A DNA stretch of 64,000 bases from Gemella sp. GTDB lineage: Bacteria > Bacillota > Bacilli > Staphylococcales > Gemellaceae. A model generated the notes under the pieces. The model searched no databases. It was given only the letters and a program-made list of their open reading frames with translations, and had not been told where the DNA came from. The stretch covers positions 1 through 64,000 of the forward strand of contig JAUMWC010000007.1 in the NCBI GenBank assembly GCA_030529855.1. Reading direction: 5' to 3'. A program made the translations under genes and the position numbers. Of this stretch, positions 1 through 64,000 are shown piece by piece; the first letter of the stretch is position 1; every line of letters starts with the position of its first letter.

Positions 1-2
1 AA

Positions 3-293
3 AAACCAAACACAAACGTGCCAGGATACGAATTCACAGGTAAGACTACAGTTGACAAAGATGGAAACACAGTACACGTATACCGTAAAGTAGTTAAGAC
101 GTCAGCTAAGCCAGAAGTTAAAGTAACTACTAAGAAAACTCCAGCAAAACCAGTTAAAAAAGCACAGGTAGCAGGAGAATTACCTAAGACTTCAGCAACA
201 ACACCTGAAACTAACTCTGCTATACCAGCAGGATTAGCAGCGTCACTTGCAGCAGCAGGATTATTGGCAGCTCGTCGTCGTAAAGAAAAATAA
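3..293 (+). CDS. C-terminal end of a sortase-anchored surface protein (5' end outside window)
   Basis: The reading frame is open to the left edge, so the GTG at 18 is an internal valine and this is the tail of a longer protein. It carries a short Lys/Pro/Val-rich wall-spanning segment, then LPKTS, a hydrophobic Ala/Leu-rich stretch and a terminal RRRKEK. That order is the classic sortase sorting signal, so the product should be covalently attached to peptidoglycan. The fifth residue of the motif is Ser rather than the usual Gly, as in the two complete surface proteins downstream. The terminator that follows shares its stem with theirs, so the three genes form one paralogous group. The ligand-binding part is not visible. 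Confidence 0.9.
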   Translation, partial: KPNTNVPGYEFTGKTTVDKDGNTVHVYRKVVKTSAKPEVKVTTKKTPAKPVKKAQVAGELPKTSATTPETNSAIPAGLAASLAAAGLLAARRRKEK

Positions 294-311
294 TATATTG
301 TTCATAATAGC

Positions 312-346
312 AAAATAGACTAGAGAGAAATCTCTAGTCTATTTTT
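312..346 (+). terminator. Rho-independent terminator of the first surface gene
   Basis: A stem of about 15 bp (AAATAGACTAGAGA with its complement) around a GAAA loop is followed by a T-run. The core GACTAGAGA/TCTCTAGTC recurs after both other surface protein genes (6436 and 18473). Confidence 0.9.
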
Positions 347-588
347 TATTAGAAATAGGTTTAAATATAAGTTTTCTGACAAATCGAACCTTAAATCGTT
401 AAATTTATATTAAAATAGTGAATAAGAGATTTTTAAATTGAAAACTTGATATAATTTTATAATATATTTATAGAAAACCATATCTACTGCCTTTTGAAAA
501 CGGATAAGAAAGCATAGAAGCAAAGGGATTGTAAGTGAAATTATATAAAGAAAAGCCTGAAAACGTTACTTTAAATTAGACTTAAAAG

Positions 589-604
589 AAAAAAAAAAAA
601 AAAA
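589..604 (+). repeat. Homopolymeric A16 tract upstream of the surface protein promoter
   Basis: Sixteen consecutive A residues end at the edge of the conserved upstream box and lie about 25 bp before the -35 element. The paralogous promoter at 6529 lacks a comparable tract. A run this long can slip during replication and could act as a length-variable UP element; this is inference. Confidence 0.6.
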
Positions 605-657
605 TAGCTTCAATTGCGAGGTTTATGCTTGATTTTAAGTTTAACTTTTGGTAAAAT
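604..657 (+). promoter_or_regulatory. Promoter and conserved upstream box of the 1890-aa surface protein gene
   Basis: TTGATT (629-634), a 17-bp spacer and TAAAAT (652-657) make a vegetative promoter. Upstream lies the box ATAGCTTCAATTGC (604-617), nearly identical and equally spaced in the other surface gene promoter (6504-6557). Conservation of the box together with the promoter, against diverged flanks, suggests a shared regulator site. The rest of the 294-742 gap holds only the terminator and the A-tract. Confidence 0.75.
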
Positions 658-742
658 TAAAACACTGTTTAAGGATTAAGTTAATTTAAGGACAGAACAT
701 AAGATTTAATTATTGAAGAAAACAAACAAGGGGAAATACAAA

Positions 743-3700
743 ATGTTTAACAAACACAATGAAACTAAACAACGTTTCACCATTAAGAAATATTCTTTTG
801 GTGCTGCATCAGTACTAATCGGAATTTTCTTCGCTGGAGCAACTGCTCAAGCAAGTGAAACAAAACCTGTTACTGAACAACCAGCAGTAGTAGCACCAGC
901 TTCACCAACAGCTGCTGATAAAGTAGCAGAAGCTATTACATCACCAGCTGTAAACCAAACACCAGCACCAGCTGCTAAACCAGCAGAAGAAGCATCTTCA
1001 GTTACAACACCAGCTGCAACTACTACAGCACCAGCTGTAACTGAAACAAAACCAGCAGAAGAAGCAGCTCCAAAAACACGTACTCGTCGTTCAGTAGATA
1101 CTGAACAACAACCACCAGTTGCAGAAGCAGCTCCAACAGCATCTTCAGTTGACTCAGCAAACGATAAAAACGTTAACGGATTAATCGTTAATGCTACAGG
1201 AGAAGTAAAAGATACAGATCCAAGAACTGGAAATATATCTGAAGACCCAGTAGCAAATATTACTATGGATATCGAAATTCCAGTAGGTAAATACAAGGCT
1301 GGAGACACTCTAGATATTAAATTTGAAAACTTATTCACTGGAGTAGCTTTATCTCCTGTTTTACAATTAAAATCTACAAACCAAGAGTACATTTATGGAA
1401 CACTTAAGGCTGAAAGAGGTACAGTAGAACAAGATTCGCTAGTAGCTGTAAATACTGAAAAAGTTACTGCTGTAACAGCAGCTTCTAGTAACAGAACAAC
1501 TCTAGACGATAAATTAGCAGCTAACATCCCATTCCAAGGGGCTACAACTGTATATACTTATGTATTTAACTCAAACGTTGAAGCTTTAGAAAACATGAGA
1601 TTATACTTCGAAGTTCAAAATGCTGCCCTAGCACTTCCACCAGTATCAAAAGAGAAATCTTTAACAGGTAGAGTATATGTAGATGGTGTAGAAGTATTAG
1701 AGTTACCATATTCTAAGGCGCCTGAGACTTCTATAGACGGAACATCTGGTCCATTTACAGTATCTAACTGGGGAACAATCTACCTAAATCCAAATAAAAC
1801 TATCAACAGAATGGAAACAACTGTTGGACTAACTATGGGAGAGAACGCTCTACCAACAGGTGGAACATTTGATGTAACATTAAATGATACAGAATTCTCT
1901 AAATTCGTATCAACAGGACCTACAACACCATTCGCAATCGCAGCAACTCAATACCCAATGGTAGCTAATCAGAACGATGTTTACTTAAATACAACTGGTG
2001 GTCTTGCACCAAAAGTTCAAGTTGTATCTGTAACAGACAACAAAGTTACATTTAAAGTAGTAGAAGGAGAATTAGCAGCTAAGACGGCATACAACTTCTA
2101 CCTACAAGGGAACAACCCTGACAAGGGAGCTCGTCGTATCTTCTCTACTGATACACAAGCCCTATTAAAAGCAGCTATTGAAAAAGGTGATAGATCTATA
2201 GCTTCACCAGCAGAAGCAGCAATCGCAGCAACTGGATTAACAGCAGCAGATGGAACGCCATCAATTGATAATACAGGTAATGTTGGATGGGCTATTAGAT
2301 ACCCAGCTAACGGATTCTCAACAGGTGATGAGAGACAACACACTGCAGAATTACTATTACGTATTGTAACTGAAGATACAGGAGCTGAAATCTTTGGATC
2401 AACACCTATCGTTGATACAACAGAAGGTATCTTATCTGGAACAGTAATTAATAGAGATAGATTCTCTTCATCAGCACCAACTGCTAACACTACAATCGTA
2501 ACTGAAGCAGACATTAAGAACATTAAACCTACTCCAACAGAGGCTGGAGGAGTTACAACACTAGACGTAACAGCACCTTACATCGTAAAAGGAACTGATG
2601 GTAAACTTTACCAATTCGTTTCATACGCTAAAGATAGCCAATTCACACCAACAAAAACAGCTGATGTACTTAGACCAGAAACAGCTAACTTAGTTGCTCA
2701 ATACAAAGAATTAGCATTCGGACGTGTTGATGTAAGATACTTAGACACACGTGGAAACGAATTAAGACCAACTGCAAGAACGTCATACAGAGGATACAAC
2801 CAAAACAATCCAAACTTTGACCACGTAGTAGGAAAAGACTATGACGTAACAGGAGAAGCTCCAGTAACGACTAGACCAGAAGTAATCGAAAAAGATGGAT
2901 TCACTTACATTTTAGTTAAAGAACCTACAAACTTAAAAGGTCAATTAGCAGCTGATACAATCTTTGCTGAATACTTCTACGACGTAGCACAAAAAGCTAA
3001 CATTACATTCACTAAGCAAGAAGATAAATCTAACTTAGGAAATGTAACTGAGCAAGGATTAGCAACTACAGCTATTTCACCAGCTCAATATGCAGCTAAA
3101 TTAAAAGAATTAGTAGCTCAAGGATATGAAGTAGTAACTGACGGATTCGGTACTTCAACTGGAACAACAGTAGTAGAAACTTCTGACAAGACTTTCGATA
3201 ACAATGCAACAGTAGATCAAGCATTCGAAGTTGTATTAAAAGAAAGAGTTATCGATGTAACTAATCCAAACGATCCAGACCTACCACAAGAAATCAAAGA
3301 TAAGTTAGAAAAACTTGCAGAACAAGTTACTCAAACAATCGAATACAAATACGAAGATGGATCTAAAGCAGCAGACACTGATACTACAACAGTAGACTTC
3401 ACAAGAACTGCAAAAGTTAACTTAGTAACTAAAGAAGTAACTTACACTCCATGGATTACAACACTTAAATTTGATGCAGTACCTTCACCAGCAATCGAAG
3501 GATACACTCCTGACAAAGCTGAAATCGCAGAAACTCCAGTTTTAGCGGAAGATACAGATGCACAACACACTCACGTTGTAACATACAAAGCTGACGATCA
3601 AAAAGCTAACATCGTATTCAAGAAAGAAGGAGCAACTGATGCATTAGCAACAGTACCAGAAACTGGTAAATCAGCAACTTCAATTTCTTCAACTGCATAC

Positions 3701-6415
3701 GCAGCTAAATTAGCAGAATTATTAGCTCAAGGATACGAAAAAGTATCTGACAACTTTGAAACTGCAGATAAAACTTTCGATAAAGACGCTAAAGTTGACC
3801 AAAACTTCGAAGTAGTATTAAAAGAAAAAGTTATTACAGTAACTGATCCAAACGATCCTCAATTACCACAAGATGTTAAGGACAAATTAGAAGCATTAAA
3901 AGAAGAAGTTAACCAAGAAGTTAAATATGTTAAATCAACTGATGGTTCAGAAGCAGCTCCAACTGTAACTGACAAAGTTGAATTCACAAGAACTGCAACA
4001 GTTAACTTAGCAACTAAAGAAGTTACTTACTCTGACTGGACTCCAGTAAATGCTGATAAGACATTTGACGCTAAGAAATCACCAGTAGTAACAGGATTCG
4101 TAGCTGATAAAGCAGAAATCGCAACTAAAGATGTTACTGCAACTGATGCAGATGACAAACAAGTTGTAACTTACAAACCAGTAGGTAAATACATCGTTGA
4201 AGAGCCAGGGAAACCAGCTTCTGAAACACCATACTCAAACGATCCACAAGATCCAACTAAGTTAGATCCAAACGGTAAACCAAACGTACCATTCGTAGAA
4301 GGATACACTCCAAAAGATGAAAACGGAAATGACTTACCACCAGTAGATCCAAACGATCCAACTAAAGGATATGTAGCACCTCCAGTGCCAACAGACCCAG
4401 GTAAAGATACTCCAATTCGTTATGTAGCAAATGACCAAAAAGCGATCATTACATTCGAAAAAGAAGACGGAACTGTACTTTCAACATTAAACGAAGCAGG
4501 TAAATCTGAAGGAGCAATTTCAGAAGATGCTTACAAAGCTGAATTAGCTAAATACAAAAAACAAGGATACGCAGTAGTATCAGATACATTTGATGGAGCT
4601 AACTTAGACCACAAATTTGATACAAAATCAGATGAACAAGCAGCAACTCAAACATTCAAAGTTGTTCTTAAAGAGCGTATCATTCCATTAAAACCAGATG
4701 CTCAGCCAGGACAGCCAGTAGATCCAAACGACCCAGAAGGACCAGTATGGCCTGACAACATCAAGGATGTTTTAGCTAAGGAAGAAGTAGTACGTACAAT
4801 TAGCTACGTAAACGAAAAAGGTGAAACAGTAGCACCTAAAGCTGAACAAAAACTTGGTTACCACCGTCCAGCTATCCTTAACTTAGTTAACTTAGTAACA
4901 ACAGTAATTACTGAAGGTGACTGGGCAGCTGATACAACAGATTCATTTACAGCAGTTAAATCACCAGTAGTAGAAGGATACTTAGCTGATAGAGCAGAAG
5001 TACCAGCAGTAGTTGGTGTTAAAGGAGATGCAGATGACATTACTGAGGTTGTTACATACAGACCAGTAGGTAAATACATCATCGAATTCCCAGAAAAACC
5101 AACATTAGAAGTACCATACAAGAACGATCCAAAAGATCCAACTCAAGTAGATGAAAATAACAAGCCAAACGTACCATACGAGCCTGGATACACTCCAGTA
5201 GATCCAAATGGACGTCCATTACTACCAGTTGATCCACAAGATCCAACTAAAGGATACGAAGCTCCACCAGCACCAGAAAGTGGACAACCAGATACACCAA
5301 TCCGTTACGTAATCGACAAGCAAACAGCTAACATCGTATTCATTAAAGATGGAAAAACAGATGCAACAGTAACTGAAAAAGGAGACTCTGCAACTAACAT
5401 TCCAACAACAGCATACGAAACTAAGTTAGAAGATTACATCAAACAAGGATACACAGTAACAACTGATGAATTCGCAGCAGGAGACAAGAAATTTGATAAA
5501 GATTCTACTAAGGATCAAGAATTCAAAGTAGTACTAGTACCATTAGTAGTACCAGTAACTCCAGGAGCTAAGCCAGGTGAGCCAGTAGATCCAAATAATC
5601 CAAACGGACCTAAGTGGCCAGCAGGTGTTGACCAATTAGTAACTAAAGAAGTAGTTAACCAAACAGTAACTTACGTTAAAGAAGATGGAACAGAAGCAGC
5701 TCCAACTGTAACTGATAAAGTTGAATTTACACGTGACGCTGAAGTTAACTTAGTAACAGGAGTACCAACATACGGAGAGTGGACTGCAGTTAACAACGAT
5801 ACTACATTTGACGCTAAGAAATCACCAGTGGTAACAGGATTCCTAGCTGATAAAGCAGAAGTAGCAGCTAAATCTGGATTAACAGCTACAGATGCAGATG
5901 TTGAAGAAGTTGTAACTTACTCACCAATCGGAGAATTCGTAATTGAATTACCAGATGGAAGTGTAGTAGTAGTACCATATCCAAACGATCCAACAGATCC
6001 TACAAAACCAGGAGTACCAACAACAGTAGTACCTTACGTGCCAGGATTCGTTCCAGTTGGTCCAGATGGAAACCCATTAACTCCAGTAGATCCAAACGAT
6101 CCAACGAAAGGATATGTACCACCAACACCAACTAACCCAGGAGAAGACACTCCAATTACTTACGTACCAAACGTAGTAACTGAAGTACCATCTGACTTCC
6201 CAACAGTTGAGTTACCAACATTAGAAATTCCAGTTGAGCCAGCTAAGCCAACTACAAAACCAGCAGCACCAGCTAAGAAAGTAGCTAAAGCAGGAGTATT
6301 ACCTAAGACTTCAGCTACAACTGAAACTAACTCTGCGTTACCAGCAGGATTAGCAGCAGCATTAGCAGCAGCAGGATTAATGGCAGCTCGTCGTCGTAAA
6401 GAAGAAGATAAATAA
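743..6415 (+). CDS. YSIRK/LPKTS surface adhesin with mucin-binding-type repeats
   Basis: This is a predicted cell-wall-anchored adhesin of 1890 aa. ATG 743 is chosen because AGGGGA lies about 9 bp upstream and the protein then opens like its 6628 paralogue. A YSIRK-type signal (YSFGAAS, residues 17-23) is followed by an Ala/Pro/Thr-rich stretch ending near RTRR, a non-repetitive region of about 600 residues with no recognised fold, and four alternating modules. Each module pairs a MucBP_2-like unit (starting near residues 751, 953, 1232 and 1527) with a Muc_B2-like unit, joined by Pro-rich DPNDPTKGY linkers. LPKTS at 1853-1857, a hydrophobic segment and RRRKEEDK close the protein. These families occur in mucus-binding proteins of lactobacilli and streptococci; mucin as ligand is inferred. 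Confidence 0.9.
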   Translation: MFNKHNETKQRFTIKKYSFGAASVLIGIFFAGATAQASETKPVTEQPAVVAPASPTAADKVAEAITSPAVNQTPAPAAKPAEEASSVTTPAATTTAPAVTETKPAEEAAPKTRTRRSVDTEQQPPVAEAAPTASSVDSANDKNVNGLIVNATGEVKDTDPRTGNISEDPVANITMDIEIPVGKYKAGDTLDIKFENLFTGVALSPVLQLKSTNQEYIYGTLKAERGTVEQDSLVAVNTEKVTAVTAASSNRTTLDDKLAANIPFQGATTVYTYVFNSNVEALENMRLYFEVQNAALALPPVSKEKSLTGRVYVDGVEVLELPYSKAPETSIDGTSGPFTVSNWGTIYLNPNKTINRMETTVGLTMGENALPTGGTFDVTLNDTEFSKFVSTGPTTPFAIAATQYPMVANQNDVYLNTTGGLAPKVQVVSVTDNKVTFKVVEGELAAKTAYNFYLQGNNPDKGARRIFSTDTQALLKAAIEKGDRSIASPAEAAIAATGLTAADGTPSIDNTGNVGWAIRYPANGFSTGDERQHTAELLLRIVTEDTGAEIFGSTPIVDTTEGILSGTVINRDRFSSSAPTANTTIVTEADIKNIKPTPTEAGGVTTLDVTAPYIVKGTDGKLYQFVSYAKDSQFTPTKTADVLRPETANLVAQYKELAFGRVDVRYLDTRGNELRPTARTSYRGYNQNNPNFDHVVGKDYDVTGEAPVTTRPEVIEKDGFTYILVKEPTNLKGQLAADTIFAEYFYDVAQKANITFTKQEDKSNLGNVTEQGLATTAISPAQYAAKLKELVAQGYEVVTDGFGTSTGTTVVETSDKTFDNNATVDQAFEVVLKERVIDVTNPNDPDLPQEIKDKLEKLAEQVTQTIEYKYEDGSKAADTDTTTVDFTRTAKVNLVTKEVTYTPWITTLKFDAVPSPAIEGYTPDKAEIAETPVLAEDTDAQHTHVVTYKADDQKANIVFKKEGATDALATVPETGKSATSISSTAYAAKLAELLAQGYEKVSDNFETADKTFDKDAKVDQNFEVVLKEKVITVTDPNDPQLPQDVKDKLEALKEEVNQEVKYVKSTDGSEAAPTVTDKVEFTRTATVNLATKEVTYSDWTPVNADKTFDAKKSPVVTGFVADKAEIATKDVTATDADDKQVVTYKPVGKYIVEEPGKPASETPYSNDPQDPTKLDPNGKPNVPFVEGYTPKDENGNDLPPVDPNDPTKGYVAPPVPTDPGKDTPIRYVANDQKAIITFEKEDGTVLSTLNEAGKSEGAISEDAYKAELAKYKKQGYAVVSDTFDGANLDHKFDTKSDEQAATQTFKVVLKERIIPLKPDAQPGQPVDPNDPEGPVWPDNIKDVLAKEEVVRTISYVNEKGETVAPKAEQKLGYHRPAILNLVNLVTTVITEGDWAADTTDSFTAVKSPVVEGYLADRAEVPAVVGVKGDADDITEVVTYRPVGKYIIEFPEKPTLEVPYKNDPKDPTQVDENNKPNVPYEPGYTPVDPNGRPLLPVDPQDPTKGYEAPPAPESGQPDTPIRYVIDKQTANIVFIKDGKTDATVTEKGDSATNIPTTAYETKLEDYIKQGYTVTTDEFAAGDKKFDKDSTKDQEFKVVLVPLVVPVTPGAKPGEPVDPNNPNGPKWPAGVDQLVTKEVVNQTVTYVKEDGTEAAPTVTDKVEFTRDAEVNLVTGVPTYGEWTAVNNDTTFDAKKSPVVTGFLADKAEVAAKSGLTATDADVEEVVTYSPIGEFVIELPDGSVVVVPYPNDPTDPTKPGVPTTVVPYVPGFVPVGPDGNPLTPVDPNDPTKGYVPPTPTNPGEDTPITYVPNVVTEVPSDFPTVELPTLEIPVEPAKPTTKPAAPAKKVAKAGVLPKTSATTETNSALPAGLAAALAAAGLMAARRRKEEDK

Positions 6416-6435
6416 TTATCTTTCGGCTGAAAGTT

Positions 6436-6468
6436 AAAAGACTAGAGATTTAATCTCTAGTCTTTTTT
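6436..6468 (+). terminator. Terminator after the 1890-aa surface protein gene
   Basis: The stem AAAGACTAGAGATT pairs with AATCTCTAGTCTTT, followed by a T-run. It shares its core with the terminators at 312 and 18473. Confidence 0.9.
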
Positions 6469-6503
6469 TGTTTTAAACATAAAAATACTTTAAAAATATT
6501 AAT

Positions 6504-6557
6504 ATAGCTTCATTTGCTGATTTTATGGTTGATTTAAAGGTATATTTTTGTTAAAAT
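6504..6557 (+). promoter_or_regulatory. Promoter and conserved upstream box of the giant surface protein gene
   Basis: TTGATT (6529-6534), a 17-bp spacer and TAAAAT (6552-6557) are preceded by ATAGCTTCATTTGC (6504-6517). Element spacing matches the promoter at 604-657 exactly. Confidence 0.75.
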
Positions 6558-6627
6558 TTAAGTGATTATCATAGGCAAATTATGGACTATGATAAAAATA
6601 TTAAGTTATATGAAAGGAAAAAGTCGA

Positions 6628-9600
6628 ATGTTTAATAAGCATAATGAAACAAAACAACGTTTCACGATTAAGAAATATTCATTTGGTGCCGCATCGGTAT
6701 TAATTGGTATTTTCTTCGCAGGGACAGCAGCTCAAGCTAGTGACAACAAGGTGACAACACCTGAAACGACAGTAGTAACAACTGCAGCTGAAAAGATTGC
6801 GGATGCGATTACATCATCAGCAACTAGTCAGGTAGCGCCAAAAGAAGAAACTACGACAGCACCAGCAACAACTACTGCTCCTAAAGCAGAAGAAGTTACA
6901 ACTGAAGCACCAAAAGATGAGACTACAACTGTAGAGAAAGCTAAAGAAGGTCCATCTGAAGCTCCTAAAGTGGAAACTAAAAAAGAAGATGCTCCAAAAG
7001 CTGAAGAAACTAGTCGTAGAGCAGAGTTAACTTACAAAGTAACTTACACTGATGTTGCGACTAATACTGTTGTACACACTCAAACTCACGATTTAGCGAC
7101 AATTAGTAAAAAAGCTAAAGAGGAAGCTGAAACTTTCAAAGTACAAGCATCTCCTAAATTAGAAACTGATTCTTTAGCAGGATACAGATTAGCAGATGGA
7201 GAGCCAACTTCTATTCTTAAAACTCTATTAGAGAATGATGTAGAAAATAATGTTTTCGATTTCAAGGTTACTAAGGCCCTACCAGTAGCTACTAGAAAAG
7301 AAGATGATGCACCAAAAGTACGTTCTCGTCGTGCTTTAACTGATACTGAGCAACCACCAGTAGCAGAAGATGCACCTACTGCAGCGTCTTCACAAGTTCC
7401 TTTAACGAACCCTAAAACAACGATTGTTAGGGATATCAGAAAACTTACTGAAGAAGAAAAATTAACAGTTATTAAAGAAGTTAAAACTGCCAACCCTTCA
7501 TTAGATTTATCAGATAAAATAACAGTTAATGCAGATGGAAGTGTAACTGTTGAGTTTTCTAACGGTGGGAAATCAACTATTGATAGTCTTAACACAGTTA
7601 CGACTCACCAAGGTGATTTAAATAATGATCAGTTAAAAGAAACAATTAACTGGTTTGATTTCACATCAGCTACAATTACATACAAAGATGGATCTAAAGC
7701 AGGACCTGAAGTAAATGGTGTTCGTGATATCACATTAACTGACGGAAGAATAATCAAGTCTGATTCGCAAGAATGGCGAGACCGTGGTGTAGCTAGATAT
7801 GCACAACGTATATACATGGATGGAAATACATCTAATGGTGGTAGATACTTTGAAGTTCTTCAAGAAGGTATGAAGTTTACTGTACCTACGAAAGTTGATG
7901 GATATGTGTTAACAGCAACGGTAACTAATTTAGCGTCTAAACCAGTTGCGACTGACCGTAATAAAACTGCAACAGGAGAATCTGTGAATGCTCTGCGTAA
8001 TTACGGTGAGTGGACTGCAGAAGACCAAACAAGATTGGATGCAGGACAAGAACCGAACTTCTCACCACTTAGATATGTAACTTGGGTGGAAAATGGTATT
8101 CAAAAAGCCAAAGAAGTTGATGCTAACTATGTACCACAAGCTGGAGAAAGTCCAGTAGTTACTAGAAAAATAAGTAACCACTCTAGAGCACTTGTTCGTA
8201 GAGTTATTAATGAATTCGGTGGTAATTTTACAGCAGATGTAGTATTAACACCACAGGACCCTAGATATTCTAACATGGCTAAATCTGGGTTCAACCTAGG
8301 AGAAAAACTTGTTGCCTTTTCTCCAACTCGTGATGATTCAAATATAGGGGTAACATTTGCTGTATCAGCATCTTACAATGGTAGACCAGTTGCGGTAAAC
8401 GTAATTGCTTCTGACTCTGAAGAAGCACACCATAATGAAGTAGTGCAATTTGAGACAGACGGAACAAACTGGGAACGATTCATGAACTTGTCTATGGCTA
8501 ATGCGGGTGTAGCTACTAAAGTTAACACAAACCACCAAGGTACTTTAGGAAGACCGTTAGGACTTTTCAAAGCTGCAGGTTATGAGGCAACTGAATGGAC
8601 TGATGCAACATCAACTGATGAATCTGAATTATACGGAAGTAAGGTTTTTGGACCAGCATTAACAAGGTTCATAGGTCTGGCCAACCCAGATACGGTACCA
8701 GTAGGTATTTCACGTAATGTATCGAACTTATCTGTTTACATCAATACATCTGGTGCGCAAACTGCAACATTTGGTTTCGTAGTGTATGATGGTGGGGATG
8801 CACCGCTTTCTTATGGTGATGCTCAGCACATGATTGGTGAGTTTGAAACAGTAACACCAGACCCTAATAATCCAGATAAGCAAATAGTAAAAGTTCATAC
8901 ACAACCATACTTAGGTTCAACACCAGCGGACCCTGATTTCCAAACAATTGGATCGGATCCTAAAGGAGCTTGGGTACTTGATGATGTTGTATATACAAAT
9001 GACTACAAAGAAACTGAATTAAAAGCTGGAGATAGTGTTACTACTGCAGATGGTACTAAGGGAACTTATACTATTAACAGTAATGGTATTGCAGTTCTTA
9101 CATTAGCAGATGGTTCTACTAAAGCATTAACAAACAATGAAGCAATTACTCTTCAAAAAGATGGAACTACTTTAATTGGTATCTACAACGTAGCTAACCA
9201 AGCTATTGGTGTGGGAAGTTTACCAGATGAAGGTGAAGCACAATTAGTAGATGAAAATAGATTAAAAGAAAAGAATAAGGGAATTGCTGGATACCAACCA
9301 GGATATACGTTACGTCAAGCAACGGATACAGAATATAGATTAGAAGGTGTGGAAGCTCACCTTGGACAAAACAATGATACAGCTTATGTTCGTGCATGGG
9401 TAGACTTTAACAACGATGGTAAGTTCCAAACTTATGAAGCATCTGAATTAACAACAATTAAGGCAGATGGAACGTATGACATAGTATTCAAGAATACTCC
9501 ACAATTATTAAATACTTCTGTTGATACTGCAGGTGTTCGTGTGCGTATATCTCTTACTGCAGATGAGTTAAATACTCCTACAGGTGTTGCTTCAACGGGG

Positions 9601-12600
9601 GAAGTAGAAGATTTCCAAACTAATGTTACGCACTTACCTCGTGGTTCTAGAGCAGAAACTAAAGATTACCAAGATCAAACTCAAAAATTCACGACACCAG
9701 TAAATGCTTTCTTCACAGCAAATGGTAAAGTATCTCCAGACTTCAAACAATGGGCTGAGATTGATACTACTTATACAAAACCACAAATTGTTATAACTGA
9801 TTCTGTAGTGGCTAGTGAAGAACCAACTGGAAACAATGTAAATATTACAGATGCTAAAGGAAATACAATCTACAACGGACAAGAAGTTACAGTTAAAGAT
9901 GCTAAAGGAAATACTTTAGGTACAGCTGTTAAGGTAACAAACCCATTAAACAATACAACAGAATACTACTTACAAGAGTTAACTGAGTATGACTCATTAA
10001 ACAACAAAGTAGGGGTTTATACTCTTAAGACTGTTCCATCAGGAACGTTAACTAACTTAGAAATTACATTCGATCCAGAAGCGGGATATGTAGGTACAGC
10101 TAAAGGTATTGCGATCCGTGCTTGGGATACTAACCGTAACTCAACTGGATGGGAAGCTAGTCAAACAACTCTTGATGAAGCTGCTAGATTAGCAGGAGAA
10201 GGAGAGTTAGCACAAAAAGACGTTATTACAAACAATGTAAACGATTCTAAGAAGATTAATGGTCGTGTTTCTATGGACTCTGTATATGTACCAACTGTAG
10301 TTGATGTTAAGCCAATTGGTGAAGATACTAAGACTACTGATTTACAAGGTAAAGTACAAACAGCTAAACCAGAAATTCCAGTATTTGGAACTATCGAAAC
10401 TGATTCTGGTGAAGGTGCGGAAGAAGTTTACATCAATAACAAACACGTAATCTTAAATACAAAAGAACCAGTAGTATTTAAACAAGTAGAGTCAGCTGAT
10501 CGTCCATCTGATGAAGTACCAGCAGGAACATCAGTTGCAGGTAAGCGTGTATTATCAGGATCTGTTGTTGTTAACAACGTTCGTTATGTAAATGGAGATA
10601 CAGTACCAGCAGGTGCTATATTAAATGGAGAATATCCAAAAGCTCCATCAAACGTTATTGTAAAAGTAAATGGTGTTGAACAAACTATCCCTCAAGGACA
10701 ACCAATTCCAGCAGGAGCTGAGGTAGTAGTACCATTCGTAGCTAATGCAGGATTAACGTATAACAATGTTACGTTCACAGAAGGACAAGTAGTACACGAT
10801 AGAACATCTGGAAATAATGGATTAGCAACGTTAGTATCAGCAACTACAGCAGATACATTCACGCCACAAGGTTCATCTATTACATTAGGTGGAAACACTT
10901 ATAACAACTATGCAGTTGCAGAAACTCCACTAAACCAATTACCATTACCAAATGCTACTCACATTAATCCAGATTCAGGAGAAGTAACGAGCGTACCACG
11001 TTCATACACTACTCTATCTGATACATTAATAGTAATTGCTGGAGAAGGTAAGTATGAGCTAGATCAAGCAACAGGTGTTGTAACATTCACACCAGAAGCA
11101 GGATTCGTAGGTGAAGGTACAGGAGTATCAATTCGCCAACCTGATATTGACTATGATGTACGTAATGACGCTGATGAAGTTACAATTAAATACGGAAAAG
11201 ACTACGGGGAAGCTAAATACATTCCAACAGTAATTCCAGTATCTGAAGCATCTATCACTCGTACAATTCACTATGTATACGGAGATAAAGGTGTATTTGC
11301 TGATGATTCTAAAGCAGCAGGACCAGATGTTGAAGCTACGTATGCTAACAACGAACCGCTATACCGTGTAGATAACAAAGAAGTTAAAACTACTCAAACA
11401 TTATCTTACACTCGTGACTTCTTCATCGCTAGTGGATCAAAAGTTACTACTGAAGAGCCAATCGTTACATCAACAGAAATAACTGATGCAGCAGGTAAAA
11501 CTTACAAAGTTGGAGATGCTATTCCAGTAGGAACAACATTTGCAGCTGGTACAGTAGTAATAGGAGCTTGGACACCAGTTAACGAAGCTAACGAGAAGAT
11601 GAATGCAGTTATCTCTCCAACAATTGAAGGGTACAAAGCTCAAGTAGTATTAAACAACTACCAAGCAGATGCTAACGGAACAGATACAGCAACTCACACT
11701 TACATGTCACCAACTAACCAACAAACAGTTGGACGTTATACAAAAGTTGATGAGATTAACGTAGGGGAATATGTACCATTAGTATCAGAAGTTACTTCTG
11801 ATGATACAGATAATGTTAATGTTTATGTAGTTTACTTACCAGAGAAACAAATTGCGAAAGTAAGATACTTCGACATTTACACTGGAACACCAGTAGAACT
11901 AAAAGTTGATAACAAAGATACAGCACCTACATTAGAAGGTAACGCTAATGCTGATATTACTTATGATACAGCAGCAACAATTGCTGATTACGTAGCTCAA
12001 GGTTACAAACTAGTTGTAGATGAGTTTACAACAGCTAACCCTAACTTCGATACAGATATCAACACTGAGCAAACATACAATGTTTACTTAACACACGCTA
12101 CTGAGCCAGTAGTACAAAATGAAGAAGTAACACGTACTATTAAGTATGTAGATGATAAAGGAACAACAGTAGCACCAGATGCAACTGAAACTTTAACATT
12201 CACACGTACAAATACAGTAGATAAAGTTACAGGGCAACCAATTACAAGTACGCCATGGACTTCTCCTGATAACACATTCGGAGATGTTAAATCACCAAAT
12301 GTACCAGGATACAAACCAGATAAATCAACAGTTGATGGAACTGATGAAATCGATCCATTAGCAACTGATTACACAGTAACAGTTACTTACACGCCAGAAG
12401 ACCAACGTGCAGTAGTAACATTCAAAGATGAAACTTCTGGTAAAATCTTAGAAGTACAAGACTTCGAAGATAAAGCAACATTAACAGGTAAGTCATCTAC
12501 TCCAATCACATACACAACAGCAGAAACGATTGCTAAGTATGAAGGACTTGGATATGAGTTAGTTACTGATGCTAAGATCGATCCAAACTTTGACACTAAC

Positions 12601-15600
12601 ACAGCAGAAGACCAAAAATTTGAAGTTGTATTACGTCAAAAAGTAACAACAGTAGATCCAAAAGTGCCAGGAACACCTGTTCCAACACCAGGACAACCTG
12701 TAAATCCAAACAATCCTGATGGACCTAAGTACCCAGCAGACTTCAAGGTAACAGAAGAAGTTAACCGTACAGTTGAGTACAAGTACAGTAATGGAACACC
12801 AGTACCAGCTAACTTAGTATCAACACCAGCAGAGAAGAAAGACTTCACTCGTGTAGCTAAAGTTAACTTAGTAACTGGAGAAGTAACATACGAAGACTGG
12901 TCACCAGCTCAAACATTTGCAGAAGTACCAGTTAAAGCAGTAGCAGGACATGTTGCTGATAGAAAAGTAGTAGATGCTAAAGAAGTTAACGCTGAAGATG
13001 CAGATGTTAAAGAAGTAGTTATCTACACACCAGTAGGATCATGGAAACCAGTATTACCTCCAGGTGTAACACCTCCAGCTAATACAGACCTAAATCCAAA
13101 ACCATACCCAGATCCAAAAGATGAGGACCCAACAAAACCAGGTAATGAAACACCTCCAACAATTCCTCATGTACCAGGAACAATTCCTTACGGACCAGAT
13201 GGAAACCCACTGACACCAGTAAATCCAAATGATCCAACACAAGGATACCAAGCACCACCAGTGCCAACTGACCCTACTCAAGACACAACAATCGTATACA
13301 CTAAAGACGGATCTCAAGTTGCTGTAACTAAATTCGTTAAAGATACGAAAGATGGAGAAGGAGTTGCGGAATCAGTAGTAGATACTGGAGATGCAGAAAA
13401 ACCATTCACTAAAGACCAAAATGTAGCTGATACAATTAAAGCTTTAGAAGATAAAGGTTACGAAGTAATTTCTAACGACTATCCAACAGGTGGTAAGTTC
13501 GATACAACTTCAGATAAAGATGGAAATGTATCTCAAGAGTTTACAGTAGTAGTACGTGAGAAAGTTACACCAGTAACACCAGGACAACCTGATACTCCAA
13601 AACCAGGACAACCAGTAAATCCAAACAATCCTGATGGACCTAAGTATCCAACAGACTTCAAGTTAACGGAAGAAGTTAAACGTACAGTTGAGTATGTTAA
13701 AGTTGATGCAGGAGTGGAATCAGAAGCATTCCCAACTGAAGAAGAAACTAAGAACTTTGAGCGTAAAGCAGATGTTAACTTAGTAACAGGAGAAATTAAG
13801 TACGGAGACTGGACACCAGCTCAAACATTTGAGAAGATTCCTGTTAAACCGTTGGCAGGATACATCGCGACTGTAGTGGAAGTTAAAGCAACTGAAGTTA
13901 ACGCTGAAGATGCAGATATAACTGAAAAAGTAATCTACACTCCACTAGGATCATGGAAACCAGTATTACCTCCAGGTGTAACACCTCCAGGTGATTTAAC
14001 TGATAAGAAATATCCAAACAATCCAAACGATCCAAGCAAACCAGGAACAGATGTACCACCAGTACCTTATGTACCAGGAACAGTTCCTTACGGACCAGAT
14101 GGAAACCCACTGACACCAGTGAATCCAAACGATCCAACACAAGGATACCAAGCACCACCAGTGCCAACTGATCCTACTCAAGACACAGTAATTAACTATG
14201 TTAAGGATTCTTCACAAGTTGCAACAACTAAGTTTGTTCTTGCGGACAAAGACGGAAATGCAACTACAACAGGAGTAGCACCATCAGTAGTAGATACTGG
14301 AGATGTAGAAACTCCATTCACTAAGGATCAAGATGTAGCTGATACAATCAAAGACTTAGAGAACAAAGGATATGAAGTAATTTCTAATAATTACACACCA
14401 GGTGCTAAATTCGATAAGACACCTGATAAAGATGGAAATGTATCTCAAGAGTTCACAGTAGTGGTGAAACCAAAAGTAGTACCAGTACAACCAGGACAAC
14501 CTGATACACCAAAACCAGGACAACCAATTAATCCAAACAATCCTGATGGACCTAAGTACCCAGCAGACTTCAGTTTAGAAGAATCTGTAACTCGTACAAT
14601 CAACTATCTATACAATGATGGAACTAAGGCTGCGGACTCAGTAACAGAAACTGTAACGTTCACTCGTACAGCAGAAGTTAACTTAGTAACAGGAGAAATT
14701 ACATATGGAGCTTGGACAGCAGACAAGACATTTGCAGAGAAAACTTCTCCAGCAATTGACAAGTTTGTACCAACTAAGGATGTAGTAGAATCTGCAACTG
14801 TAGGAGCAGAAGATAAGGATATTACAGAAACTGTAATCTACAACCCATTAGGAGCTTGGGTACCAATCGTACCTCCAGGAGAAACTCCAGTTAATCCAAT
14901 TCCATATCCAAACCCTAACACACCAGGAACAACTCCTCCAACAATTCCAGATGTACCAGGAACAGTTCCTTACGGACCAGATGGAAACCCACTGACACCA
15001 GTAGATCCAAACGATCCAACGAAAGGGTACAACTTACCACCAGTGCCAACAGACCCAACACAAGATACAACAATTGTATATGTTAAAGATGGTTCTCAAG
15101 TTGCTGTAACTCGTTTCGTTAACGAAGAAGGTAACCCAGTATCTGGAGCGGTAGTTGATACAGGAGAAGCAGGAAAAGGATTCAACAGAGTAACTGATGT
15201 TGAGGATACAGTTAAGAAACTTCACTCTAAAGGATATGAAGTAATCTCTAACGATTACCCAACAGACCGTACATTTGACAGCGTTGCTGATAAAGATGGA
15301 AATGTATCTCAAGAGTACAAAGTTGTTGTTAAAGAGCGTGTGGTTCCAGCAGATCCAAAAGATCCTAAGAATCCACCAGTTCCAGGACAACCAGTAGATC
15401 CAAACGATCCAGAGGGACCTAAGTGGCCAGATTCAGTTAAGGACTTAGTAACGGAAGAAACTGTAACTAGAACAGTAAGATACGTTAAAGAAGATGGAAC
15501 TGAAGCACCTGAACCAAAATCAGAAACTGTAACATTTAAGCGTACAGCACAAGTAAACTTAGTAACTGGAGTTGTGACTTACGGAGATTGGACATCAACA

Positions 15601-18450
15601 GATACAACATTTGATGAAGTACCAACACCATTATTAACAGGATATGTAGCAGACCGTGCGACAGTAACAGAAAAAGCAGGAGTACAAGCGACTGATGCAG
15701 ATACTGAAGAAGTAGTAACGTACAAGAAACTTGGAAGCTACGTACCGAACGTACCGGGAGGATACGATCCAATCGATCCACTACCATATCCAAACGATCC
15801 TAAAGATCCAACAGTACCAGGAACTGACTTACCACCAGTACCATATGTACCAGGAACAACACCAAAAGATCCAAATGGAAACCCACTGACACCAGTAGAT
15901 CCAAACGATCCAACGAAAGGATACAACCCACCACCAGTACCAGCTGATCCAGGAAAAGACACACCAATCAACTACGAAATTGATGACCAAAAAGCAAACA
16001 TTAACTTCGTAACAGATAAAGGTCAAAACTTAACGACAGTACCAGAAAACGGTAAATCTAATGAAGTAATTAGTGGAACTAAGTATGGAACTACGTTAAC
16101 AGGATACTTAGTAGCAGGATACGAAGTAATCAGCGATGACTTTGGAGGAAGTGAAAAAGTATTCGACAAAGATAAGTCAGTAGATCAAACATTTACAGTT
16201 GTACTGAAAGAACGTGTAGTGCCTACAACTGATCCAAACGATCCAAATGCTAAGCCACCAGTACCAGGTGAGCCAGTAGATCCAAAAGATCCAAATGGAC
16301 CTAAGTGGCCAGATTCAGTTAAGGATCTTGTAACTGAAGAAACAGTAACAAGAACTGTTGAGTACAAGTATGAAGATGGAAAAGAAGCATCTAAACCAGT
16401 TTCAGAAACAGTAACATTCAAACGTACAGCAAAAGTTAACCTAGTAACTGGAGAAATTACATACGGAGACTGGACATCAACGGATACAACATTCGACAAA
16501 GTACCGTCACCACTAATCACAGGATACATCGCAGATAAGAAAGAAGTTGCAGAAAAATCAGGAGTAGTATACTCAGATAAAGACACAACAGAAGTGGTTA
16601 TCTACCGTGAATTAGGTAAGTATGTACCAAATATACCAGAAGGATTCACACCAAACACTCCATTCCCAGGAGACAAACCATATCCAAATGATCCAAACGA
16701 TCCAACAAAACCAAGTGTTCCAACAGATCCAGGATATCCAGTGATTCCACACGTACCAGGAACAACACCAAAAGATCCAAATGGAAACCCACTAGTACCA
16801 GTAGTACCAGGAGATCCAACTCAAGGATATGTTCCACCAGTACCAGCTGATCCAGGAAAAGACACGCCAATCAACTACGAAGTAAACGATGCAAACTTAA
16901 TCGTAAACTATGTAGATAAAGATGGAAATGTACTTTCACCAAGAGATACAGCTAAAGGAAAAGTAGGAACAGAGTACACAACATCACCTAAAGTAATCCA
17001 AGGATACATCTTAATTGAAACAAGAGGAGAAGCTAAAGGTAAGTTTGTAGATGGTGAAACAACTGTAACATATGTATACGAAAAACTAGGAAGCTTCGTA
17101 CCGAACATACCAGGAGGAAACGTACCGGCAATTCCATATCCAAACGATCCAAACGATCCAGGAAAACCAGGAGTGCCAACAACGCCAATCCCATATGTAC
17201 CAGGACACACACCGTTAGATCCAACAGATCCAAGTGGAAACACACCGTTAACACCAGTAGATCCAAACGATCCAACGAAAGGATACAACCCACCACCAGT
17301 ACCTGCTAACCCAGGACAAAACACACCAATCAACTACAAAGTAAATGATTCTTCAGTAACAGTTAACTATGTAGATGAAAATGGAAACCCAGTAGCACCG
17401 ACTGAGAAATTAGAAGGAAAAGTTGGGGAAGACTACACTACAACAGGTAAAGTAGTACCAGGATACTACTTAGTAGAAGTACCAGCTAATGCTACAGGTA
17501 AGTTTGTAGATGGTGGATCAACAGTAACGTATGTTTACAAACCATTAGGTAAGTACATACCAAACGTACCAGGAGGAAACGTACCGGCAATTCCATATCC
17601 AAACGATCCAACAGATCCAGGAAAACCAGGAGTGCCAACAACGCCAATCCCATATGTACCAGGATTCACACCGTTAGATCCAACAGATCCAAGTGGAAAC
17701 ACACCGTTAACACCAGTAGATCCAAACGATCCAACGAAAGGATACAACCCACCACCAGTACCTGCTAACCCAGGACAAAACACACCAATCAACTACAAAG
17801 TAAATGATTCTTCAGTAACAGTTAACTATGTAGATGAAAATGGAAACCCAGTAGCACCGACTGAGAAATTAGAAGGAAAAGTTGGGGAAGACTACACTAC
17901 AACAGGTAAAGTAGTACCAGGATACTACTTAGTAGAAGTACCAGCTAATGCTACAGGTAAGTTTGTAGATGGTGGATCAACAGTAACGTATGTTTACAAA
18001 CCATTAGGTAAGTACATACCAAACGTACCAGGAGGAAACGTACCGGCAATTCCATATCCAAACGATCCAACAGATCCAGGAAAACCAGGAGTGCCAACAA
18101 CGCCAATCCCATATGTACCAGGATTCACACCGTTAGATCCAACAGATCCAAGTGGAAACACACCGTTAACACCAGTAGATCCAAACGATCCAACGAAAGG
18201 ATACAACCCACCACCAGTTCCAACGAACCCAGGTGAGGATACACCAATCAACTATGTGCCGGTTCCTGAGCCTAAGCCAGAGCCAAAACCTGAGCCTAAG
18301 CCAGAGGCACCAAAAGCAAAATCAGCAGCGGGGGCACTACCTAAGACTTCAGCAACTACTGAAACTAACTCTGCTTTACCAGCAGGATTAGCGGCAGCAT
18401 TAGCAGCAGCAGGATTAATGGCAGCACGTCGTCGTAAAGAAGATAAATAA
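6628..18450 (+). CDS. Giant (about 3940 aa) CshA-like and mucin-binding-type surface adhesin
   Basis: ATG 6628 has AAAGGA upstream and gives the same MFNKHNETKQRF start as the paralogue at 743. Order: YSIRK-type signal; acidic Thr/Glu/Pro-rich stretch; a non-repetitive region (about residues 260-800) resembling the adhesive domain of streptococcal CshA; a GEVED-type domain (DFNNDGKF, GEVEDFQ, about 919-995); two CshA-type fibril repeats (TFDPEAGYVG, TFTPEAGFVG); about six MucBP_2-like and six or seven Muc_B2-like modules from about 1540; three classical MucBP units near 3422, 3574 and 3727; a PEPKPEPK wall spacer; LPKTS at 3904-3908. A perfect 459-bp tandem repeat lies near the end. CshA binds fibronectin and other bacteria in streptococci, so combined host and mucus binding is inferred. 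Domain names come from sequence appearance. Confidence 0.9.
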   Translation: MFNKHNETKQRFTIKKYSFGAASVLIGIFFAGTAAQASDNKVTTPETTVVTTAAEKIADAITSSATSQVAPKEETTTAPATTTAPKAEEVTTEAPKDETTTVEKAKEGPSEAPKVETKKEDAPKAEETSRRAELTYKVTYTDVATNTVVHTQTHDLATISKKAKEEAETFKVQASPKLETDSLAGYRLADGEPTSILKTLLENDVENNVFDFKVTKALPVATRKEDDAPKVRSRRALTDTEQPPVAEDAPTAASSQVPLTNPKTTIVRDIRKLTEEEKLTVIKEVKTANPSLDLSDKITVNADGSVTVEFSNGGKSTIDSLNTVTTHQGDLNNDQLKETINWFDFTSATITYKDGSKAGPEVNGVRDITLTDGRIIKSDSQEWRDRGVARYAQRIYMDGNTSNGGRYFEVLQEGMKFTVPTKVDGYVLTATVTNLASKPVATDRNKTATGESVNALRNYGEWTAEDQTRLDAGQEPNFSPLRYVTWVENGIQKAKEVDANYVPQAGESPVVTRKISNHSRALVRRVINEFGGNFTADVVLTPQDPRYSNMAKSGFNLGEKLVAFSPTRDDSNIGVTFAVSASYNGRPVAVNVIASDSEEAHHNEVVQFETDGTNWERFMNLSMANAGVATKVNTNHQGTLGRPLGLFKAAGYEATEWTDATSTDESELYGSKVFGPALTRFIGLANPDTVPVGISRNVSNLSVYINTSGAQTATFGFVVYDGGDAPLSYGDAQHMIGEFETVTPDPNNPDKQIVKVHTQPYLGSTPADPDFQTIGSDPKGAWVLDDVVYTNDYKETELKAGDSVTTADGTKGTYTINSNGIAVLTLADGSTKALTNNEAITLQKDGTTLIGIYNVANQAIGVGSLPDEGEAQLVDENRLKEKNKGIAGYQPGYTLRQATDTEYRLEGVEAHLGQNNDTAYVRAWVDFNNDGKFQTYEASELTTIKADGTYDIVFKNTPQLLNTSVDTAGVRVRISLTADELNTPTGVASTGEVEDFQTNVTHLPRGSRAETKDYQDQTQKFTTPVNAFFTANGKVSPDFKQWAEIDTTYTKPQIVITDSVVASEEPTGNNVNITDAKGNTIYNGQEVTVKDAKGNTLGTAVKVTNPLNNTTEYYLQELTEYDSLNNKVGVYTLKTVPSGTLTNLEITFDPEAGYVGTAKGIAIRAWDTNRNSTGWEASQTTLDEAARLAGEGELAQKDVITNNVNDSKKINGRVSMDSVYVPTVVDVKPIGEDTKTTDLQGKVQTAKPEIPVFGTIETDSGEGAEEVYINNKHVILNTKEPVVFKQVESADRPSDEVPAGTSVAGKRVLSGSVVVNNVRYVNGDTVPAGAILNGEYPKAPSNVIVKVNGVEQTIPQGQPIPAGAEVVVPFVANAGLTYNNVTFTEGQVVHDRTSGNNGLATLVSATTADTFTPQGSSITLGGNTYNNYAVAETPLNQLPLPNATHINPDSGEVTSVPRSYTTLSDTLIVIAGEGKYELDQATGVVTFTPEAGFVGEGTGVSIRQPDIDYDVRNDADEVTIKYGKDYGEAKYIPTVIPVSEASITRTIHYVYGDKGVFADDSKAAGPDVEATYANNEPLYRVDNKEVKTTQTLSYTRDFFIASGSKVTTEEPIVTSTEITDAAGKTYKVGDAIPVGTTFAAGTVVIGAWTPVNEANEKMNAVISPTIEGYKAQVVLNNYQADANGTDTATHTYMSPTNQQTVGRYTKVDEINVGEYVPLVSEVTSDDTDNVNVYVVYLPEKQIAKVRYFDIYTGTPVELKVDNKDTAPTLEGNANADITYDTAATIADYVAQGYKLVVDEFTTANPNFDTDINTEQTYNVYLTHATEPVVQNEEVTRTIKYVDDKGTTVAPDATETLTFTRTNTVDKVTGQPITSTPWTSPDNTFGDVKSPNVPGYKPDKSTVDGTDEIDPLATDYTVTVTYTPEDQRAVVTFKDETSGKILEVQDFEDKATLTGKSSTPITYTTAETIAKYEGLGYELVTDAKIDPNFDTNTAEDQKFEVVLRQKVTTVDPKVPGTPVPTPGQPVNPNNPDGPKYPADFKVTEEVNRTVEYKYSNGTPVPANLVSTPAEKKDFTRVAKVNLVTGEVTYEDWSPAQTFAEVPVKAVAGHVADRKVVDAKEVNAEDADVKEVVIYTPVGSWKPVLPPGVTPPANTDLNPKPYPDPKDEDPTKPGNETPPTIPHVPGTIPYGPDGNPLTPVNPNDPTQGYQAPPVPTDPTQDTTIVYTKDGSQVAVTKFVKDTKDGEGVAESVVDTGDAEKPFTKDQNVADTIKALEDKGYEVISNDYPTGGKFDTTSDKDGNVSQEFTVVVREKVTPVTPGQPDTPKPGQPVNPNNPDGPKYPTDFKLTEEVKRTVEYVKVDAGVESEAFPTEEETKNFERKADVNLVTGEIKYGDWTPAQTFEKIPVKPLAGYIATVVEVKATEVNAEDADITEKVIYTPLGSWKPVLPPGVTPPGDLTDKKYPNNPNDPSKPGTDVPPVPYVPGTVPYGPDGNPLTPVNPNDPTQGYQAPPVPTDPTQDTVINYVKDSSQVATTKFVLADKDGNATTTGVAPSVVDTGDVETPFTKDQDVADTIKDLENKGYEVISNNYTPGAKFDKTPDKDGNVSQEFTVVVKPKVVPVQPGQPDTPKPGQPINPNNPDGPKYPADFSLEESVTRTINYLYNDGTKAADSVTETVTFTRTAEVNLVTGEITYGAWTADKTFAEKTSPAIDKFVPTKDVVESATVGAEDKDITETVIYNPLGAWVPIVPPGETPVNPIPYPNPNTPGTTPPTIPDVPGTVPYGPDGNPLTPVDPNDPTKGYNLPPVPTDPTQDTTIVYVKDGSQVAVTRFVNEEGNPVSGAVVDTGEAGKGFNRVTDVEDTVKKLHSKGYEVISNDYPTDRTFDSVADKDGNVSQEYKVVVKERVVPADPKDPKNPPVPGQPVDPNDPEGPKWPDSVKDLVTEETVTRTVRYVKEDGTEAPEPKSETVTFKRTAQVNLVTGVVTYGDWTSTDTTFDEVPTPLLTGYVADRATVTEKAGVQATDADTEEVVTYKKLGSYVPNVPGGYDPIDPLPYPNDPKDPTVPGTDLPPVPYVPGTTPKDPNGNPLTPVDPNDPTKGYNPPPVPADPGKDTPINYEIDDQKANINFVTDKGQNLTTVPENGKSNEVISGTKYGTTLTGYLVAGYEVISDDFGGSEKVFDKDKSVDQTFTVVLKERVVPTTDPNDPNAKPPVPGEPVDPKDPNGPKWPDSVKDLVTEETVTRTVEYKYEDGKEASKPVSETVTFKRTAKVNLVTGEITYGDWTSTDTTFDKVPSPLITGYIADKKEVAEKSGVVYSDKDTTEVVIYRELGKYVPNIPEGFTPNTPFPGDKPYPNDPNDPTKPSVPTDPGYPVIPHVPGTTPKDPNGNPLVPVVPGDPTQGYVPPVPADPGKDTPINYEVNDANLIVNYVDKDGNVLSPRDTAKGKVGTEYTTSPKVIQGYILIETRGEAKGKFVDGETTVTYVYEKLGSFVPNIPGGNVPAIPYPNDPNDPGKPGVPTTPIPYVPGHTPLDPTDPSGNTPLTPVDPNDPTKGYNPPPVPANPGQNTPINYKVNDSSVTVNYVDENGNPVAPTEKLEGKVGEDYTTTGKVVPGYYLVEVPANATGKFVDGGSTVTYVYKPLGKYIPNVPGGNVPAIPYPNDPTDPGKPGVPTTPIPYVPGFTPLDPTDPSGNTPLTPVDPNDPTKGYNPPPVPANPGQNTPINYKVNDSSVTVNYVDENGNPVAPTEKLEGKVGEDYTTTGKVVPGYYLVEVPANATGKFVDGGSTVTYVYKPLGKYIPNVPGGNVPAIPYPNDPTDPGKPGVPTTPIPYVPGFTPLDPTDPSGNTPLTPVDPNDPTKGYNPPPVPTNPGEDTPINYVPVPEPKPEPKPEPKPEAPKAKSAAGALPKTSATTETNSALPAGLAAALAAAGLMAARRRKEDK
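17207..18216 (+). repeat. 459-bp in-frame tandem repeat, about 2.2 copies
   Basis: Sequence from about 17207 recurs 459 bp (153 codons) later and again in part at about 18125, with no difference that I could see. One unit holds a MucBP domain and its Pro-rich linker. An upstream relative (about 16870-17200) has diverged clearly, so the perfect copies are recent. Confidence 0.85.
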
Positions 18451-18472
18451 TTATCTTTCAGATGATAGTTAA

Positions 18473-18505
18473 AAAGACTAGAGATTTAATCTCTAGTCTT
18501 TTTTA
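18473..18505 (+). terminator. Terminator after the giant surface protein gene
   Basis: The stem AAAGACTAGAGATT with its complement is followed by a T-run. The region from here to 18654 contains only the promoter of the next gene (TATAAT 18620-18625). Confidence 0.9.
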
Positions 18506-18654
18506 TAGTAGGGTATAATTATATTTTCTTATATTTATTAGTCTGCAAGATTGAGAGTTATAACGGATAATAAGTATACTCTATGCCTACTCTTATAGAT
18601 TTTATGATAGTTTCTATACTATAATAAGCATACTAAAGATGATAGGAGAAAATA

Positions 18655-19164
18655 ATGTATAAATTGACTAATGAACAAGAAATTAAATTTGAAGAATTAT
18701 ATTTACGTTATCAAGATAAGGTGAGTTTAGCTTTATATAAGTGTAATATTAGGGCAAATAATTACGATCAGTTTTATTCTTATGCTATGGAAGGATTTTT
18801 ACAAGCATTTTTAATTTTGGAAGCTGGGGATATTAGTGAAGAAGATTTTCCTGCTTTTGCTTTTACAAATATGAAAAGAAAGATAATAGATGAAATTAGA
18901 AGAGTATCTAGGAATAGGGATATTGTAGTTGATTTGGAAGAGAATTATGTTAATATGTCCTATATAGAAGAAGATTTTGAAAATTTTATAGTTCAAAATT
19001 CTTTGGAAGCAACCTTAAATAATAAGGAGAAAAGAATATATTCTTTATTGAAAAAAGGCGCTAGTTATAAGGAAATTACAGAGAAAGAAAACATTTCTAA
19101 AACTTATTATTACAACATTTTATCTGAGATTAGGGGGAAATGTGAGGACTTGCTTTACAAATAA
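18655..19164 (+). CDS. Sigma-70 family (SigH/ComX-like) alternative sigma factor
   Basis: The 169-aa protein has the size and two-domain layout of the short alternative sigma factors of Firmicutes. Residues about 40-85 look like region 2 (FYSYAMEGFLQAF, then FTNMKRKIIDEIRRV), and about 122-165 like a region 4 helix-turn-helix (NNKEKRIYSLLKKG, YKEITEKENISKTYYYNIL). There is no region 1 or 3. Close analogues are staphylococcal SigH and streptococcal ComX, which switch on DNA uptake genes; a competence role is inferred from type only. ATG 18655 follows a GATAGGAGAA ribosome site. The gene stands alone after the surface protein cluster and has its own TATAAT box. No ComX-type CIN box was noticed in the window. 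Confidence 0.7.
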   Translation: MYKLTNEQEIKFEELYLRYQDKVSLALYKCNIRANNYDQFYSYAMEGFLQAFLILEAGDISEEDFPAFAFTNMKRKIIDEIRRVSRNRDIVVDLEENYVNMSYIEEDFENFIVQNSLEATLNNKEKRIYSLLKKGASYKEITEKENISKTYYYNILSEIRGKCEDLLYK

Positions 19165-19181
19165 AAAATACGTGTTATAAT
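19154..19181 (+). promoter_or_regulatory. Promoter of the 19213 gene with extended -10
   Basis: TTTACA (19154-19159), a 16-bp spacer and TATAAT (19176-19181) preceded by TGT form an extended -10 promoter. It overlaps the end of the sigma factor gene. Confidence 0.65.
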
Positions 19182-19212
19182 AGTAATCATAAGGAATTAG
19201 AGGTGAAAAACA

Positions 19213-19746
19213 ATGGATAGATTATTAAAGATATTGATTACAATTGCAACTTTGATAATTTTGTCAACTTTAGCAGTTCTAGCTTTTCTTAATTTTTCTT
19301 CTGGAGATTCTAAATCAGGATCAAGAAGTCAAGGGACTACAACTGTAAGACAAATCACATCAACAACAAATTCAACATCAAAATCAACAACAGAAAGTTC
19401 TGAAGAAACATCTGAAGCTAGCTCAGAATCTTCTCGATCAACAAGAACAACACCAGTAACAACAGTAAGAACAACTAATGTAAGAAATCAAACTCAAGAT
19501 AAACCTACTATAGAAGAAGCAATAAGAGAAAATGCTAATGAAGGTAGGGGAGAGCGAGTAGAAGTAACTGAGGAAGCTAGAACAACGGGTAGAGTCTTTG
19601 CGACTCAAGCAGAAGCACATGCATTTGCTAAAACTGAGGTAGTACGTGTTTCTAGGGAAACTTCAAAATATGCTTCGTATGTAATTACAGCAGTAAGAGA
19701 TGCTAGTGGTAAAGTAACTGGCTGGCGAGTAGATATAACAAGTTAG
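19213..19746 (+). CDS. Membrane-anchored Ser/Thr-rich protein with a small C-terminal domain
   Basis: This 177-aa protein has one N-terminal hydrophobic helix (about residues 5-28) with no lipobox or obvious cleavage site, so it probably stays anchored with the rest outside. A long low-complexity Ser/Thr linker follows (about 30-100), then an acidic stretch, and finally a compact segment of about 50 residues starting near RVFATQAEAHAFA and ending GWRVDI, which looks like a small beta-rich domain I cannot name. It lies 48 bp after the sigma factor gene with its own promoter and is followed by a terminator. The linker resembles that of the 50200-50892 lipoprotein, but the end domains differ. 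The function is unknown. Confidence 0.75.
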   Translation: MDRLLKILITIATLIILSTLAVLAFLNFSSGDSKSGSRSQGTTTVRQITSTTNSTSKSTTESSEETSEASSESSRSTRTTPVTTVRTTNVRNQTQDKPTIEEAIRENANEGRGERVEVTEEARTTGRVFATQAEAHAFAKTEVVRVSRETSKYASYVITAVRDASGKVTGWRVDITS

Positions 19747-19751
19747 TTATG

Positions 19752-19785
19752 AAAAAAGAAAGTCATTTTATGGCTTTCTTTTTTT
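19752..19785 (+). terminator. Terminator after the membrane-anchored Ser/Thr-rich protein
   Basis: AAAGAAAGTCA pairs with TGGCTTTCTTT (one G-U pair) around a short loop, followed by a T-run. Confidence 0.85.
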
Positions 19786-19796
19786 CTGTATATATC

Positions 19797-19825
19797 TTGA
19801 AAATAGCTTAAAAATAAGCTAATAT
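19797..19825 (+). promoter_or_regulatory. Promoter with palindromic operator for the yebC-deoR pair
   Basis: TTGAAA (19797-19802) and TAATAT (19820-19825) flank a 17-bp spacer. The spacer carries TAGCTTA-AAAA-TAAGCTA (19804-19821), a perfect 7-bp inverted repeat positioned to block RNA polymerase. The co-transcribed DeoR-type protein is the obvious candidate to bind it. Confidence 0.55.
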
Positions 19826-19870
19826 TATATAGTAGAAATTATTTTATAACAAGAAAGAGAGGCGACAATA

Positions 19871-20590
19871 ATGGGTCGTAAATGGAATAACATTAAAGAG
19901 AAAAAAGCAGCAAAAGATGCTAATACTAGTAAGATATATGCTAAGTTTGGTCGTGAGATTTACCAAGCAGCTAAATCTGGTGAGCCAGATCCAGAAATCA
20001 ACCGTAACCTACGTGTTGTTTTAGAAAGAGCTAAGACTTACCGTGTACCAAAAAACATTATCGATAGAGCTATCGAAAAAGCAAAAGGTGGAGCTGAAGA
20101 GAACTATGACGAATTACGTTACGAAGGATTCGGTGTTGCTGGAACTATGGTTATCATCGATACACTTACAAACAACGTAAACCGTACAGCTGCAGAAGTA
20201 CGTACAGCTTTAGGTAAAAACGGAGGTAACTTAGGAGTTACTGGTTCTGTAAATTACATGTTTGATAACACAGCTGTAATCGGGGTAGCTGATAAATCAG
20301 AAGACGAGTTATTAGAAATCTTAATGGAAGCTGACTTAGATGCACGTGATATTATCGAAGAAGATGGATTAACTGTAATCTACGGTGCTCCAGAAAACTT
20401 CCACGAGCTGCAAGATGCTCTTAAAGCAGCAGGAATTGAAGAATTCGAAGTAGCTGAGATTTCGATGATTGCTCAAAACGAAGTAACTCTAAGCGAAGAA
20501 GATAAAGCTAAATTCGAAAGAATGTTAGAAATGCTTGATGACTGTGAAGATGTTCAACAAGTATTCCACAATGTTGATTTAGAGGCATAA
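19871..20590 (+). CDS. YebC/PmpR-TACO1 family protein (YeeN type)
   Basis: The 239-aa product matches the usual family length of about 240. The start [20 protein letters not shown] is characteristic of the YeeN-like branch (MGRKW rather than the MAGHSKW of YebC proper). Conserved family features include [21 protein letters not shown] and the glycine-rich [12 protein letters not shown]. Family members act as transcriptional regulators or as translation factors easing ribosome stalling; which applies here cannot be told. ATG 19871 has an AGAGAGG ribosome site. The stop is 3 nt before the next gene, so the two are almost certainly co-transcribed and translationally coupled. Confidence 0.93.
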
Positions 20591-20593
20591 TAA

Positions 20594-21355
20594 TTGGCAA
20601 AAAACGTTTTGAAAGCAGATAGACATCTGTTTATACTTAGAGAACTTGATAAAAAAGGTACTGTAAAGGTAGTAGACTTGTCAGAAGACTTACAGGTTGC
20701 TGAAATGACTATTCGTAGGGATTTAAAGGAACTTGAAGACCATGGACATCTTATTAGGTTCCACGGTGGTGCTAAGTCTAAGGGGAAATCATTCTTTCAG
20801 GAAGATAATTATAAAGAAAAGATTGCTGTAAAGATTGAAGAAAAGAAAGAGATAGCTAGAAAAGCTGCTGCTTTGATAAATGATAATGAAACTATTTTTA
20901 TCGGACCTGGTTCAACGACTAGTCACTTGTATGAATATATAAAAGATAAGCACCTTAATATTGTAACCAATTCTATAACAGTTTTTGATCAGTTCAAGGA
21001 AGAAAAGAATTGCGACCTTATCTTTATAGGTGGACGTTATAGAGCCAAGACCCAAGGTTTTGTTGGACATTTTACCCAGCAAAGTCTTGCTAATATAAGT
21101 GTTAATAAGGCTTTTATCGGAGTAAACGGAATAGAGCCTGAGAATCTTACTATTTCTGATGAAGAAGAAGGTAAGTGTAATGAGATAATCTTTAACAATG
21201 CTACTGAAAAGTATGTTGTGGCTGATTCTAGTAAATTTTACACTCACGCTTTTTATGCCTTTTACAAGTTGTACAATGTTACAGGTATAATTACAGATTC
21301 TAAGATAGATTCTGCGATAAAAGAAAAGTATAAAAAAATCTTAAAGATATTATAA
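20594..21355 (+). CDS. DeoR-family transcriptional regulator of sugar metabolism
   Basis: This 253-aa protein has the two-part DeoR architecture. An N-terminal winged helix-turn-helix (about residues 10-60) contains VVDLSEDLQVAEMTIRRDL and the family signature RRDLKELEDHGHLIRFHGGA. The C-terminal sugar-phosphate sensor domain includes FIGPGSTTSHL, IVTNSITV and VVADSSKF. Members usually repress a sugar or nucleoside operon and are relieved by a phosphorylated intermediate. No sugar operon is adjacent, so its target is unknown. The only in-frame start near the YebC stop is TTG 20594, with weak GAGG pairing upstream, which suggests coupled, low-level translation. Confidence 0.9.
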   Translation: MAKNVLKADRHLFILRELDKKGTVKVVDLSEDLQVAEMTIRRDLKELEDHGHLIRFHGGAKSKGKSFFQEDNYKEKIAVKIEEKKEIARKAAALINDNETIFIGPGSTTSHLYEYIKDKHLNIVTNSITVFDQFKEEKNCDLIFIGGRYRAKTQGFVGHFTQQSLANISVNKAFIGVNGIEPENLTISDEEEGKCNEIIFNNATEKYVVADSSKFYTHAFYAFYKLYNVTGIITDSKIDSAIKEKYKKILKIL

Positions 21356-21388
21356 AAAGGTAGCCTAAATTACAGGCTACCTTTTTTT
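21354..21388. terminator. Bidirectional terminator between convergent genes
   Basis: AAAAAGGTAGCCT pairs with AGGCTACCTTTTT around a short loop, with A- and T-rich flanks on each side. It can end the deoR transcript and the opposing small-membrane-protein operon. Confidence 0.9.
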
Positions 21389-21636
21389 CTTAATTTTATA
21401 AAATAAAATACTAAAATTACGACTAGTGGTAATTTTAATATAACCACAGAAAGATCTAGAGTAGGATTTTTTATAAAGAAAGTATTTATTATATCAACTA
21501 GTGTCAGGAAGATAAATGCTGACATAGTGTAGATTAATCCATTGGCATTAGCAATGTTTCTTTTTTTGATTCTTACAATTGTGTAAGCAAGAATGAATAT
21601 AGTTAGTATGTTTACTACTTCGTTAAATATAAACAT
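21370..21636 (-). CDS. Small membrane protein (88 aa)
   Basis: The protein has three hydrophobic segments separated by short basic turns (VRIKKRNIAN near residue 25 and KLRKKG at the end), so it is probably a three-helix membrane protein. It resembles the 85-aa product of the gene just upstream (21647-21904) in length, spacing of helices and the motif of a starting helix followed by LK/RIKRR, which suggests an old duplication. It is the last gene of a three-gene minus-strand operon headed by a winged-helix regulator. I recognise no family. By position it may be the regulated target, for example a permease-like pair, but this is inference. Confidence 0.7.
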   Translation of the reverse strand: MFIFNEVVNILTIFILAYTIVRIKKRNIANANGLIYTMSAFIFLTLVDIINTFFIKNPTLDLSVVILKLPLVVILVFYFIKLRKKGSL

Positions 21637-21646
21637 CTGTGTCTCC

Positions 21647-21904
21647 TTATTTTCTTCTATTTGCTCTTACTAAAGTTATTAGGAATGTTATAAGCACAAT
21701 TGTCTCTAGTGCGTAGATAACAAGTGCTAGTGGACCGTTCCCTATTAGGTAAAAATTAATTCTTTCTATAACGATTAGAGTTATATAAGTGATTATTAAT
21801 GATGGTAAAAATTTTCCTTTGATACCACGTCTTTTTAAAGTAACTAGAGTATAAATTAGGATACCCACTATAAAAATATTCATTATTTCTGATATTATTA
21901 ACAT
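21647..21904 (-). CDS. Small membrane protein (85 aa)
   Basis: An 85-aa protein with three predicted transmembrane helices and the basic loop LKRRGIKGK after the first helix. Its ATG begins 1 nt after the stop of the regulator gene, so expression is tightly linked. Paired small membrane proteins behind a dedicated regulator are seen in exporters that work as heterodimers, but these lack the features of SMR transporters (no conserved membrane Glu in helix 1), so no transport role is claimed. Confidence 0.7.
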   Translation of the reverse strand: MLIISEIMNIFIVGILIYTLVTLKRRGIKGKFLPSLIITYITLIVIERINFYLIGNGPLALVIYALETIVLITFLITLVRANRRK

Positions 21905-21905
21905 A

Positions 21906-23012
21906 TTATTTTCTTTCTACTCCTTTAAGGCTTAGTAAATCTTCTATTTTATGAAGGGCTACGTCCAGGTTTCTAGTGTTAACGTACATAGTTCCATCAT
22001 CGCTAGTTGCAATTAGTCCAGCTTCTTTTAGGGTGTTTGTTTGGTAAGTGATGGCTGGTGGTGATACTTGGAAAAACTTGCTAAGTTTTTTATTAGTGTT
22101 AAGACCGAAACTTATCATTCTAAGTACGTCAAGTCTTGTATCATCAGACAGGGCTTTTAGTACCTGTTTACTTACTTTTTCTGCTTCTACCATTTTTTCA
22201 GAGTGGTGTATAGAATCTAGACCTAAACAGTAGATAGGTTTTCTTGTAGGGTGTTGACGTAAAGAAGTATCTTCGTCGAATCCTTTTCCTATAATTGTTA
22301 TTCTATTAGCTCCGAATAGTAGAGGAACTACTTCGATTTCGTTATCATCTTTTTCTAGGTCTTCTAGTGAAAGAACATCTGCTCCATTGTATTGTTTTTG
22401 TAAAGTAGATAATTTTTCACTTCCTAAAAAGTTATTAGCTACCTGATAGATATCTTCATGTTCCATTTGTAGAAGTTCTGTTTCTTTTTTCTCAAATAAT
22501 ATTTTTGCTTTTTGGTAGTGTTCTTCAAAAATAGGGTACACAAGTTCAAAGACTTTTTTTACATTCTTTTTAAATTCTTTAGGATTTTGCAATATTTCTA
22601 GTAGGTAGAACTTGATAGAACCTTTTACTGGCATTGATTTTATATGTTTAATAGCTTCTTCATCTGACATATAAGCCACTTCTAGATGCATTTTTAGAAC
22701 TTTTCTTATTTCAGATTCCGACATTGCTGAGAATAATTTTAAAAAGTCTTCTTTATTGTTTATTTCGTATTTTTGGTATAGTTTTCTATAGCAAGATTGC
22801 AATACTGGATAGAAGGGAGAAATAAATACTTTCTCAAAGTCTAAGATATGTTTGTTAATATCTGTAAATATATCTGTATATATTTTATAAAATTCTATTG
22901 TTTCTATTTTTTTATAACTTGTTTCAAGTTTATTATCGAATTCTTCAGAAATGCACTCTAGACCGATAATAAAATCAAGAAGCATAGCCTTGTTTTCAGT
23001 AGTAAATTTCAT
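21906..23012 (-). CDS. Winged-helix (ArsR-like) regulator with a large N-terminal domain
   Basis: The protein is 368 aa. The C-terminal 90 residues form an ArsR-type winged helix (LKALSDDTRLDVLRMI, then KLSKFFQVSPPAITYQTNTL as recognition region, then the GLI wing). The N-terminal 270 residues are alpha-helical, charged and without a recognised domain; a segment LLFGANRITIIGKGF precedes the helix-turn-helix. The same plan, a large helical region followed by an ArsR-like end, occurs in the 337-aa protein at 30657, so the two are likely distant paralogues. ATG 23012 is the first in-frame start. It heads an operon with two small membrane proteins and is divergent from the walJ-like gene; the inducer is unknown. 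Confidence 0.75.
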   Translation of the reverse strand: MKFTTENKAMLLDFIIGLECISEEFDNKLETSYKKIETIEFYKIYTDIFTDINKHILDFEKVFISPFYPVLQSCYRKLYQKYEINNKEDFLKLFSAMSESEIRKVLKMHLEVAYMSDEEAIKHIKSMPVKGSIKFYLLEILQNPKEFKKNVKKVFELVYPIFEEHYQKAKILFEKKETELLQMEHEDIYQVANNFLGSEKLSTLQKQYNGADVLSLEDLEKDDNEIEVVPLLFGANRITIIGKGFDEDTSLRQHPTRKPIYCLGLDSIHHSEKMVEAEKVSKQVLKALSDDTRLDVLRMISFGLNTNKKLSKFFQVSPPAITYQTNTLKEAGLIATSDDGTMYVNTRNLDVALHKIEDLLSLKGVERK

Positions 23013-23117
23013 TTAATATAACCTCAATATAAATTATAATACTATCAATTTTACATTAAATCACCATTTAATTCAATTCTTATAAGAAAGTTACAATTTT
23101 TAATATGAGTAGAAAAA

Positions 23118-23126
23118 TGCTATAAT
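23118..23126 (+). promoter_or_regulatory. Extended -10 promoter of the walJ-like gene
   Basis: TGCTATAAT is a complete extended -10 element 36 bp before the start. No good -35 was seen. Confidence 0.55.
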
Positions 23127-23161
23127 TAGTTTTATCTTTGAATTAAAGAGGAGAATTAATA

Positions 23162-23944
23162 ATGAAAATGTCTATTTTGGCATCTGGGTCGACTGGTAAT
23201 GCTGTATATATAGAAGATGGTGATTTTTCCTGTTTGGTGGATGCTGGATTAACAGGGAAGAAAATAGTAGAGAATCTAAATGCTATTGGTCGTGATATTA
23301 GTGATGTGAAAAATATTTTTGTAACTCATGAGCATGTTGACCATATCAAGGGAGTAGGGGTACTAGCTAGGAAACACAATATTCCAGTCTATGCCAATAA
23401 AGAAACTTGGTCTAATATGCAAATAGGTGAGATTTCTACTGATTTGAAATTTCAATTTGATAAGGATGCTGTAATGGATTTTGGTAAGATATCTGTTAGG
23501 TCGTTTGGAGTGAGTCATGATGCTGTTAATCCGCAGTTTTATACTTTTGAAGCGGATGGTAAGAAGTTTTCTATTTTAACAGATACAGGTTATATTTCTG
23601 ATAAGATGATTGATTATATTAAGAATTCGGATGTGCTTGTATATGAGTCTAACCACGAGGAATCTATGGTTATGGCATCGTCATATCCTTGGAAAACAAA
23701 GCAAAGAATTTTGTCTGATTTAGGTCACTTATCTAACGTGGATGCAGCTAATTACTTGCCTAAAATAATTGGAGAAAATACTAAGAAGATTTATCTAGCA
23801 CACCTTTCTTTAGAAAATAACACTAAAGATTTAGCGCAGATTACGACTAAATCTATTTTGGAAATGAACGGTCTTGAATTAGGAAATGGTATAGATTTAC
23901 TAGATACAGATCCTTATGTTGCAACTGATTTAATAGATGTATAA
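23162..23944 (+). CDS. walJ: WalJ/YycJ (VicX) family metallo-beta-lactamase-fold hydrolase
   Basis: This 260-aa protein has the diagnostic metal-binding motif THEHVDH (residues 55-61), the glycine-rich start SILASGSTGNAVY and the ILTDTGY motif (about 140-146) of the YycJ/WalJ branch. Family members are cytoplasmic nucleases or hydrolases linked to cell-wall control and DNA metabolism and normally sit behind walRK. Here it is alone, with its own promoter and a short terminator hairpin, so the usual wal operon context is missing. GAGGAG upstream supports the ATG at 23162. Confidence 0.85.
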   Translation: MKMSILASGSTGNAVYIEDGDFSCLVDAGLTGKKIVENLNAIGRDISDVKNIFVTHEHVDHIKGVGVLARKHNIPVYANKETWSNMQIGEISTDLKFQFDKDAVMDFGKISVRSFGVSHDAVNPQFYTFEADGKKFSILTDTGYISDKMIDYIKNSDVLVYESNHEESMVMASSYPWKTKQRILSDLGHLSNVDAANYLPKIIGENTKKIYLAHLSLENNTKDLAQITTKSILEMNGLELGNGIDLLDTDPYVATDLIDV

Positions 23945-23967
23945 GAGCTTTTAAAAAGCTTTTTTTA
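23945..23967 (+). terminator. Short terminator after walJ
   Basis: AGCTTTT pairs with AAAAGCT, followed by seven T. The stem is short, so efficiency may be modest. Confidence 0.6.
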
Positions 23968-23978
23968 AATAGGGATTA

Positions 23979-23993
23979 AATATTCTGAAAATT
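23979..23993 (+). promoter_or_regulatory. Candidate CodY box before the opp operon
   Basis: AATATTCTGAAAATT differs at one position from the CodY consensus AATTTTCWGAAAATT. It lies about 135 bp before oppD. CodY commonly represses peptide uptake when branched-chain amino acids and GTP are high. Whether this genome encodes CodY cannot be seen here. Confidence 0.45.
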
Positions 23994-24128
23994 CTTTAAT
24001 TTTAGCAGCAAAATCGCTGTTTTTTATTGCAATTTTTGCAAAAATTTAATATTATATATATAGTATGTTTCGAATAAACATATTTTATTGAAATATAGAA
24101 ATAGATAGCTCAAGAAAGGAGTTACTAA

Positions 24129-25121
24129 GTGAAAAAATTATTAGAAATTAAAAATTTAGAAACAGCATTCAGAATTAAAGATGAATACTTTAACGCTGTT
24201 GATAATGTTAGTATTGATTTATATGAAAACGAAGTATTAGCTATAGTTGGAGAGTCAGGGTGTGGTAAGTCTACACTTGCGACAACAGTTATGGGACTTC
24301 ACAATGAAAACTTAACACGTTCTACAGGGGAAGTCCTATATGACGGAAAAAACCTTTTAGATTTAACAGAGGACGAATTAAACAAGATTAGAACTAGTGA
24401 GATTGGGATGATTTTCCAAGATCCTTTATCTTCATTAAACCCACTTCAAAAAATTGGATGGCAAATTGAAGAAGCGCTTATTTACCACACTAAATTAGAA
24501 AAAGAAGCTCGTAAGGCTCGTGTTATTGAATTATTAACACAAGTAGGGATTCCTGATCCAGCTCGTTGTGCTAACCAATACCCTCACCAATTATCTGGGG
24601 GGATGCGTCAACGTGTAATGATAGCTATGGCTCTTTCTTGTAAACCAAAAATTATTATCGCAGATGAGCCAACAACAGCCCTTGATGTTACGATTCAAGC
24701 ACAAATCTTAGATTTATTAAAAGAATTACAAAATGAAATGCATGCAGGAGTAATTCTTATTACTCACGACCTTGGGGTTGTTGCTGAGATGGCTGATAGA
24801 GTAGCCGTTTTATATGCAGGACAAGTAGTAGAACTTGGAACTGCTGAGCAAATTTTCAAAAATCCTAAGCACCCTTACACAAGGTCATTATTAAAATCTA
24901 TCCCTCAATTTGATGGAGATGGATCTGATGAATTATATGCAATTGAAGGTATGGTACCATCTATCAAAAACTTAGATAGAAATGGATGCCGTTTTGCTCC
25001 ACGTGTACCTTGGCTAGCAGCTGATAGCCACGAAGAAAACCCAAGCCTACATGAAGTAGAAGCGGGGCACCATGTAAGATGTACATGTCACGAGAAATTC
25101 ACTTTTAAGGAGGATAAGTAA
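24129..25121 (+). CDS. oppD: Oligopeptide ABC transporter ATPase OppD
   Basis: A 330-aa ATPase with Walker A GESGCGKST (residues 41-49), signature LSGGMRQRV (about 154-162), Walker B IIIADEPTTALD (about 175) and the switch-region ITHDLGVVAEMADR. The C-terminal oligopeptide/dipeptide extension carries cysteines in GCRFAPR and RCTCHE, typical of OppD, although the usual RCP after GCRFAP is RVP here. It works with OppF to power peptide import through OppB/OppC. GTG 24129 is taken as the start because AAAGGAG is ideally spaced. It is first in the operon oppD-F-B-C, an unusual order because permease genes usually come first and oppA is absent. Confidence 0.95.
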   Translation: MKKLLEIKNLETAFRIKDEYFNAVDNVSIDLYENEVLAIVGESGCGKSTLATTVMGLHNENLTRSTGEVLYDGKNLLDLTEDELNKIRTSEIGMIFQDPLSSLNPLQKIGWQIEEALIYHTKLEKEARKARVIELLTQVGIPDPARCANQYPHQLSGGMRQRVMIAMALSCKPKIIIADEPTTALDVTIQAQILDLLKELQNEMHAGVILITHDLGVVAEMADRVAVLYAGQVVELGTAEQIFKNPKHPYTRSLLKSIPQFDGDGSDELYAIEGMVPSIKNLDRNGCRFAPRVPWLAADSHEENPSLHEVEAGHHVRCTCHEKFTFKEDK

Positions 25122-26053
25122 TGTTAAAAATTGAAAATTTAAAAGTTCACTATCCTATCCGTGGTGGATTCTTTAACACGATTCAGTCTTATGTACATGC
25201 TGTTGATGGTGTAGATTTAGAATTAGAAGAAGGTAAGACTTACGGTCTTATTGGTGAGTCTGGTTCTGGTAAGACTACAATTGGTAAGGTTGTTCTTGGT
25301 TTAGAGAATGCCACTGACGGAAGTCTTACTTATAAAGGAACAGATGTTACTAAAAAAGCTAATAGAAAAAAATTAAACTATAACAAAGATGTTCAGATGA
25401 TTTTCCAAGATGCTATGTCATCTCTGAACCCAAGAAAGAGAATTATTGATGTTATAGCTGAGCCTTTAAGAGGATTCGGTACTATTTCTGAAGATAAAAT
25501 TGAAGAAAGAGTATTAGAATTATTATCAATCGTTGGTATGGGGCCAGATGTTCTTTACAAATACCCATTTGAGTTCTCTGGAGGACAAAGACAACGTATA
25601 GGTGTTGCTCGTGCGATTGCATCAAACCCACGTCTTATCGTTGCTGATGAGCCTGTTTCAGCACTTGACCTTTCAGTTCAAGCTCAGGTTCTAAACTTTA
25701 TGAAAAAGATTCAAAAAGATTTTAACATTTCGTACTTATTCATCTCTCACGACCTTGGAGTTGTAAAACACATGTGTGATTATATCTACATCATGTACAG
25801 AGGTAGAATTGTAGAACGTGGAACTCGTGAAGATATCTACAAGAACCCTCAACACATTTATACGAAACGTCTTATCGCAGCTATTCCTTCAACGGATCTA
25901 GACAAGGCGAAAGAAATTAAGAAAATTCGTGAAGAAGTGGAAAAAGAATATCAAGCAAACTACAATGATTACTTTGATAAAGATGGAAAAGTTTATGGAC
26001 TTAAGAAACTATCAGATACTCACTATGTAGCTATGAAGGGAGGAGAAGCATAA
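25121..26053 (+). CDS. oppF: Oligopeptide ABC transporter ATPase OppF
   Basis: The 310-aa second ATPase has Walker A GESGSGKTT (residues 45-53), signature FSGGQRQR (about 151), Walker B LIVADEPVSALD and ISHDLGVVKHMCD. Its ATG overlaps the oppD stop by one base (TAATG), so translation is coupled. The C-terminal oligopeptide-transporter region ends in a lysine- and tyrosine-rich tail. With OppD it forms the heterodimeric motor of the importer. Confidence 0.95.
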   Translation: MLKIENLKVHYPIRGGFFNTIQSYVHAVDGVDLELEEGKTYGLIGESGSGKTTIGKVVLGLENATDGSLTYKGTDVTKKANRKKLNYNKDVQMIFQDAMSSLNPRKRIIDVIAEPLRGFGTISEDKIEERVLELLSIVGMGPDVLYKYPFEFSGGQRQRIGVARAIASNPRLIVADEPVSALDLSVQAQVLNFMKKIQKDFNISYLFISHDLGVVKHMCDYIYIMYRGRIVERGTREDIYKNPQHIYTKRLIAAIPSTDLDKAKEIKKIREEVEKEYQANYNDYFDKDGKVYGLKKLSDTHYVAMKGGEA

Positions 26054-27018
26054 TGTGGAAAGTAATTTTTAAACGTTTATTAATAATGATCCCTCAGCTA
26101 TTTATACTATCTATTTTAGTATTCTTAATGGCTAAAATGATGCCCGGAGATCCATTCTCAGGTCTTGCGGAAAATCCAAATATTTCTCAAGATCAAATTG
26201 AGAAAATTCGTGAAGCTAAAGGGTTCTACAAACCTTGGCACGAGCAATATTTAATTTGGCTTAGTGATTTCCTAAAAGGTGAGTTCGGAATGTCTTATGT
26301 TTCAGGTAAGTCTGTAGCAACGATGGTAGGGGAAAGAATTTTCAATACTCTTAACCTTTCATTATTAACAGTTGTTTTAACTTACTTAATAGCTATACCT
26401 TTAGGTATGTATGCAGGTAGATACAACGGATCTAAAGGAGATACAGCAATCAACCTTTACACATTCGTAGCTTTATCTATCCCTAACTTCGTATTATACT
26501 TAGTAATGATTTTAGTATTTGGATTTAATTTAGGATGGTTCCCAACGTCTGGATCTGTAGATTTAGGTATAGAACCAGGTACGTTTGAGTATTTCTTAAA
26601 TAAATTACACCACTTAATCCTGCCAGCAACTACAATGGCTATGCTGGGAACTGTAGGTACTATTCAGTACTTACGTAACGAAGTTATCGAAGCTAAGCAA
26701 TCTGACTATGTTAAGACTGCTAGAGCCAAAGGGGTACCGATTTCTAAAGTTTACTCTAAACACATCTTTAGAAACTCGTTATTACCAATAGCAGGATTCT
26801 TCGGATTTGTAATTACAGGTTTATTCGCGGGTGGTATCTTCGTAGAAACTATCTTCGGTTACCCTGGAATGGGAGAATTATTCTATAAGTCAGTAACAGA
26901 GCGTGATTATTCTGTTGTTACAACTTTAATGTTATTCTCAGGATTTTTAACTTTATTAGGTTCAGCCCTGTCTGACATTATTATGGCAATCGTTGACCCA
27001 CGTATTAAATTAGATTAA
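26053..27018 (+). CDS. oppB: Oligopeptide ABC transporter permease OppB
   Basis: A 321-aa integral membrane protein with six predicted helices. The first helix carries the typical PQLFILSILVFLMAKMMPGDPF start of OppB/DppB proteins, and the cytoplasmic EAA loop (ARAKGVPISKVYSKHIFRN, about residues 224-242) docks onto the ATPases. The start again overlaps the previous stop by one base. The short gap to oppC contains a strong AAGGAGGAG ribosome site. Confidence 0.95.
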   Translation: MWKVIFKRLLIMIPQLFILSILVFLMAKMMPGDPFSGLAENPNISQDQIEKIREAKGFYKPWHEQYLIWLSDFLKGEFGMSYVSGKSVATMVGERIFNTLNLSLLTVVLTYLIAIPLGMYAGRYNGSKGDTAINLYTFVALSIPNFVLYLVMILVFGFNLGWFPTSGSVDLGIEPGTFEYFLNKLHHLILPATTMAMLGTVGTIQYLRNEVIEAKQSDYVKTARAKGVPISKVYSKHIFRNSLLPIAGFFGFVITGLFAGGIFVETIFGYPGMGELFYKSVTERDYSVVTTLMLFSGFLTLLGSALSDIIMAIVDPRIKLD

Positions 27019-27031
27019 GGAGGAGAATAGA

Positions 27032-27937
27032 ATGGCAAACGAGAAAAAACAAATAGAACAGTCTAACTATCCTTCTGCATGGTCAGTTGTAAAACGTGAG
27101 TTCAAGAAAGATAAGATAGCAATGACATCATTTGTTGTGCTTTCTGCAATTGTACTTTTTGTAATAGCATTTAATATTTATATTAGACTTACAGGCTTAC
27201 ATGCAGAATACCACGATGTAGATTTATTAAATAGGTTCTTATTACCAGGAGAAGATGGATACCTATTAGGAACAGATTCAGCTGGTAAGTCAGTATTTGG
27301 TTGGTTAGTAATGGGGATTGGTAACTCTATGTTATTCTCATTATTAGTTACAGTACTAACTATCTCTATTGGAACAGTAGTAGGTTTAGTAATTTCTTAC
27401 TATGGAGGAAAAGTTGATAACATAACAATGCGTGTTATAGACTTCTTAGTAATCTTACCTTACCTAATGATTATTATTGTTTTCGTTAGTATTTTCAGAA
27501 GTTATGGAATAATTTCATTTATAGTTATGCTTACGGTATTCTCATGGATGGGATCAGCGAGGCTTGTACGTACAAAAGCCTTATCGGAATCACGTCGTGA
27601 TTATGTACTAGCTTCTAAAACGATGGGAACTAGCGATTTTGAAATTATGTTTAAAGGTATCCTACCAAACATAGCGTCTATTATTATTGTAGAAGCTACA
27701 TTAGCTTTAGTTACAAACATGGGACTTGAGGTTTCTCTAACTTTCCTTGGTTTTGGACTTCCAGCTAATACACCTTCTATAGGTACAATGTTAGCTTATG
27801 CTAAAGATGCGGATATCTTAGTTAACAATATGTACATTTGGCTACCTGCAGCTTTATCAATTCTTGTATTAGCCTTATGTGTTAACTACATTGGACAAGC
27901 CTTAAGACGTGCGCTAGACGCAAGACAAAGATTATAA
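27032..27937 (+). CDS. oppC: Oligopeptide ABC transporter permease OppC
   Basis: The 301-aa partner permease has an N-terminal cytoplasmic tail, then a first helix, an extracytoplasmic GEDGYLLGTDSAGKSVFGWL segment typical of OppC, and five more helices. The EAA loop is ASKTMGTSDFEIMFKGILPN (about residues 193-212). It ends the operon and is followed by a good terminator. No binding protein gene follows; the oppA-like genes at 33512 and 36758 are the likely partners. Confidence 0.95.
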   Translation: MANEKKQIEQSNYPSAWSVVKREFKKDKIAMTSFVVLSAIVLFVIAFNIYIRLTGLHAEYHDVDLLNRFLLPGEDGYLLGTDSAGKSVFGWLVMGIGNSMLFSLLVTVLTISIGTVVGLVISYYGGKVDNITMRVIDFLVILPYLMIIIVFVSIFRSYGIISFIVMLTVFSWMGSARLVRTKALSESRRDYVLASKTMGTSDFEIMFKGILPNIASIIIVEATLALVTNMGLEVSLTFLGFGLPANTPSIGTMLAYAKDADILVNNMYIWLPAALSILVLALCVNYIGQALRRALDARQRL

Positions 27938-27941
27938 TTCT

Positions 27942-27971
27942 AAAAAGATTGGATTTATCCAATCTTTTTTT
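27942..27971 (+). terminator. Terminator of the opp operon
   Basis: AAAAAGATTGGA pairs with TCCAATCTTTTT around a short loop, followed by a T-run. Confidence 0.9.
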
Positions 27972-28061
27972 ATTTATAATTTGAAAGTAGTTCAAATATT
28001 TGGTATTATAGACTTTATCTATTTAAATTTACTAAAAATTTATAAAGGAGATATAATTTTA

Positions 28062-29225
28062 ATGAAAGAAAAAAATAAAACTCTAAGGAAGCCAGCTATA
28101 AGTTTAGAAACTTTTGTTTTTCTTGGTGTGATTCTTCTTATTTTTGGTTCCATTTCTTCTCAAATGGGAATCGGAAATATGTTTAAAACAATGATGGCTA
28201 CGGCTCACGATTTATTGCTGAACACAGTACTGTATATTATGGCTATGGCTGTTGTAACAGGTGCCTTATCTATGCTTTTATCTGAGTTTGGAGTAATAGC
28301 CCTTATTAATAAAATTTTCGCTCCATTAATGAAGCCGCTATGGGGAATGCCAGGTGCTTCAGTAACAGGTGCAGTATCTACGTATTTATCAGATAACCCA
28401 GCTATTATTCCTTTTGCTAAGGATAAGAAATTCACTGTTTACTTCAAAAAATACCAAATCCCAGCCTTATGTAACTTAGGGACAGCCTTTGGTATGGGAC
28501 TTATGGTTACTGTATTTATGGGAACACAAGGTACAGGTTTCTGGTCTGCAGCCCTTATTGGTAACCTTGCTGCTATTATTGGTTCTATTGTATCTGTTAG
28601 ATTAATGCTTGTTTACACTAAAAAATATTACGGTGATGAAGCTAATGAACTAGTAGTGAAAGATGAGAATCTTTCTGATAAAGAAGCTCAAAATACTAGG
28701 GAAATCAGAGAAGGAAACTTATTCCAAAGAGTACTAGATACCTTATTAGAAGGTGGAAAAGTAGGGGTAGAGTTAGGTTTAGCTATTATACCAGGAGTAC
28801 TTATTGTATGTACTATGGTTATGATGCTTACTTTTGGACCTGATAAAACAGGTGCTTACACAGGAGCTGCTTATGAAGGAGTTAAATTCCTACCTTGGAT
28901 TGGAGAAAAGTTATCATTTATCTTAGAGCCGATGTTTGGATTCAAATCTCCAGAAGCAATAGCTTTCCCAATTACTTCTTTAGGAGCTGTAGGTGGAGCT
29001 ATGTCACTTGTACCAGGTTTCTTAGAAAGAGGACTTATTGGTGGAAATGAGATAGCTGTATTTACAGCTATGGGTATGTGCTGGTCAGGTTATCTGTCTA
29101 CTCACATCGGAATGATGGATGCCCTAGGAGTTAGAAAACTATCATCAAAAGCTATTATCTCGCACACTATTGGTGGTATAGTGGCAGGGGTCGTTGCCCA
29201 CTATATGTATATATTATTTATTTAG
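28062..29225 (+). CDS. Nucleoside-recognition (Gate) domain membrane protein, CD0519/CD1768 type
   Basis: A 387-aa polytopic membrane protein. The start is placed at ATG 28062 because AAAGGAG lies 10 bp upstream; the frame is open 27 codons further but without a ribosome site. Two Gate-like halves are suggested by repeated glycine-rich helices (MAMAVVTGALSMLLSEFGV near residue 60, and AFPITSLGAVGGAMSLVPG near 310) and the conserved GAVSTYLSDNPAI. Relatives are related to nucleoside transporters and spore maturation proteins, but the substrate is unknown. It is a single-gene unit between two terminators. Confidence 0.8.
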   Translation: MKEKNKTLRKPAISLETFVFLGVILLIFGSISSQMGIGNMFKTMMATAHDLLLNTVLYIMAMAVVTGALSMLLSEFGVIALINKIFAPLMKPLWGMPGASVTGAVSTYLSDNPAIIPFAKDKKFTVYFKKYQIPALCNLGTAFGMGLMVTVFMGTQGTGFWSAALIGNLAAIIGSIVSVRLMLVYTKKYYGDEANELVVKDENLSDKEAQNTREIREGNLFQRVLDTLLEGGKVGVELGLAIIPGVLIVCTMVMMLTFGPDKTGAYTGAAYEGVKFLPWIGEKLSFILEPMFGFKSPEAIAFPITSLGAVGGAMSLVPGFLERGLIGGNEIAVFTAMGMCWSGYLSTHIGMMDALGVRKLSSKAIISHTIGGIVAGVVAHYMYILFI

Positions 29226-29250
29226 ACTTAGATTTTCTAAGTCTTTTTTA
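29225..29250 (+). terminator. Terminator after the Gate-domain protein gene
   Basis: GACTTAGA pairs with CTAAGTC, followed by six T; it overlaps the stop codon region. Confidence 0.85.
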
Positions 29251-29295
29251 TTTGTTTAATTTTTGATAAGTGAGTATTTAATTTTAAAATAAGTA

Positions 29296-29324
29296 TTGAC
29301 TTAACAAAAAGTTAGATATATAAT
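29296..29324 (+). promoter_or_regulatory. Consensus promoter of the MFS-regulator operon
   Basis: TTGACT (29296-29301), 17 bp and TATAAT (29319-29324). The inverted repeat CTTAAC-AAAA-AGTTAG lies inside the spacer, and AACTAGTT lies downstream; either could be the operator of the co-transcribed winged-helix protein. Confidence 0.75.
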
Positions 29325-29381
29325 AAGTGTATACTTAACTAGTTGGTAAACAAATATTTAACAAAAATAGAGGATAAAGTT

Positions 29382-30647
29382 ATGAAAAAGATATTTAAGA
29401 ATAGATTGTATATGGCAAGTCTTACAGCAGATATGATTTCAAATTTTGGGGATATTTTATTTTATCTAGCACTTATGAATTATGTTCTGCTTTTACCTGA
29501 TGCAAGATATGCTATTGCTTTAATAACAGTACTTGAAAATATTCCAAATATAACAGGAATGTTTACAGGGTATTTTGCAGATAAGACTAAAGATAAGATG
29601 AAAATGCTAATTTCTACATTAGTTTTCAGAGTGTTTGCTTACTTAGGAGTTGGATTCATCATAGGTTTTGATCCAGCCTTATGGGTTGTAGTTGCTATAG
29701 CATTTATCAATCTACTATCAGATTTTGCGGGGCAATACGAAAATGGATTATATGTACCTATCTCTATGAAGGTAGTAAGTGATGAAGATAGACAAGAATT
29801 TATGGCATTTAGACAAACTGTTTCTGGAGTATTAATTATTGTTTTCCAAGCAATATCTGCATCTTTAGTTGTTTTTCTATCATACAGAACAATAGCCCTA
29901 GTGAATGCATTGACATTCCTAGTTGCTACTTGTATAATGCTAATGATATATAAACCACTTAACAAATTGATACAAGAAGATAAGTTTATAAAGGATACGG
30001 AAGCAACAGAAGAAATTGAACAAAAAGAAAAACTTCCTTTTTGGCAAGATTTTAAAAATAAGGCAGTTCTATCTTATAAAGAACTTAAATCACATAAAGA
30101 TATATTTTTAGTGTTAACAATAGTACCTTTCTTTAATGGTATATTTGGAATAATAGGGGCTATGTTAATTTTTACGATATCAGAAAATTCTAATTTTGTA
30201 ATTATAAATTCGGCTACTACGATTGCAGCCTTGTCGATATCTACGACAGTAGCAAGTATAGTAGGAAGTTTCTTAGGGATGAATCTACTTAAGAATTTAG
30301 ATATGATTAAAGGACTTACAATAACTAGTTTCTTTGGTATAGGATTATTTACAGGGTTTTACTTACAAAATATATACTTGGTACTTGTATGTATATCTAT
30401 GTCAGTTATCATTTCATCGGTAATAAGTCCAAAGTTATCATCGCAGATTATGAATAATATGGATAAGGAAAATCTTTCGTTAATATTTGGATTTTTAGGG
30501 TCGTATTTACAGACAGGTATTCTAGTAATGAACCTAACCTTTTCAGCCTTAGTTCTTTTCATGGGAGCTAAATCAATTGCTTTATTATTCTTGATTTCAT
30601 CAATTTCACTAACAATATATGCATTATACAGTTCAAGAAAAATTTAG
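29382..30647 (+). CDS. MFS transporter, probable drug or metabolite exporter
   Basis: About 421 aa with twelve predicted helices in two halves joined by an acidic/basic loop of about 40 residues near the middle (DKFIKDTEATEEIEQKEKL). ATG 29382 is preferred because AGAGGA lies just upstream; an upstream TTG lacks one. The loop FTGYFADKTKDKMK between helices 2 and 3 is the MFS family signature position (G-x-x-x-D-R/K). Its tight linkage (9 bp) to a winged-helix regulator gene is the usual arrangement of an inducible efflux pump. The substrate is unknown. Confidence 0.85.
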   Translation: MKKIFKNRLYMASLTADMISNFGDILFYLALMNYVLLLPDARYAIALITVLENIPNITGMFTGYFADKTKDKMKMLISTLVFRVFAYLGVGFIIGFDPALWVVVAIAFINLLSDFAGQYENGLYVPISMKVVSDEDRQEFMAFRQTVSGVLIIVFQAISASLVVFLSYRTIALVNALTFLVATCIMLMIYKPLNKLIQEDKFIKDTEATEEIEQKEKLPFWQDFKNKAVLSYKELKSHKDIFLVLTIVPFFNGIFGIIGAMLIFTISENSNFVIINSATTIAALSISTTVASIVGSFLGMNLLKNLDMIKGLTITSFFGIGLFTGFYLQNIYLVLVCISMSVIISSVISPKLSSQIMNNMDKENLSLIFGFLGSYLQTGILVMNLTFSALVLFMGAKSIALLFLISSISLTIYALYSSRKI

Positions 30648-30656
30648 GAGTAGAAA

Positions 30657-31670
30657 ATGAATATTGAATTAGAAAGTAAAATTTTAGAATTTTCATTGTT
30701 ACCATATCATGTAGTAGGAAGTAATTATTATGAAAGTTATACAGATTATGACAAGAGATTTCTAAAAGAAGTTTATTTAGAAGACATAAAAATTATAGAT
30801 GAAAAAATAAAAGTAGTAGAAGATAGAATAAATAAATATTTTGTCTTTGGAGAAGCTGAAAATCTAATGATGTATACTTATATCTATATGACTAGGCAAG
30901 GTAAAGAAATGTACAGTATGGAAGACTTCTATAATCAAGCATTGGCATTGACAGAAGAAGAATTATTAGAAGTACTAGCCTTAACAACATCTACAAAGTC
31001 AAGTAATAGGGAAGATTTGATTAGGTATTTAGAAGATGAAACCTTAAACTTGAGTGAAGCTAGTAAATGGAATAGAGTCAGAACTGTTATGAATCCTAAG
31101 AGAACAGTAGAAGAATCTATTAAAATTATGAGATATGTAGAAGACTTCTATACACCTTTTTATGAAAAATATGCTGAAGAAAGAGATGCATATAGAGAAA
31201 ACTTTGACCTAGAGAGATTAGTGAAATCAATAGGTAGACTTGATGATTCGATATTAGAAGACATGAAAGAAGGAGTACATACGATAGTATTAAGTCCTAT
31301 AATACTATCTATGTTTTACTTCGATATTAAAGGTTCTAAATTTTTAGGTGTATCTTGTAGGCTTGAAGATGTTTTTAGACAAGATCAAGAAAATACCCAA
31401 GAATATATAATAGCATTTTTAAAATTGTTAGCTGATAATTCAAGATACTCAGTTTTAAAAGCAATCGCAAATGATAATTTTAGAACTAAAGATATAGCCA
31501 ATGAATTAGGTGTTTCTTCAGCTGCTGTTTCTTTCCATATAAGAAAACTTATAAACGAGGGTCTTATAATAGTAGGAAAAGATGGTGATGATGTTAAATA
31601 CGAAGCCAATACCAGAGTCATTGAGAATATAGTAATAAAACTCCAAAAAGATTTCTTGGCAGAAAAATAG
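30657..31670 (+). CDS. Winged-helix regulator with a large N-terminal domain, linked to the MFS exporter
   Basis: The 337-aa protein has about 250 residues of helical, charged sequence and then an ArsR-type winged helix (LKLLADNSRYSVLKAI, TKDIANELGVSSAAVSFHIRKL, GLIIVGKDGDDVKYE). It shares this plan with the 368-aa protein at 21906. The large N-terminal part probably senses a small molecule. It is 9 bp downstream of the exporter gene under a common promoter, so it likely autoregulates the pair. Confidence 0.8.
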   Translation: MNIELESKILEFSLLPYHVVGSNYYESYTDYDKRFLKEVYLEDIKIIDEKIKVVEDRINKYFVFGEAENLMMYTYIYMTRQGKEMYSMEDFYNQALALTEEELLEVLALTTSTKSSNREDLIRYLEDETLNLSEASKWNRVRTVMNPKRTVEESIKIMRYVEDFYTPFYEKYAEERDAYRENFDLERLVKSIGRLDDSILEDMKEGVHTIVLSPIILSMFYFDIKGSKFLGVSCRLEDVFRQDQENTQEYIIAFLKLLADNSRYSVLKAIANDNFRTKDIANELGVSSAAVSFHIRKLINEGLIIVGKDGDDVKYEANTRVIENIVIKLQKDFLAEK

Positions 31671-31705
31671 GAAGATGATTTTAAATGTCATCTTCCTATT
31701 TTTTA
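31667..31705 (+). terminator. Terminator of the MFS-regulator operon
   Basis: ATAGGAAGATGA pairs with TCATCTTCCTAT around a 9-nt loop, then a T-run. Confidence 0.92.
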
Positions 31706-31737
31706 TTTGGAATTTCATATAACTTTGTAGGTTGTTA

Positions 31738-31746
31738 TGATATAAT
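31738..31746 (+). promoter_or_regulatory. Extended -10 promoter of the Hol-Tox toxin mRNA
   Basis: TGATATAAT is an extended -10. The expected start (about 31753) coincides with GTAGAATA, the sequence that can pair with the 3' end of the transcript. Confidence 0.6.
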
Positions 31747-31752
31747 GTAAAT

Positions 31753-32098
31753 GTAGAATAGAGGTATTAGACAGTAGCTACTCTTACAGTGTAGAACATG
31801 CTTTTTATTAAGTGCTTGTTCGATAAGGAGGTTGATGCTTATGATTGTAAGTTCAAAATCTTTAGAAAGGGGTAGCAAGTTTGTCATCTTTCGAGATTGT
31901 ACAAGTTATGTTTATGTTCGGTATGTTTGTTATCGCACTAATAGACTTGTGTTACACAATTTTCAAAGACAAAAACAAAAAATAATTTGTCTAGTACTTT
32001 TTAGCCGAAGAATAGACAAATTATTTTTAATTTGATTTATTTTATAGCTACTGTCAAAACAGTATTCTACTTGAGTCGAGTTTACTCGGCTCTTTTTT
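31753..32098 (+). ncRNA. Toxin mRNA able to close 5' to 3'
   Basis: The predicted transcript starts with GTAGAATA (31753-31760), which is complementary to TATTCTAC (32063-32070). Inside it, GACAGTAGCTA (31770-31780) is complementary to TAGCTACTGTC (32045-32055). The two helices are nested, as in the sequestered mRNAs of known type I toxins. The strong ribosome site at 31826-31832 serves a different frame. A terminator stem GAGTCGAG/CTCGGCTC ends it at about 32098. Confidence 0.6.
31881..31985 (+). CDS. Holin-like type I toxin peptide (Hol-Tox family, 34 aa)
   Basis: TTG 31881, with AAAGGGG 8 nt upstream, opens a 34-residue peptide starting MSSFEIVQVMFMFGMFVIAL and ending CYTIFKDKNKK. A single hydrophobic helix, FGMFVIALI, and a basic tail are the pattern of the putative holin-like toxins of Firmicutes, membrane peptides that depolarise the cell when over-produced. 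The gene sits in a structured transcript overlapped by a convergent antisense RNA. A longer ORF in another frame from ATG 31835 has a better ribosome site (AAGGAGG) but no recognisable product, so it may be a leader ORF controlling toxin translation. Family identity is recognised by pattern; toxicity is inferred. Confidence 0.75.
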   Translation: MSSFEIVQVMFMFGMFVIALIDLCYTIFKDKNKK

Positions 32099-32125
32099 AT
32101 GATAAAATTATCATTGCTTTGTTAT
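31972..32125 (-). ncRNA. Candidate antisense antitoxin RNA for the Hol-Tox gene
   Basis: On the minus strand TTGACA (32156-32161), an 18-bp spacer and TAAAAT (32132-32137) would start an RNA near 32125. It could end at the hairpin TAATTTGTCTA/TAGACAAATTA (31983-32032), whose minus-strand exit is TTTTTT. It would cover the 3' part of the toxin mRNA, including the segments used for 5'-3' closure. Confidence 0.5.
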
Positions 32126-32202
32126 AATTAAATTTTATCATTATTCTATTATATTTGTCAACTTTAGAAGTTACAGTTTTTTGTTATCGTAAGTTATTCT
32201 CA

Positions 32203-32231
32203 TTGACAAACCATAAAATAAATTATAAAAT
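32203..32231 (+). promoter_or_regulatory. Promoter of the luciferase-like monooxygenase gene
   Basis: TTGACA (32203-32208), 17 bp and TAAAAT (32226-32231). Confidence 0.75.
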
Positions 32232-32255
32232 ATTATTACTAGTTAGTAATAATAT
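32230..32255. promoter_or_regulatory. Perfect 26-bp palindrome, probable operator
   Basis: ATATTATTACTA-GT-TAGTAATAATAT has 12-bp perfect arms and covers the end of the -10 element and the expected transcription start. This placement and size fit a MarR- or TetR-type repressor site. No such regulator gene is adjacent. Confidence 0.7.
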
Positions 32256-32273
32256 AAAAAGGCGGAATTAAAA

Positions 32274-33323
32274 ATGATAGAATTAGGAATTTCAACATTT
32301 GGGGAAACAACGCCCCTAGAATCAACAGGTAAACCAATAGCTCACGACCAAAGAATTAGAGATATGATAGAAGAAATAGAACTTGCTGATAAGGTAGGTC
32401 TAGATGTATATGCAATAGGAGAGCACCACAGAGAAGACTTTGCTGTATCTGCACCTGAGATTGTTATGGCAGCTGGAGCTGTTAATACAAAAAACATCAG
32501 ACTTTCATCAGCAGTAACTGTCCTTTCTTCTAATGACCCAGTCAGAGTTTATCAAAATTTTGCGACAGTAGATGCCTTATCTAATGGTAGAAGCGAGATA
32601 ATGGTAGGACGTGGTTCTTTTATAGAGTCATTCCCATTATTTGGTTATGATTTAAATGATTATGAAGAATTATTTGAAGAAAAATTAGATATGTTACTAC
32701 ATATAAAAGACAACGAGTTTATAAACTGGCAAGGTCGCCACACTCAATCAGTAGATAACAAGCCAGTATATCCAAGAGCTGTGCAAGAAGATTTCCCAAT
32801 TTGGGTAGCAACTGGTGGAAATCCAGAATCTTCTATTAGGGCAGCCCACAAGGGATTACCAGTAGCCTATGCTATTATCGGTGGAAATCCTTTAGGTTTC
32901 AAACGCCTAATAGATATCTATAGAGCTTATGGTGAAAAAGCTGGACACTCTAAGGATAAATTAAAAGTAGCAGCCCACTCTTGGGGATTCATCGCAGAAG
33001 ATAATGAAGAAGCAATCAGAAAATACTTCCACCCAACTAAGTGCTTAGTTGATAACATTTCTAAAGACAGAGCCCACTGGCGTGAACTTACTTTCGAACA
33101 ATACCTTGGTTCAGTTGGACCAGATGGAGCTATGTTTGTAGGTTCTCCAGAAGTAGTAGCTCAAAAAATAATCTATGTAATGGAAAACTTAGGTTTAGAT
33201 AGATTCTTACTTCACTTACCAGTAGGGTCTATGCTACACGAAGATACAATGAAAGCAATAGAACTATACGGAACAAAAGTTGCTCCAATAGTAAGAGAAT
33301 ACTTTGCTAATAAAAATAAATAA
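32274..33323 (+). CDS. LLM-class flavin-dependent monooxygenase (SP_0267/Atu2307 type)
   Basis: The 349-aa protein has the luciferase-like TIM-barrel pattern: ELGISTFGE at the start, GLDVYAIGEHHREDF (about residues 42-56), LSSAVTVLSSNDPVRVYQNFATVD and GRSEIMVGRGSF. Such enzymes use reduced FMN and oxygen, or act as quinone/aldehyde reductases; the substrate is not known. It is transcribed alone, from a promoter whose start is covered by a perfect palindrome. That points to induction by a small molecule, for example an electrophile, by analogy with MarR-controlled flavin enzymes. Confidence 0.88.
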   Translation: MIELGISTFGETTPLESTGKPIAHDQRIRDMIEEIELADKVGLDVYAIGEHHREDFAVSAPEIVMAAGAVNTKNIRLSSAVTVLSSNDPVRVYQNFATVDALSNGRSEIMVGRGSFIESFPLFGYDLNDYEELFEEKLDMLLHIKDNEFINWQGRHTQSVDNKPVYPRAVQEDFPIWVATGGNPESSIRAAHKGLPVAYAIIGGNPLGFKRLIDIYRAYGEKAGHSKDKLKVAAHSWGFIAEDNEEAIRKYFHPTKCLVDNISKDRAHWRELTFEQYLGSVGPDGAMFVGSPEVVAQKIIYVMENLGLDRFLLHLPVGSMLHEDTMKAIELYGTKVAPIVREYFANKNK

Positions 33324-33329
33324 AAATAA

Positions 33330-33363
33330 AAAGCTAGGTAGATTTATTTCTACCTAGTTTTTT
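33330..33363 (+). terminator. Terminator after the monooxygenase gene
   Basis: AAGCTAGGTAGA pairs with TCTACCTAGTTT, then T-rich sequence. Confidence 0.9.
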
Positions 33364-33445
33364 ATATTTAGAATATATAGTTTGAAACTATTATTTTTAT
33401 AATGAAATTAGTATTGAAAAAAGAAAAATAATTTTCAAGAAAAGG

Positions 33446-33474
33446 TTGACATTTTTATATGCTAATATTATAAT
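33446..33474 (+). promoter_or_regulatory. Consensus promoter of the first oppA-like gene
   Basis: TTGACA (33446-33451), 17 bp and TATAAT (33469-33474). A weak CodY-like sequence (33430-33444, four mismatches) lies just upstream. Confidence 0.8.
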
Positions 33475-33511
33475 CCAAATTATAAATAATATATAATTTT
33501 GGAGGGCGCAT

Positions 33512-35320
33512 ATGAAGAATAAGAAATTTTTAAAAATTTTTAGTTCAGCTATGGCTGTATCATTAATAGTAGCAGGTTGTTCCACAGGATCATCTTCTAC
33601 TAAAAAAGATGAATATAAAACAGTAGAATTTAAAGAAGGAGTTCAAAACACAGGTAATCCAGTGGATTCTACTTTTAAGATGGGGATAATTTTCGCTGGA
33701 ACAATGGATATGAACTTTAGTCAATTCGCTAAAAACTCAACAGTAAACTCATTTAAAGTTCAAAATACCCTTACAGAAACAGGGATAGCACAAGATGACA
33801 AGTACAGATTCAAAGAAAATGATCCTTCAAGACCTTTCCAAATTTCTATCGATAAAGATAAAAAGACTCTTACTTACAAAATTAGTGATGGATTAAAATG
33901 GTCTAATGGAAAAGCAGTAACAGCCAAGGATATAGTAGCAACTTATGAATTAGCCCTACATCCTAAAACAGAATACTTACACATAGATGGATTTAGAGCC
34001 ATAGAAGGTGCTAATGAATATATTGATGAAAAAGCAGCAACAATTTCTGGTATTAAAGAAATTGATGATAAGACGGTAGAAATTAAGTTTAAAGAGATTT
34101 CTCCAACAATATATTTTGGTGATGGGGTATTTAAACGAATTGAAAATGCAGAACAAATTGAAGCTGCTAAAAAAGATATAGAAAAATTAGCAGAATCTGA
34201 ATTAAACACTAAACCTCTATCTTACGGTCCATATGTTATAGGTGAGGTTAAATTAGGGGAAGCAGTAACTTACAAACCTAATGAACACTATTGGAAAAAA
34301 GATGAAGTTAAACTTAAAAATGTGGAGTTAAAACGTATTGTACCCGCCCAAGCTAGTCAAGTTATTAAAGCAGGAGAAGTTGATACTCTTGATGTGACGG
34401 AAGATATGTACGAATCTGTAAAAGATCTAAAAAATGGTACTGTTCTAGGAACAGCTGGGAATGGATTTAGCTTTATCGGATTTAAATTAGGGTCTTACGA
34501 TGCTAAGAAAAAAGTAAGTGTGATGGATCCAAATTCTAAGTTGGCTGATGCAAGAGTGCGTGAAGCATTTGCTGTTTCAGTAGATTGGGATAAGATAAAT
34601 GCAGTTCTGTATAAAGGATTACGTCAAAAACCAACAGGAACAGGTCAATTCCCACCATTCTTTGAGTACATTACAGATAAAAATTCTACAGGCTACAAAT
34701 TCGATCCAGAAAAAGCTAAAAAGTTATTAGATGAAGCGGGACTTAAAGATACTAATGGAGATGGTATCCGTGAAGGTAAAGATGGAAAAGAATTAACATT
34801 CAATTACTTAGCGCGTCAGTATGCATCTGAAAGTGCTCAAACATCACAAGCATTTGTTGATGAAGTAATTAAATCTTGGAAAGAAGTTGGATTAAATGTT
34901 AAACAACTAGATAACAAGTTATTCAATTCAACTGAAGCATGGCCACTTATTAGAAAAGCTGCCCCAGAAGTTGATTTATATGGAGGATCTTTCCCATTAG
35001 GAACTAATCCAAATAACATGATTAAAAACTTCCTATCGAAAAGTCCATATAACTACAACCGTGTAGTATTACCAGAATTAGATAAGTTAGAAGAAAGAAC
35101 AGCTTCTAAGGAAATGTTTGACGATGCTAAATTTGTCGAAACATTTAGAAATATTGATAAAGAAGTAGCTAACTTACACTTAAATATTCCGGTAACATGG
35201 TCTACAGATTTACAATTCGTTAATAATCGAGTAAAACACTATGACCTTAAGAAATTATCTAAAGGTGAGTTAGATTTACACGAGTTAGAATTAACAGCAA
35301 CAGAACCAGCAAAAGGTTAA
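33512..35320 (+). CDS. oppA: Oligopeptide-binding lipoprotein OppA-like (first copy)
   Basis: This 602-aa family 5 solute-binding lipoprotein has a signal peptide ending in lipobox VAGC, with Cys23 as the lipidated residue, then a Ser/Thr/Lys linker. Characteristic stretches are SDGLKWSNGKAVTAKDIVATYE (split by helices near residue 130) and VREAFAVSVDWDKIN near 350. It should capture peptides outside the membrane and hand them to OppBCDF, whose operon lacks its own binding protein. A second protein of identical length is encoded at 36758; the two share the signal region and overall plan but differ in the ligand-binding part, suggesting different peptide preferences. It has its own promoter and terminator. 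Confidence 0.9.
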   Translation: MKNKKFLKIFSSAMAVSLIVAGCSTGSSSTKKDEYKTVEFKEGVQNTGNPVDSTFKMGIIFAGTMDMNFSQFAKNSTVNSFKVQNTLTETGIAQDDKYRFKENDPSRPFQISIDKDKKTLTYKISDGLKWSNGKAVTAKDIVATYELALHPKTEYLHIDGFRAIEGANEYIDEKAATISGIKEIDDKTVEIKFKEISPTIYFGDGVFKRIENAEQIEAAKKDIEKLAESELNTKPLSYGPYVIGEVKLGEAVTYKPNEHYWKKDEVKLKNVELKRIVPAQASQVIKAGEVDTLDVTEDMYESVKDLKNGTVLGTAGNGFSFIGFKLGSYDAKKKVSVMDPNSKLADARVREAFAVSVDWDKINAVLYKGLRQKPTGTGQFPPFFEYITDKNSTGYKFDPEKAKKLLDEAGLKDTNGDGIREGKDGKELTFNYLARQYASESAQTSQAFVDEVIKSWKEVGLNVKQLDNKLFNSTEAWPLIRKAAPEVDLYGGSFPLGTNPNNMIKNFLSKSPYNYNRVVLPELDKLEERTASKEMFDDAKFVETFRNIDKEVANLHLNIPVTWSTDLQFVNNRVKHYDLKKLSKGELDLHELELTATEPAKG

Positions 35321-35327
35321 TATTAGA

Positions 35328-35360
35328 AAACAAGTCTATAATTACTTATAGGCTTGTTTT
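35328..35360 (+). terminator. Terminator after the first oppA-like gene
   Basis: AAACAAG-CTATAA pairs with TTATAG-CTTGTTT across one mismatch, followed by T-rich sequence. Confidence 0.85.
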
Positions 35361-35381
35361 TATTAATCTGATAAGGAAGGA

Positions 35382-35410
35382 TTGATTTCTATCTGGCTTT
35401 TTTTTATAAT
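35382..35410 (+). promoter_or_regulatory. Promoter of yidD and the TDT transporter
   Basis: TTGATT (35382-35387), 17 bp and TATAAT (35405-35410), 27 bp before yidD. Confidence 0.75.
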
Positions 35411-35436
35411 AAGAACATGTTTAAAGGAGGAGTACT

Positions 35437-35688
35437 ATGTCAAAAATTGCAATTTATTTAATACAATTATATAGAAGATATATATCACCCTTGTCTCCGC
35501 CGACTTGTAGATTTTCTCCAACTTGTTCAGCCTATGCCTTGGAGTCGTATCAAAAGTTTGGTTTCTTTTTAGGGACGTATCTTACGATAAAGAGACTGCT
35601 GAAGTGTCAGCCCTTGTATAAGGGAGAGCATTTTGACAATGTTCCTTTATTTAAAGAAGATATTTTTAAAAGAAAGGGGAAAGAGTAA
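35437..35688 (+). CDS. yidD: Membrane protein insertion efficiency factor YidD
   Basis: An 83-aa protein with the hallmark YRRYISPLSPPTCRFSPTCS (residues 12-31) and RLLKCQPLYKGEHFDNVP. YidD is a short amphipathic inner-membrane-associated protein that assists YidC-dependent insertion of membrane proteins. It usually sits with rnpA/yidC, which is not the case here. AAAGGAGG precedes the ATG. Its stop overlaps the ATG of the next gene by one base. Confidence 0.95.
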   Translation: MSKIAIYLIQLYRRYISPLSPPTCRFSPTCSAYALESYQKFGFFLGTYLTIKRLLKCQPLYKGEHFDNVPLFKEDIFKRKGKE

Positions 35689-36602
35689 TGGATAAATTAC
35701 TAAAAGCATATCCACTACCTATATCTGGTTTTGCCTTGGCTTTATTTACTATGGCTAGTTTATTAGCTACCTATTCAAATATTTATAAATTCACTTTTAT
35801 AGCTATAGGTTTAGTAGTACTTATTTTATTTATTTTAAAACTTATCAAGATGCCTAAGGGTGTTCTTGAAGTCTTAGAAACAAATCCTGTAGCTGCATCA
35901 GCCTTTCCTACATTTTTTATGGCGTCTGTTGCTTTAGCAGGACATATCTATGATTATAATGTAGTAGTAGCTCAGTTTATCTATGTATTAATGCTGATCT
36001 TATATTTTGCTTATACAATATTTTTTGCTAATAACTTTATAAGGAACTTTTCTATAAATAAAGTCTTTGTTACTTGGTATATTGTTTTTGTTGGACCTGC
36101 CATTTTCTTGGTTCACTCAAGAATAATTGACGAGGCTAGTTGGCTAAATGGTCTAATGACTTATACATCTATTGCTTATGCCTTATTAATGATACTTATC
36201 TTATATAGAGTTTTAGCAGTAGGTTATAAGGAAGAAATGATAAGAGCGACGTTGATAGTATTGGCAGCACCAGGATCGTTATTGTTTTTAGCTTATCATA
36301 ATTATGTTGGAGATACGGGAAGCGGGTTATATGTATTTATTTACGTCATAGCACAATTTTTCTATCTATGGGTTTTATTCTATATACCTGGGATCTTGAA
36401 GGGGAAATTATACCCAACTGTATCGGCTATGACCTTCCCGATGGTAACAGGAGCCTATGTTTCTAAATTGTTTTTTATAACTTACCCATATAAAATTATT
36501 GAATATGCTTACTTTTTACAACTTTCAATAGCCCTTGCAATCCTTGCTCTTGTGCTATTTTGGCACCTTAAGTTTCTTGGAAATGAATTGAAAAGAAAAT
36601 AA
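35688..36602 (+). CDS. TDT-family (TehA/SLAC1-like) transporter
   Basis: The 304-aa protein has about ten hydrophobic helices, beginning LPISGFALALFTMASLLA, which is the start typical of tellurite-resistance/dicarboxylate (TDT) channels related to TehA and the plant SLAC1. It belongs to the group often mislabelled exfoliative toxin-like in staphylococci. Anion or organic acid movement is likely; no specific substrate can be read. It is translationally coupled to yidD and ends before a very strong terminator. Confidence 0.8.
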   Translation: MDKLLKAYPLPISGFALALFTMASLLATYSNIYKFTFIAIGLVVLILFILKLIKMPKGVLEVLETNPVAASAFPTFFMASVALAGHIYDYNVVVAQFIYVLMLILYFAYTIFFANNFIRNFSINKVFVTWYIVFVGPAIFLVHSRIIDEASWLNGLMTYTSIAYALLMILILYRVLAVGYKEEMIRATLIVLAAPGSLLFLAYHNYVGDTGSGLYVFIYVIAQFFYLWVLFYIPGILKGKLYPTVSAMTFPMVTGAYVSKLFFITYPYKIIEYAYFLQLSIALAILALVLFWHLKFLGNELKRK

Positions 36603-36628
36603 AAATTTAAATTAATATACAATAAAAC

Positions 36629-36670
36629 AAAAAAAAGTCGACAATTTTCAGAAAAATTGTTGACTTTTTT
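36629..36670 (+). terminator. Strong terminator overlapping the next promoter
   Basis: AAAGTCGACAATTTT pairs over 15 bp with AAAATTGTTGACTTT (one G-U pair), then seven T. The TTGACT on its 3' arm is also the -35 of the oppA2 promoter. Confidence 0.9.
36643..36657 (+). promoter_or_regulatory. Candidate CodY box before the second oppA-like gene
   Basis: AATTTTCAGAAAAAT has one mismatch to the CodY consensus, but it is also the loop of the terminator hairpin, so the match may be incidental. It lies directly upstream of the -35. Confidence 0.4.
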
Positions 36671-36688
36671 TGCTATAGATGATATTAT
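36660..36688 (+). promoter_or_regulatory. Promoter of the second oppA-like gene
   Basis: TTGACT (36660-36665), 17 bp and TATTAT (36683-36688). Confidence 0.65.
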
Positions 36689-36757
36689 ATTTTTAACTTA
36701 ATCACACATATACATATACTAAATGATTAACTTATTATTTTTGGAGGAAACAAAAAA

Positions 36758-38566
36758 ATGAAAAACAAAAAGTTTTTAAAAGTTTTTAGCTCTGCTATGG
36801 CAGTATCTCTAGTAGTAGCTGGATGTTCTACAGGATCATCTTCATCTTCTTCATCTAAAAAAGAAGGGGCAGCTGCTAACGTTGAATTTAAGCCAAACGT
36901 AGAAAACGGTGGAAACGCTGTAGAATCAACATTAAAATATGGTGTTCTTTCACCAGATTCTTTCACAGGAGTATTTAACCCTGTATTCTACTTACAAGCT
37001 ACTGATGGAGCTGTAGGGTCACTATTATGGGGAGAAACTTTCCCAACTGACGATAAATATCGTATTAAAGAAAACGATGAAAATGGAGCTGTTAAAGTTT
37101 CTGTAAACAAAGAAACTAAAGAAGCTACTTTAACTGTTCACAAAGACTTAAAATGGTCTAACGGTGAGCCAGTTACAGCTAAAGATATCGTTGCAACTTA
37201 CGAAATGATGGGTAACCCTAAATATACAGAAAACACTCGTTATGAAGATGCTTACGAAAACATTCAAGGTATGAAAGAATACCACGAAGGTAAAGCTGAC
37301 AAGATTTCTGGTCTTACAGAAGTTGATGAAAAAACAGTTAAAATCAAATATGAAACATTATCTCCAGGATTATTATGGGGTAACGGATTCTTATTCAACT
37401 TCTTAAATGCTAAGCAAGTAGAAGAAGCTTCTAAAGACTTTTCTAAATTAGCTGAAGCTGATTTATCAGCAAAACCATTATCTTATGGTCCATACCAAAT
37501 TGATCAAGTAGTTCCTGGTGAAGCTGTATCACTTAAAGCTAACGAGCACTTCTTCAAGAAAAATGATGTTAAACTTAAGAAAATCGAAGTTAAACGTGTT
37601 ACACCAGCTCAAGCTTCTAACGTTATGAAAAACGGTGAAGTAGATGTAATGGGTGACATAACTGCAGAAGTATGGAAAAACACTAAAGATCTGAAAAACG
37701 GTGCTTTATTAGGACAACCAGCTAGATACATCTCTTATGTTGGATTCAAATTAGGTAAATTTGATAAAGAAAAAGGTGAAGTAGTAGTAGATCCTAACGC
37801 TAAAGCAGCTGATGTAAGAGTGCGTGAAGCATTTGGATTAGCAGTTGACTGGGATAAATTACAATCACTATACGAAGGATTACGTAAAACACCAACTGGA
37901 TCAGGGTTCTACCCACCAATCGTAGACTACATCTACAACAAAGATAACGCTACTGGATTAAAATATGACCCAGAAGCAGCTAAGAAGTTATTAGATGAAG
38001 CTGGATTAAAAGACACTAACGGAGACGGTCTACGTGAAGACAAGAACGGAAAAGAACTTAAGTTCAACTTTGCTATCCGTAACGTAGGTCAATCATTTGA
38101 CCAAGCATTAGCTGACACATTCCTGAAATACTGGAAAGAAGTTGGATTAAATGTTCAATTAACAGATGGTAAATTAATGGAGCCAAAAGACTGGACTGCA
38201 AAAGTTCAATCTGATGACCCATCAATCGACTTATTCCAAGGAGCTTGGGGACTAGGAACTGACCCTAACCCAGGAGCAATCGTTGGAGCTAAATCTCAAC
38301 TTAACTTACAACGTTACACAAGTGACAAGTTAACTGGATTATTAAATAAATTTGATACAGAAGAAATGTTTGATGACGCTAAATTAGTAGCTGCTTACCA
38401 AGAGTTTGACAAGCAATTCGCTGCTGAACGTCCATGGTTACCATTCAGCTGGAACACAGACATTACTTGGGTAAACAGCCGTGTTAAAGATTACGATTTA
38501 AGAAAATCTTCAACTAAGAAATTCTACGAATTAGAATTAACAGCTGCTGAGCCAAACAAAGGATAA
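36758..38566 (+). CDS. oppA: Oligopeptide-binding lipoprotein OppA-like (second copy)
   Basis: 602 aa with lipobox VAGC (Cys23), a Ser-rich linker and the family 5 binding protein fold: LKWSNGEPVTAKDIVATYE, VREAFGLAVDWDKLQ and LLDEAGLKDTNGDGLREDKN. It is a paralogue of the 33512 product with the same length and the same start and end patterns. It is expressed separately, so the permease may choose between two receptors. GGAGG precedes ATG 36758. Confidence 0.92.
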   Translation: MKNKKFLKVFSSAMAVSLVVAGCSTGSSSSSSSKKEGAAANVEFKPNVENGGNAVESTLKYGVLSPDSFTGVFNPVFYLQATDGAVGSLLWGETFPTDDKYRIKENDENGAVKVSVNKETKEATLTVHKDLKWSNGEPVTAKDIVATYEMMGNPKYTENTRYEDAYENIQGMKEYHEGKADKISGLTEVDEKTVKIKYETLSPGLLWGNGFLFNFLNAKQVEEASKDFSKLAEADLSAKPLSYGPYQIDQVVPGEAVSLKANEHFFKKNDVKLKKIEVKRVTPAQASNVMKNGEVDVMGDITAEVWKNTKDLKNGALLGQPARYISYVGFKLGKFDKEKGEVVVDPNAKAADVRVREAFGLAVDWDKLQSLYEGLRKTPTGSGFYPPIVDYIYNKDNATGLKYDPEAAKKLLDEAGLKDTNGDGLREDKNGKELKFNFAIRNVGQSFDQALADTFLKYWKEVGLNVQLTDGKLMEPKDWTAKVQSDDPSIDLFQGAWGLGTDPNPGAIVGAKSQLNLQRYTSDKLTGLLNKFDTEEMFDDAKLVAAYQEFDKQFAAERPWLPFSWNTDITWVNSRVKDYDLRKSSTKKFYELELTAAEPNKG

Positions 38567-38575
38567 TATCCTATC

Positions 38576-38606
38576 AAAAGCAAGCCTGATAGGCTTGCTT
38601 TTTTTC
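38576..38606 (+). terminator. Terminator after the second oppA-like gene
   Basis: AAAAGCAAGCCT pairs with AGGCTTGCTTTT around a 3-nt loop, followed by T. Confidence 0.93.
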
Positions 38607-38638
38607 TTAAAATATATACAAATTTTCAAGGAGATACA

Positions 38639-39457
38639 ATGAACAATTCTTATTTTTATTTAGATTTAAGAAGCCATGAATTACCATTTGCTTTTGGTAA
38701 TCGCCGAATTAGAGTACTATTACCCAAGGGATACGAGGAGTCAACAGAATCTTATCCAGTAGTCTATATGCAGGATGGACAAAATGTTTTCCATTCTAGA
38801 GAGGCTTATTCTGGTCACTCATGGAAGACTGTCCACGCTATTAAAAAAAATCCAGACTTACCTAAGATGATTATAGTAGGTATAGATAATGGAGAAGAAC
38901 AAAGAATGTTCGAATACTCTGCTTGGAAGTTTGATTCATTAGCATTTGCAGGTTCTATAAAGTTTGGTGGAAAGGGAGGAGAGTATGCAGATTTTGTTAT
39001 GCACAAGGTAAAACCTTTTATAGACCAAACTTATAGAACTAAGTCTGATGCTAAACACACAGCAATGATAGGTTCTTCACTAGGAGCTAATATTTCACAA
39101 TTTATGGGTGTGGAATACAAGGATCAAATTGGAGGGCTTGGAATATTTTCTTCAGCTAACTGGCTAACACGAGCAGACTTTGCTAGATACATAGAAAGAA
39201 ATTCTATAAACAAAGACCAAAGAGTATTTATTCAGGTAGGAACTCAAGAGGGGGATGACACTGATAGAACGCTGACTTTTGATAATTTAAAACAAGCATA
39301 CATTGACGAGTCTTTATTATATTACAAGCAATTATTAAAAGCGGGTCTACCTATGGAACAAATCAATCTAGTAGTGGCTGCTGATGGAAAGCATACTGAA
39401 GAAGAGTGGGCAAAACACTTGCCAGACTGCCTAAGATTCCTAAGTGAGAACTGGTAA
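38639..39457 (+). CDS. Alpha/beta-hydrolase esterase (esterase D/Fes-like)
   Basis: The 272-aa cytoplasmic protein has the putative-esterase pattern: RIRVLLPKGYEES near residue 25, YPVVYMQDGQNVF, and the nucleophile elbow GSSLG (145-149, Ser147). A late Asp/His pair (AADGKHTEEEW, about 246-256) probably completes the triad. No signal peptide is present, so the substrate is inside the cell. It is the first of three genes that appear to form an operon with an ATP-grasp enzyme and another esterase. Confidence 0.85.
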   Translation: MNNSYFYLDLRSHELPFAFGNRRIRVLLPKGYEESTESYPVVYMQDGQNVFHSREAYSGHSWKTVHAIKKNPDLPKMIIVGIDNGEEQRMFEYSAWKFDSLAFAGSIKFGGKGGEYADFVMHKVKPFIDQTYRTKSDAKHTAMIGSSLGANISQFMGVEYKDQIGGLGIFSSANWLTRADFARYIERNSINKDQRVFIQVGTQEGDDTDRTLTFDNLKQAYIDESLLYYKQLLKAGLPMEQINLVVAADGKHTEEEWAKHLPDCLRFLSENW

Positions 39458-39511
39458 TAAGAATACTAAATTAAATAGAAAAATGAAGAATATAAGATGA
39501 GGTAGTAGAGT

Positions 39512-40672
39512 ATGAATTTTTTAATAACATCACCAAACTTTCCTAGTAATTTGCAATATTTTGCATTAAAACTAAAAGAACAAGGGGTTAATGTTTTAGG
39601 AATAGGAGATACACCTTATGAAGAATTATCAGATAATCTAAAATACGCATTAACTGAGTACTACAAAGTTAGTGATATGGAAAATCTTGAAGAAGTAAAA
39701 AGAGGGGTAGCTTTCTTAATCTTTAAGCACGGACCAATTGACAGAATTGAATCTAATACAGAGCACTGGTTAGTTAATGATGCAGCCCTACGTGAGCAAT
39801 TCAACGTACCAGGTGTTAAACCAAAAGATTTAACAAAAACTATGTATAAGTCTAAGATGAAAGACTTATTCAAAAAAGCAGGAGTACCAGTAGTAGAAGG
39901 GTACTTAATCAAGACTGAAAAAGACTTTAAGAAAGCTCTTAAAACACTTAAGTTTCCATTTATTGCTAAGCCTGACCACGGAGTTGGAACATCAGCTACT
40001 TATAAGGTGGAGTCACAAAAAGATGCTGACTTCTTCTTAGAAAACTGGGACGGAGTGAACTATTTCTTAGAGCCATTCGTAGATAATGCTGAATTATGTA
40101 CTTATGATGGACTAATCGGAGCTGATGGAGAAGTTGTTTATGAAACAACTTTCTACTACAACACTCCAACTTTAGATCACATTAATGGAGCTGACTACTC
40201 TTACGTAGTAGAGTCAGAGATGGATCCGAAATTACAAAAATATGGTCGTGATATCATCAAGGCCTTCGGAATGAAAGAAAGATTCTTCCACATTGAATTC
40301 TTTAGAAAGAAAAATGGAGAGTATGTTGTAATTGAGTACAACAATAGATCAGCTGGTGGACACTCAATCGACCTATACAACCACGCAATTTCAGATGACT
40401 TATATGAAATCTATGCAAAAATTGTAACAGGAAGATTAACAGAAAAACCAGTATTCAAATCTAAATACGCATCTAGTGTATCAAGACGTGATGGTGTGGA
40501 ATATGTTCACACTCACGAAGAGATACATGCTAAATATGGTGAAAACATTAAGATGGCTATGAGATTACCAAAAATATTCTCAGGAGTTATGGGGGATGAA
40601 GTATTTGTAATCCTAAGTGACACTAGAGAAGAAGCAGACGAATTAGTAGAATTTATCCATAAGAGAAAATAG
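39512..40672 (+). CDS. ATP-grasp carboxylate-amine ligase-like enzyme
   Basis: A 386-aa protein with an N-terminal nucleotide-fold region (ITSPNFPSNLQYFALKLKEQ) and an ATP-grasp domain. Visible elements are the lysine-bearing strand FPFIAKPDHGVGTSATYKV (about residues 149-167), the metal-binding FHIEFFRKKNGEYVVIEYN and NNRSAGGHSIDLY. The family joins a carboxylate to an amine or thiol at ATP expense. No peptide-natural-product genes surround it; the partners are two esterase-like genes, so it may make or recycle a small amide or ester. Substrates are unknown. Confidence 0.85.
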   Translation: MNFLITSPNFPSNLQYFALKLKEQGVNVLGIGDTPYEELSDNLKYALTEYYKVSDMENLEEVKRGVAFLIFKHGPIDRIESNTEHWLVNDAALREQFNVPGVKPKDLTKTMYKSKMKDLFKKAGVPVVEGYLIKTEKDFKKALKTLKFPFIAKPDHGVGTSATYKVESQKDADFFLENWDGVNYFLEPFVDNAELCTYDGLIGADGEVVYETTFYYNTPTLDHINGADYSYVVESEMDPKLQKYGRDIIKAFGMKERFFHIEFFRKKNGEYVVIEYNNRSAGGHSIDLYNHAISDDLYEIYAKIVTGRLTEKPVFKSKYASSVSRRDGVEYVHTHEEIHAKYGENIKMAMRLPKIFSGVMGDEVFVILSDTREEADELVEFIHKRK

Positions 40673-40681
40673 GAGAGATTT

Positions 40682-41425
40682 ATGCATATTGAAAATTTAA
40701 GCCAGTGGTCTGGTGAACTTAATAGAGAAATGTATCTTAATAGATACGGACATGCAGGATTACCTGTAGTAGTATTTCCATCAACAGGAGGAACTCATAA
40801 TGAGTACTTTGATTTTGGAATGATTGACGCTTGTAGAGATTTTATTGAAGCAGGAAAGGTTCAATTCTTTACACTTCAAAGTGTTGATAGTGAATCTTGG
40901 GAATGTAAATGGAAGTCTGGGCACGATAGAGCTCAAATGCACAGAGCTTATGAGCGTTATGTAATTAACGAAGCAGTACCATTTATCAAACACAAAACAA
41001 ACTGGTTTGAGCCATTTATGGCGACAGGGTGTTCAATGGGTGCTTACCACTCGTTTAATATCTTCTTACAACATCCAGATGTATTCCAAAAAGTAATTTC
41101 ATTAAGTGGTGTATATGATGTGAGATTCTTCGTTGGAGAGTATGGAGATGACGAAGCACTATTCTCAAACTCGCCATCTGATAATATTTGGCACCAAAAT
41201 GATGGATGGTTTATTGATAAGTACCGTTCTGCAGACATTATTGTATGTACAGGGCTTGGACCTTGGGAGCAGGATGGATTACCATCATTCTATAGCTTAA
41301 AGAGAGCTTTTGAAGAGAAAAATATCCCAGCTTGGTTTGATGTGTGGGGAGAAGATGTAGCCCACGATTGGCCATGGTGGAGAATCCAGATGCCTTACTT
41401 CTTAGATAAGTTGTTTTCTAAGTAG
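40682..41425 (+). CDS. Esterase-family alpha/beta hydrolase
   Basis: The 247-aa protein has GCSMG (residues 116-120, Ser118) as nucleophile elbow and a C-terminal AHDWPWWRIQMPYF with the catalytic His. It starts 9 bp after the ATP-grasp gene and therefore belongs to the same operon. It is unlike the first esterase in sequence apart from the fold. Similar hydrolases are annotated as esterases of unknown physiological substrate. No terminator of its own is seen; the hairpin at 41523 may serve. Confidence 0.85.
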   Translation: MHIENLSQWSGELNREMYLNRYGHAGLPVVVFPSTGGTHNEYFDFGMIDACRDFIEAGKVQFFTLQSVDSESWECKWKSGHDRAQMHRAYERYVINEAVPFIKHKTNWFEPFMATGCSMGAYHSFNIFLQHPDVFQKVISLSGVYDVRFFVGEYGDDEALFSNSPSDNIWHQNDGWFIDKYRSADIIVCTGLGPWEQDGLPSFYSLKRAFEEKNIPAWFDVWGEDVAHDWPWWRIQMPYFLDKLFSK

Positions 41426-41451
41426 GTTTTATAACATAGGTCTAATCTGAA

Positions 41452-41481
41452 TTGACAATTTATAATTTTTGGTGTTATAAT
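41452..41481 (+). promoter_or_regulatory. Promoter of the Fst-type antitoxin RNA
   Basis: TTGACA (41452-41457), 18 bp and TATAAT (41476-41481): near-consensus, expected for a constitutive antitoxin RNA. Confidence 0.8.
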
Positions 41482-41487
41482 TTAATT

Positions 41488-41552
41488 AGCAGAAGTAGTA
41501 GAGTACTTTGCAAAGTAAAAAAAGAGACAACCTTGCCAAGGGTTGTCTTTTT
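41488..41552 (+). ncRNA. RNA II-type antitoxin of Fst locus A
   Basis: A predicted RNA of about 65 nt. It carries AAGTAGTAGAGTA and CAAAGTAAA (41493-41519), the same sequence as the plus strand over the toxin start (41673-41702), so it can pair with the toxin ribosome site and start codon. It ends in the hairpin AGACAACC/GGGTTGTC. This is the classical Fst arrangement: convergent RNAs, repeats and a shared terminator. Confidence 0.75.
41523..41552. terminator. Bidirectional terminator shared by Fst locus A RNAs
   Basis: AGACAACC-TTGCCAA-GGGTTGTC is flanked by A-rich and T-rich sequence on both sides and can end both convergent transcripts. Confidence 0.85.
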
Positions 41553-41579
41553 GTGTTTTTAGCAGAGAAAACACTCAGG

Positions 41580-41696
41580 TTATTTAGTTTTGTTGGCTTT
41601 ATTATCAATCTTTCTGACTATCCACTCAGAAATGAGATTACTCAACACATTGACAAGCAATGGGATGATAATAAGTAGTAGAGTAGTTTTAAACAA
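41580..41696 (-). CDS. Fst-family type I toxin peptide (38 aa)
   Basis: On the minus strand TTG 41696, preceded by AAGGAGGTG, opens a 38-residue peptide. A hydrophobic helix (LLLIIIPLLVNVLSNLI) follows MFKTT; then come SEW and a charged tail (VRKIDNKANKTK). This is the Fst/Ldr pattern: short N-terminus, membrane helix with a proline, W and an Asp/Lys-rich tail. Such peptides insert into the membrane and disturb division or wall synthesis when unrepressed. Its mRNA starts near 41736 from an extended -10 and ends at the shared terminator. Confidence 0.82.
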   Translation of the reverse strand: MFKTTLLLIIIPLLVNVLSNLISEWIVRKIDNKANKTK

Positions 41697-41742
41697 AGTA
41701 AACACCTCCTTACTGTTGTAAGTATGGTTTGCCAACATAGTA

Positions 41743-41751
41743 ATTATACCA
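41743..41751 (-). promoter_or_regulatory. Extended -10 promoter of the Fst locus A toxin
   Basis: Minus-strand TGGTATAAT, identical to the element before the locus B toxin at 42959. Confidence 0.65.
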
Positions 41752-41758
41752 TATAAAA

Positions 41759-41797
41759 TAAAAAGTCAGAAGTTTAATTCAAACTCTGACTTTTTAT
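41759..41797. terminator. Terminator after the ferredoxin-NADP reductase gene
   Basis: AAAAAGTCAGA pairs with TCTGACTTTTT; works for the minus-strand gene. Confidence 0.85.
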
Positions 41798-41799
41798 AT

Positions 41800-42795
41800 T
41801 TATTCACTTATTAATGATGTAGAGTGCATAGTTCTTAGCTTAGCATCTGGGTTGATGTATTGCAATGCTTGGCTAACTGCAATTGGTGCTTCTCCAAATC
41901 CTATTGCGATTAGGTCGATTTTTCCGTCGTAGACAGCAGCATCTCCAATAGCAAAGACTCCTTCTCTACTAGTTTCTAGTAATTTAGATGTGTAGATACT
42001 AGATAATTTGTGGTCGATTCCCCAGTCTTTTAGGTTTTTATTAGATGTTTTGAAACCGTAAGATACGATAAGGGCATCTAGGTCTAGTTCTAGACTTTCA
42101 TCTGATTTTACTTTTTCTAAAACGATAGAAGTAAGTTTATCTCCATCTCCCTTTAGTTCTTTAGGAACAAAAGGAGTGTGTACTTTAACGCTAGATTTTT
42201 CTAATAGTTCAACGCTGTGTTCATGAGCTCTAAATGAGTCACGTCTGTGAACTAGATTTACACTTTTAGCAATAGGTTCTAAGGCTAAAGCCCAGTCTAA
42301 GGCAGAGTCACCACCACCACAGATAACTATATTTTTACCAGCGAAGTCATCTAGTCTAGTAACGTTGTAGAATAGTGATTTATCAGCGAAGTTTTCTTCT
42401 CCTTCTAGTCCTAGCGTTCTAGGTGCGAAAGCTCCAGTACCACAAGCTATAATGATGGCTTTAGAAAAGTGTTCAGCTTTATTTGTTACTATTTTAAAGA
42501 TTCCATCTTCTTTGTCGAAAGATTTTACTTCTTCTTTTAGACTTATCTTAGTAGTAGATTTGAATCTGTCTAGTTGCTGGATTAGGTTTTTAGTAAGGTC
42601 AGCTCCTGAAATTGCAGGGTAGGCTGGTATGTCGTATATCATTTTTTCTGGGTAAAGAATTGCAGGTTTACCACCAAGTTCTGATAGAGATTCTATAATG
42701 TTGACACTAGCTCCCCTTAGTCCTGCGTAAAAGGCAGCGAAAAGACCTACTGGTCCACCACCTATAATTGTTATATCGTGAATTTCTTTTGTCAT
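41800..42795 (-). CDS. Ferredoxin--NADP+ reductase type 2 (YumC-like)
   Basis: 331 aa with thioredoxin-reductase-like architecture but no CxxC active site, the mark of type 2 FNR. FAD-binding [12 protein letters not shown] is at residues 10-21, the NADPH-binding [10 protein letters not shown] at about 157-166 followed by [10 protein letters not shown], and the FAD-closing [11 protein letters not shown] near 284. It transfers electrons between NADPH and ferredoxin or flavodoxin in the cytoplasm. It is a single gene with terminator, divergent from Fst locus B. Confidence 0.92.
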
Positions 42796-42848
42796 ATATT
42801 GCTCCTAAAATTATTGTCTATAATATTATAGCATTAGAATATAGAAAA

Positions 42849-42917
42849 ATAAAAAACCAAGAGTTGCCGCTCTTGGTTTTTGAGAAATGCTTTAACGAAT
42901 CCATCACATTTATCATT
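42849..42917 (-). ncRNA. Divergent antitoxin RNA of Fst locus B
   Basis: TTGATT (42947-42952 on the minus strand), a 17-bp spacer and TATTAT (42924-42929) would start an RNA near 42917. It ends at the CCAAGAG/CTCTTGG hairpin followed by TTTTTT. It contains the complement of GAGAAATGCT and GAATCCAT (42882-42904), both also found over the toxin start (43011-43029). Its terminator loop GCGGCAAC is complementary to the loop of the toxin terminator. Unlike classical Fst loci it is transcribed away from the toxin, so pairing would occur between two non-overlapping RNAs. It could alternatively be the 5' leader of the reductase gene. Confidence 0.6.
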
Positions 42918-42958
42918 AAGTAAATAATAACATAGATTACAGAAGAAATCAATGTTTA

Positions 42959-42967
42959 TGGTATAAT
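42959..42967 (+). promoter_or_regulatory. Extended -10 promoter of Fst locus B toxin
   Basis: TGGTATAAT, the same as in locus A, 49 bp before the toxin start codon. Confidence 0.7.
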
Positions 42968-43015
42968 TATTCTAGGCAACTAGCCTCTGATTAAATTTTG
43001 AAAGGAGGTGGAGAA

Positions 43016-43120
43016 ATGCTAGAATCCATTATTTTTATTCTTGTCCTTAAAGTGGTAGTGCCACTTTTACATGCCTATGGCATGAAATGGATAGACAGAC
43101 ATTTTGACAAGGACAAGTAG
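43016..43120 (+). CDS. Fst-family type I toxin peptide (34 aa)
   Basis: ATG 43016 follows a very strong AAAGGAGGTG. The 34-residue peptide starts MLESIIFILVLKVVVPLLHA and ends MKWIDRHFDKDK. It has a hydrophobic helix with a central proline, then W and an Asp/Lys-rich tail, the Fst/Ldr pattern also seen at 41580-41696. The two toxins are different enough (different starts and tails) to be separate old copies rather than a recent duplication. Membrane toxicity is inferred from the family. Confidence 0.82.
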   Translation: MLESIIFILVLKVVVPLLHAYGMKWIDRHFDKDK

Positions 43121-43159
43121 TTGCCGCTATATGTCTAGCACGTCTATATATGATGAAAA

Positions 43160-43195
43160 AAGAAGTTCAAGAGTTGCCGCTCTTGGACTTTTTGC
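43160..43195 (+). terminator. Terminator of the Fst locus B toxin mRNA
   Basis: TCAAGAG-TTGCCG-CTCTTGGA followed by T. The core CAAGAGTTGCCGCTCTTGG also occurs in the antitoxin terminator at 42858-42876, and AGTTGCCGCT recurs just after the toxin stop (43119). Confidence 0.85.
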
Positions 43196-43204
43196 TTTTT
43201 ATAC

Positions 43205-43245
43205 AATAAATCTCCTAAAGAGTTAATTCTTTAAGAGATTTATTA
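43205..43245. other. Long hairpin at the end of the antiporter gene
   Basis: AATAAATCTC pairs with GAGATTTATT around an 18-nt loop; it may protect or end the antiporter mRNA, although no clear U-run follows on the minus strand. Confidence 0.5.
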
Positions 43246-43253
43246 GTGTTGTT

Positions 43254-45428
43254 TTACTCATGTGTAAATAATAGGGCTTCGGCGTAATTTATTTCCTTGA
43301 AAATAATATCTGCTTCATGGTGAGAAATTTGGTTGGATTCTCTCATTTTCATTATTTCTTCTTTTTGTATATTTATAGCTCTCACCCATAGATCTTCATA
43401 AGATTGATGATATGATTCAGGGTCGTTTATGAACCTTATAAAGAGAACGTGCCTAAAGTTTGTAAAGATATTATCCAACATATTTCTTACTATAAGTGGA
43501 GAATCTTCAGTTAATTCTTCTAATAATCTAGTAGATACATTATCGAATTCATCTGTGATTTTTCTATAATCCCTAAAGTTTTTACTCACGGCTTCTGATA
43601 TCAGTTGTGAGTCTCTATTGTATCTTAGTGGAATATGGAATATCTTTGATTTTCTTTTAAGGCTTATACTAGATTTCAAACTGGTAAGTGTAATAATATT
43701 TCTAAGTCTTTGTTCTTTATAGGCTAGTAATGCTAATATATACAGCTGTTTTATTAAATTATATGTTACTAATTTTTTTCTTCTCAGATAACGAATTTCT
43801 TGGATTATTATGACGAATTCGTTATATTTTCCTTCAGCTTTGAATTGGGTTATTTTTTCTTTTTCCTTATTACTAATTTTTTTATAAATAGCGAAGAATT
43901 CTTTTGTATATTTTTTCTGAGTCTTATCATCTGTGTAAAAAATAACTTGCTCATACATCTTCTTTATTATCATAGCATAGGCGATTTCCCTTTTAGTAAG
44001 AGCATCGTCAGCTTGACCTGTTGCTATGGTGTTATAAGGAGAGTGTTCCCTTTCTAATGTTTCTATACTTTTTAATATTGATAGTTTTCGCAATTTAGAA
44101 GCAGAGTCTAGGTATTCTTTTTCTTCTGTATTTTTTACCACGAAAGGAAGAAAGACTGTTCCTATAATTATAGATGCTATAACAACGCAAGATGCGATGA
44201 ATAATAGTTTGCTACGTAAGGGGAAGTCGTCTCCACTTCCAGCAAGTGTCATAGGAATCATAAGTGCCGTAGCAATAGTAATAGTACCGTGAATACCACT
44301 TAGAGGAGTGATTAGGGCATATTCAAAACGTGTATAGTTTCCAATATCATACTTTCTTTCAGCAAGTGATTTTGTTATCTTTTGTAGTGATGAGAAAGAG
44401 TGGCTAGGAAAATTAGCATAGAATATATACACAAATAAAAATCTAACAATCATCATAGCTAGTGTGATAATAAATACATAGCCAAGTGCTTCATATACAT
44501 TTATTGTAGGGTCTACGATTACATTGTTAAAAATTTCTGGTAATAGGTAACCTAAAAACACGAATACAAAACCGTTTAGTATATAAGCTACAGTTGTTTG
44601 GTTATTTGCTATAAGCAGGGCTGACTCACTGTCTGTAATTTCTCTTTGGAAAATATCTTTTTCTAGATTATAAACAAGTGCTGTGATAACAACAGCAACA
44701 ATTCCTGAAACGTGGAAAATGTGTTCAGCAATTAGATAAACTAGCACAGGTGTGATAAGTTGGAAAATAACTAGTGTAGATGATTCTCCTTTAGAGAATT
44801 TACCTAGTATTTCTTTTATTTTAACTAGTATTACTCCTAGTATTAAACCTAGAATAGCACCACCTAAGGCTAGGATAATAAAACTTTTACTTGCATTAGC
44901 AAGTGAGAAGGTACCTGTTAGGACAGATGCGATGGCTATGTTAAAAGCAACAAGACCAGCAGCATCGTTTAGTAAAGATTCTCCTTCAAGAATATCCATA
45001 AGTCCTTTGGGAAGTTTCATTCCCTTGATAACAGATTTAACAGCAATTGCATCGGTTGGTGATAGGATTGCAGCAAGGGCAAAGGCTGCCGCAACAGGAA
45101 TACTAGGAAGTAAGAAATGGATAGTTAAACCAACGATAAGAACAGTAAGTAGTACTAAGACGATAGCCATTAGTAAAATGGGTTTTTTATATAGCCAGAA
45201 TTTACTTCTTGAAATATTGTAGGCATCTGTAAATAGAAGTGGTGCAACTACTAAAGATATAAAAGTAGCTGAATCGAAATTAAATTTGTCTGAAACTGGT
45301 AGGAAGGCAAATAAAACTCCCAAAAGTATCTGAAACAGTGATGTTGGAATCTTTGGGAATATATTATTCAGGAGTGTTCCTACCATAACAAGGGCGACTA
45401 AAGCAGCCCCAATACTTAGTATTTCCAT
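43254..45428 (-). CDS. CPA1-type Na+/H+ antiporter with a long cytoplasmic tail
   Basis: 724 aa. The first 420 residues are polytopic with the CPA1 exchanger motifs LSPTDAIAVKS (about 123-133) and GESLLNDAAGLV (about 148-159; the ND pair is the ion site of electroneutral exchangers). About 300 hydrophilic, highly charged residues follow, with no recognised domain. It probably expels Na+ in exchange for H+ at high pH or salt. It is divergent from a NatAB-like exporter (45602), so the two may form one sodium-handling locus. Confidence 0.88.
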   Translation of the reverse strand: MEILSIGAALVALVMVGTLLNNIFPKIPTSLFQILLGVLFAFLPVSDKFNFDSATFISLVVAPLLFTDAYNISRSKFWLYKKPILLMAIVLVLLTVLIVGLTIHFLLPSIPVAAAFALAAILSPTDAIAVKSVIKGMKLPKGLMDILEGESLLNDAAGLVAFNIAIASVLTGTFSLANASKSFIILALGGAILGLILGVILVKIKEILGKFSKGESSTLVIFQLITPVLVYLIAEHIFHVSGIVAVVITALVYNLEKDIFQREITDSESALLIANNQTTVAYILNGFVFVFLGYLLPEIFNNVIVDPTINVYEALGYVFIITLAMMIVRFLFVYIFYANFPSHSFSSLQKITKSLAERKYDIGNYTRFEYALITPLSGIHGTITIATALMIPMTLAGSGDDFPLRSKLLFIASCVVIASIIIGTVFLPFVVKNTEEKEYLDSASKLRKLSILKSIETLEREHSPYNTIATGQADDALTKREIAYAMIIKKMYEQVIFYTDDKTQKKYTKEFFAIYKKISNKEKEKITQFKAEGKYNEFVIIIQEIRYLRRKKLVTYNLIKQLYILALLAYKEQRLRNIITLTSLKSSISLKRKSKIFHIPLRYNRDSQLISEAVSKNFRDYRKITDEFDNVSTRLLEELTEDSPLIVRNMLDNIFTNFRHVLFIRFINDPESYHQSYEDLWVRAINIQKEEIMKMRESNQISHHEADIIFKEINYAEALLFTHE

Positions 45429-45550
45429 AGGTTCTCCTTTATTTTTATTCTATATATTTATTATAGGTTTGAAAACGAAAATTTTCAAGATTTCACTCTT
45501 TTCATTAGTTAAATAAAATAAAAAAAACTTGTGTAGTATATATACATATA

Positions 45551-45559
45551 TGGTATAAT
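45551..45559 (+). promoter_or_regulatory. Extended -10 promoter of the NatAB-like operon
   Basis: TGGTATAAT, 42 bp before the ATPase start. Confidence 0.65.
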
Positions 45560-45601
45560 AATAGTAGAAAATGTTTTTATTTTAATAGGGGGGAAGAAAA
45601 A

Positions 45602-46513
45602 ATGATACTAGAATTTAGAGATATTCATAAATCATTTGGAGATACACAGGTCTTAAAAGGAGTATCCTTTATCGCTAAGTCTGGTGTGGCTAATGCCTAC
45701 CTAGGTCGTAATGGTTCTGGTAAGACGACATCATTTCGTATCTTGCTAGATATTTTCAAGGCTGACAAGGGAGAAATCTTATTAGATGGTAAACCTTTTG
45801 ACAGGTCTAAGGTTAAGATTGGGTACCTGCCAGAAGAACGTGGTATGTATGATGGTGTAGGACTTGTAGACCAGCTAGTTTACTTCGGTATGCTTAAAGG
45901 TATGGCTAAGTCTGATGCCAAGAGAGAAGCTAAACGTTGGTTAGATTTCTTCGAATTAGAAGACAATAAGAAGCAATTAAAAACTTTATCTAAAGGGAAT
46001 GCTCAAAAGATTCAAATTATCCAATGTGTAATTGATGACCCAGATATTCTAGTCTTAGACGAGCCATTTTCTGGACTAGACCCTGTAAATGCTGGAAAAT
46101 TAAAAGAGATTATTAATGATTTTATATCTAGGGGAAAATTAGTTATTTTCTCATCTCACCAAATGCCAGTGGTTGAGACTTTCTGTGAATATATCAATAT
46201 TTTAGACAAGGGACGTATAGATATAGCTGGTTACCTAGATAAGATAAAGAAAGAGTATGGTCACGGTAAGATGCTCCTAGGGGTATCTGATGTAAGTACA
46301 GATGAACTATTAGCAGAGCTTAAGTCTACTGACTTAGCGATTGAATACGCTAAGGATAGGGGACTAGTAGTTCTAGACTTTAAAGAAGATTCTGCTAAGA
46401 AGAATTTATTGAATTACCTAGAAAATAAAAATTATAATATTGAAGAATTTAAACTATACAAACCGACTTTAGAAGAAATATTTGTTGGGAAAGTAGGTGG
46501 AAATAATGCGTAA
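45602..46513 (+). CDS. ABC exporter ATPase (NatA/YhaQ-like)
   Basis: 303 aa with Walker A GRNGSGKTT (about residues 35-43), signature LSKGNAQKIQ, Walker B ILVLDEPFSGLDP and a C-terminal 75-residue region with the DUF4162-like end (YKPTLEEIFVGKVG), typical of ABC-2 exporters such as NatA/YhaQ. It powers the permease encoded next, with which it overlaps by 8 bp. The natural substrate may be Na+ (as in B. subtilis NatAB/YhaQP) or a small molecule; Na+ is favoured by the divergent antiporter gene. Confidence 0.88.
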   Translation: MILEFRDIHKSFGDTQVLKGVSFIAKSGVANAYLGRNGSGKTTSFRILLDIFKADKGEILLDGKPFDRSKVKIGYLPEERGMYDGVGLVDQLVYFGMLKGMAKSDAKREAKRWLDFFELEDNKKQLKTLSKGNAQKIQIIQCVIDDPDILVLDEPFSGLDPVNAGKLKEIINDFISRGKLVIFSSHQMPVVETFCEYINILDKGRIDIAGYLDKIKKEYGHGKMLLGVSDVSTDELLAELKSTDLAIEYAKDRGLVVLDFKEDSAKKNLLNYLENKNYNIEEFKLYKPTLEEIFVGKVGGNNA

Positions 46514-47717
46514 TTTTTTAACAGTATTCAACTTTGAGTTTAAGCAATACCTAACGAAAAAATCAACGTTAGTAACATTAGGGTTATACTTCCTATTAGC
46601 TTTTGGTATTACTTTTATACCTACTTTTATGTCTGGTAACAATCCTATCGCAAAATTCTTTGCCGGGGAAGATAATTCAAACTTCCAGCGTGCTGCTTAT
46701 ATAGTAAAAGGTGTGGAGATTGATAAGTCTAATCTTAAAGAAGCTAAAGAATATACAGATAGAGCCAAGTTAGAAGAAGACCTTAAGTCAGAAGTAATAG
46801 ATGAAGCCATAGTTTTAGATGGTGCTACTTATGAGTATGTGAAAAAATCTCAAGGACTAGCGGGCGGGGCAGATTCTGAATTTGCTAAGGCTTTTGATAA
46901 GATAATAGCCAAAAATATCTATGCCCAAAATCAAGTTGATTATGATAAGGTAGAAGCTCTTAAAACAGCGATTCCTTATCCAAAACTAGTTTCTCTAGAA
47001 GGTGGGGATGAAGATAAGGTTGCTTTTGGAGCGATTATATCTTACTTCCTATCATTTATCTTATACTTTATGATACTGATGTTTGGTTCTGTTATGGCGA
47101 CAAATGTAGCAAAAGAAAAAGCCAACAGAGCTATGGAACTGTTAATTGTAACAGTAAAACCAGGAGTACTAATTGTAGGAAAAGTATTTGCCTTTTCAGC
47201 AGTTGCTATTTTGCAAGTTGGAGCTATTATTGGGGCAGCGATTCTAGGATTATCTATAAATAAATCATCTTATGTGGATGGATTTAAGATGATAATTGAT
47301 AATTTAGATTATTCATTATTTGCAGTCTGGGCTCTATTTGCCTTAACTGGACTTGTGATGTTTATGTTCCTATTCTCAGCTTTTGCATCACTAGTAAGTA
47401 GAGTGGAAGAAGTAAATACAGTAATTACTATACCTATGATGACTTTCATTGTTGCTTTCTTTGCTAACTTTTACACAATGGAAGGAAATGCAGGGAAAAT
47501 AGCTGATTTCTTAGCTTACTTCCCATTAACGTCATACTTCACTATGTTTACTAGATATGCAGGTGGAAGCGTGGGACTTATTCAGGTTGCTATATCTTAT
47601 GCAATCTTACTTGTAACAACAATTATTATTGCCCTAATCTGTATCAAAGTTTACAGAGCAGCAACTTTAAGATATGGAAAAACACTAAACTTCTTTACAT
47701 TATTAAAAGGGAAATAA
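46506..47717 (+). CDS. ABC-2 type exporter permease (NatB/YhaP-like)
   Basis: About 403 aa. ATG 46506 is preferred to GTG 46497 because AGGTGG lies just before it and the overlap with the ATPase stop is then 8 bp. It has one N-terminal helix, a large extracytoplasmic loop of about 150 residues, then a block of about six helices. The stretch ATNVAKEKANRAMELLIVTVKP is the cytoplasmic signature of the ABC2 membrane family. Together with the ATPase it forms a complete exporter. Confidence 0.88.
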   Translation: MRNFLTVFNFEFKQYLTKKSTLVTLGLYFLLAFGITFIPTFMSGNNPIAKFFAGEDNSNFQRAAYIVKGVEIDKSNLKEAKEYTDRAKLEEDLKSEVIDEAIVLDGATYEYVKKSQGLAGGADSEFAKAFDKIIAKNIYAQNQVDYDKVEALKTAIPYPKLVSLEGGDEDKVAFGAIISYFLSFILYFMILMFGSVMATNVAKEKANRAMELLIVTVKPGVLIVGKVFAFSAVAILQVGAIIGAAILGLSINKSSYVDGFKMIIDNLDYSLFAVWALFALTGLVMFMFLFSAFASLVSRVEEVNTVITIPMMTFIVAFFANFYTMEGNAGKIADFLAYFPLTSYFTMFTRYAGGSVGLIQVAISYAILLVTTIIIALICIKVYRAATLRYGKTLNFFTLLKGK

Positions 47718-47722
47718 GTAGG

Positions 47723-47761
47723 AGACCTGTGATGAGAATCACGGGTCTTTTATGTTATAAT
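47723..47761 (+). promoter_or_regulatory. Terminator hairpin followed by extended -10 promoter (copy 1)
   Basis: AGACCTGTGAT pairs with ATCACGGGTCT, then TTTTATGTTATAAT. The exit of the terminator runs straight into an extended -10 (TGTTATAAT, 47753-47761). The same module recurs at 48796-48833. Confidence 0.75.
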
Positions 47762-47792
47762 AAGTAGAAGAAAATTTATAAAAGGAGCCACT

Positions 47793-48782
47793 ATGGCAAA
47801 TAAAAATATGGTCGCAACCTTACGTGCATCTAGAATGACTTATCAGATAGAAGCTATGAAGCAAGTAAGGTCGAGTAAACAAGCAATAGAAAATTATGTG
47901 AATACTGTTAAGGTGGCAGGAGCCTTTCCTGAATACTTGGATTATGTAACATCTTTTTATGATGTGAAAACAGGTTCATCAGGAAGTCTTTTTAAAAATA
48001 ATGAAGAAAATAATTATATCCTAGCCTATACAGGTACTAATCCAGTAACAGATATGAAAAAAGATATAGAAACAGACTTATATAGTGTTTGTATGGGGCT
48101 TGGTTATCACTTCAAACCTTGCTTTGATTTTTACAAAAAAGTAAGGGAGAAATATGGAGATAATATAATTTTGACAGGGCACTCACTAGGCGGAAATATT
48201 GCCCAAAGAGTAGCTATAGAATTTGATGTTCCAAAGACAATTATTTATAACTCAGCCTTTCTATATATAGAAAATGCTATTAACTTATTTATGACAGTAA
48301 CAGATAACAATAGATCCCTGTATCTTAAGAGACTTAGACGATACAACAGACAGGTTAAACTAATAAAAGAAAAGAAGGCTGCCTTTACAGGTCAGATTCT
48401 ACATTTTTCGTCAGAAGATGATTTTATTGGAAGAATGTCAGCAGTAGCAAAAGAAGAAATTTTTATACTAGGTAAAAATTATATAGTAAAAAATGGTGGT
48501 GGCCACGCCTTATCTAGTTTGGAACATCAAGCAGGAGAAGAAATCAATAAAGTTATTAATGGAGAGATAGGATTTAGTGATAAATTTACTATTAACCACT
48601 CACATATAACAAAGAGAGAAGCGGATATGCTTTTAAATATGGCGACTAATTCCAAGTCTACACTAGAAGAATTTGCTAGATTATTTGTAGGTAATGAAGT
48701 AGTGATGAACTTTGATGAAAAAATGATGGCCGATGTTGATATAGATAAATTTTTAAAATATTTTGTTTCAAAAGTTAAATAG
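47793..48782 (+). CDS. Lipase-fold alpha/beta hydrolase (class 3-like), first tandem copy
   Basis: 329 aa. The motif GHSLGG (residues 129-134, Ser131) in ILTGHSLGGNIAQRVAIEF is the nucleophile elbow of class 3 lipases and related Mbeg1-type hydrolases. There is no signal peptide, so it is probably intracellular, unlike secreted lipases. The C-terminal 100 residues (from about INHSHITKREADML) are charged and unassigned. The next gene encodes a close paralogue in the same orientation, and the intergenic control module is duplicated with it. The substrate is unknown. Confidence 0.8.
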   Translation: MANKNMVATLRASRMTYQIEAMKQVRSSKQAIENYVNTVKVAGAFPEYLDYVTSFYDVKTGSSGSLFKNNEENNYILAYTGTNPVTDMKKDIETDLYSVCMGLGYHFKPCFDFYKKVREKYGDNIILTGHSLGGNIAQRVAIEFDVPKTIIYNSAFLYIENAINLFMTVTDNNRSLYLKRLRRYNRQVKLIKEKKAAFTGQILHFSSEDDFIGRMSAVAKEEIFILGKNYIVKNGGGHALSSLEHQAGEEINKVINGEIGFSDKFTINHSHITKREADMLLNMATNSKSTLEEFARLFVGNEVVMNFDEKMMADVDIDKFLKYFVSKVK

Positions 48783-48795
48783 TTAATAAAAAAGT

Positions 48796-48833
48796 GACCT
48801 GTGATTTTTATCGCAGGTCTTTTATGTTATAAT
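48796..48833 (+). promoter_or_regulatory. Terminator hairpin followed by extended -10 promoter (copy 2)
   Basis: GACCTGTGA pairs with TCGCAGGTC, then TTTTATGTTATAAT, as in copy 1. Confidence 0.75.
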
Positions 48834-48858
48834 AGTAGGATATAGGAAGGTGAAATTT

Positions 48859-49845
48859 ATGGCAAAGAAAAAGATGATAGCAACCTTATATGCTTCGAAG
48901 ATGACCTATCAAGTAGAAGCTATGACACTTTTGAAAAATGGAAAAAAATATATAAGAAACTACATAAACTCTAGTAAGAAACTAGGATTATTTCCAGAAG
49001 AGTTAGACTATGTGACGTCTTTTTATGATTCTAAAACTGGTTCATCAGGAACACTTTTCAAGGATAATAAAGAAGATAATTACATATTAGCTTTCACAGG
49101 AACTAATGTAGTAGATATGCAAAAAGATTTTGAAACAGACATTTATAGTCTATGTCTAGGGCAGGGTTACCACTATAGACCGTGTTTTAATTTTTATAAA
49201 AAAGTTAGGGATAAATATGGAGATAACATAATTCTAACAGGACATTCCTTGGGTGGGAATATTGCCCAAAGAACGGCCATAGAATTTGATGTTAAAAAGA
49301 CGATTATATATAATTCAGCAGGTTTATATATCGAAAATGCCGTAGATATTTTTATGAATGTAACGGAAGAAAATAAGACTTTATATGCCAAAAGACTTAG
49401 ACGATACAATAGGCAAGTAAAACTTATTAAAGAGAAAAAAGCAGCCTTTACAGGAGAGATACTACACTTTTCATCAGAATATGATTTTCTAGGAAGAATG
49501 GCTGCAGCTGTTGATGGAGATGTTTTATTCTTAGGTAAGAATTATATTATAAAAAATGGTGGAAATCACCCCTTGAAAGTTATGGCTAATGTAGCAGGAG
49601 AAGAAATCTATAAGGTAATAAAAGGAGAAATTTCCTTTAGTGATAAGTTTGCGATTAGACACGCACCACTTACAAAAGCAGAAGTAGAGAAGTTCTTAAA
49701 GAGAGCAGGAAACTCAAAATCGGCCTATGAAATGGTAGCTAAAATGTTTATAGGAGCAGATGGAAGTGTACCTTTTGCCGAGTATCAGACTGATGATTTA
49801 GATATGGGTAAATTCATAAGATATTTTGTGTCGAGAGTTCATTAA
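48859..49845 (+). CDS. Lipase-fold alpha/beta hydrolase, second tandem copy
   Basis: 328 aa from ATG 48859, chosen because AGGAAGG lies upstream and the protein then starts like its paralogue (MAKKKM against MANKNM). GHSLGG places the nucleophile at Ser130. Strong similarity extends through the LRRYNRQVKLIKEKKAAFTG segment and the ending of both proteins, so the pair arose by tandem duplication including the upstream terminator-promoter module. The C-terminal tails have diverged most. Confidence 0.8.
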   Translation: MAKKKMIATLYASKMTYQVEAMTLLKNGKKYIRNYINSSKKLGLFPEELDYVTSFYDSKTGSSGTLFKDNKEDNYILAFTGTNVVDMQKDFETDIYSLCLGQGYHYRPCFNFYKKVRDKYGDNIILTGHSLGGNIAQRTAIEFDVKKTIIYNSAGLYIENAVDIFMNVTEENKTLYAKRLRRYNRQVKLIKEKKAAFTGEILHFSSEYDFLGRMAAAVDGDVLFLGKNYIIKNGGNHPLKVMANVAGEEIYKVIKGEISFSDKFAIRHAPLTKAEVEKFLKRAGNSKSAYEMVAKMFIGADGSVPFAEYQTDDLDMGKFIRYFVSRVH

Positions 49846-49866
49846 CCGGTTATTTATCTGGTTAAT
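49843..49866. other. Inverted repeat after the second hydrolase gene
   Basis: TTAACCGG pairs with CTGGTTAA (one G-U) around TTATTTAT. There is no T-run after it, so it may be an operator or an mRNA-end structure rather than an intrinsic terminator. Confidence 0.45.
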
Positions 49867-49896
49867 AAATAGTTGATATAAAAGGCTTGGAAGGGG

Positions 49897-49925
49897 TTGA
49901 CCTAAGAGTAATTCAGGAGTAAAAT
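49897..49925 (+). promoter_or_regulatory. Promoter of the metallothionein-like gene
   Basis: TTGACC (49897-49902), 17 bp and TAAAAT (49920-49925). No known metal-regulator box was recognised; a 52-nt leader separates it from the start codon. Confidence 0.6.
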
Positions 49926-49977
49926 TTAAGTATAAAGATACATATTATACTATACGATTTTACAGGAGGATTATATT

Positions 49978-50127
49978 ATGTCAAAATGTACATGTGGATG
50001 TGAAAAAACTAACTGCAAATGCGCAGGAACTTGCAAGTGCGAATGTCATACAAAATGTTCTTGTGGAGATTGCCACGCAGGAAAATGTTCTTGTGATTCA
50101 AATTGTGGATGCACTTGCCACAAATAA
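49978..50127 (+). CDS. Metallothionein-like Cys-rich protein (49 aa, 16 Cys, 3 His)
   Basis: ATG 49978 follows CAGGAGGA. The 49-residue product has cysteines at 4, 6, 8, 13, 15, 19, 21, 23, 27, 29, 32, 37, 39, 43, 45 and 47, mostly as CxC and CxCxC, plus His24, 33 and 48; there are no aromatic residues. The composition (one third Cys, Lys/Gly/Ser/Asp spacers) is what metallothioneins use to bind Cu(I), Zn(II) or Cd(II) clusters. It does not resemble the SmtA (zinc-finger) fold of cyanobacteria, which has aromatic residues and a different spacing. It is a single gene with its own promoter and terminator. Metal binding is inferred from composition. Confidence 0.85.
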   Translation: MSKCTCGCEKTNCKCAGTCKCECHTKCSCGDCHAGKCSCDSNCGCTCHK

Positions 50128-50158
50128 AAAAAGCTCAGAATTTTCTGAGTTTTTTTAT
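50126..50158 (+). terminator. Terminator after the metallothionein-like gene
   Basis: AAACTCAGAA-type stem: AGCTCAGAA pairs with TTCTGAGTT around a short loop, followed by seven T. Confidence 0.88.
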
Positions 50159-50199
50159 TATGTATTAAGATCGAATAAAAAAGTGTTCTTTCTTAATTA

Positions 50200-50892
50200 T
50201 TAGTTTAAGTAGAAGGCATTGTGTAGAGTTACAACTCTATCTCTGCTTGTATCTTCAGTTCCACCGAAGAATCCGGCAGGAGATTTTTGTCCGGCAGGAA
50301 CGAAATAGAATGCAGCTCCAAGATCACCTGCACTAGGTGTGTTAGCATCTACAGGTTTACCGTCGATAGAAGAGAATACTGCATTTACAACAGCAGATCC
50401 ACCTAGTTGTCCGTATCCTGTAATTGTAAGAACTTTTTCTTGTCCATCTGCATTGTAAACGATAGTTTTGCTATCTCTAATAGTGTAAGTTCCACCATTA
50501 ACTGCAGTGTAAGTACCTGCTACAGATGTTAGGTTACCACCTGAGATTGCTCCAACATTAATTCTACTTGCAGCAGCTGCTGAAGTAGTTGTAGAAGCTG
50601 GTGTAGTTGTAGTTCCTGCTGTTGTAGAAGCAACAGTAGTAGCGCTTGAAGTTGACGAATTAGAACCTGATACTTGACCAGTACCAGCTTGTGATTGAGT
50701 AGTTACTTCAGAAGTAGGTGCTGATGTATTAGAGTTGTTTGAATTCGTTGTACTTGCTGAACTTGAGTTAGTTGAGCTTGTAATAGTTGTACTTTCTGAT
50801 GTTGGTTTGCTTGGCGTAGCGTTATCATCTGTACATGCTGTTAATAAAACAGATGTAGCTAAAATTGTGCTAAATAATATAGGTTTTTTCAT
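50200..50892 (-). CDS. Secreted lipoprotein with Ser/Thr linker
   Basis: 230 aa with a signal peptide ending in LTAC (Cys20 lipidated), a Ser/Thr/Asn linker of about 85 residues, and a C-terminal domain of about 120 residues (from RINVGAISGGNLTSVAG to LHNAFYLN) with repeated TYTAVNGGTYTIRD and an AFYFVPAG segment. The end domain resembles a family found in streptococcal lipoproteins (possibly DUF6287), which I cannot confirm. It would be displayed at the outer face of the membrane. It is convergent with the metallothionein-like gene and divergent from the cystine T-box transcript. Confidence 0.8.
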   Translation of the reverse strand: MKKPILFSTILATSVLLTACTDDNATPSKPTSESTTITSSTNSSSASTTNSNNSNTSAPTSEVTTQSQAGTGQVSGSNSSTSSATTVASTTAGTTTTPASTTTSAAAASRINVGAISGGNLTSVAGTYTAVNGGTYTIRDSKTIVYNADGQEKVLTITGYGQLGGSAVVNAVFSSIDGKPVDANTPSAGDLGAAFYFVPAGQKSPAGFFGGTEDTSRDRVVTLHNAFYLN

Positions 50893-51024
50893 TTTTGTTT
50901 CCTCCTTAATTTAGGTTAAATAAATTATATCAAAGTTAGCTTAAACAGTAAAGTGTATACGTTTAAAATTATATTTTTTGAAGTGTATATTTTTGAAATT
51001 TTTAAAATTTTTCTGAAAAAAGTA

Positions 51025-51053
51025 TTGACAGATAAAAAAAGTTCTGTTAAAGT
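51025..51053 (+). promoter_or_regulatory. Promoter of the cystine symporter transcript
   Basis: TTGACA (51025-51030), 17 bp and TAAAGT (51048-51053). A CodY-like sequence with three mismatches lies just upstream (51007-51021). Confidence 0.7.
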
Positions 51054-51061
51054 AATGTTTA

Positions 51062-51340
51062 AATATTACACGTTGATAAGAAAAGTAAAAGTGGAAAACT
51101 TCACAGAGAGTCTTCGGTTGGTGGGAGAAGATAAGAATGAAACTTTGAAAGTGCGCTTGGAGTGTTAGTGATTGATGAGGTCACTGGGGTGAGCCCTGTA
51201 TAGCTCAAGGATATAAGGTATAATTACCCGTATTCTAGTAGAGATAGGTTTATTTATTGAACCTAATCAAGGTGGAACCGTGTTAATGATATAACACCCT
51301 TGAACGAGCATAAGCTTGTTTAGGGGTGTTTTTGTTTTAA
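51062..51340 (+). promoter_or_regulatory. T-box riboswitch (probably tRNA-Cys) before the cystine symporter
   Basis: Visible elements are the AGTA side of the specifier loop (51084-51087), AGAGAG, the apical GGTTGGTGGGAG, the T-box proper AAGGTGGAACCGTG (51269-51282) and the competing terminator (AACACCC...GGGGTGTT, 51292-51338). After GAA of the loop the sequence reads AGTGCGC, so UGC (Cys, 51152-51154), followed by a purine, is the best specifier. Uncharged tRNA-Cys would then allow read-through into the symporter gene. Confidence 0.9.
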
Positions 51341-51412
51341 ATAACGACTTAACTTGCGTATTGTATTCTTTCAAGTGTAATAAAAATCTTATTTTATAAG
51401 GAGATTGTTTGT

Positions 51413-52798
51413 ATGACAGATAATGTTTTTTTACAGAAATTTGTGATGATTTCTAATTGGCAAACACTTGTTTTTATAGCTATACTTATAGCACTATTTT
51501 ATTTTCTTTTTACTCTGAAAAAGAGAGGTGTTTCTTCAACTAAGAGAACACTTATAGCAACTGGTCTTGGTTTAGTTTTAGGGATTATCATACAGGCTTA
51601 TTCAGGATTCTCAACAGAACCAGCTAAGATAGGATACATTAGTGAAACTGTAAAATGGTATTCACTATTTGGTAATGGATTTATTGACTTAATTAAAATG
51701 TTAATTATTCCATTGGTATTTTTCTCAATTGTTAATGTTATTGTAAACATTAATTCTTCGACAAATGTTAATAGATTAACAAAATTAACACTAGTAACAA
51801 CTTTAGGAATGGTTGCTGTTTCATCAGTATTAGGTTTTGTTGTTTCAACTGTAACAAAACTTGGAGCTAACACAACAGTTCTTCAAGAAGGGGAAAGTAA
51901 AATCAAAGAAGTTAAGGATGTAGTAACTATATTTAGAGACTTAATTCCATCAAATCCAGTTAAGGCAATGGTAGATTTAAATGTTATTGCCATTGTAGTT
52001 TTCGCAATGTTTATCGGACTTGCGACTAAGTATGTCAAAGAAAAAGAAGAAGTAAAAGTTAAAGGATTCGTAGACTTTATTTCTGGTGGACACGCAGTTA
52101 TCTCAAGAGTAGCTGTTATGATAATAAGATTAATGCCTTATGCAGTAATGCCATTACTAGCGAACACAATCGCACAAAGAGGGCTAAAATCTATTAAAGA
52201 TGTTTTATTATTTATAGTCTTACTTTACGTAGCGGTAGCAATTCAATTTGGTATCCAAGCCTTACTATTAAAAGTTAATGGTATTTCTCCAAAAACTTAC
52301 TTCAAGAAAGGTATTGAGCCAATAACACTAGCCTTTACATCACGTTCAAGTGCAGGGACTTTACCTTTAACAGTTAAGACTTTAACTGAAAAATTAGGGG
52401 TAAACTCATCAACAGCAAACTTCGTAGCGTCATTCGCTTCAACAGCAGGAATGCAAGGATGTGCAGGTATCTACCCAACAATGCTAGTTGTTTACCTAGC
52501 TAACGCAAATGGAATAGCTGTAGACTTTACATTATTTATTCTTACAGTTATCGTTGTAACTTTAGGATCTGTAGGTATCGCAGGGGTTCCAGGAACAGCA
52601 ACTGCAGCAGCCAGCGTTACAGTATCAGGGGTAGGATTTGCTTCAATCTTCCACCAAATCAACCCAATTCTAGCAGTTGATCCAATCTTAGATATGGGAA
52701 GAACAGCCCTAAACGTAAGTGGTGGTATGACAAATGCCCTTGTAGTTGATAAACTTTTAGGAACATTCGATAAAGAGAAATTCAACGAAAAGCTATAA
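51413..52798 (+). CDS. tcyP: L-cystine:cation symporter (TcyP-like, DAACS family)
   Basis: 461 aa with eight predicted helices plus re-entrant loops. Diagnostic features are the TcyP-type N-terminus, TRSSAGTLPLTVKTL (about residues 306-320) and the GSVGIAGVPGTATAAA region (about 385-400) of the dicarboxylate/amino acid:cation symporter family. In B. subtilis TcyP imports L-cystine with protons or Na+. The Cys-type T-box in its leader supports that substrate. ATG 51413 has AAGGAG upstream. Confidence 0.9.
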   Translation: MTDNVFLQKFVMISNWQTLVFIAILIALFYFLFTLKKRGVSSTKRTLIATGLGLVLGIIIQAYSGFSTEPAKIGYISETVKWYSLFGNGFIDLIKMLIIPLVFFSIVNVIVNINSSTNVNRLTKLTLVTTLGMVAVSSVLGFVVSTVTKLGANTTVLQEGESKIKEVKDVVTIFRDLIPSNPVKAMVDLNVIAIVVFAMFIGLATKYVKEKEEVKVKGFVDFISGGHAVISRVAVMIIRLMPYAVMPLLANTIAQRGLKSIKDVLLFIVLLYVAVAIQFGIQALLLKVNGISPKTYFKKGIEPITLAFTSRSSAGTLPLTVKTLTEKLGVNSSTANFVASFASTAGMQGCAGIYPTMLVVYLANANGIAVDFTLFILTVIVVTLGSVGIAGVPGTATAAASVTVSGVGFASIFHQINPILAVDPILDMGRTALNVSGGMTNALVVDKLLGTFDKEKFNEKL

Positions 52799-52953
52799 AG
52801 CACTTTCTAGAATGTGAATAAATATTAAATAAAAGATTAAAAATTTAGTTTTTTAGAGTCAAAACTACAGGTAAGTGGTTGTGGTAATAGGTATTGTTCG
52901 TGTTTGTGTAGAATATAAGAAAAATAAAAAATAATAAAAATAGCTAAAAACTA

Positions 52954-52982
52954 TTGACATACAAAAAAATATTTGATAGACT
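52954..52982 (+). promoter_or_regulatory. Promoter of the second T-box transcript
   Basis: TTGACA (52954-52959), 17 bp and TAGACT (52977-52982). The preceding stretch from 52799 shows nothing recognisable. Confidence 0.6.
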
Positions 52983-52988
52983 AAGCTC

Positions 52989-53300
52989 AATTCAAAAATA
53001 CACGATGATAAGAAAAGTAGAAGTGGAGAACTTTACAGAGAGTCTTTGTTTGGTGGAAAAAGATAAGAATGAAACTTTGAAAATGGTCTTTGAGTGTTAG
53101 TGGCTGAATAATTAGGTCGCTAGGGGTGAGCCCCTTATAGCTCCGGAATATAAGGTTGTAAGCCTAGATTAATTTTACTTGTCAACCCGTATTCTAGTGA
53201 GATAGGTTTCTTTAAGTGAAATCTAATCAAGGTGGTACCGTGTTAATGATTTAACGCCCTTGAACGAGCTTAGCTTGTTTAGGGGTGTTTTTTGTTTTTA
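52989..53300 (+). promoter_or_regulatory. T-box riboswitch (probably tRNA-Met) before the FNT channel operon
   Basis: It has AGTA, AGAGAG, TTTGGTGGAAA, AAGGTGGTACCGTG (53229-53242) and a terminator (53252-53300). The loop after GAA reads AATGGTC, identical to the third T-box. AUG (53083-53085), followed by a purine, is the preferred specifier; UGG (Trp, 53084-53086) is the alternative if the register of the first T-box is strictly kept. Confidence 0.85.
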
Positions 53301-53320
53301 TTATAAAAGGAGGAGCTTAT

Positions 53321-53344
53321 ATGGAGATGTGTATCAATAACTAA
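53321..53344 (+). CDS. Seven-codon ORF with strong ribosome site (possible leader peptide or decayed gene start)
   Basis: AAAGGAGGAG followed by ATG gives MEMCINN and a stop. It is between the T-box terminator and the channel gene and contains Met and Cys codons. It could be a leader peptide or the remains of a lost gene. Confidence 0.35.
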   Translation: MEMCINN

Positions 53345-53401
53345 GAGTTACAGTAGGAAAGTTAATGAAGTATTCAAAGAAAAGAATTTAGGAGGAATGT
53401 A

Positions 53402-54187
53402 ATGTTATCATTTAGAGAAAAAATAGAGGGAGCTGTAAGTAAAAAAGAAGCTCTGTTTGATGAAAGTATAGGGAGATCAGGACTTAGGTCGCTTTTAGCA
53501 GGTGCTTACCTAACCATGACAGCTGCCGCAGGATTAGTAGGAGCAGACTTAATCGCAGGTCAATTCCCAGTACTACCCAGATTTGTATTAGCTACAATTT
53601 TATCAGTAGCCATAATTTATATATTATTTTTAAACGTAGAATTATCAACATCTAATATGATGTTCTTGACAGTAGGAGCCTTTTACAAGAAGATTAGCTT
53701 TGCTAAGGCTACCAAGATATTACTGTACTGTACAGTGATGAATTTTGTAGGTGCAGCATTCTTAGCCTTTCTGTTTAGTTCATCCTTCTCTTTCTTAGGG
53801 GTTAAGGATACTGGCTTCTTGGCAACGGCAGTTAAGATAAAACTTGCAAAATCAGATTGGACTAACTTTACAGAAGGAATTATCGCTAACATGTTTGTAA
53901 ACTTAGCAGTATTTGGATTCTTGTTCGCAAAAGATGAAATAACAAAAGCTATAATATCTTACACAGCAGTATTTATGTTTGTATTTTTAATTAATGAACA
54001 CGTTATAGCTAACTTCTCAATATTTATGTTAGCAGCATTCAGTCCACTAGAAAATATTCCAGGATTTACACCGCTTAATGTTTTACGTCAGTGGGGAGTA
54101 GTATTCCTAGGGAACTGGGTAGGAGCAGCATTAATAGGTCTAGCCTATGCCTACCTAAATGAGACAAAAACCAATTATAAGGATTAA
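53402..54187 (+). CDS. Formate/nitrite transporter (FNT) family channel
   Basis: 261 aa with six predicted helices. The pattern (RSLLAGAYLTMTAAAGLVGADLIAG in helix 1, then LNVELSTSNMMFLTVGAF, then NMFVNLAVF and the final NWVGAALIGLAYAYL) is that of FNT pentameric channels for small monovalent anions. Members transport formate, nitrite or hydrosulfide (HSC). Its place behind a Met-type T-box in a sulfur gene island favours hydrosulfide or another sulfur anion, but this is inference. It overlaps no gene; the lipoprotein gene starts 40 bp later. Confidence 0.85.
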   Translation: MLSFREKIEGAVSKKEALFDESIGRSGLRSLLAGAYLTMTAAAGLVGADLIAGQFPVLPRFVLATILSVAIIYILFLNVELSTSNMMFLTVGAFYKKISFAKATKILLYCTVMNFVGAAFLAFLFSSSFSFLGVKDTGFLATAVKIKLAKSDWTNFTEGIIANMFVNLAVFGFLFAKDEITKAIISYTAVFMFVFLINEHVIANFSIFMLAAFSPLENIPGFTPLNVLRQWGVVFLGNWVGAALIGLAYAYLNETKTNYKD

Positions 54188-54227
54188 ATATTATATTAAA
54201 ATAATTTGTGAAACGGAGAGAAATAAA

Positions 54228-55793
54228 ATGAAGAAGAAAAAATTATTATTTTCAGCCTTACTATCACTAACGGCAGCAATAACAGTAGCTTGCTCTACAG
54301 GAGATAAGGTATCTACACCAGCAAGTTCAACAGGAAAAGATCAGTTTGTATATGCATTGCAATCTGACCCAACAGATATAAACCCAGTTACAACAACTAA
54401 CAGAGAAGGTTTAACATTTGTAAATATGATTTATTCTCCATTAATTCGCATAGAAGCAGATGGGTCTAAAAAATATGAATTAGCTAAATCTTTTGAAACA
54501 TCAAAAGATGGAAAGACAATTACAGTAAAACTTCGTGATGACGTAAAATGGTCTGATGGAGAAAAATTCACAGCAGATGATGTAGTATTTACATACAAGC
54601 AAAGAGCTGATAAGAAAAATGGTCGTCAAAACAAGATGTTAGTTGGAGATAAACTAATTGAAGTAGTAAAAGTTGATGATTATACAGTAGAATTCAAACT
54701 TCCATCAGCATCAGCTGCAGCAATAGAAAACGTTGCGACAGAAACATATATAATACCAGAACACGCATACAAAAATATTACAGACTTCTCTGTAAAAGAT
54801 TTAAACGTTCCACCAGTAGGGACAGGTCCATACAAACTAGTAGAAAACAAACGTGGTGAACATATTAAATTCACAGCAAATGAAAACTACTACGGTGGAA
54901 AAGCTGGAGTTAAGGATGTAATATTTAAGATAATTCCAAGTGCAGATACAGCTAAAATCGCCTTACAAAAAGGTGAAGTTGATGCAATAACTGTATTACC
55001 ATCAGATGTAGCAGACCTAGATAAAAATACAATTTCTACATATGAATACACAGAAGGATCAGTAGAGTACTTAGGATTAAACACTAAAGTAGAAGCTCTG
55101 AAAGATCCTAAAGTAAGGCAAGCTATCTTCTATGCATTGAATAAAGATGACTTAAACAAGGCTGTTTACCTAGAAGACAAGTACTACACTACGCCATACT
55201 CATTCTTACCTACAGACAATCCATATAAGACTGATGATGTAGAGAAGTATGCTACAAATATTGAAAAAGCAAAAGAATTATTAAAAGAAGCGGGAGTAAA
55301 TAATTTAAAACTTAACTTATGGTACCGTGGAAATGATAAAGCTTATACACTACAAGCAACTCTAATCCAACAACAATTAAAACAAATTGGTATAGATGTA
55401 GAACTTAGGGGAGTAGATTCATCGGCATTAACTGCAGAACTATTGAAAAAAGAATCTACAGCTTACGACTTATTCCTAAATATGTATATTTGGGGAGTAG
55501 ACCCTGACTTATACTCTGTAATGTATACATCTGATTCATCAAGAAACTACTTCAGATTAAACAGTAAAGAAACAGATGATTTATTCAAGAATGCAGCAGT
55601 AGAATTAGATTCAACTAAACGTAAAGATCTATATAGCCAGTTACAAAAGAAAGTTGCTAATGATGCAATTGTATATCCAATAGTTACGAAGAAACGTATA
55701 TTAGCAGTTAACAATAGTGTTGAGAATGTAGATAAGGCGAAATTAATACCTATTTACACATTCGAAGATTTTTCTAAATTAACTAAAAAATAA
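54228..55793 (+). CDS. Family 5 substrate-binding lipoprotein without a permease
   Basis: 521 aa from ATG 54228 (GGAG upstream; 23 extra in-frame codons before it lack a ribosome site). Lipobox TVAC with Cys22. Family 5 features: LRDDVKWSDGEKFTADDVVFTYK, and the C-terminal SQLQKKVANDAIVYP. No ABC ATPase or permease is near, so it must deliver to OppBC (24-27 kb) or to a system elsewhere. Being in a T-box-controlled sulfur operon, a cysteine- or methionine-containing peptide or glutathione-like ligand is plausible. A diverged copy of its last 150 bp lies at 57265, beyond two inserted genes. No terminator follows it, so transcription continues into yeeE. Confidence 0.88.
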   Translation: MKKKKLLFSALLSLTAAITVACSTGDKVSTPASSTGKDQFVYALQSDPTDINPVTTTNREGLTFVNMIYSPLIRIEADGSKKYELAKSFETSKDGKTITVKLRDDVKWSDGEKFTADDVVFTYKQRADKKNGRQNKMLVGDKLIEVVKVDDYTVEFKLPSASAAAIENVATETYIIPEHAYKNITDFSVKDLNVPPVGTGPYKLVENKRGEHIKFTANENYYGGKAGVKDVIFKIIPSADTAKIALQKGEVDAITVLPSDVADLDKNTISTYEYTEGSVEYLGLNTKVEALKDPKVRQAIFYALNKDDLNKAVYLEDKYYTTPYSFLPTDNPYKTDDVEKYATNIEKAKELLKEAGVNNLKLNLWYRGNDKAYTLQATLIQQQLKQIGIDVELRGVDSSALTAELLKKESTAYDLFLNMYIWGVDPDLYSVMYTSDSSRNYFRLNSKETDDLFKNAAVELDSTKRKDLYSQLQKKVANDAIVYPIVTKKRILAVNNSVENVDKAKLIPIYTFEDFSKLTKK

Positions 55794-55828
55794 GAGTATA
55801 AATAAAATTAAATTAAGTGTGGAATAGT

Positions 55829-55862
55829 GATAAGAAAAGGAAAGTGAAGAAAGTTATATATT
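55829..55862 (+). other. Possible degenerate T-box 5' remnant
   Basis: GTGATAAGAAAAGG followed by AAGTGAAGAA resembles the first 35 nt of the three T-box leaders (GATAAGAAAAGTAAAAGTGG), but no specifier loop, T-box sequence or terminator follows. Confidence 0.3.
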
Positions 55863-55943
55863 AGAAATATAAAATGAAGAAATAATAAAGTTATTGAAGA
55901 AAGAAAAGAATTAAAATGAATTTTTAAAAGGAGGTTTATTTAT

Positions 55944-56975
55944 ATGTTACAACAACTTATTTCAGGAGGACTTATTGGATTTGTTTTTGGATTTATAATG
56001 CAACGTACTAGGTTTTGTATGACTGGAGGTTTTCGAGATATGTATATTGCCAAAAACAATAGGTTATTCTATGCGTTTTTAATCGCAATTGCGGTACAGA
56101 GTGTAGGTGTTCTAGCTTTAATCCAATTAGGAATAGTTTCTAACCCTTATGAAGATTACTCGCTAGTAGCAACCGTAATTGGTTCATTTGTATTTGGAAT
56201 TGGAATAATTATGGCAGGTGGTTGTGCAACAGGTACATGGTATAGAGCTGGAGAAGGATTAATTGGAAGTTGGATTGCACTATTCTTCTATATGATATCG
56301 GCAGCGGCGATGAAATTTGGGGCATTAAAATCAGTAAATAATTGGTTGTCACAATATGGAGTTATAAATGATAATATTGCTGGTCAATTAGGTATATCGG
56401 TATGGGTATTAGTAGCGTTATTAGTAGTAGTGACAGCAGTACTTGTTATAAGAGATTTAAGAAAACCTAGCATTAAAGTAGCAACACTTCCACCTAAATA
56501 CAGTGGTGTAAGACACTACTTATTTGAAAAAACATACCATAAATACTGGGCAGGTTTTGCAATCGGTATAATTTCTTTAATTGCTTGGCCGGCTAGTGAA
56601 GCGACAGGTCGTGCTGGAGGATTAGGGATTACAACACCATCTGCAAATATTATTTCATTTGCTGTAACAGGGCAAACAAAACTGATTAACTGGGGAGTAT
56701 TCTTAGTACTTGGTATATTAGTTGGTTCTTATGTAGCAGCTAAAGGTTCTAATGAATTTAGATGGAGACTACCTGATATTCAAACACTTGGAAAAAGTAC
56801 AATTGGTGGTATTTTCATGGGAGTAGGTGCTGCTTGGGCTGGTGGTTGTACAATTGGTAATGGATTGACAGCTACAGCAGTTATGTCAAGTAAAGGTTGG
56901 ATTTCTTTACTGTTTAGTATTTTAGGTGTTTGGTTTATGTCTTACTTTGTATTCGTAAGACCATCAAGAAAATAA
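55944..56975 (+). CDS. YeeE/YedE family sulfur-compound (thiosulfate-type) transporter
   Basis: 343 aa, about nine helices plus broken helices. It has the three conserved cysteines of the family at about residues 25 (QRTRFCMTGGFRD), 93 (GGCATGTWYRAGEG) and 300 (GGCTIGNG), close to the spacing of the thiosulfate-conducting YeeE. Each Cys sits in a GGC or RFC motif that passes the sulfur anion across the membrane. The next gene encodes a TusA-type protein, the usual cytoplasmic partner. The pair lies between two copies of the lipoprotein 3' end, suggesting insertion. Confidence 0.88.
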   Translation: MLQQLISGGLIGFVFGFIMQRTRFCMTGGFRDMYIAKNNRLFYAFLIAIAVQSVGVLALIQLGIVSNPYEDYSLVATVIGSFVFGIGIIMAGGCATGTWYRAGEGLIGSWIALFFYMISAAAMKFGALKSVNNWLSQYGVINDNIAGQLGISVWVLVALLVVVTAVLVIRDLRKPSIKVATLPPKYSGVRHYLFEKTYHKYWAGFAIGIISLIAWPASEATGRAGGLGITTPSANIISFAVTGQTKLINWGVFLVLGILVGSYVAAKGSNEFRWRLPDIQTLGKSTIGGIFMGVGAAWAGGCTIGNGLTATAVMSSKGWISLLFSILGVWFMSYFVFVRPSRK

Positions 56976-56997
56976 ATAAATTAGGAGGTATTTTAAA

Positions 56998-57225
56998 ATG
57001 GCATTAGTAGAGTTAGAAACAGGTGGATTAGTTTGTCCTTTCCCTTTGATTGACGCAAAGGAGAAAATGAAAGAATTATCAGTAGGGGATGAACTATTAA
57101 TAAAATTTGATTGTACTCAAGGAACAGAAAGTATTCCAAATTGGGCAGCTGAAGCGGGATATCCTGTGACACGATTTGAACAAGTAGGAACAGCTTCTTG
57201 GGAAATAGTTGTACAAAAACAATAA
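56998..57225 (+). CDS. TusA/YedF-family sulfur carrier protein
   Basis: 75 aa with the active-site CPFP (Cys13 in GGLVCPFPLIDAKEKM), a slight variant of the CPxP of TusA/SirA. The second half, GTESIPNWAAEAGY, is also typical. It probably receives sulfur as a persulfide on Cys13 after import by YeeE. It starts 22 bp after yeeE with GGAGG upstream. Confidence 0.9.
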   Translation: MALVELETGGLVCPFPLIDAKEKMKELSVGDELLIKFDCTQGTESIPNWAAEAGYPVTRFEQVGTASWEIVVQKQ

Positions 57226-57264
57226 TTATAATAGGACTTTTGTCCTAAATAAATAGTCGACTAT

Positions 57265-57414
57265 AAAAGAAAGTTGCTAATGATGCAATTGTATATCCAA
57301 TCGTTACGAAGAAACGTATATTAGCAGTTAACAATAATGTTGAGAATGTAGATAAGGCGAAATTAATACCTATTTACACATTCGAAGACTTTTCTAAATT
57401 AACTAAGAAATAAT
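57265..57414 (+). pseudogene. Duplicated 3' end of the family 5 lipoprotein gene
   Basis: About 150 bp match 55645-55794 at an exact offset of 1620 bp with only a handful of differences, including the stop codon. There is no start. It is directly followed by the terminator that presumably belonged to the original gene. Confidence 0.88.
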
Positions 57415-57422
57415 AGATTATT

Positions 57423-57455
57423 AAATTAAGCCCAGAATTTTCTGGGCTTTTTTGT
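57423..57455 (+). terminator. Terminator of the FNT-lipoprotein-yeeE-tusA operon
   Basis: AAGCCCAGAA pairs with CTGGGCTT around TTTT, followed by T. Confidence 0.9.
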
Positions 57456-57522
57456 TTAAATTTTGAAAGCGTAAGAAAAAAATAGAAAAGAAGATTGGCG
57501 TAGTTGTGGTTTTTTATGAGAT

Positions 57523-57541
57523 TCATAGTTTTAAACTATGA
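57523..57541. other. Perfect inverted repeat upstream of the third T-box
   Basis: TCATAGTTT-T-AAACTATGA has 9-bp perfect arms. It lies 33 bp before the -35 (57574) and may be an operator. Confidence 0.5.
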
Positions 57542-57573
57542 AAATGCGTAAGAAAATCCGATAGCAGATTGTA

Positions 57574-57602
57574 TTGACACTTACCAATATCTCTGATAAA
57601 CT
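57574..57602 (+). promoter_or_regulatory. Promoter of the third T-box transcript
   Basis: TTGACA (57574-57579), 17 bp and TAAACT (57597-57602). Confidence 0.7.
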
Positions 57603-57608
57603 GAATTC

Positions 57609-57892
57609 ATAAATACAGCGCAATGATAAGATAAGTAAAAGTGGAGAGCTTCACAGAGAGTCTTTGGATGGTGGAAAAAGACAAGAATGAAACTTTGAAA
57701 ATGGTCTTGGAGCGTTAGTGACTGAATTTGTAGGTCGCTAGGGGAAAGCCCCTTACAGCTTCGGAATATAAGGTAATATAACCCGTATTCTAGTGAGATA
57801 GGTTTCTTTATAGAACCTAAATCAAGGTGGTACCGTGTTAATGATTTAACGCCCTTGAATGAGCTTAGGCTTGTTTTGGGGCGTTTTTTGTT
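57609..57892 (+). promoter_or_regulatory. T-box riboswitch (probably tRNA-Met) before the cyclase/MetE-like operon
   Basis: It contains AGTA, AGAGAG, GGATGGTGGAAA, AAGGTGGTACCGTG (57824-57837) and the terminator AACGCCC...GGGGCGTT (57846-57891). The specifier region matches the second T-box (AATGGTC); AUG is 57701-57703. Met-specific T-boxes before MetE-like (YxjG/YxjH) genes are known in lactic acid bacteria, which supports the Met reading. Confidence 0.88.
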
Positions 57893-57933
57893 TATAAAAG
57901 AAAAGTTTTGAAATACTAGAAGGAGAGAAGAAT

Positions 57934-58677
57934 ATGACAAATTTATTAGATGTGTATAAAATTTTAAAATCAAGAAAATGGGTAAACTTATCACACAAGA
58001 TAGATGAGAACTCGCCACACTTTCCTGCATTACCAGCTTTAGAGAAGAAAGACTTATTCACTTTAGAAGATGGATTTCATGTTCAACAAATTTCGGTAGT
58101 AGGTCAATACGGAACGCATATTGATGCACCGATTCACTTTGTAAAAGGTGGTCGCTACCTAGATGATATAGAATTAAAAGATTTACTATTACCACTTTAT
58201 GTAGTAGATAAGTCAGAAGCTGTAGCAGCAAATAATGATTATGAAATAACAAAACAAGATATTCTTGACTTTGAAGCTGAGCACGGACAGATTGAACCAG
58301 AATCATTCGTAGCTTTCAGAAGTGATTGGTCGAAACGCTGGCCAAGTCAAGATGCAATTAGAAACCTAGACGCTGACGGAGTTCAAAGAACGCCAGGTTG
58401 GTCAAGAGAAGCCTTAGAATTCTTAATCCACGAGCGTAAGGTTAAGGCAGTAGGACACGAAACGCTAGATACAGATGCAGGACTTACTGTTAAAGAAAAA
58501 GGATTTTTATACGAAGAATATTACTTATTAGAACAAGATATTTACCAAATAGAAGTATTAAATAATTTAGACCAAGTACCACCAGTTGGAGCACTGATTT
58601 CAATATCATATCCAAACTGGACAGAAGTTACTGGGTCACCAGTTAGAGTAATCGCCATATTACCAGACCAAGAATAA
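57934..58677 (+). CDS. Cyclase-family (kynurenine formamidase-like) metal-dependent hydrolase
   Basis: 247 aa. The motif QYGTHIDAPIHF (residues 58-69) corresponds to the HxGTHxDxPxHF metal site of the family, with the first His replaced by Gln. Such proteins hydrolyse amides or cyclic compounds (N-formylkynurenine, isatin). No other tryptophan catabolic gene is present, so a different substrate related to the following methyltransferases is likely. It is the first gene after the T-box, with GGAGAG before ATG 57934. Confidence 0.85.
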   Translation: MTNLLDVYKILKSRKWVNLSHKIDENSPHFPALPALEKKDLFTLEDGFHVQQISVVGQYGTHIDAPIHFVKGGRYLDDIELKDLLLPLYVVDKSEAVAANNDYEITKQDILDFEAEHGQIEPESFVAFRSDWSKRWPSQDAIRNLDADGVQRTPGWSREALEFLIHERKVKAVGHETLDTDAGLTVKEKGFLYEEYYLLEQDIYQIEVLNNLDQVPPVGALISISYPNWTEVTGSPVRVIAILPDQE

Positions 58678-58690
58678 GGGAAAGAAAAAT

Positions 58691-58936
58691 ATGAAAAAAT
58701 TAAAATTATTACTTTTAACATTATCGGCTGGACTAGCACTTACAGCTTGCGGTAATAGACAATTTATTGATACGACTTATACTTTTAAGTATGCAGAAAT
58801 AAAACTTCCTAGTGGGGAAGTTGTAAAAGGAAATGTTGAATCTTGGAAAGATTATGAAGATGGCGATACTATTCAAGTTGTTATTAACGGAAAGACTTAT
58901 TTAACACACATTAATAATGTAGTGTTAACAACATAA
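58691..58936 (+). CDS. Small lipoprotein (81 aa)
   Basis: The signal peptide ends in LTAC (Cys20), followed by about 60 residues with a conserved pattern (FIDTTYTFKYAEIKL, VKGNVESWKDYEDGD, INGKTYLTHINNVVL). Proteins of this type are widespread in Firmicutes with no known function. It lies 13 bp after the cyclase gene, so it belongs to the T-box operon; it may help at the membrane or simply be a passenger. Confidence 0.8.
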   Translation: MKKLKLLLLTLSAGLALTACGNRQFIDTTYTFKYAEIKLPSGEVVKGNVESWKDYEDGDTIQVVINGKTYLTHINNVVLTT

Positions 58937-58965
58937 AATTAAGATAATAGAGGAGAAATAAAATT

Positions 58966-60108
58966 ATGTGTAAAAACCATACAGCACCATTTAGAGCGGA
59001 TCACGTAGGATCATACTTAAGACCAGCAGCAATCGTTGAAGCGAGAGAAAAATTCAACAAGGGAGAAATCACTGCTGATGAATTAAAACAAGTTGAAGAT
59101 AAAGAAATTAAGATTTTAGTAGAAAAACAAAAAGCAGCAGGATTAAAAGGAATTACTGATGGCGAGTTCCGCCGTGCATACTGGCACCTAGATTTCTTCT
59201 GGGGATTAAACGGAGTTGAGCATACTCAAGCTCAATCAGGATACCAGTTCCACGATGAAACAACAAAAGCTGATTCAGCATCATTATCAGGAAAAATCAC
59301 AGGTGACAACCACCCATTCGTAGAAGACTTCAAATTCATCAGAGACCTAGCTGGAGAAGGATATGTAGCAAGACAAACACTTCCAGCACCAGCTCAATTC
59401 TACTTCGAATTAGTAAGGGATGCAGACCACGTAGCAAAAACATTTGCAGTATATTCAGATAAGAAAGAATTATTCGCAGACATAGCAACAGCTTACAGAA
59501 AAGTTATTGCTGACCTTTACGAAGCTGGATGCCGTAACATTCAAATAGATGACTGTACGTGGGGAGCTCTAGTAGATGATAAATTAATCGGACGAATTGC
59601 TTCTGGACAAGGAAAAACTGGTTCAGAATTAAGAGATGAATTATCAGCTGACTTCCTAGAATTAAACAATGCTATTTTAGAAGGACAACCAGAAGACTTA
59701 AACCTAAACACTCACGTTTGTCGTGGTAACTTCCACTCAACTTGGGCATGTGAAGGTTCTTACGAATCAGTTGCTGAAACACTATTCGTAGAAGAAAACA
59801 TCAATGGATACTACCTAGAGTTCGATACAGAAAGATCTGGAGGGTTTGAGCCATTAGCTAAACTACCAAAAGGTAAAAAAGTAGTATTAGGATTAATTAC
59901 TTCTAAATTTGCTGACTTAGAAGATAAAGAAGAAGTAATCGCAAGAATTCACGAAGCAGCTAAGTATGTACCATTAGAAAACTTATACTTATCAACGCAA
60001 TGCGGGTTCGCTTCAACAGAAGAAGGAAACATTTTAACAGAAGAAGATCAATGGAAAAAAATTGCCCTAATCCAAGAAATCGTAAAAGAGGTTTGGGGAG
60101 ATAGATAA
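58966..60108 (+). CDS. MetE C-terminal-type (YxjG/YxjH-like) methyltransferase, copy 1
   Basis: 380 aa, the length of single-domain MetE-core proteins. Zinc ligands are seen as His250 and Cys252 (THVCRG), Glu285 (YYLEFDTER) and Cys346 (TQCGFAS). Other family stretches are RADHVGSYLRP, ITDGEFRRAYWHLDF and IQIDDCTW. The full-length MetE N-terminal domain, which helps bind folate polyglutamate, is missing, so the methyl donor may be something else. It is probably cytoplasmic and transfers a methyl group to homocysteine or a related thiol. It is the first of four tandem paralogues. Confidence 0.9.
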   Translation: MCKNHTAPFRADHVGSYLRPAAIVEAREKFNKGEITADELKQVEDKEIKILVEKQKAAGLKGITDGEFRRAYWHLDFFWGLNGVEHTQAQSGYQFHDETTKADSASLSGKITGDNHPFVEDFKFIRDLAGEGYVARQTLPAPAQFYFELVRDADHVAKTFAVYSDKKELFADIATAYRKVIADLYEAGCRNIQIDDCTWGALVDDKLIGRIASGQGKTGSELRDELSADFLELNNAILEGQPEDLNLNTHVCRGNFHSTWACEGSYESVAETLFVEENINGYYLEFDTERSGGFEPLAKLPKGKKVVLGLITSKFADLEDKEEVIARIHEAAKYVPLENLYLSTQCGFASTEEGNILTEEDQWKKIALIQEIVKEVWGDR

Positions 60109-60144
60109 TCTACCAATTAATACAGAGAAAAGAGGACAAAATTT

Positions 60145-61269
60145 ATGTGCAAATCACACCAAGCAGCATTTAGAGGAGATCACGTAGGATCATATTTAAG
60201 ACCAGCCGCTATCGTAGAGGCTAGAGAAAAGTTTGAAGCAGGAAAAATTTCATATGAGGAATTAAGAGCCGTTGAAGATAAGGCTATTATAGAATTGATT
60301 GACCGTCAAGTAAAGGCTGGATTAAAAATTGTTACAGATGGTGAGTTCCGTAGAAGTTGGTGGCACCTAGACTTTTTCTGGGGATTCCAAAATGTTGAGA
60401 AAGTCGTTAAACACGGTGTTGTTGTTAAGGCAGAAGATGAGCTTGTAAGAGCAGAGGGTGCTATATTAACAGGTAAAATTTCTGGTGAAAACCACCCAGT
60501 TGTTGAAGATTTCAAATTCTTATTATCACACACACCAGAGGGGATTTTAGCTAAACAAACTCTTCCAGCACCAGCTCAATTTTTACTAGAATTAGAAGTT
60601 TACAACAACCCAGCTATAGCACTAGGGCATTATGATTCTAATCGTGAAGAATTGCTTGATGATGTAGTGAAGACTTACAAACAAATTATCTCTGATTTAT
60701 ACGCTGCAGGGGCACGTATTATCCAGTTTGATGACTGTTCTTGGATTTCTTTACTGGGTCCTCTACCTGAAAATCCAGAAGATTTTGCTAAACACCAAGC
60801 TCGTAAAGAAGAATTTGTTGCTTTAAACAACCGTGTGTTAAGTGATTTACCAGAAGACTTACAAGTTAATACTCACGTTTGTCGTGGTAACTATAAATCT
60901 AAAGCATTTGGTACAGGTGGTTACGAAGGAATCGCTAATCCTTTATTTGATAAAGAAAATGTAACAGCGTATTACTTAGAGTATGATTCTGAAAAAGCTG
61001 GATCTTTTGAACCACTAAAAGAACTTTCTGATGGTAAGTATGTAGTACTAGGACTTATTACTTCAAAAACTGGTGAATTAGAAAGTAAAGAAGCTGTTAT
61101 TGAACGAATCCGTGAAGCTAGTAAATATGTACCTTTAGAGAACTTAGCACTAGGAACACAATGTGGATTCTCATCAACAGAAGAAGGAAACATTTTAACA
61201 GAAGAAGATCAATGGAAAAAAATTGCCCTAATCCAAGAAATCGTAGAAGAGGTTTGGGGAGATAAATAA
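60145..61269 (+). CDS. MetE C-terminal-type methyltransferase, copy 2
   Basis: 374 aa. The zinc ligands HxC (THVCRGNY), Glu (YYLEYDSEK) and Cys (TQCGFSS) are intact. It is closest in start (MCKSHQAAFRGDHVGSYLRP) and end (VEEVWGDK) to copy 1 but has its own insertion (PENPEDFAKHQARK) near residue 215. Divergence of the middle, where the substrate should sit, while the metal site is conserved suggests a distinct substrate. Confidence 0.9.
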   Translation: MCKSHQAAFRGDHVGSYLRPAAIVEAREKFEAGKISYEELRAVEDKAIIELIDRQVKAGLKIVTDGEFRRSWWHLDFFWGFQNVEKVVKHGVVVKAEDELVRAEGAILTGKISGENHPVVEDFKFLLSHTPEGILAKQTLPAPAQFLLELEVYNNPAIALGHYDSNREELLDDVVKTYKQIISDLYAAGARIIQFDDCSWISLLGPLPENPEDFAKHQARKEEFVALNNRVLSDLPEDLQVNTHVCRGNYKSKAFGTGGYEGIANPLFDKENVTAYYLEYDSEKAGSFEPLKELSDGKYVVLGLITSKTGELESKEAVIERIREASKYVPLENLALGTQCGFSSTEEGNILTEEDQWKKIALIQEIVEEVWGDK

Positions 61270-61306
61270 TCAATAAAAATAATTAACTAAAAAGGAATAA
61301 TAAATC

Positions 61307-62437
61307 ATGACATGTAACTGTTCAAAAGCACCATTTAGAGTAGATCACGTAGGATCATTCTTACGACCAGAGGAATTAAAAGCAGCAAGAGAAAAATTCT
61401 CTGCTGGAGAAATAACTAAAGAAGAATTAAAAAAAGTAGAAGATAAAACAATTAAAGAATTAGTAGAAAAACAAAAAGAAGTAGGAATTAAGTCTATTAC
61501 TGACGGAGAATTCCGTCGTGCTTACTGGCATCTAGACTTCTTACAAGATTTAAGTGGATTAAAATTTGTGGAAGCAGAGAAGTACTCGGTACAGTTTAAT
61601 CAAAAAAGTGTTAAGCCAGTAACTTTAAGAGTAGTAGATAAAATTGATTTTCCAGAAGACCACCCATTTATTGAGCACTTTAAATCATTAAAAGAGTTTG
61701 CTGGAGAAGATATTAAGCTAACTATTCCATCACCATCAATGATTCACTTAATCGTGGCTGTTCGTGAAGAAAACTATGTGCCGATTGGAAGATACAAAGA
61801 TAATGATGAATTATTATTTGCTGACATCGTAGAAACTTACCGTAAGGCTTTAAAAACATTCTATGATTTAGGATGTAGAAACCTACAATTAGATGATACA
61901 AGTTGGGGAGAGTTTTGTTCGGAAGAAAAACGTAAAGCTTATGAAGCAAGAGGTTTAGACCTAGATGCTATTGCTAAAAAATATGTAGAAGTATTAAACA
62001 AGATTGTAGAAGATAAACCAGAAGACTTAGCTGTAACAATGCATATTTGCCGTGGTAACTTCCGTTCTACTTGGTTCTCATCTGGAGGATATGAACCAGT
62101 AGCAGAAACTTTATTCGGTGGATGTAAGATTGATGGATTCTTCCTAGAGTACGACAGTGAGCGTTCTGGAGATTTCAAACCATTACGTTTTATCAAAGAC
62201 CAAAAAGTAGTACTAGGATTACTAACATCTAAGTCTGGAGAATTAGAAGATAAGCAAGTAATTATCGATAGAATTAAAGAAGCAAGTGAATTTGTTCCTT
62301 TAGAGAACTTATACTTATCTACACAATGTGGATTTGCTTCGACAGAAGAAGGAAATATTTTAGAAGAAGAAGACCAATGGAAAAAAATCAACCTAATTCA
62401 CGAAATCGTGGATGAAGTTTGGGGAGATAGAAAATAA
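61307..62437 (+). CDS. MetE C-terminal-type methyltransferase, copy 3
   Basis: 376 aa with HxC as MHICRGNF, Glu in FFLEYDSER and Cys in TQCGFAS. It differs most in the N-terminal third (no FFWG motif; instead FLQDLSGLKFVEAEKY) and in PSPSMIHL where copies 1 and 2 have PAPAQF. It starts MTCNCSKAPFRVDHVGS, with the N-terminal Cys shared in position by the other copies. Confidence 0.9.
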   Translation: MTCNCSKAPFRVDHVGSFLRPEELKAAREKFSAGEITKEELKKVEDKTIKELVEKQKEVGIKSITDGEFRRAYWHLDFLQDLSGLKFVEAEKYSVQFNQKSVKPVTLRVVDKIDFPEDHPFIEHFKSLKEFAGEDIKLTIPSPSMIHLIVAVREENYVPIGRYKDNDELLFADIVETYRKALKTFYDLGCRNLQLDDTSWGEFCSEEKRKAYEARGLDLDAIAKKYVEVLNKIVEDKPEDLAVTMHICRGNFRSTWFSSGGYEPVAETLFGGCKIDGFFLEYDSERSGDFKPLRFIKDQKVVLGLLTSKSGELEDKQVIIDRIKEASEFVPLENLYLSTQCGFASTEEGNILEEEDQWKKINLIHEIVDEVWGDRK

Positions 62438-62480
62438 TTTTCCAAAAATAAAAATTTAGAGAATGTAAGAGGGAAAAGTA

Positions 62481-63605
62481 ATGTGTAAAAAACACTTTGA
62501 ACACGTAGGATCATTTTTAAGACCAGCAGAATTAGTAGAGGCGAGAGAAAAATTCGCTAAAGGAGAAATCACTCAAGAGGAATTAACTGCAGTAGAAGAT
62601 AGACTGATTACAGAACTTGTTGACAAGCAAGTAGCAGTAGGATTAGAAAAAGTAACTGACGGAGAATTCCGTCGTGCTAATTGGCACGTAGACTACTTCT
62701 GGGGATTTGACGGAATTGAGCGTCTACAATACGGAGAAGGATTACACTTCGTTGGAGTTGAAACAAACGACGACTCAGCTGTAGTAACAGGAAAAATTAA
62801 ATTTACAAAAGAAAACCACCCATTCATTAAACACTTTGAGTTTGTTAAAAAATTAGCTGATGAACGCGGGGTAGAAGCGAAAATTACTATCCCATCACCA
62901 TCGCAATGTTTAGCGGAATTACAACGTGGTACTAACTTACAAGAAGCATTAAAACATTATTCAACTATTGAAGAATTAATCGAAGATTTAGCAGTAGCTT
63001 ACCGTGATTCAATCCTAGCTTTATACGAAGCTGGAGCAAGAACGATTCAATTAGACGACTGTTCTTGGAATATTCTTATTGATGATAACTTCTATCAAAA
63101 CATTACAAAAGGACACGTTCCAAAAGATGCGATCCGTGAAAGATTATTAGGAATTAACAACGCTGCTCTTGTAGACTTACCAGCAGACTTAAGAATCAAC
63201 ACTCACGTTTGCCGTGGTAACTATCAGTCGACTCACTTAACAGAAGGACCATATACAGAAGTGGCTGAAGCCTTATTTGGACGTGAAAATGCTAAATCAT
63301 ACTTCTTGGAGTATGACAACGAGCGTTCTGGTGGATTCGAGCCATTGGCAGAATTCAAAGACCCAGAAAAAGTTGCAGTATTAGGATTAGTAACAACTAA
63401 AGATGGAAAACTAGAAGACAAAGACCAATTAGTAGCTCGTGTTAAAGAAGCAAGTAAATACATTCCTTTAGAGCAATTATGGGTTTCTACACAATGTGGA
63501 TTTGCTTCAACAGCAGAAGGAAACTTAATTACTGATGAAGATCAATGGAACAAACTTAAATTAGTTAAAGAAGTAATTGACGAAGTTTGGGGAGAGAAAA
63601 AATAA
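62481..63605 (+). CDS. MetE C-terminal-type methyltransferase, copy 4
   Basis: 374 aa, with HxC (THVCRGNY), Glu (YFLEYDNER) and Cys (TQCGFAS) intact. Its N-terminus is shortest (MCKKHFEHVGSFLRP). It ends the operon, followed by a terminator. All four copies are colinear, have spacers of 36-43 bp and no internal promoter that I could see. Confidence 0.9.
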   Translation: MCKKHFEHVGSFLRPAELVEAREKFAKGEITQEELTAVEDRLITELVDKQVAVGLEKVTDGEFRRANWHVDYFWGFDGIERLQYGEGLHFVGVETNDDSAVVTGKIKFTKENHPFIKHFEFVKKLADERGVEAKITIPSPSQCLAELQRGTNLQEALKHYSTIEELIEDLAVAYRDSILALYEAGARTIQLDDCSWNILIDDNFYQNITKGHVPKDAIRERLLGINNAALVDLPADLRINTHVCRGNYQSTHLTEGPYTEVAEALFGRENAKSYFLEYDNERSGGFEPLAEFKDPEKVAVLGLVTTKDGKLEDKDQLVARVKEASKYIPLEQLWVSTQCGFASTAEGNLITDEDQWNKLKLVKEVIDEVWGEKK

Positions 63606-63616
63606 TTAATTTTATG

Positions 63617-63642
63617 AAAGCAGACTCTGTCTGCTTTTTCTC
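63617..63642 (+). terminator. Terminator of the MetE-like operon
   Basis: AAAGCAGA pairs with TCTGCTTT around CTCTG, followed by T. Confidence 0.88.
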
Positions 63643-63745
63643 TATGTCTACAAAAAATATTGATAAATTATGATAAAATACTCTAGAATTGAAAAGGTTA
63701 TCTGGTGTATAATATATAATTATAAATTAAAAGTGAGGTTTATCT

Positions 63746-64000
63746 ATGACAAGTGTAAAAATTTATTCGACAGACCCATGTGTTAACTGTCAGTCAACAA
63801 AAGAAATGATGACGTTTCATGGAATAGAATTTGAAGAAGTAGCAACACACAAATTGCCAGCGCTTGAGCAAGAAGAAGTATTAAATGAATTACGTGAAAA
63901 AGGATTTACGCAATTTCCAGTAGTAAACGTCAATGATTGGGAAGATTCTTGGTGCGGATTCCACCCAGATAGAGTAGAAAAATACTCTAAGAAATTTTAA
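63746..64000 (+). CDS. Glutaredoxin-like NrdH-type redoxin
   Basis: 84 aa, complete (stop at the last base). The redox motif CVNC (residues 12-15) follows YSTDP, then the thioredoxin-fold FPVVNV and the C-terminal WCGFHPDRV, typical of NrdH-type proteins that use thioredoxin reductase and reduce ribonucleotide reductase. No nrd genes are in view, but they may follow to the right. A TATAAT (63708-63713) lies upstream with a poorly spaced -35. Confidence 0.88.
   Translation: MTSVKIYSTDPCVNCQSTKEMMTFHGIEFEEVATHKLPALEQEEVLNELREKGFTQFPVVNVNDWEDSWCGFHPDRVEKYSKKF

Follow-up and report, generated by a model that had tools for sequence, protein, structure and literature searches.

Bacterial metallothioneins with a tested function are few, and those found in the literature searched are the SmtA/BmtA proteins, the pseudomonad proteins and MymT. 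The BmtA/SmtA proteins of cyanobacteria and pseudomonads are small and Cys-rich with some His residues, and they possess a single cluster of about nine Cys; typically, though not in every member, smtA adjoins the gene of an SmtB/ArsR-type repressor. Another small protein rich in Cys is MymT from the Gram-positive Mycobacterium tuberculosis, and its metal is copper (PMC7387436, citing Gold 2008). With respect to regulation, the closest parallel to the gene described here is bmtA of Synechococcus WH8102, a metallothionein gene that is activated by zinc-loaded Zur (PMC9337993); Zur control of a metallothionein was called unprecedented in 2022 (PMC9337993). In streptococci, adcRCBA is controlled through AdcR boxes of the form TTAACNNGTTAA (PMC11580457). 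AdcR can repress and, with zinc, can also raise the expression of adhC/adhP (PMC4672087, PMC11580457), but no metallothionein target of this regulon is reported in the literature searched. Among eukaryotes there are modular metallothioneins, such as the mammalian beta domain, which holds an M3S9 cluster, and the unit-multiplied proteins of molluscs and fungi; domain expansion in fungal metallothioneins is named in the title of PMC12508003.

The gene considered here lies on contig JAUMWC010000007.1 of a Gemella sp. (assembly GCA_030529855.1), in a stretch of 64,000 nucleotides that was analysed as a whole and is called the window in the following. Its product resembles BmtA/SmtA in being small, bacterial and Cys-rich with some His, but it has 16 Cys in two repeated units, and no SmtB/ArsR-type repressor gene is found beside it. 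Membership in BmtA/SmtA was rejected, as no Pfam family (and hence not Metallothio_Pro) and no NCBIfam model matches. In contrast to copper-regulated MymT, the operators in Gemella are of the zinc-sensor type, and adcRCBA stands under AdcR boxes as in streptococci. With the eukaryotic modular proteins the window protein shares dense CxC arrays, multiplied units and nine putative ligands per unit, but there is no detectable sequence relation, and the Gemella unit consists of 8 Cys and 1 His. Neither a link between AdcR and a metallothionein nor a metallothionein of Gemella was found in the open-access literature searched, which does not exclude a prior description.

The gene and its repeated units

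An earlier note, made without database searches, had described an open reading frame for 49 residues with 16 Cys and 3 His that has its own promoter, ribosome-binding site and terminator. The frame is exactly as described, and the three signals are present as well (Table 1). The note did not mention that the protein has two units, that it is conserved across the family with a varying number of units, or that its gene has AdcR/Zur boxes, which point to zinc as opposed to copper. With a Cys fraction of 0.33, the protein ranks first among the 105 ATG-initiated frames of at least 40 residues in the window, for which the median is 0.008; the second-ranked frame reaches 0.17 and is antisense within another gene. 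The -10 context TAAAATTTAAGTATA of the promoter is also present in homologues from a second genus of the family.

Table 1. Coordinates in the window of the metallothionein-like gene, its signals and its neighbours.
Feature	Position	Strand	Remarks
Lipase-like gene, first copy	47793-48782	+	GHSLGG motif; 66% identical to second copy
Lipase-like gene, second copy	48850-49845	+	Mbeg1-like, weak Pfam match; GHSLGG motif; directly upstream of the metallothionein-like gene
Two abutting AdcR-box-like palindromes	49842-49865		TTAACCGGTTAT directly followed by TTATCTGGTTAA; one mismatch each to TTAACYRGTTAA
Possible weak second promoter, TTATCT-17-TATAAA	49854-49882		Identified by eye; shares positions with the second AdcR box
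Promoter, TTGACC-17-TAAAAT (sigma-A)	49897-49925	+
Ribosome-binding site, AGGAGG	49964-49969	+	8 nt 5' of ATG; read directly
Metallothionein-like gene	49978-50127	+	MSKCTCGCEKTNCKCAGTCKCECHTKCSCGDCHAGKCSCDSNCGCTCHK; 49 aa, 16 Cys, 3 His, no aromatics (F/W/Y)
Intrinsic terminator hairpin, strong	50127-50156	+	Fold -14.1 kcal/mol, z = -6.7 vs shuffles
Ser/Thr-rich lipoprotein-like gene	50200-50892	-	Weak DUF6287 match; convergent with the metallothionein-like gene
T-box leader	51064-51304	+	Rfam RF00230 above gathering score
SDF-type sodium:dicarboxylate symporter gene	51413-52798		Preceded by the T-box leader above
T-box leader	52996-53264	+	Rfam RF00230 above gathering score
Membrane-protein ORF	53402-54187		Preceded by the T-box leader above

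That the frame is not conserved at the codon level had been named as a finding that would refute the proposal. When this was examined, conservation was found. In an alignment of nine homologues, 12, 12 and 48 sites vary at the first, second and third codon positions, respectively, and dN/dS is about 0.1. None of the 17 Cys varies among the nine species, and at 15 of these 17 the codon switches between TGT and TGC. Purifying selection on the frame is strong, and a chance frame is ruled out because of this codon-level conservation across nine species. Metallothioneins as a class are recognized as short proteins without aromatic residues that contain about 15-33% Cys in CxC-type motifs, and by the conservation of the Cys residues under selection; the window protein satisfies both. 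The third mark of the class, thiolate clusters that hold several d10 metal ions, is only inferred for it. It has no signal-peptide-like start. The proposal of a metallothionein-like protein in a coccus of the Gemella family is supported in this respect: the conserved gene is real, and metal binding is inferred.

The protein consists of two units with 8 Cys and 1 His each, namely residues 4-24 (CxCxCx4CxCx3CxCxCH) and 27-48 (CxCx2Cx4CxCx3CxCxCH), and the consensus unit is CxC-x1or2-C-x4-CxC-x3-CxCxCH. Between homologues, which span 27-82 residues, the number of units varies. The form in genome G005 is a single unit of 27 residues with 8 Cys and no His, as Gln replaces it, while G001 and G003 encode three units in 80-82 residues. 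In the second genus, a CxCxHHCHCH head is followed by one full and one shortened unit, giving 63 residues with 17 Cys and 7 His.

In the window, G003 and G005, the metallothionein gene directly follows a homologous lipase-like gene, and from this common position it follows that the unit number changed at one locus. The lipase-like gene serves as a synteny marker through its orthologues in those genomes, and no functional link is shown. In G001 and several second-genus copies, a dehydrogenase E1-like gene lies downstream of the metallothionein gene. In the window, the surroundings comprise an ABC transporter, the two lipase-like genes, which form a tandem duplicate, the DUF6287-like protein and the SDF symporter. 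Both T-box leaders further downstream appear to be amino-acid-responsive.

Distribution in the Gemella family

A search with the single window sequence returned only two homologues from the same genus and missed the second genus, which was then recovered by a profile built from three sequences. With this profile, homologues are found in 13 of the 15 Gemella-family genomes, including all nine genomes of the second genus (E about 1e-16). The two genomes without a homologue, G002 and G004, are 97% and 99% complete, and the protein is therefore dispensable. Neither the order, with 142 genomes beyond the family, nor the evenly sampled class yielded a homologue with the same profile, and sampled genomes of the phylum yielded none with a broader but weaker profile of 12 homologues (A2), which gives the window protein itself a poor score of 28 bits. 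A degenerate CxCx3CxCxCH pattern, applied to 398 genomes of the phylum, produced scattered or repeat-like matches, and the handful of these loci that were translated did not contain a metallothionein-like frame. A wider bacterial distribution was rejected on the basis of the order, class and phylum searches, and a mobile, plasmid or phage origin because plasmids, phages and viral contigs gave no match. Since Cys-rich proteins are hard to search, the absence outside the Gemella family is provisional.

The earlier note knew of no described family in this group with such a Cys density, and its interpretation is supported. No Pfam-A family was detected up to E = 10 with the window protein and four homologues, no NCBIfam model matches the window protein, and the PDB returned only chance-level Cys matches and no relative.

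Zinc-sensor boxes at the metallothionein promoter

The two abutting AdcR-box-like palindromes lie 31 bp upstream of the -35 element and overlap the lipase ORF before them at its stop codon. Together they have two mismatches in 24 positions, and no such tandem was found in 100 shuffles of the window. If up to three mismatches are permitted, the tandem occurs at only two places in the genome, namely at the metallothionein gene and, as a perfect match, at adcRCBA on contig C19, and the reversed control pattern has no match genome-wide. The boxes and their specificity within the genome are thereby shown. Besides AdcR, the C19 operon has genes for an ABC-type ATPase (AdcC), a permease (AdcB) and a lipoprotein of the AdcA-ZinT type, and the identity of AdcR is indicated by NCBIfam model NF038251 (176.7 bits, cut-off 175) and PDB entry 3tgn (E = 6e-38). 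That the 24-nt palindrome might be the terminator of the lipase gene was considered and rejected: a hairpin is possible, but the T-run is absent. It is likely that the boxes link the metallothionein gene to the zinc regulon, an inference from the sequence without binding or expression data, and the evidence for an AdcR-type metallothionein promoter comes from one genome.

Among the family genomes, AdcR was found in G000 (the genome of the window), G001, G002 and G005 only. A Fur-family search (Fur, PerR, Zur), which covered 11 of the 15 family genomes, detected no such protein in G000 and G002 and at least one in each of the nine others. The whole Fur family was probably lost in the sub-lineage of G000 and G002, in which AdcR was kept.

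Relatives with a Zur-type Fur paralogue have, at the metallothionein promoter, sites of the TAAATCGTAAT type. This second Fur paralogue, which resembles Bacillus Zur, we take to be Zur; the nearest curated models are Fur/PerR and stay below cut-off, and no Zur-specific model passed. In all twelve homologue promoters the Zur-like site ends 22-23 nt upstream of the -35 element. The half-sites are exact in 7 of these 12 upstream regions, where they are rare in shuffles, and weaker in the rest, and in some relatives the sites are good only as half-sites. G003 and G005 have additional half-sites inside the promoter, in the stretch from -35 to -10. Sites of the Zur-like type are also found in front of adcA in G005 and of pht genes in G001, G009 and G012. 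In G001, which is 66% complete, the Zur-like site is present, yet only a Fur-like paralogue was recovered. The homologues are related, and their common promoter sequence is partly inherited, so that the diverged promoters of G001, G003 and G005 are the more independent evidence. Everted pairs ATTACGATTTA-N7/8-TAAATCGTAAT are also found upstream of second-genus homologues (e.g. L013 and L047), where the block TTAAGACGAAAATCTA is conserved in the interval from the Zur-like site to the -35 element.

A match between box and sensor is shown by these data, and the type of box at the metallothionein promoter likely follows the type of sensor, AdcR or Zur, with the identity of Zur resting on resemblance. 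In our view the proteins probably form a new family by sequence among the metallothioneins, whose zinc wiring, with a swapped sensor, is unusual; this view is inferred from sequence alone.

Proposed zinc buffering and the inferred sign of regulation

As main reading, we propose a zinc-buffering metallothionein that is switched on by zinc-loaded AdcR or Zur. We favour it by a modest margin (probability about 0.62), inferring that metal is bound and in what stoichiometry, that the sensors bind the boxes, and which sign the regulation has. The protein would be a small cytosolic Cys-thiolate protein of one to three units, each with 8 Cys and 1 His, in which the nine ligands of a unit may form one three-metal cluster. 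About three zinc ions per unit are predicted from the nine ligands by analogy with the mammalian M3S9 beta domain, so that the two-unit window protein would bind about six Zn(II). The protein would buffer or store zinc, and its gene would be part of the cell's zinc regulon. Zinc-loaded AdcR, a MarR-family protein, would repress adcRCBA and bind the tandem box in front of the metallothionein promoter, and in the relatives Zur would take the role of AdcR from the site 22-23 nt upstream of -35. Surplus zinc would thus shut uptake and turn on storage. Since all 15 family genomes also encode CDF exporters, the metallothionein would complement export and not be the sole defence against zinc.

The sign of regulation is inferred from the position of the sites. 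At adcRCBA the AdcR boxes lie directly downstream of -10, and at adcA and the pht genes the Zur-like boxes overlap -35 or are located at or after -10; these are repressor positions. Unlike at the uptake genes, the AdcR and Zur-like sites of the metallothionein gene lie upstream of -35, and because they are upstream of the promoter and not on it, we lean towards a zinc-loaded sensor that raises metallothionein transcription. Streptomyces zitB has a box 8 nt upstream of -35 through which zinc-loaded Zur activates it (PMC5472717), bmtA is likewise activated by zinc-loaded Zur, and in pneumococcus AdcR with zinc represses adcRCBA and activates adhC (PMC4672087). In S. agalactiae, AdcR boxes 4 and 8 nt upstream of -35 repress (PMC11580457), and an upstream site is therefore no proof of activation; the activation of adhP by AdcR in this species is thought to be indirect (PMC11580457).

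The opposite sign remains possible but is less likely. The gene would then be repressed by zinc-loaded AdcR or Zur, and the protein made in zinc starvation, for example under restriction by the host, to hold or hand over scarce zinc. This reading is supported by the similar boxes in repressor positions at the uptake genes of these genomes, by the repression in S. agalactiae from AdcR boxes close upstream of -35 (PMC11580457), by the extra half-sites within the promoters of G003 and G005, and by the weak second promoter in the window, which overlaps the boxes and could be repressed. However, all 12 non-AdcR promoters place the Zur-like site upstream of -35 at a fixed spacing, unlike the uptake genes, the distance of 31 bp in the window is beyond simple occlusion, and a thiol-rich chelator would compete with zinc enzymes in starvation.

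A metallothionein that detoxifies thiophilic metals such as copper or cadmium, as in the case of MymT, with the zinc-sensor boxes being incidental or secondary, is unlikely in our opinion. The Cys:His ratio of 16:3 in the window and the 8 Cys without His in G005 would suit Cu(I) or Cd(II), but zinc-sensor boxes that match the type of sensor are found in both lineages, and the nine second-genus homologues have 7 His, which is more typical of zinc. A CopY box (TACANNTGTA) was not seen in a non-systematic inspection by eye. Very unlikely is a Cys-rich peptide for redox or disulfide functions, or an untranslated chance frame, without any role in metal binding. No homologue has a known function and metal binding is without experimental support, but codon-level conservation in nine species excludes the chance frame, a signal-peptide-like start is missing, and the CxC/CxCxC arrays in combination with His and zinc-sensor operators favour metal binding.

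Returning to zinc-dependent activation, a bolder version can be formulated, for and against which we see equal odds. The proteins would represent a modular class specific to the Gemella family, with a unit number that varies at a fixed locus and with activation by the sensor of zinc uptake, AdcR or Zur, a tie that would have survived the change of sensor. If this is true, the window gene would be the first AdcR-controlled metallothionein, and the control of storage by an uptake sensor would have outlived a change of the sensor family. The one-, two- and three-unit forms at one locus would offer a ready series for the metal capacity per unit, and the apparently undescribed modular family would provide, in a human-associated genus, a natural experiment on the tie between zinc storage and uptake across the replacement of a sensor.
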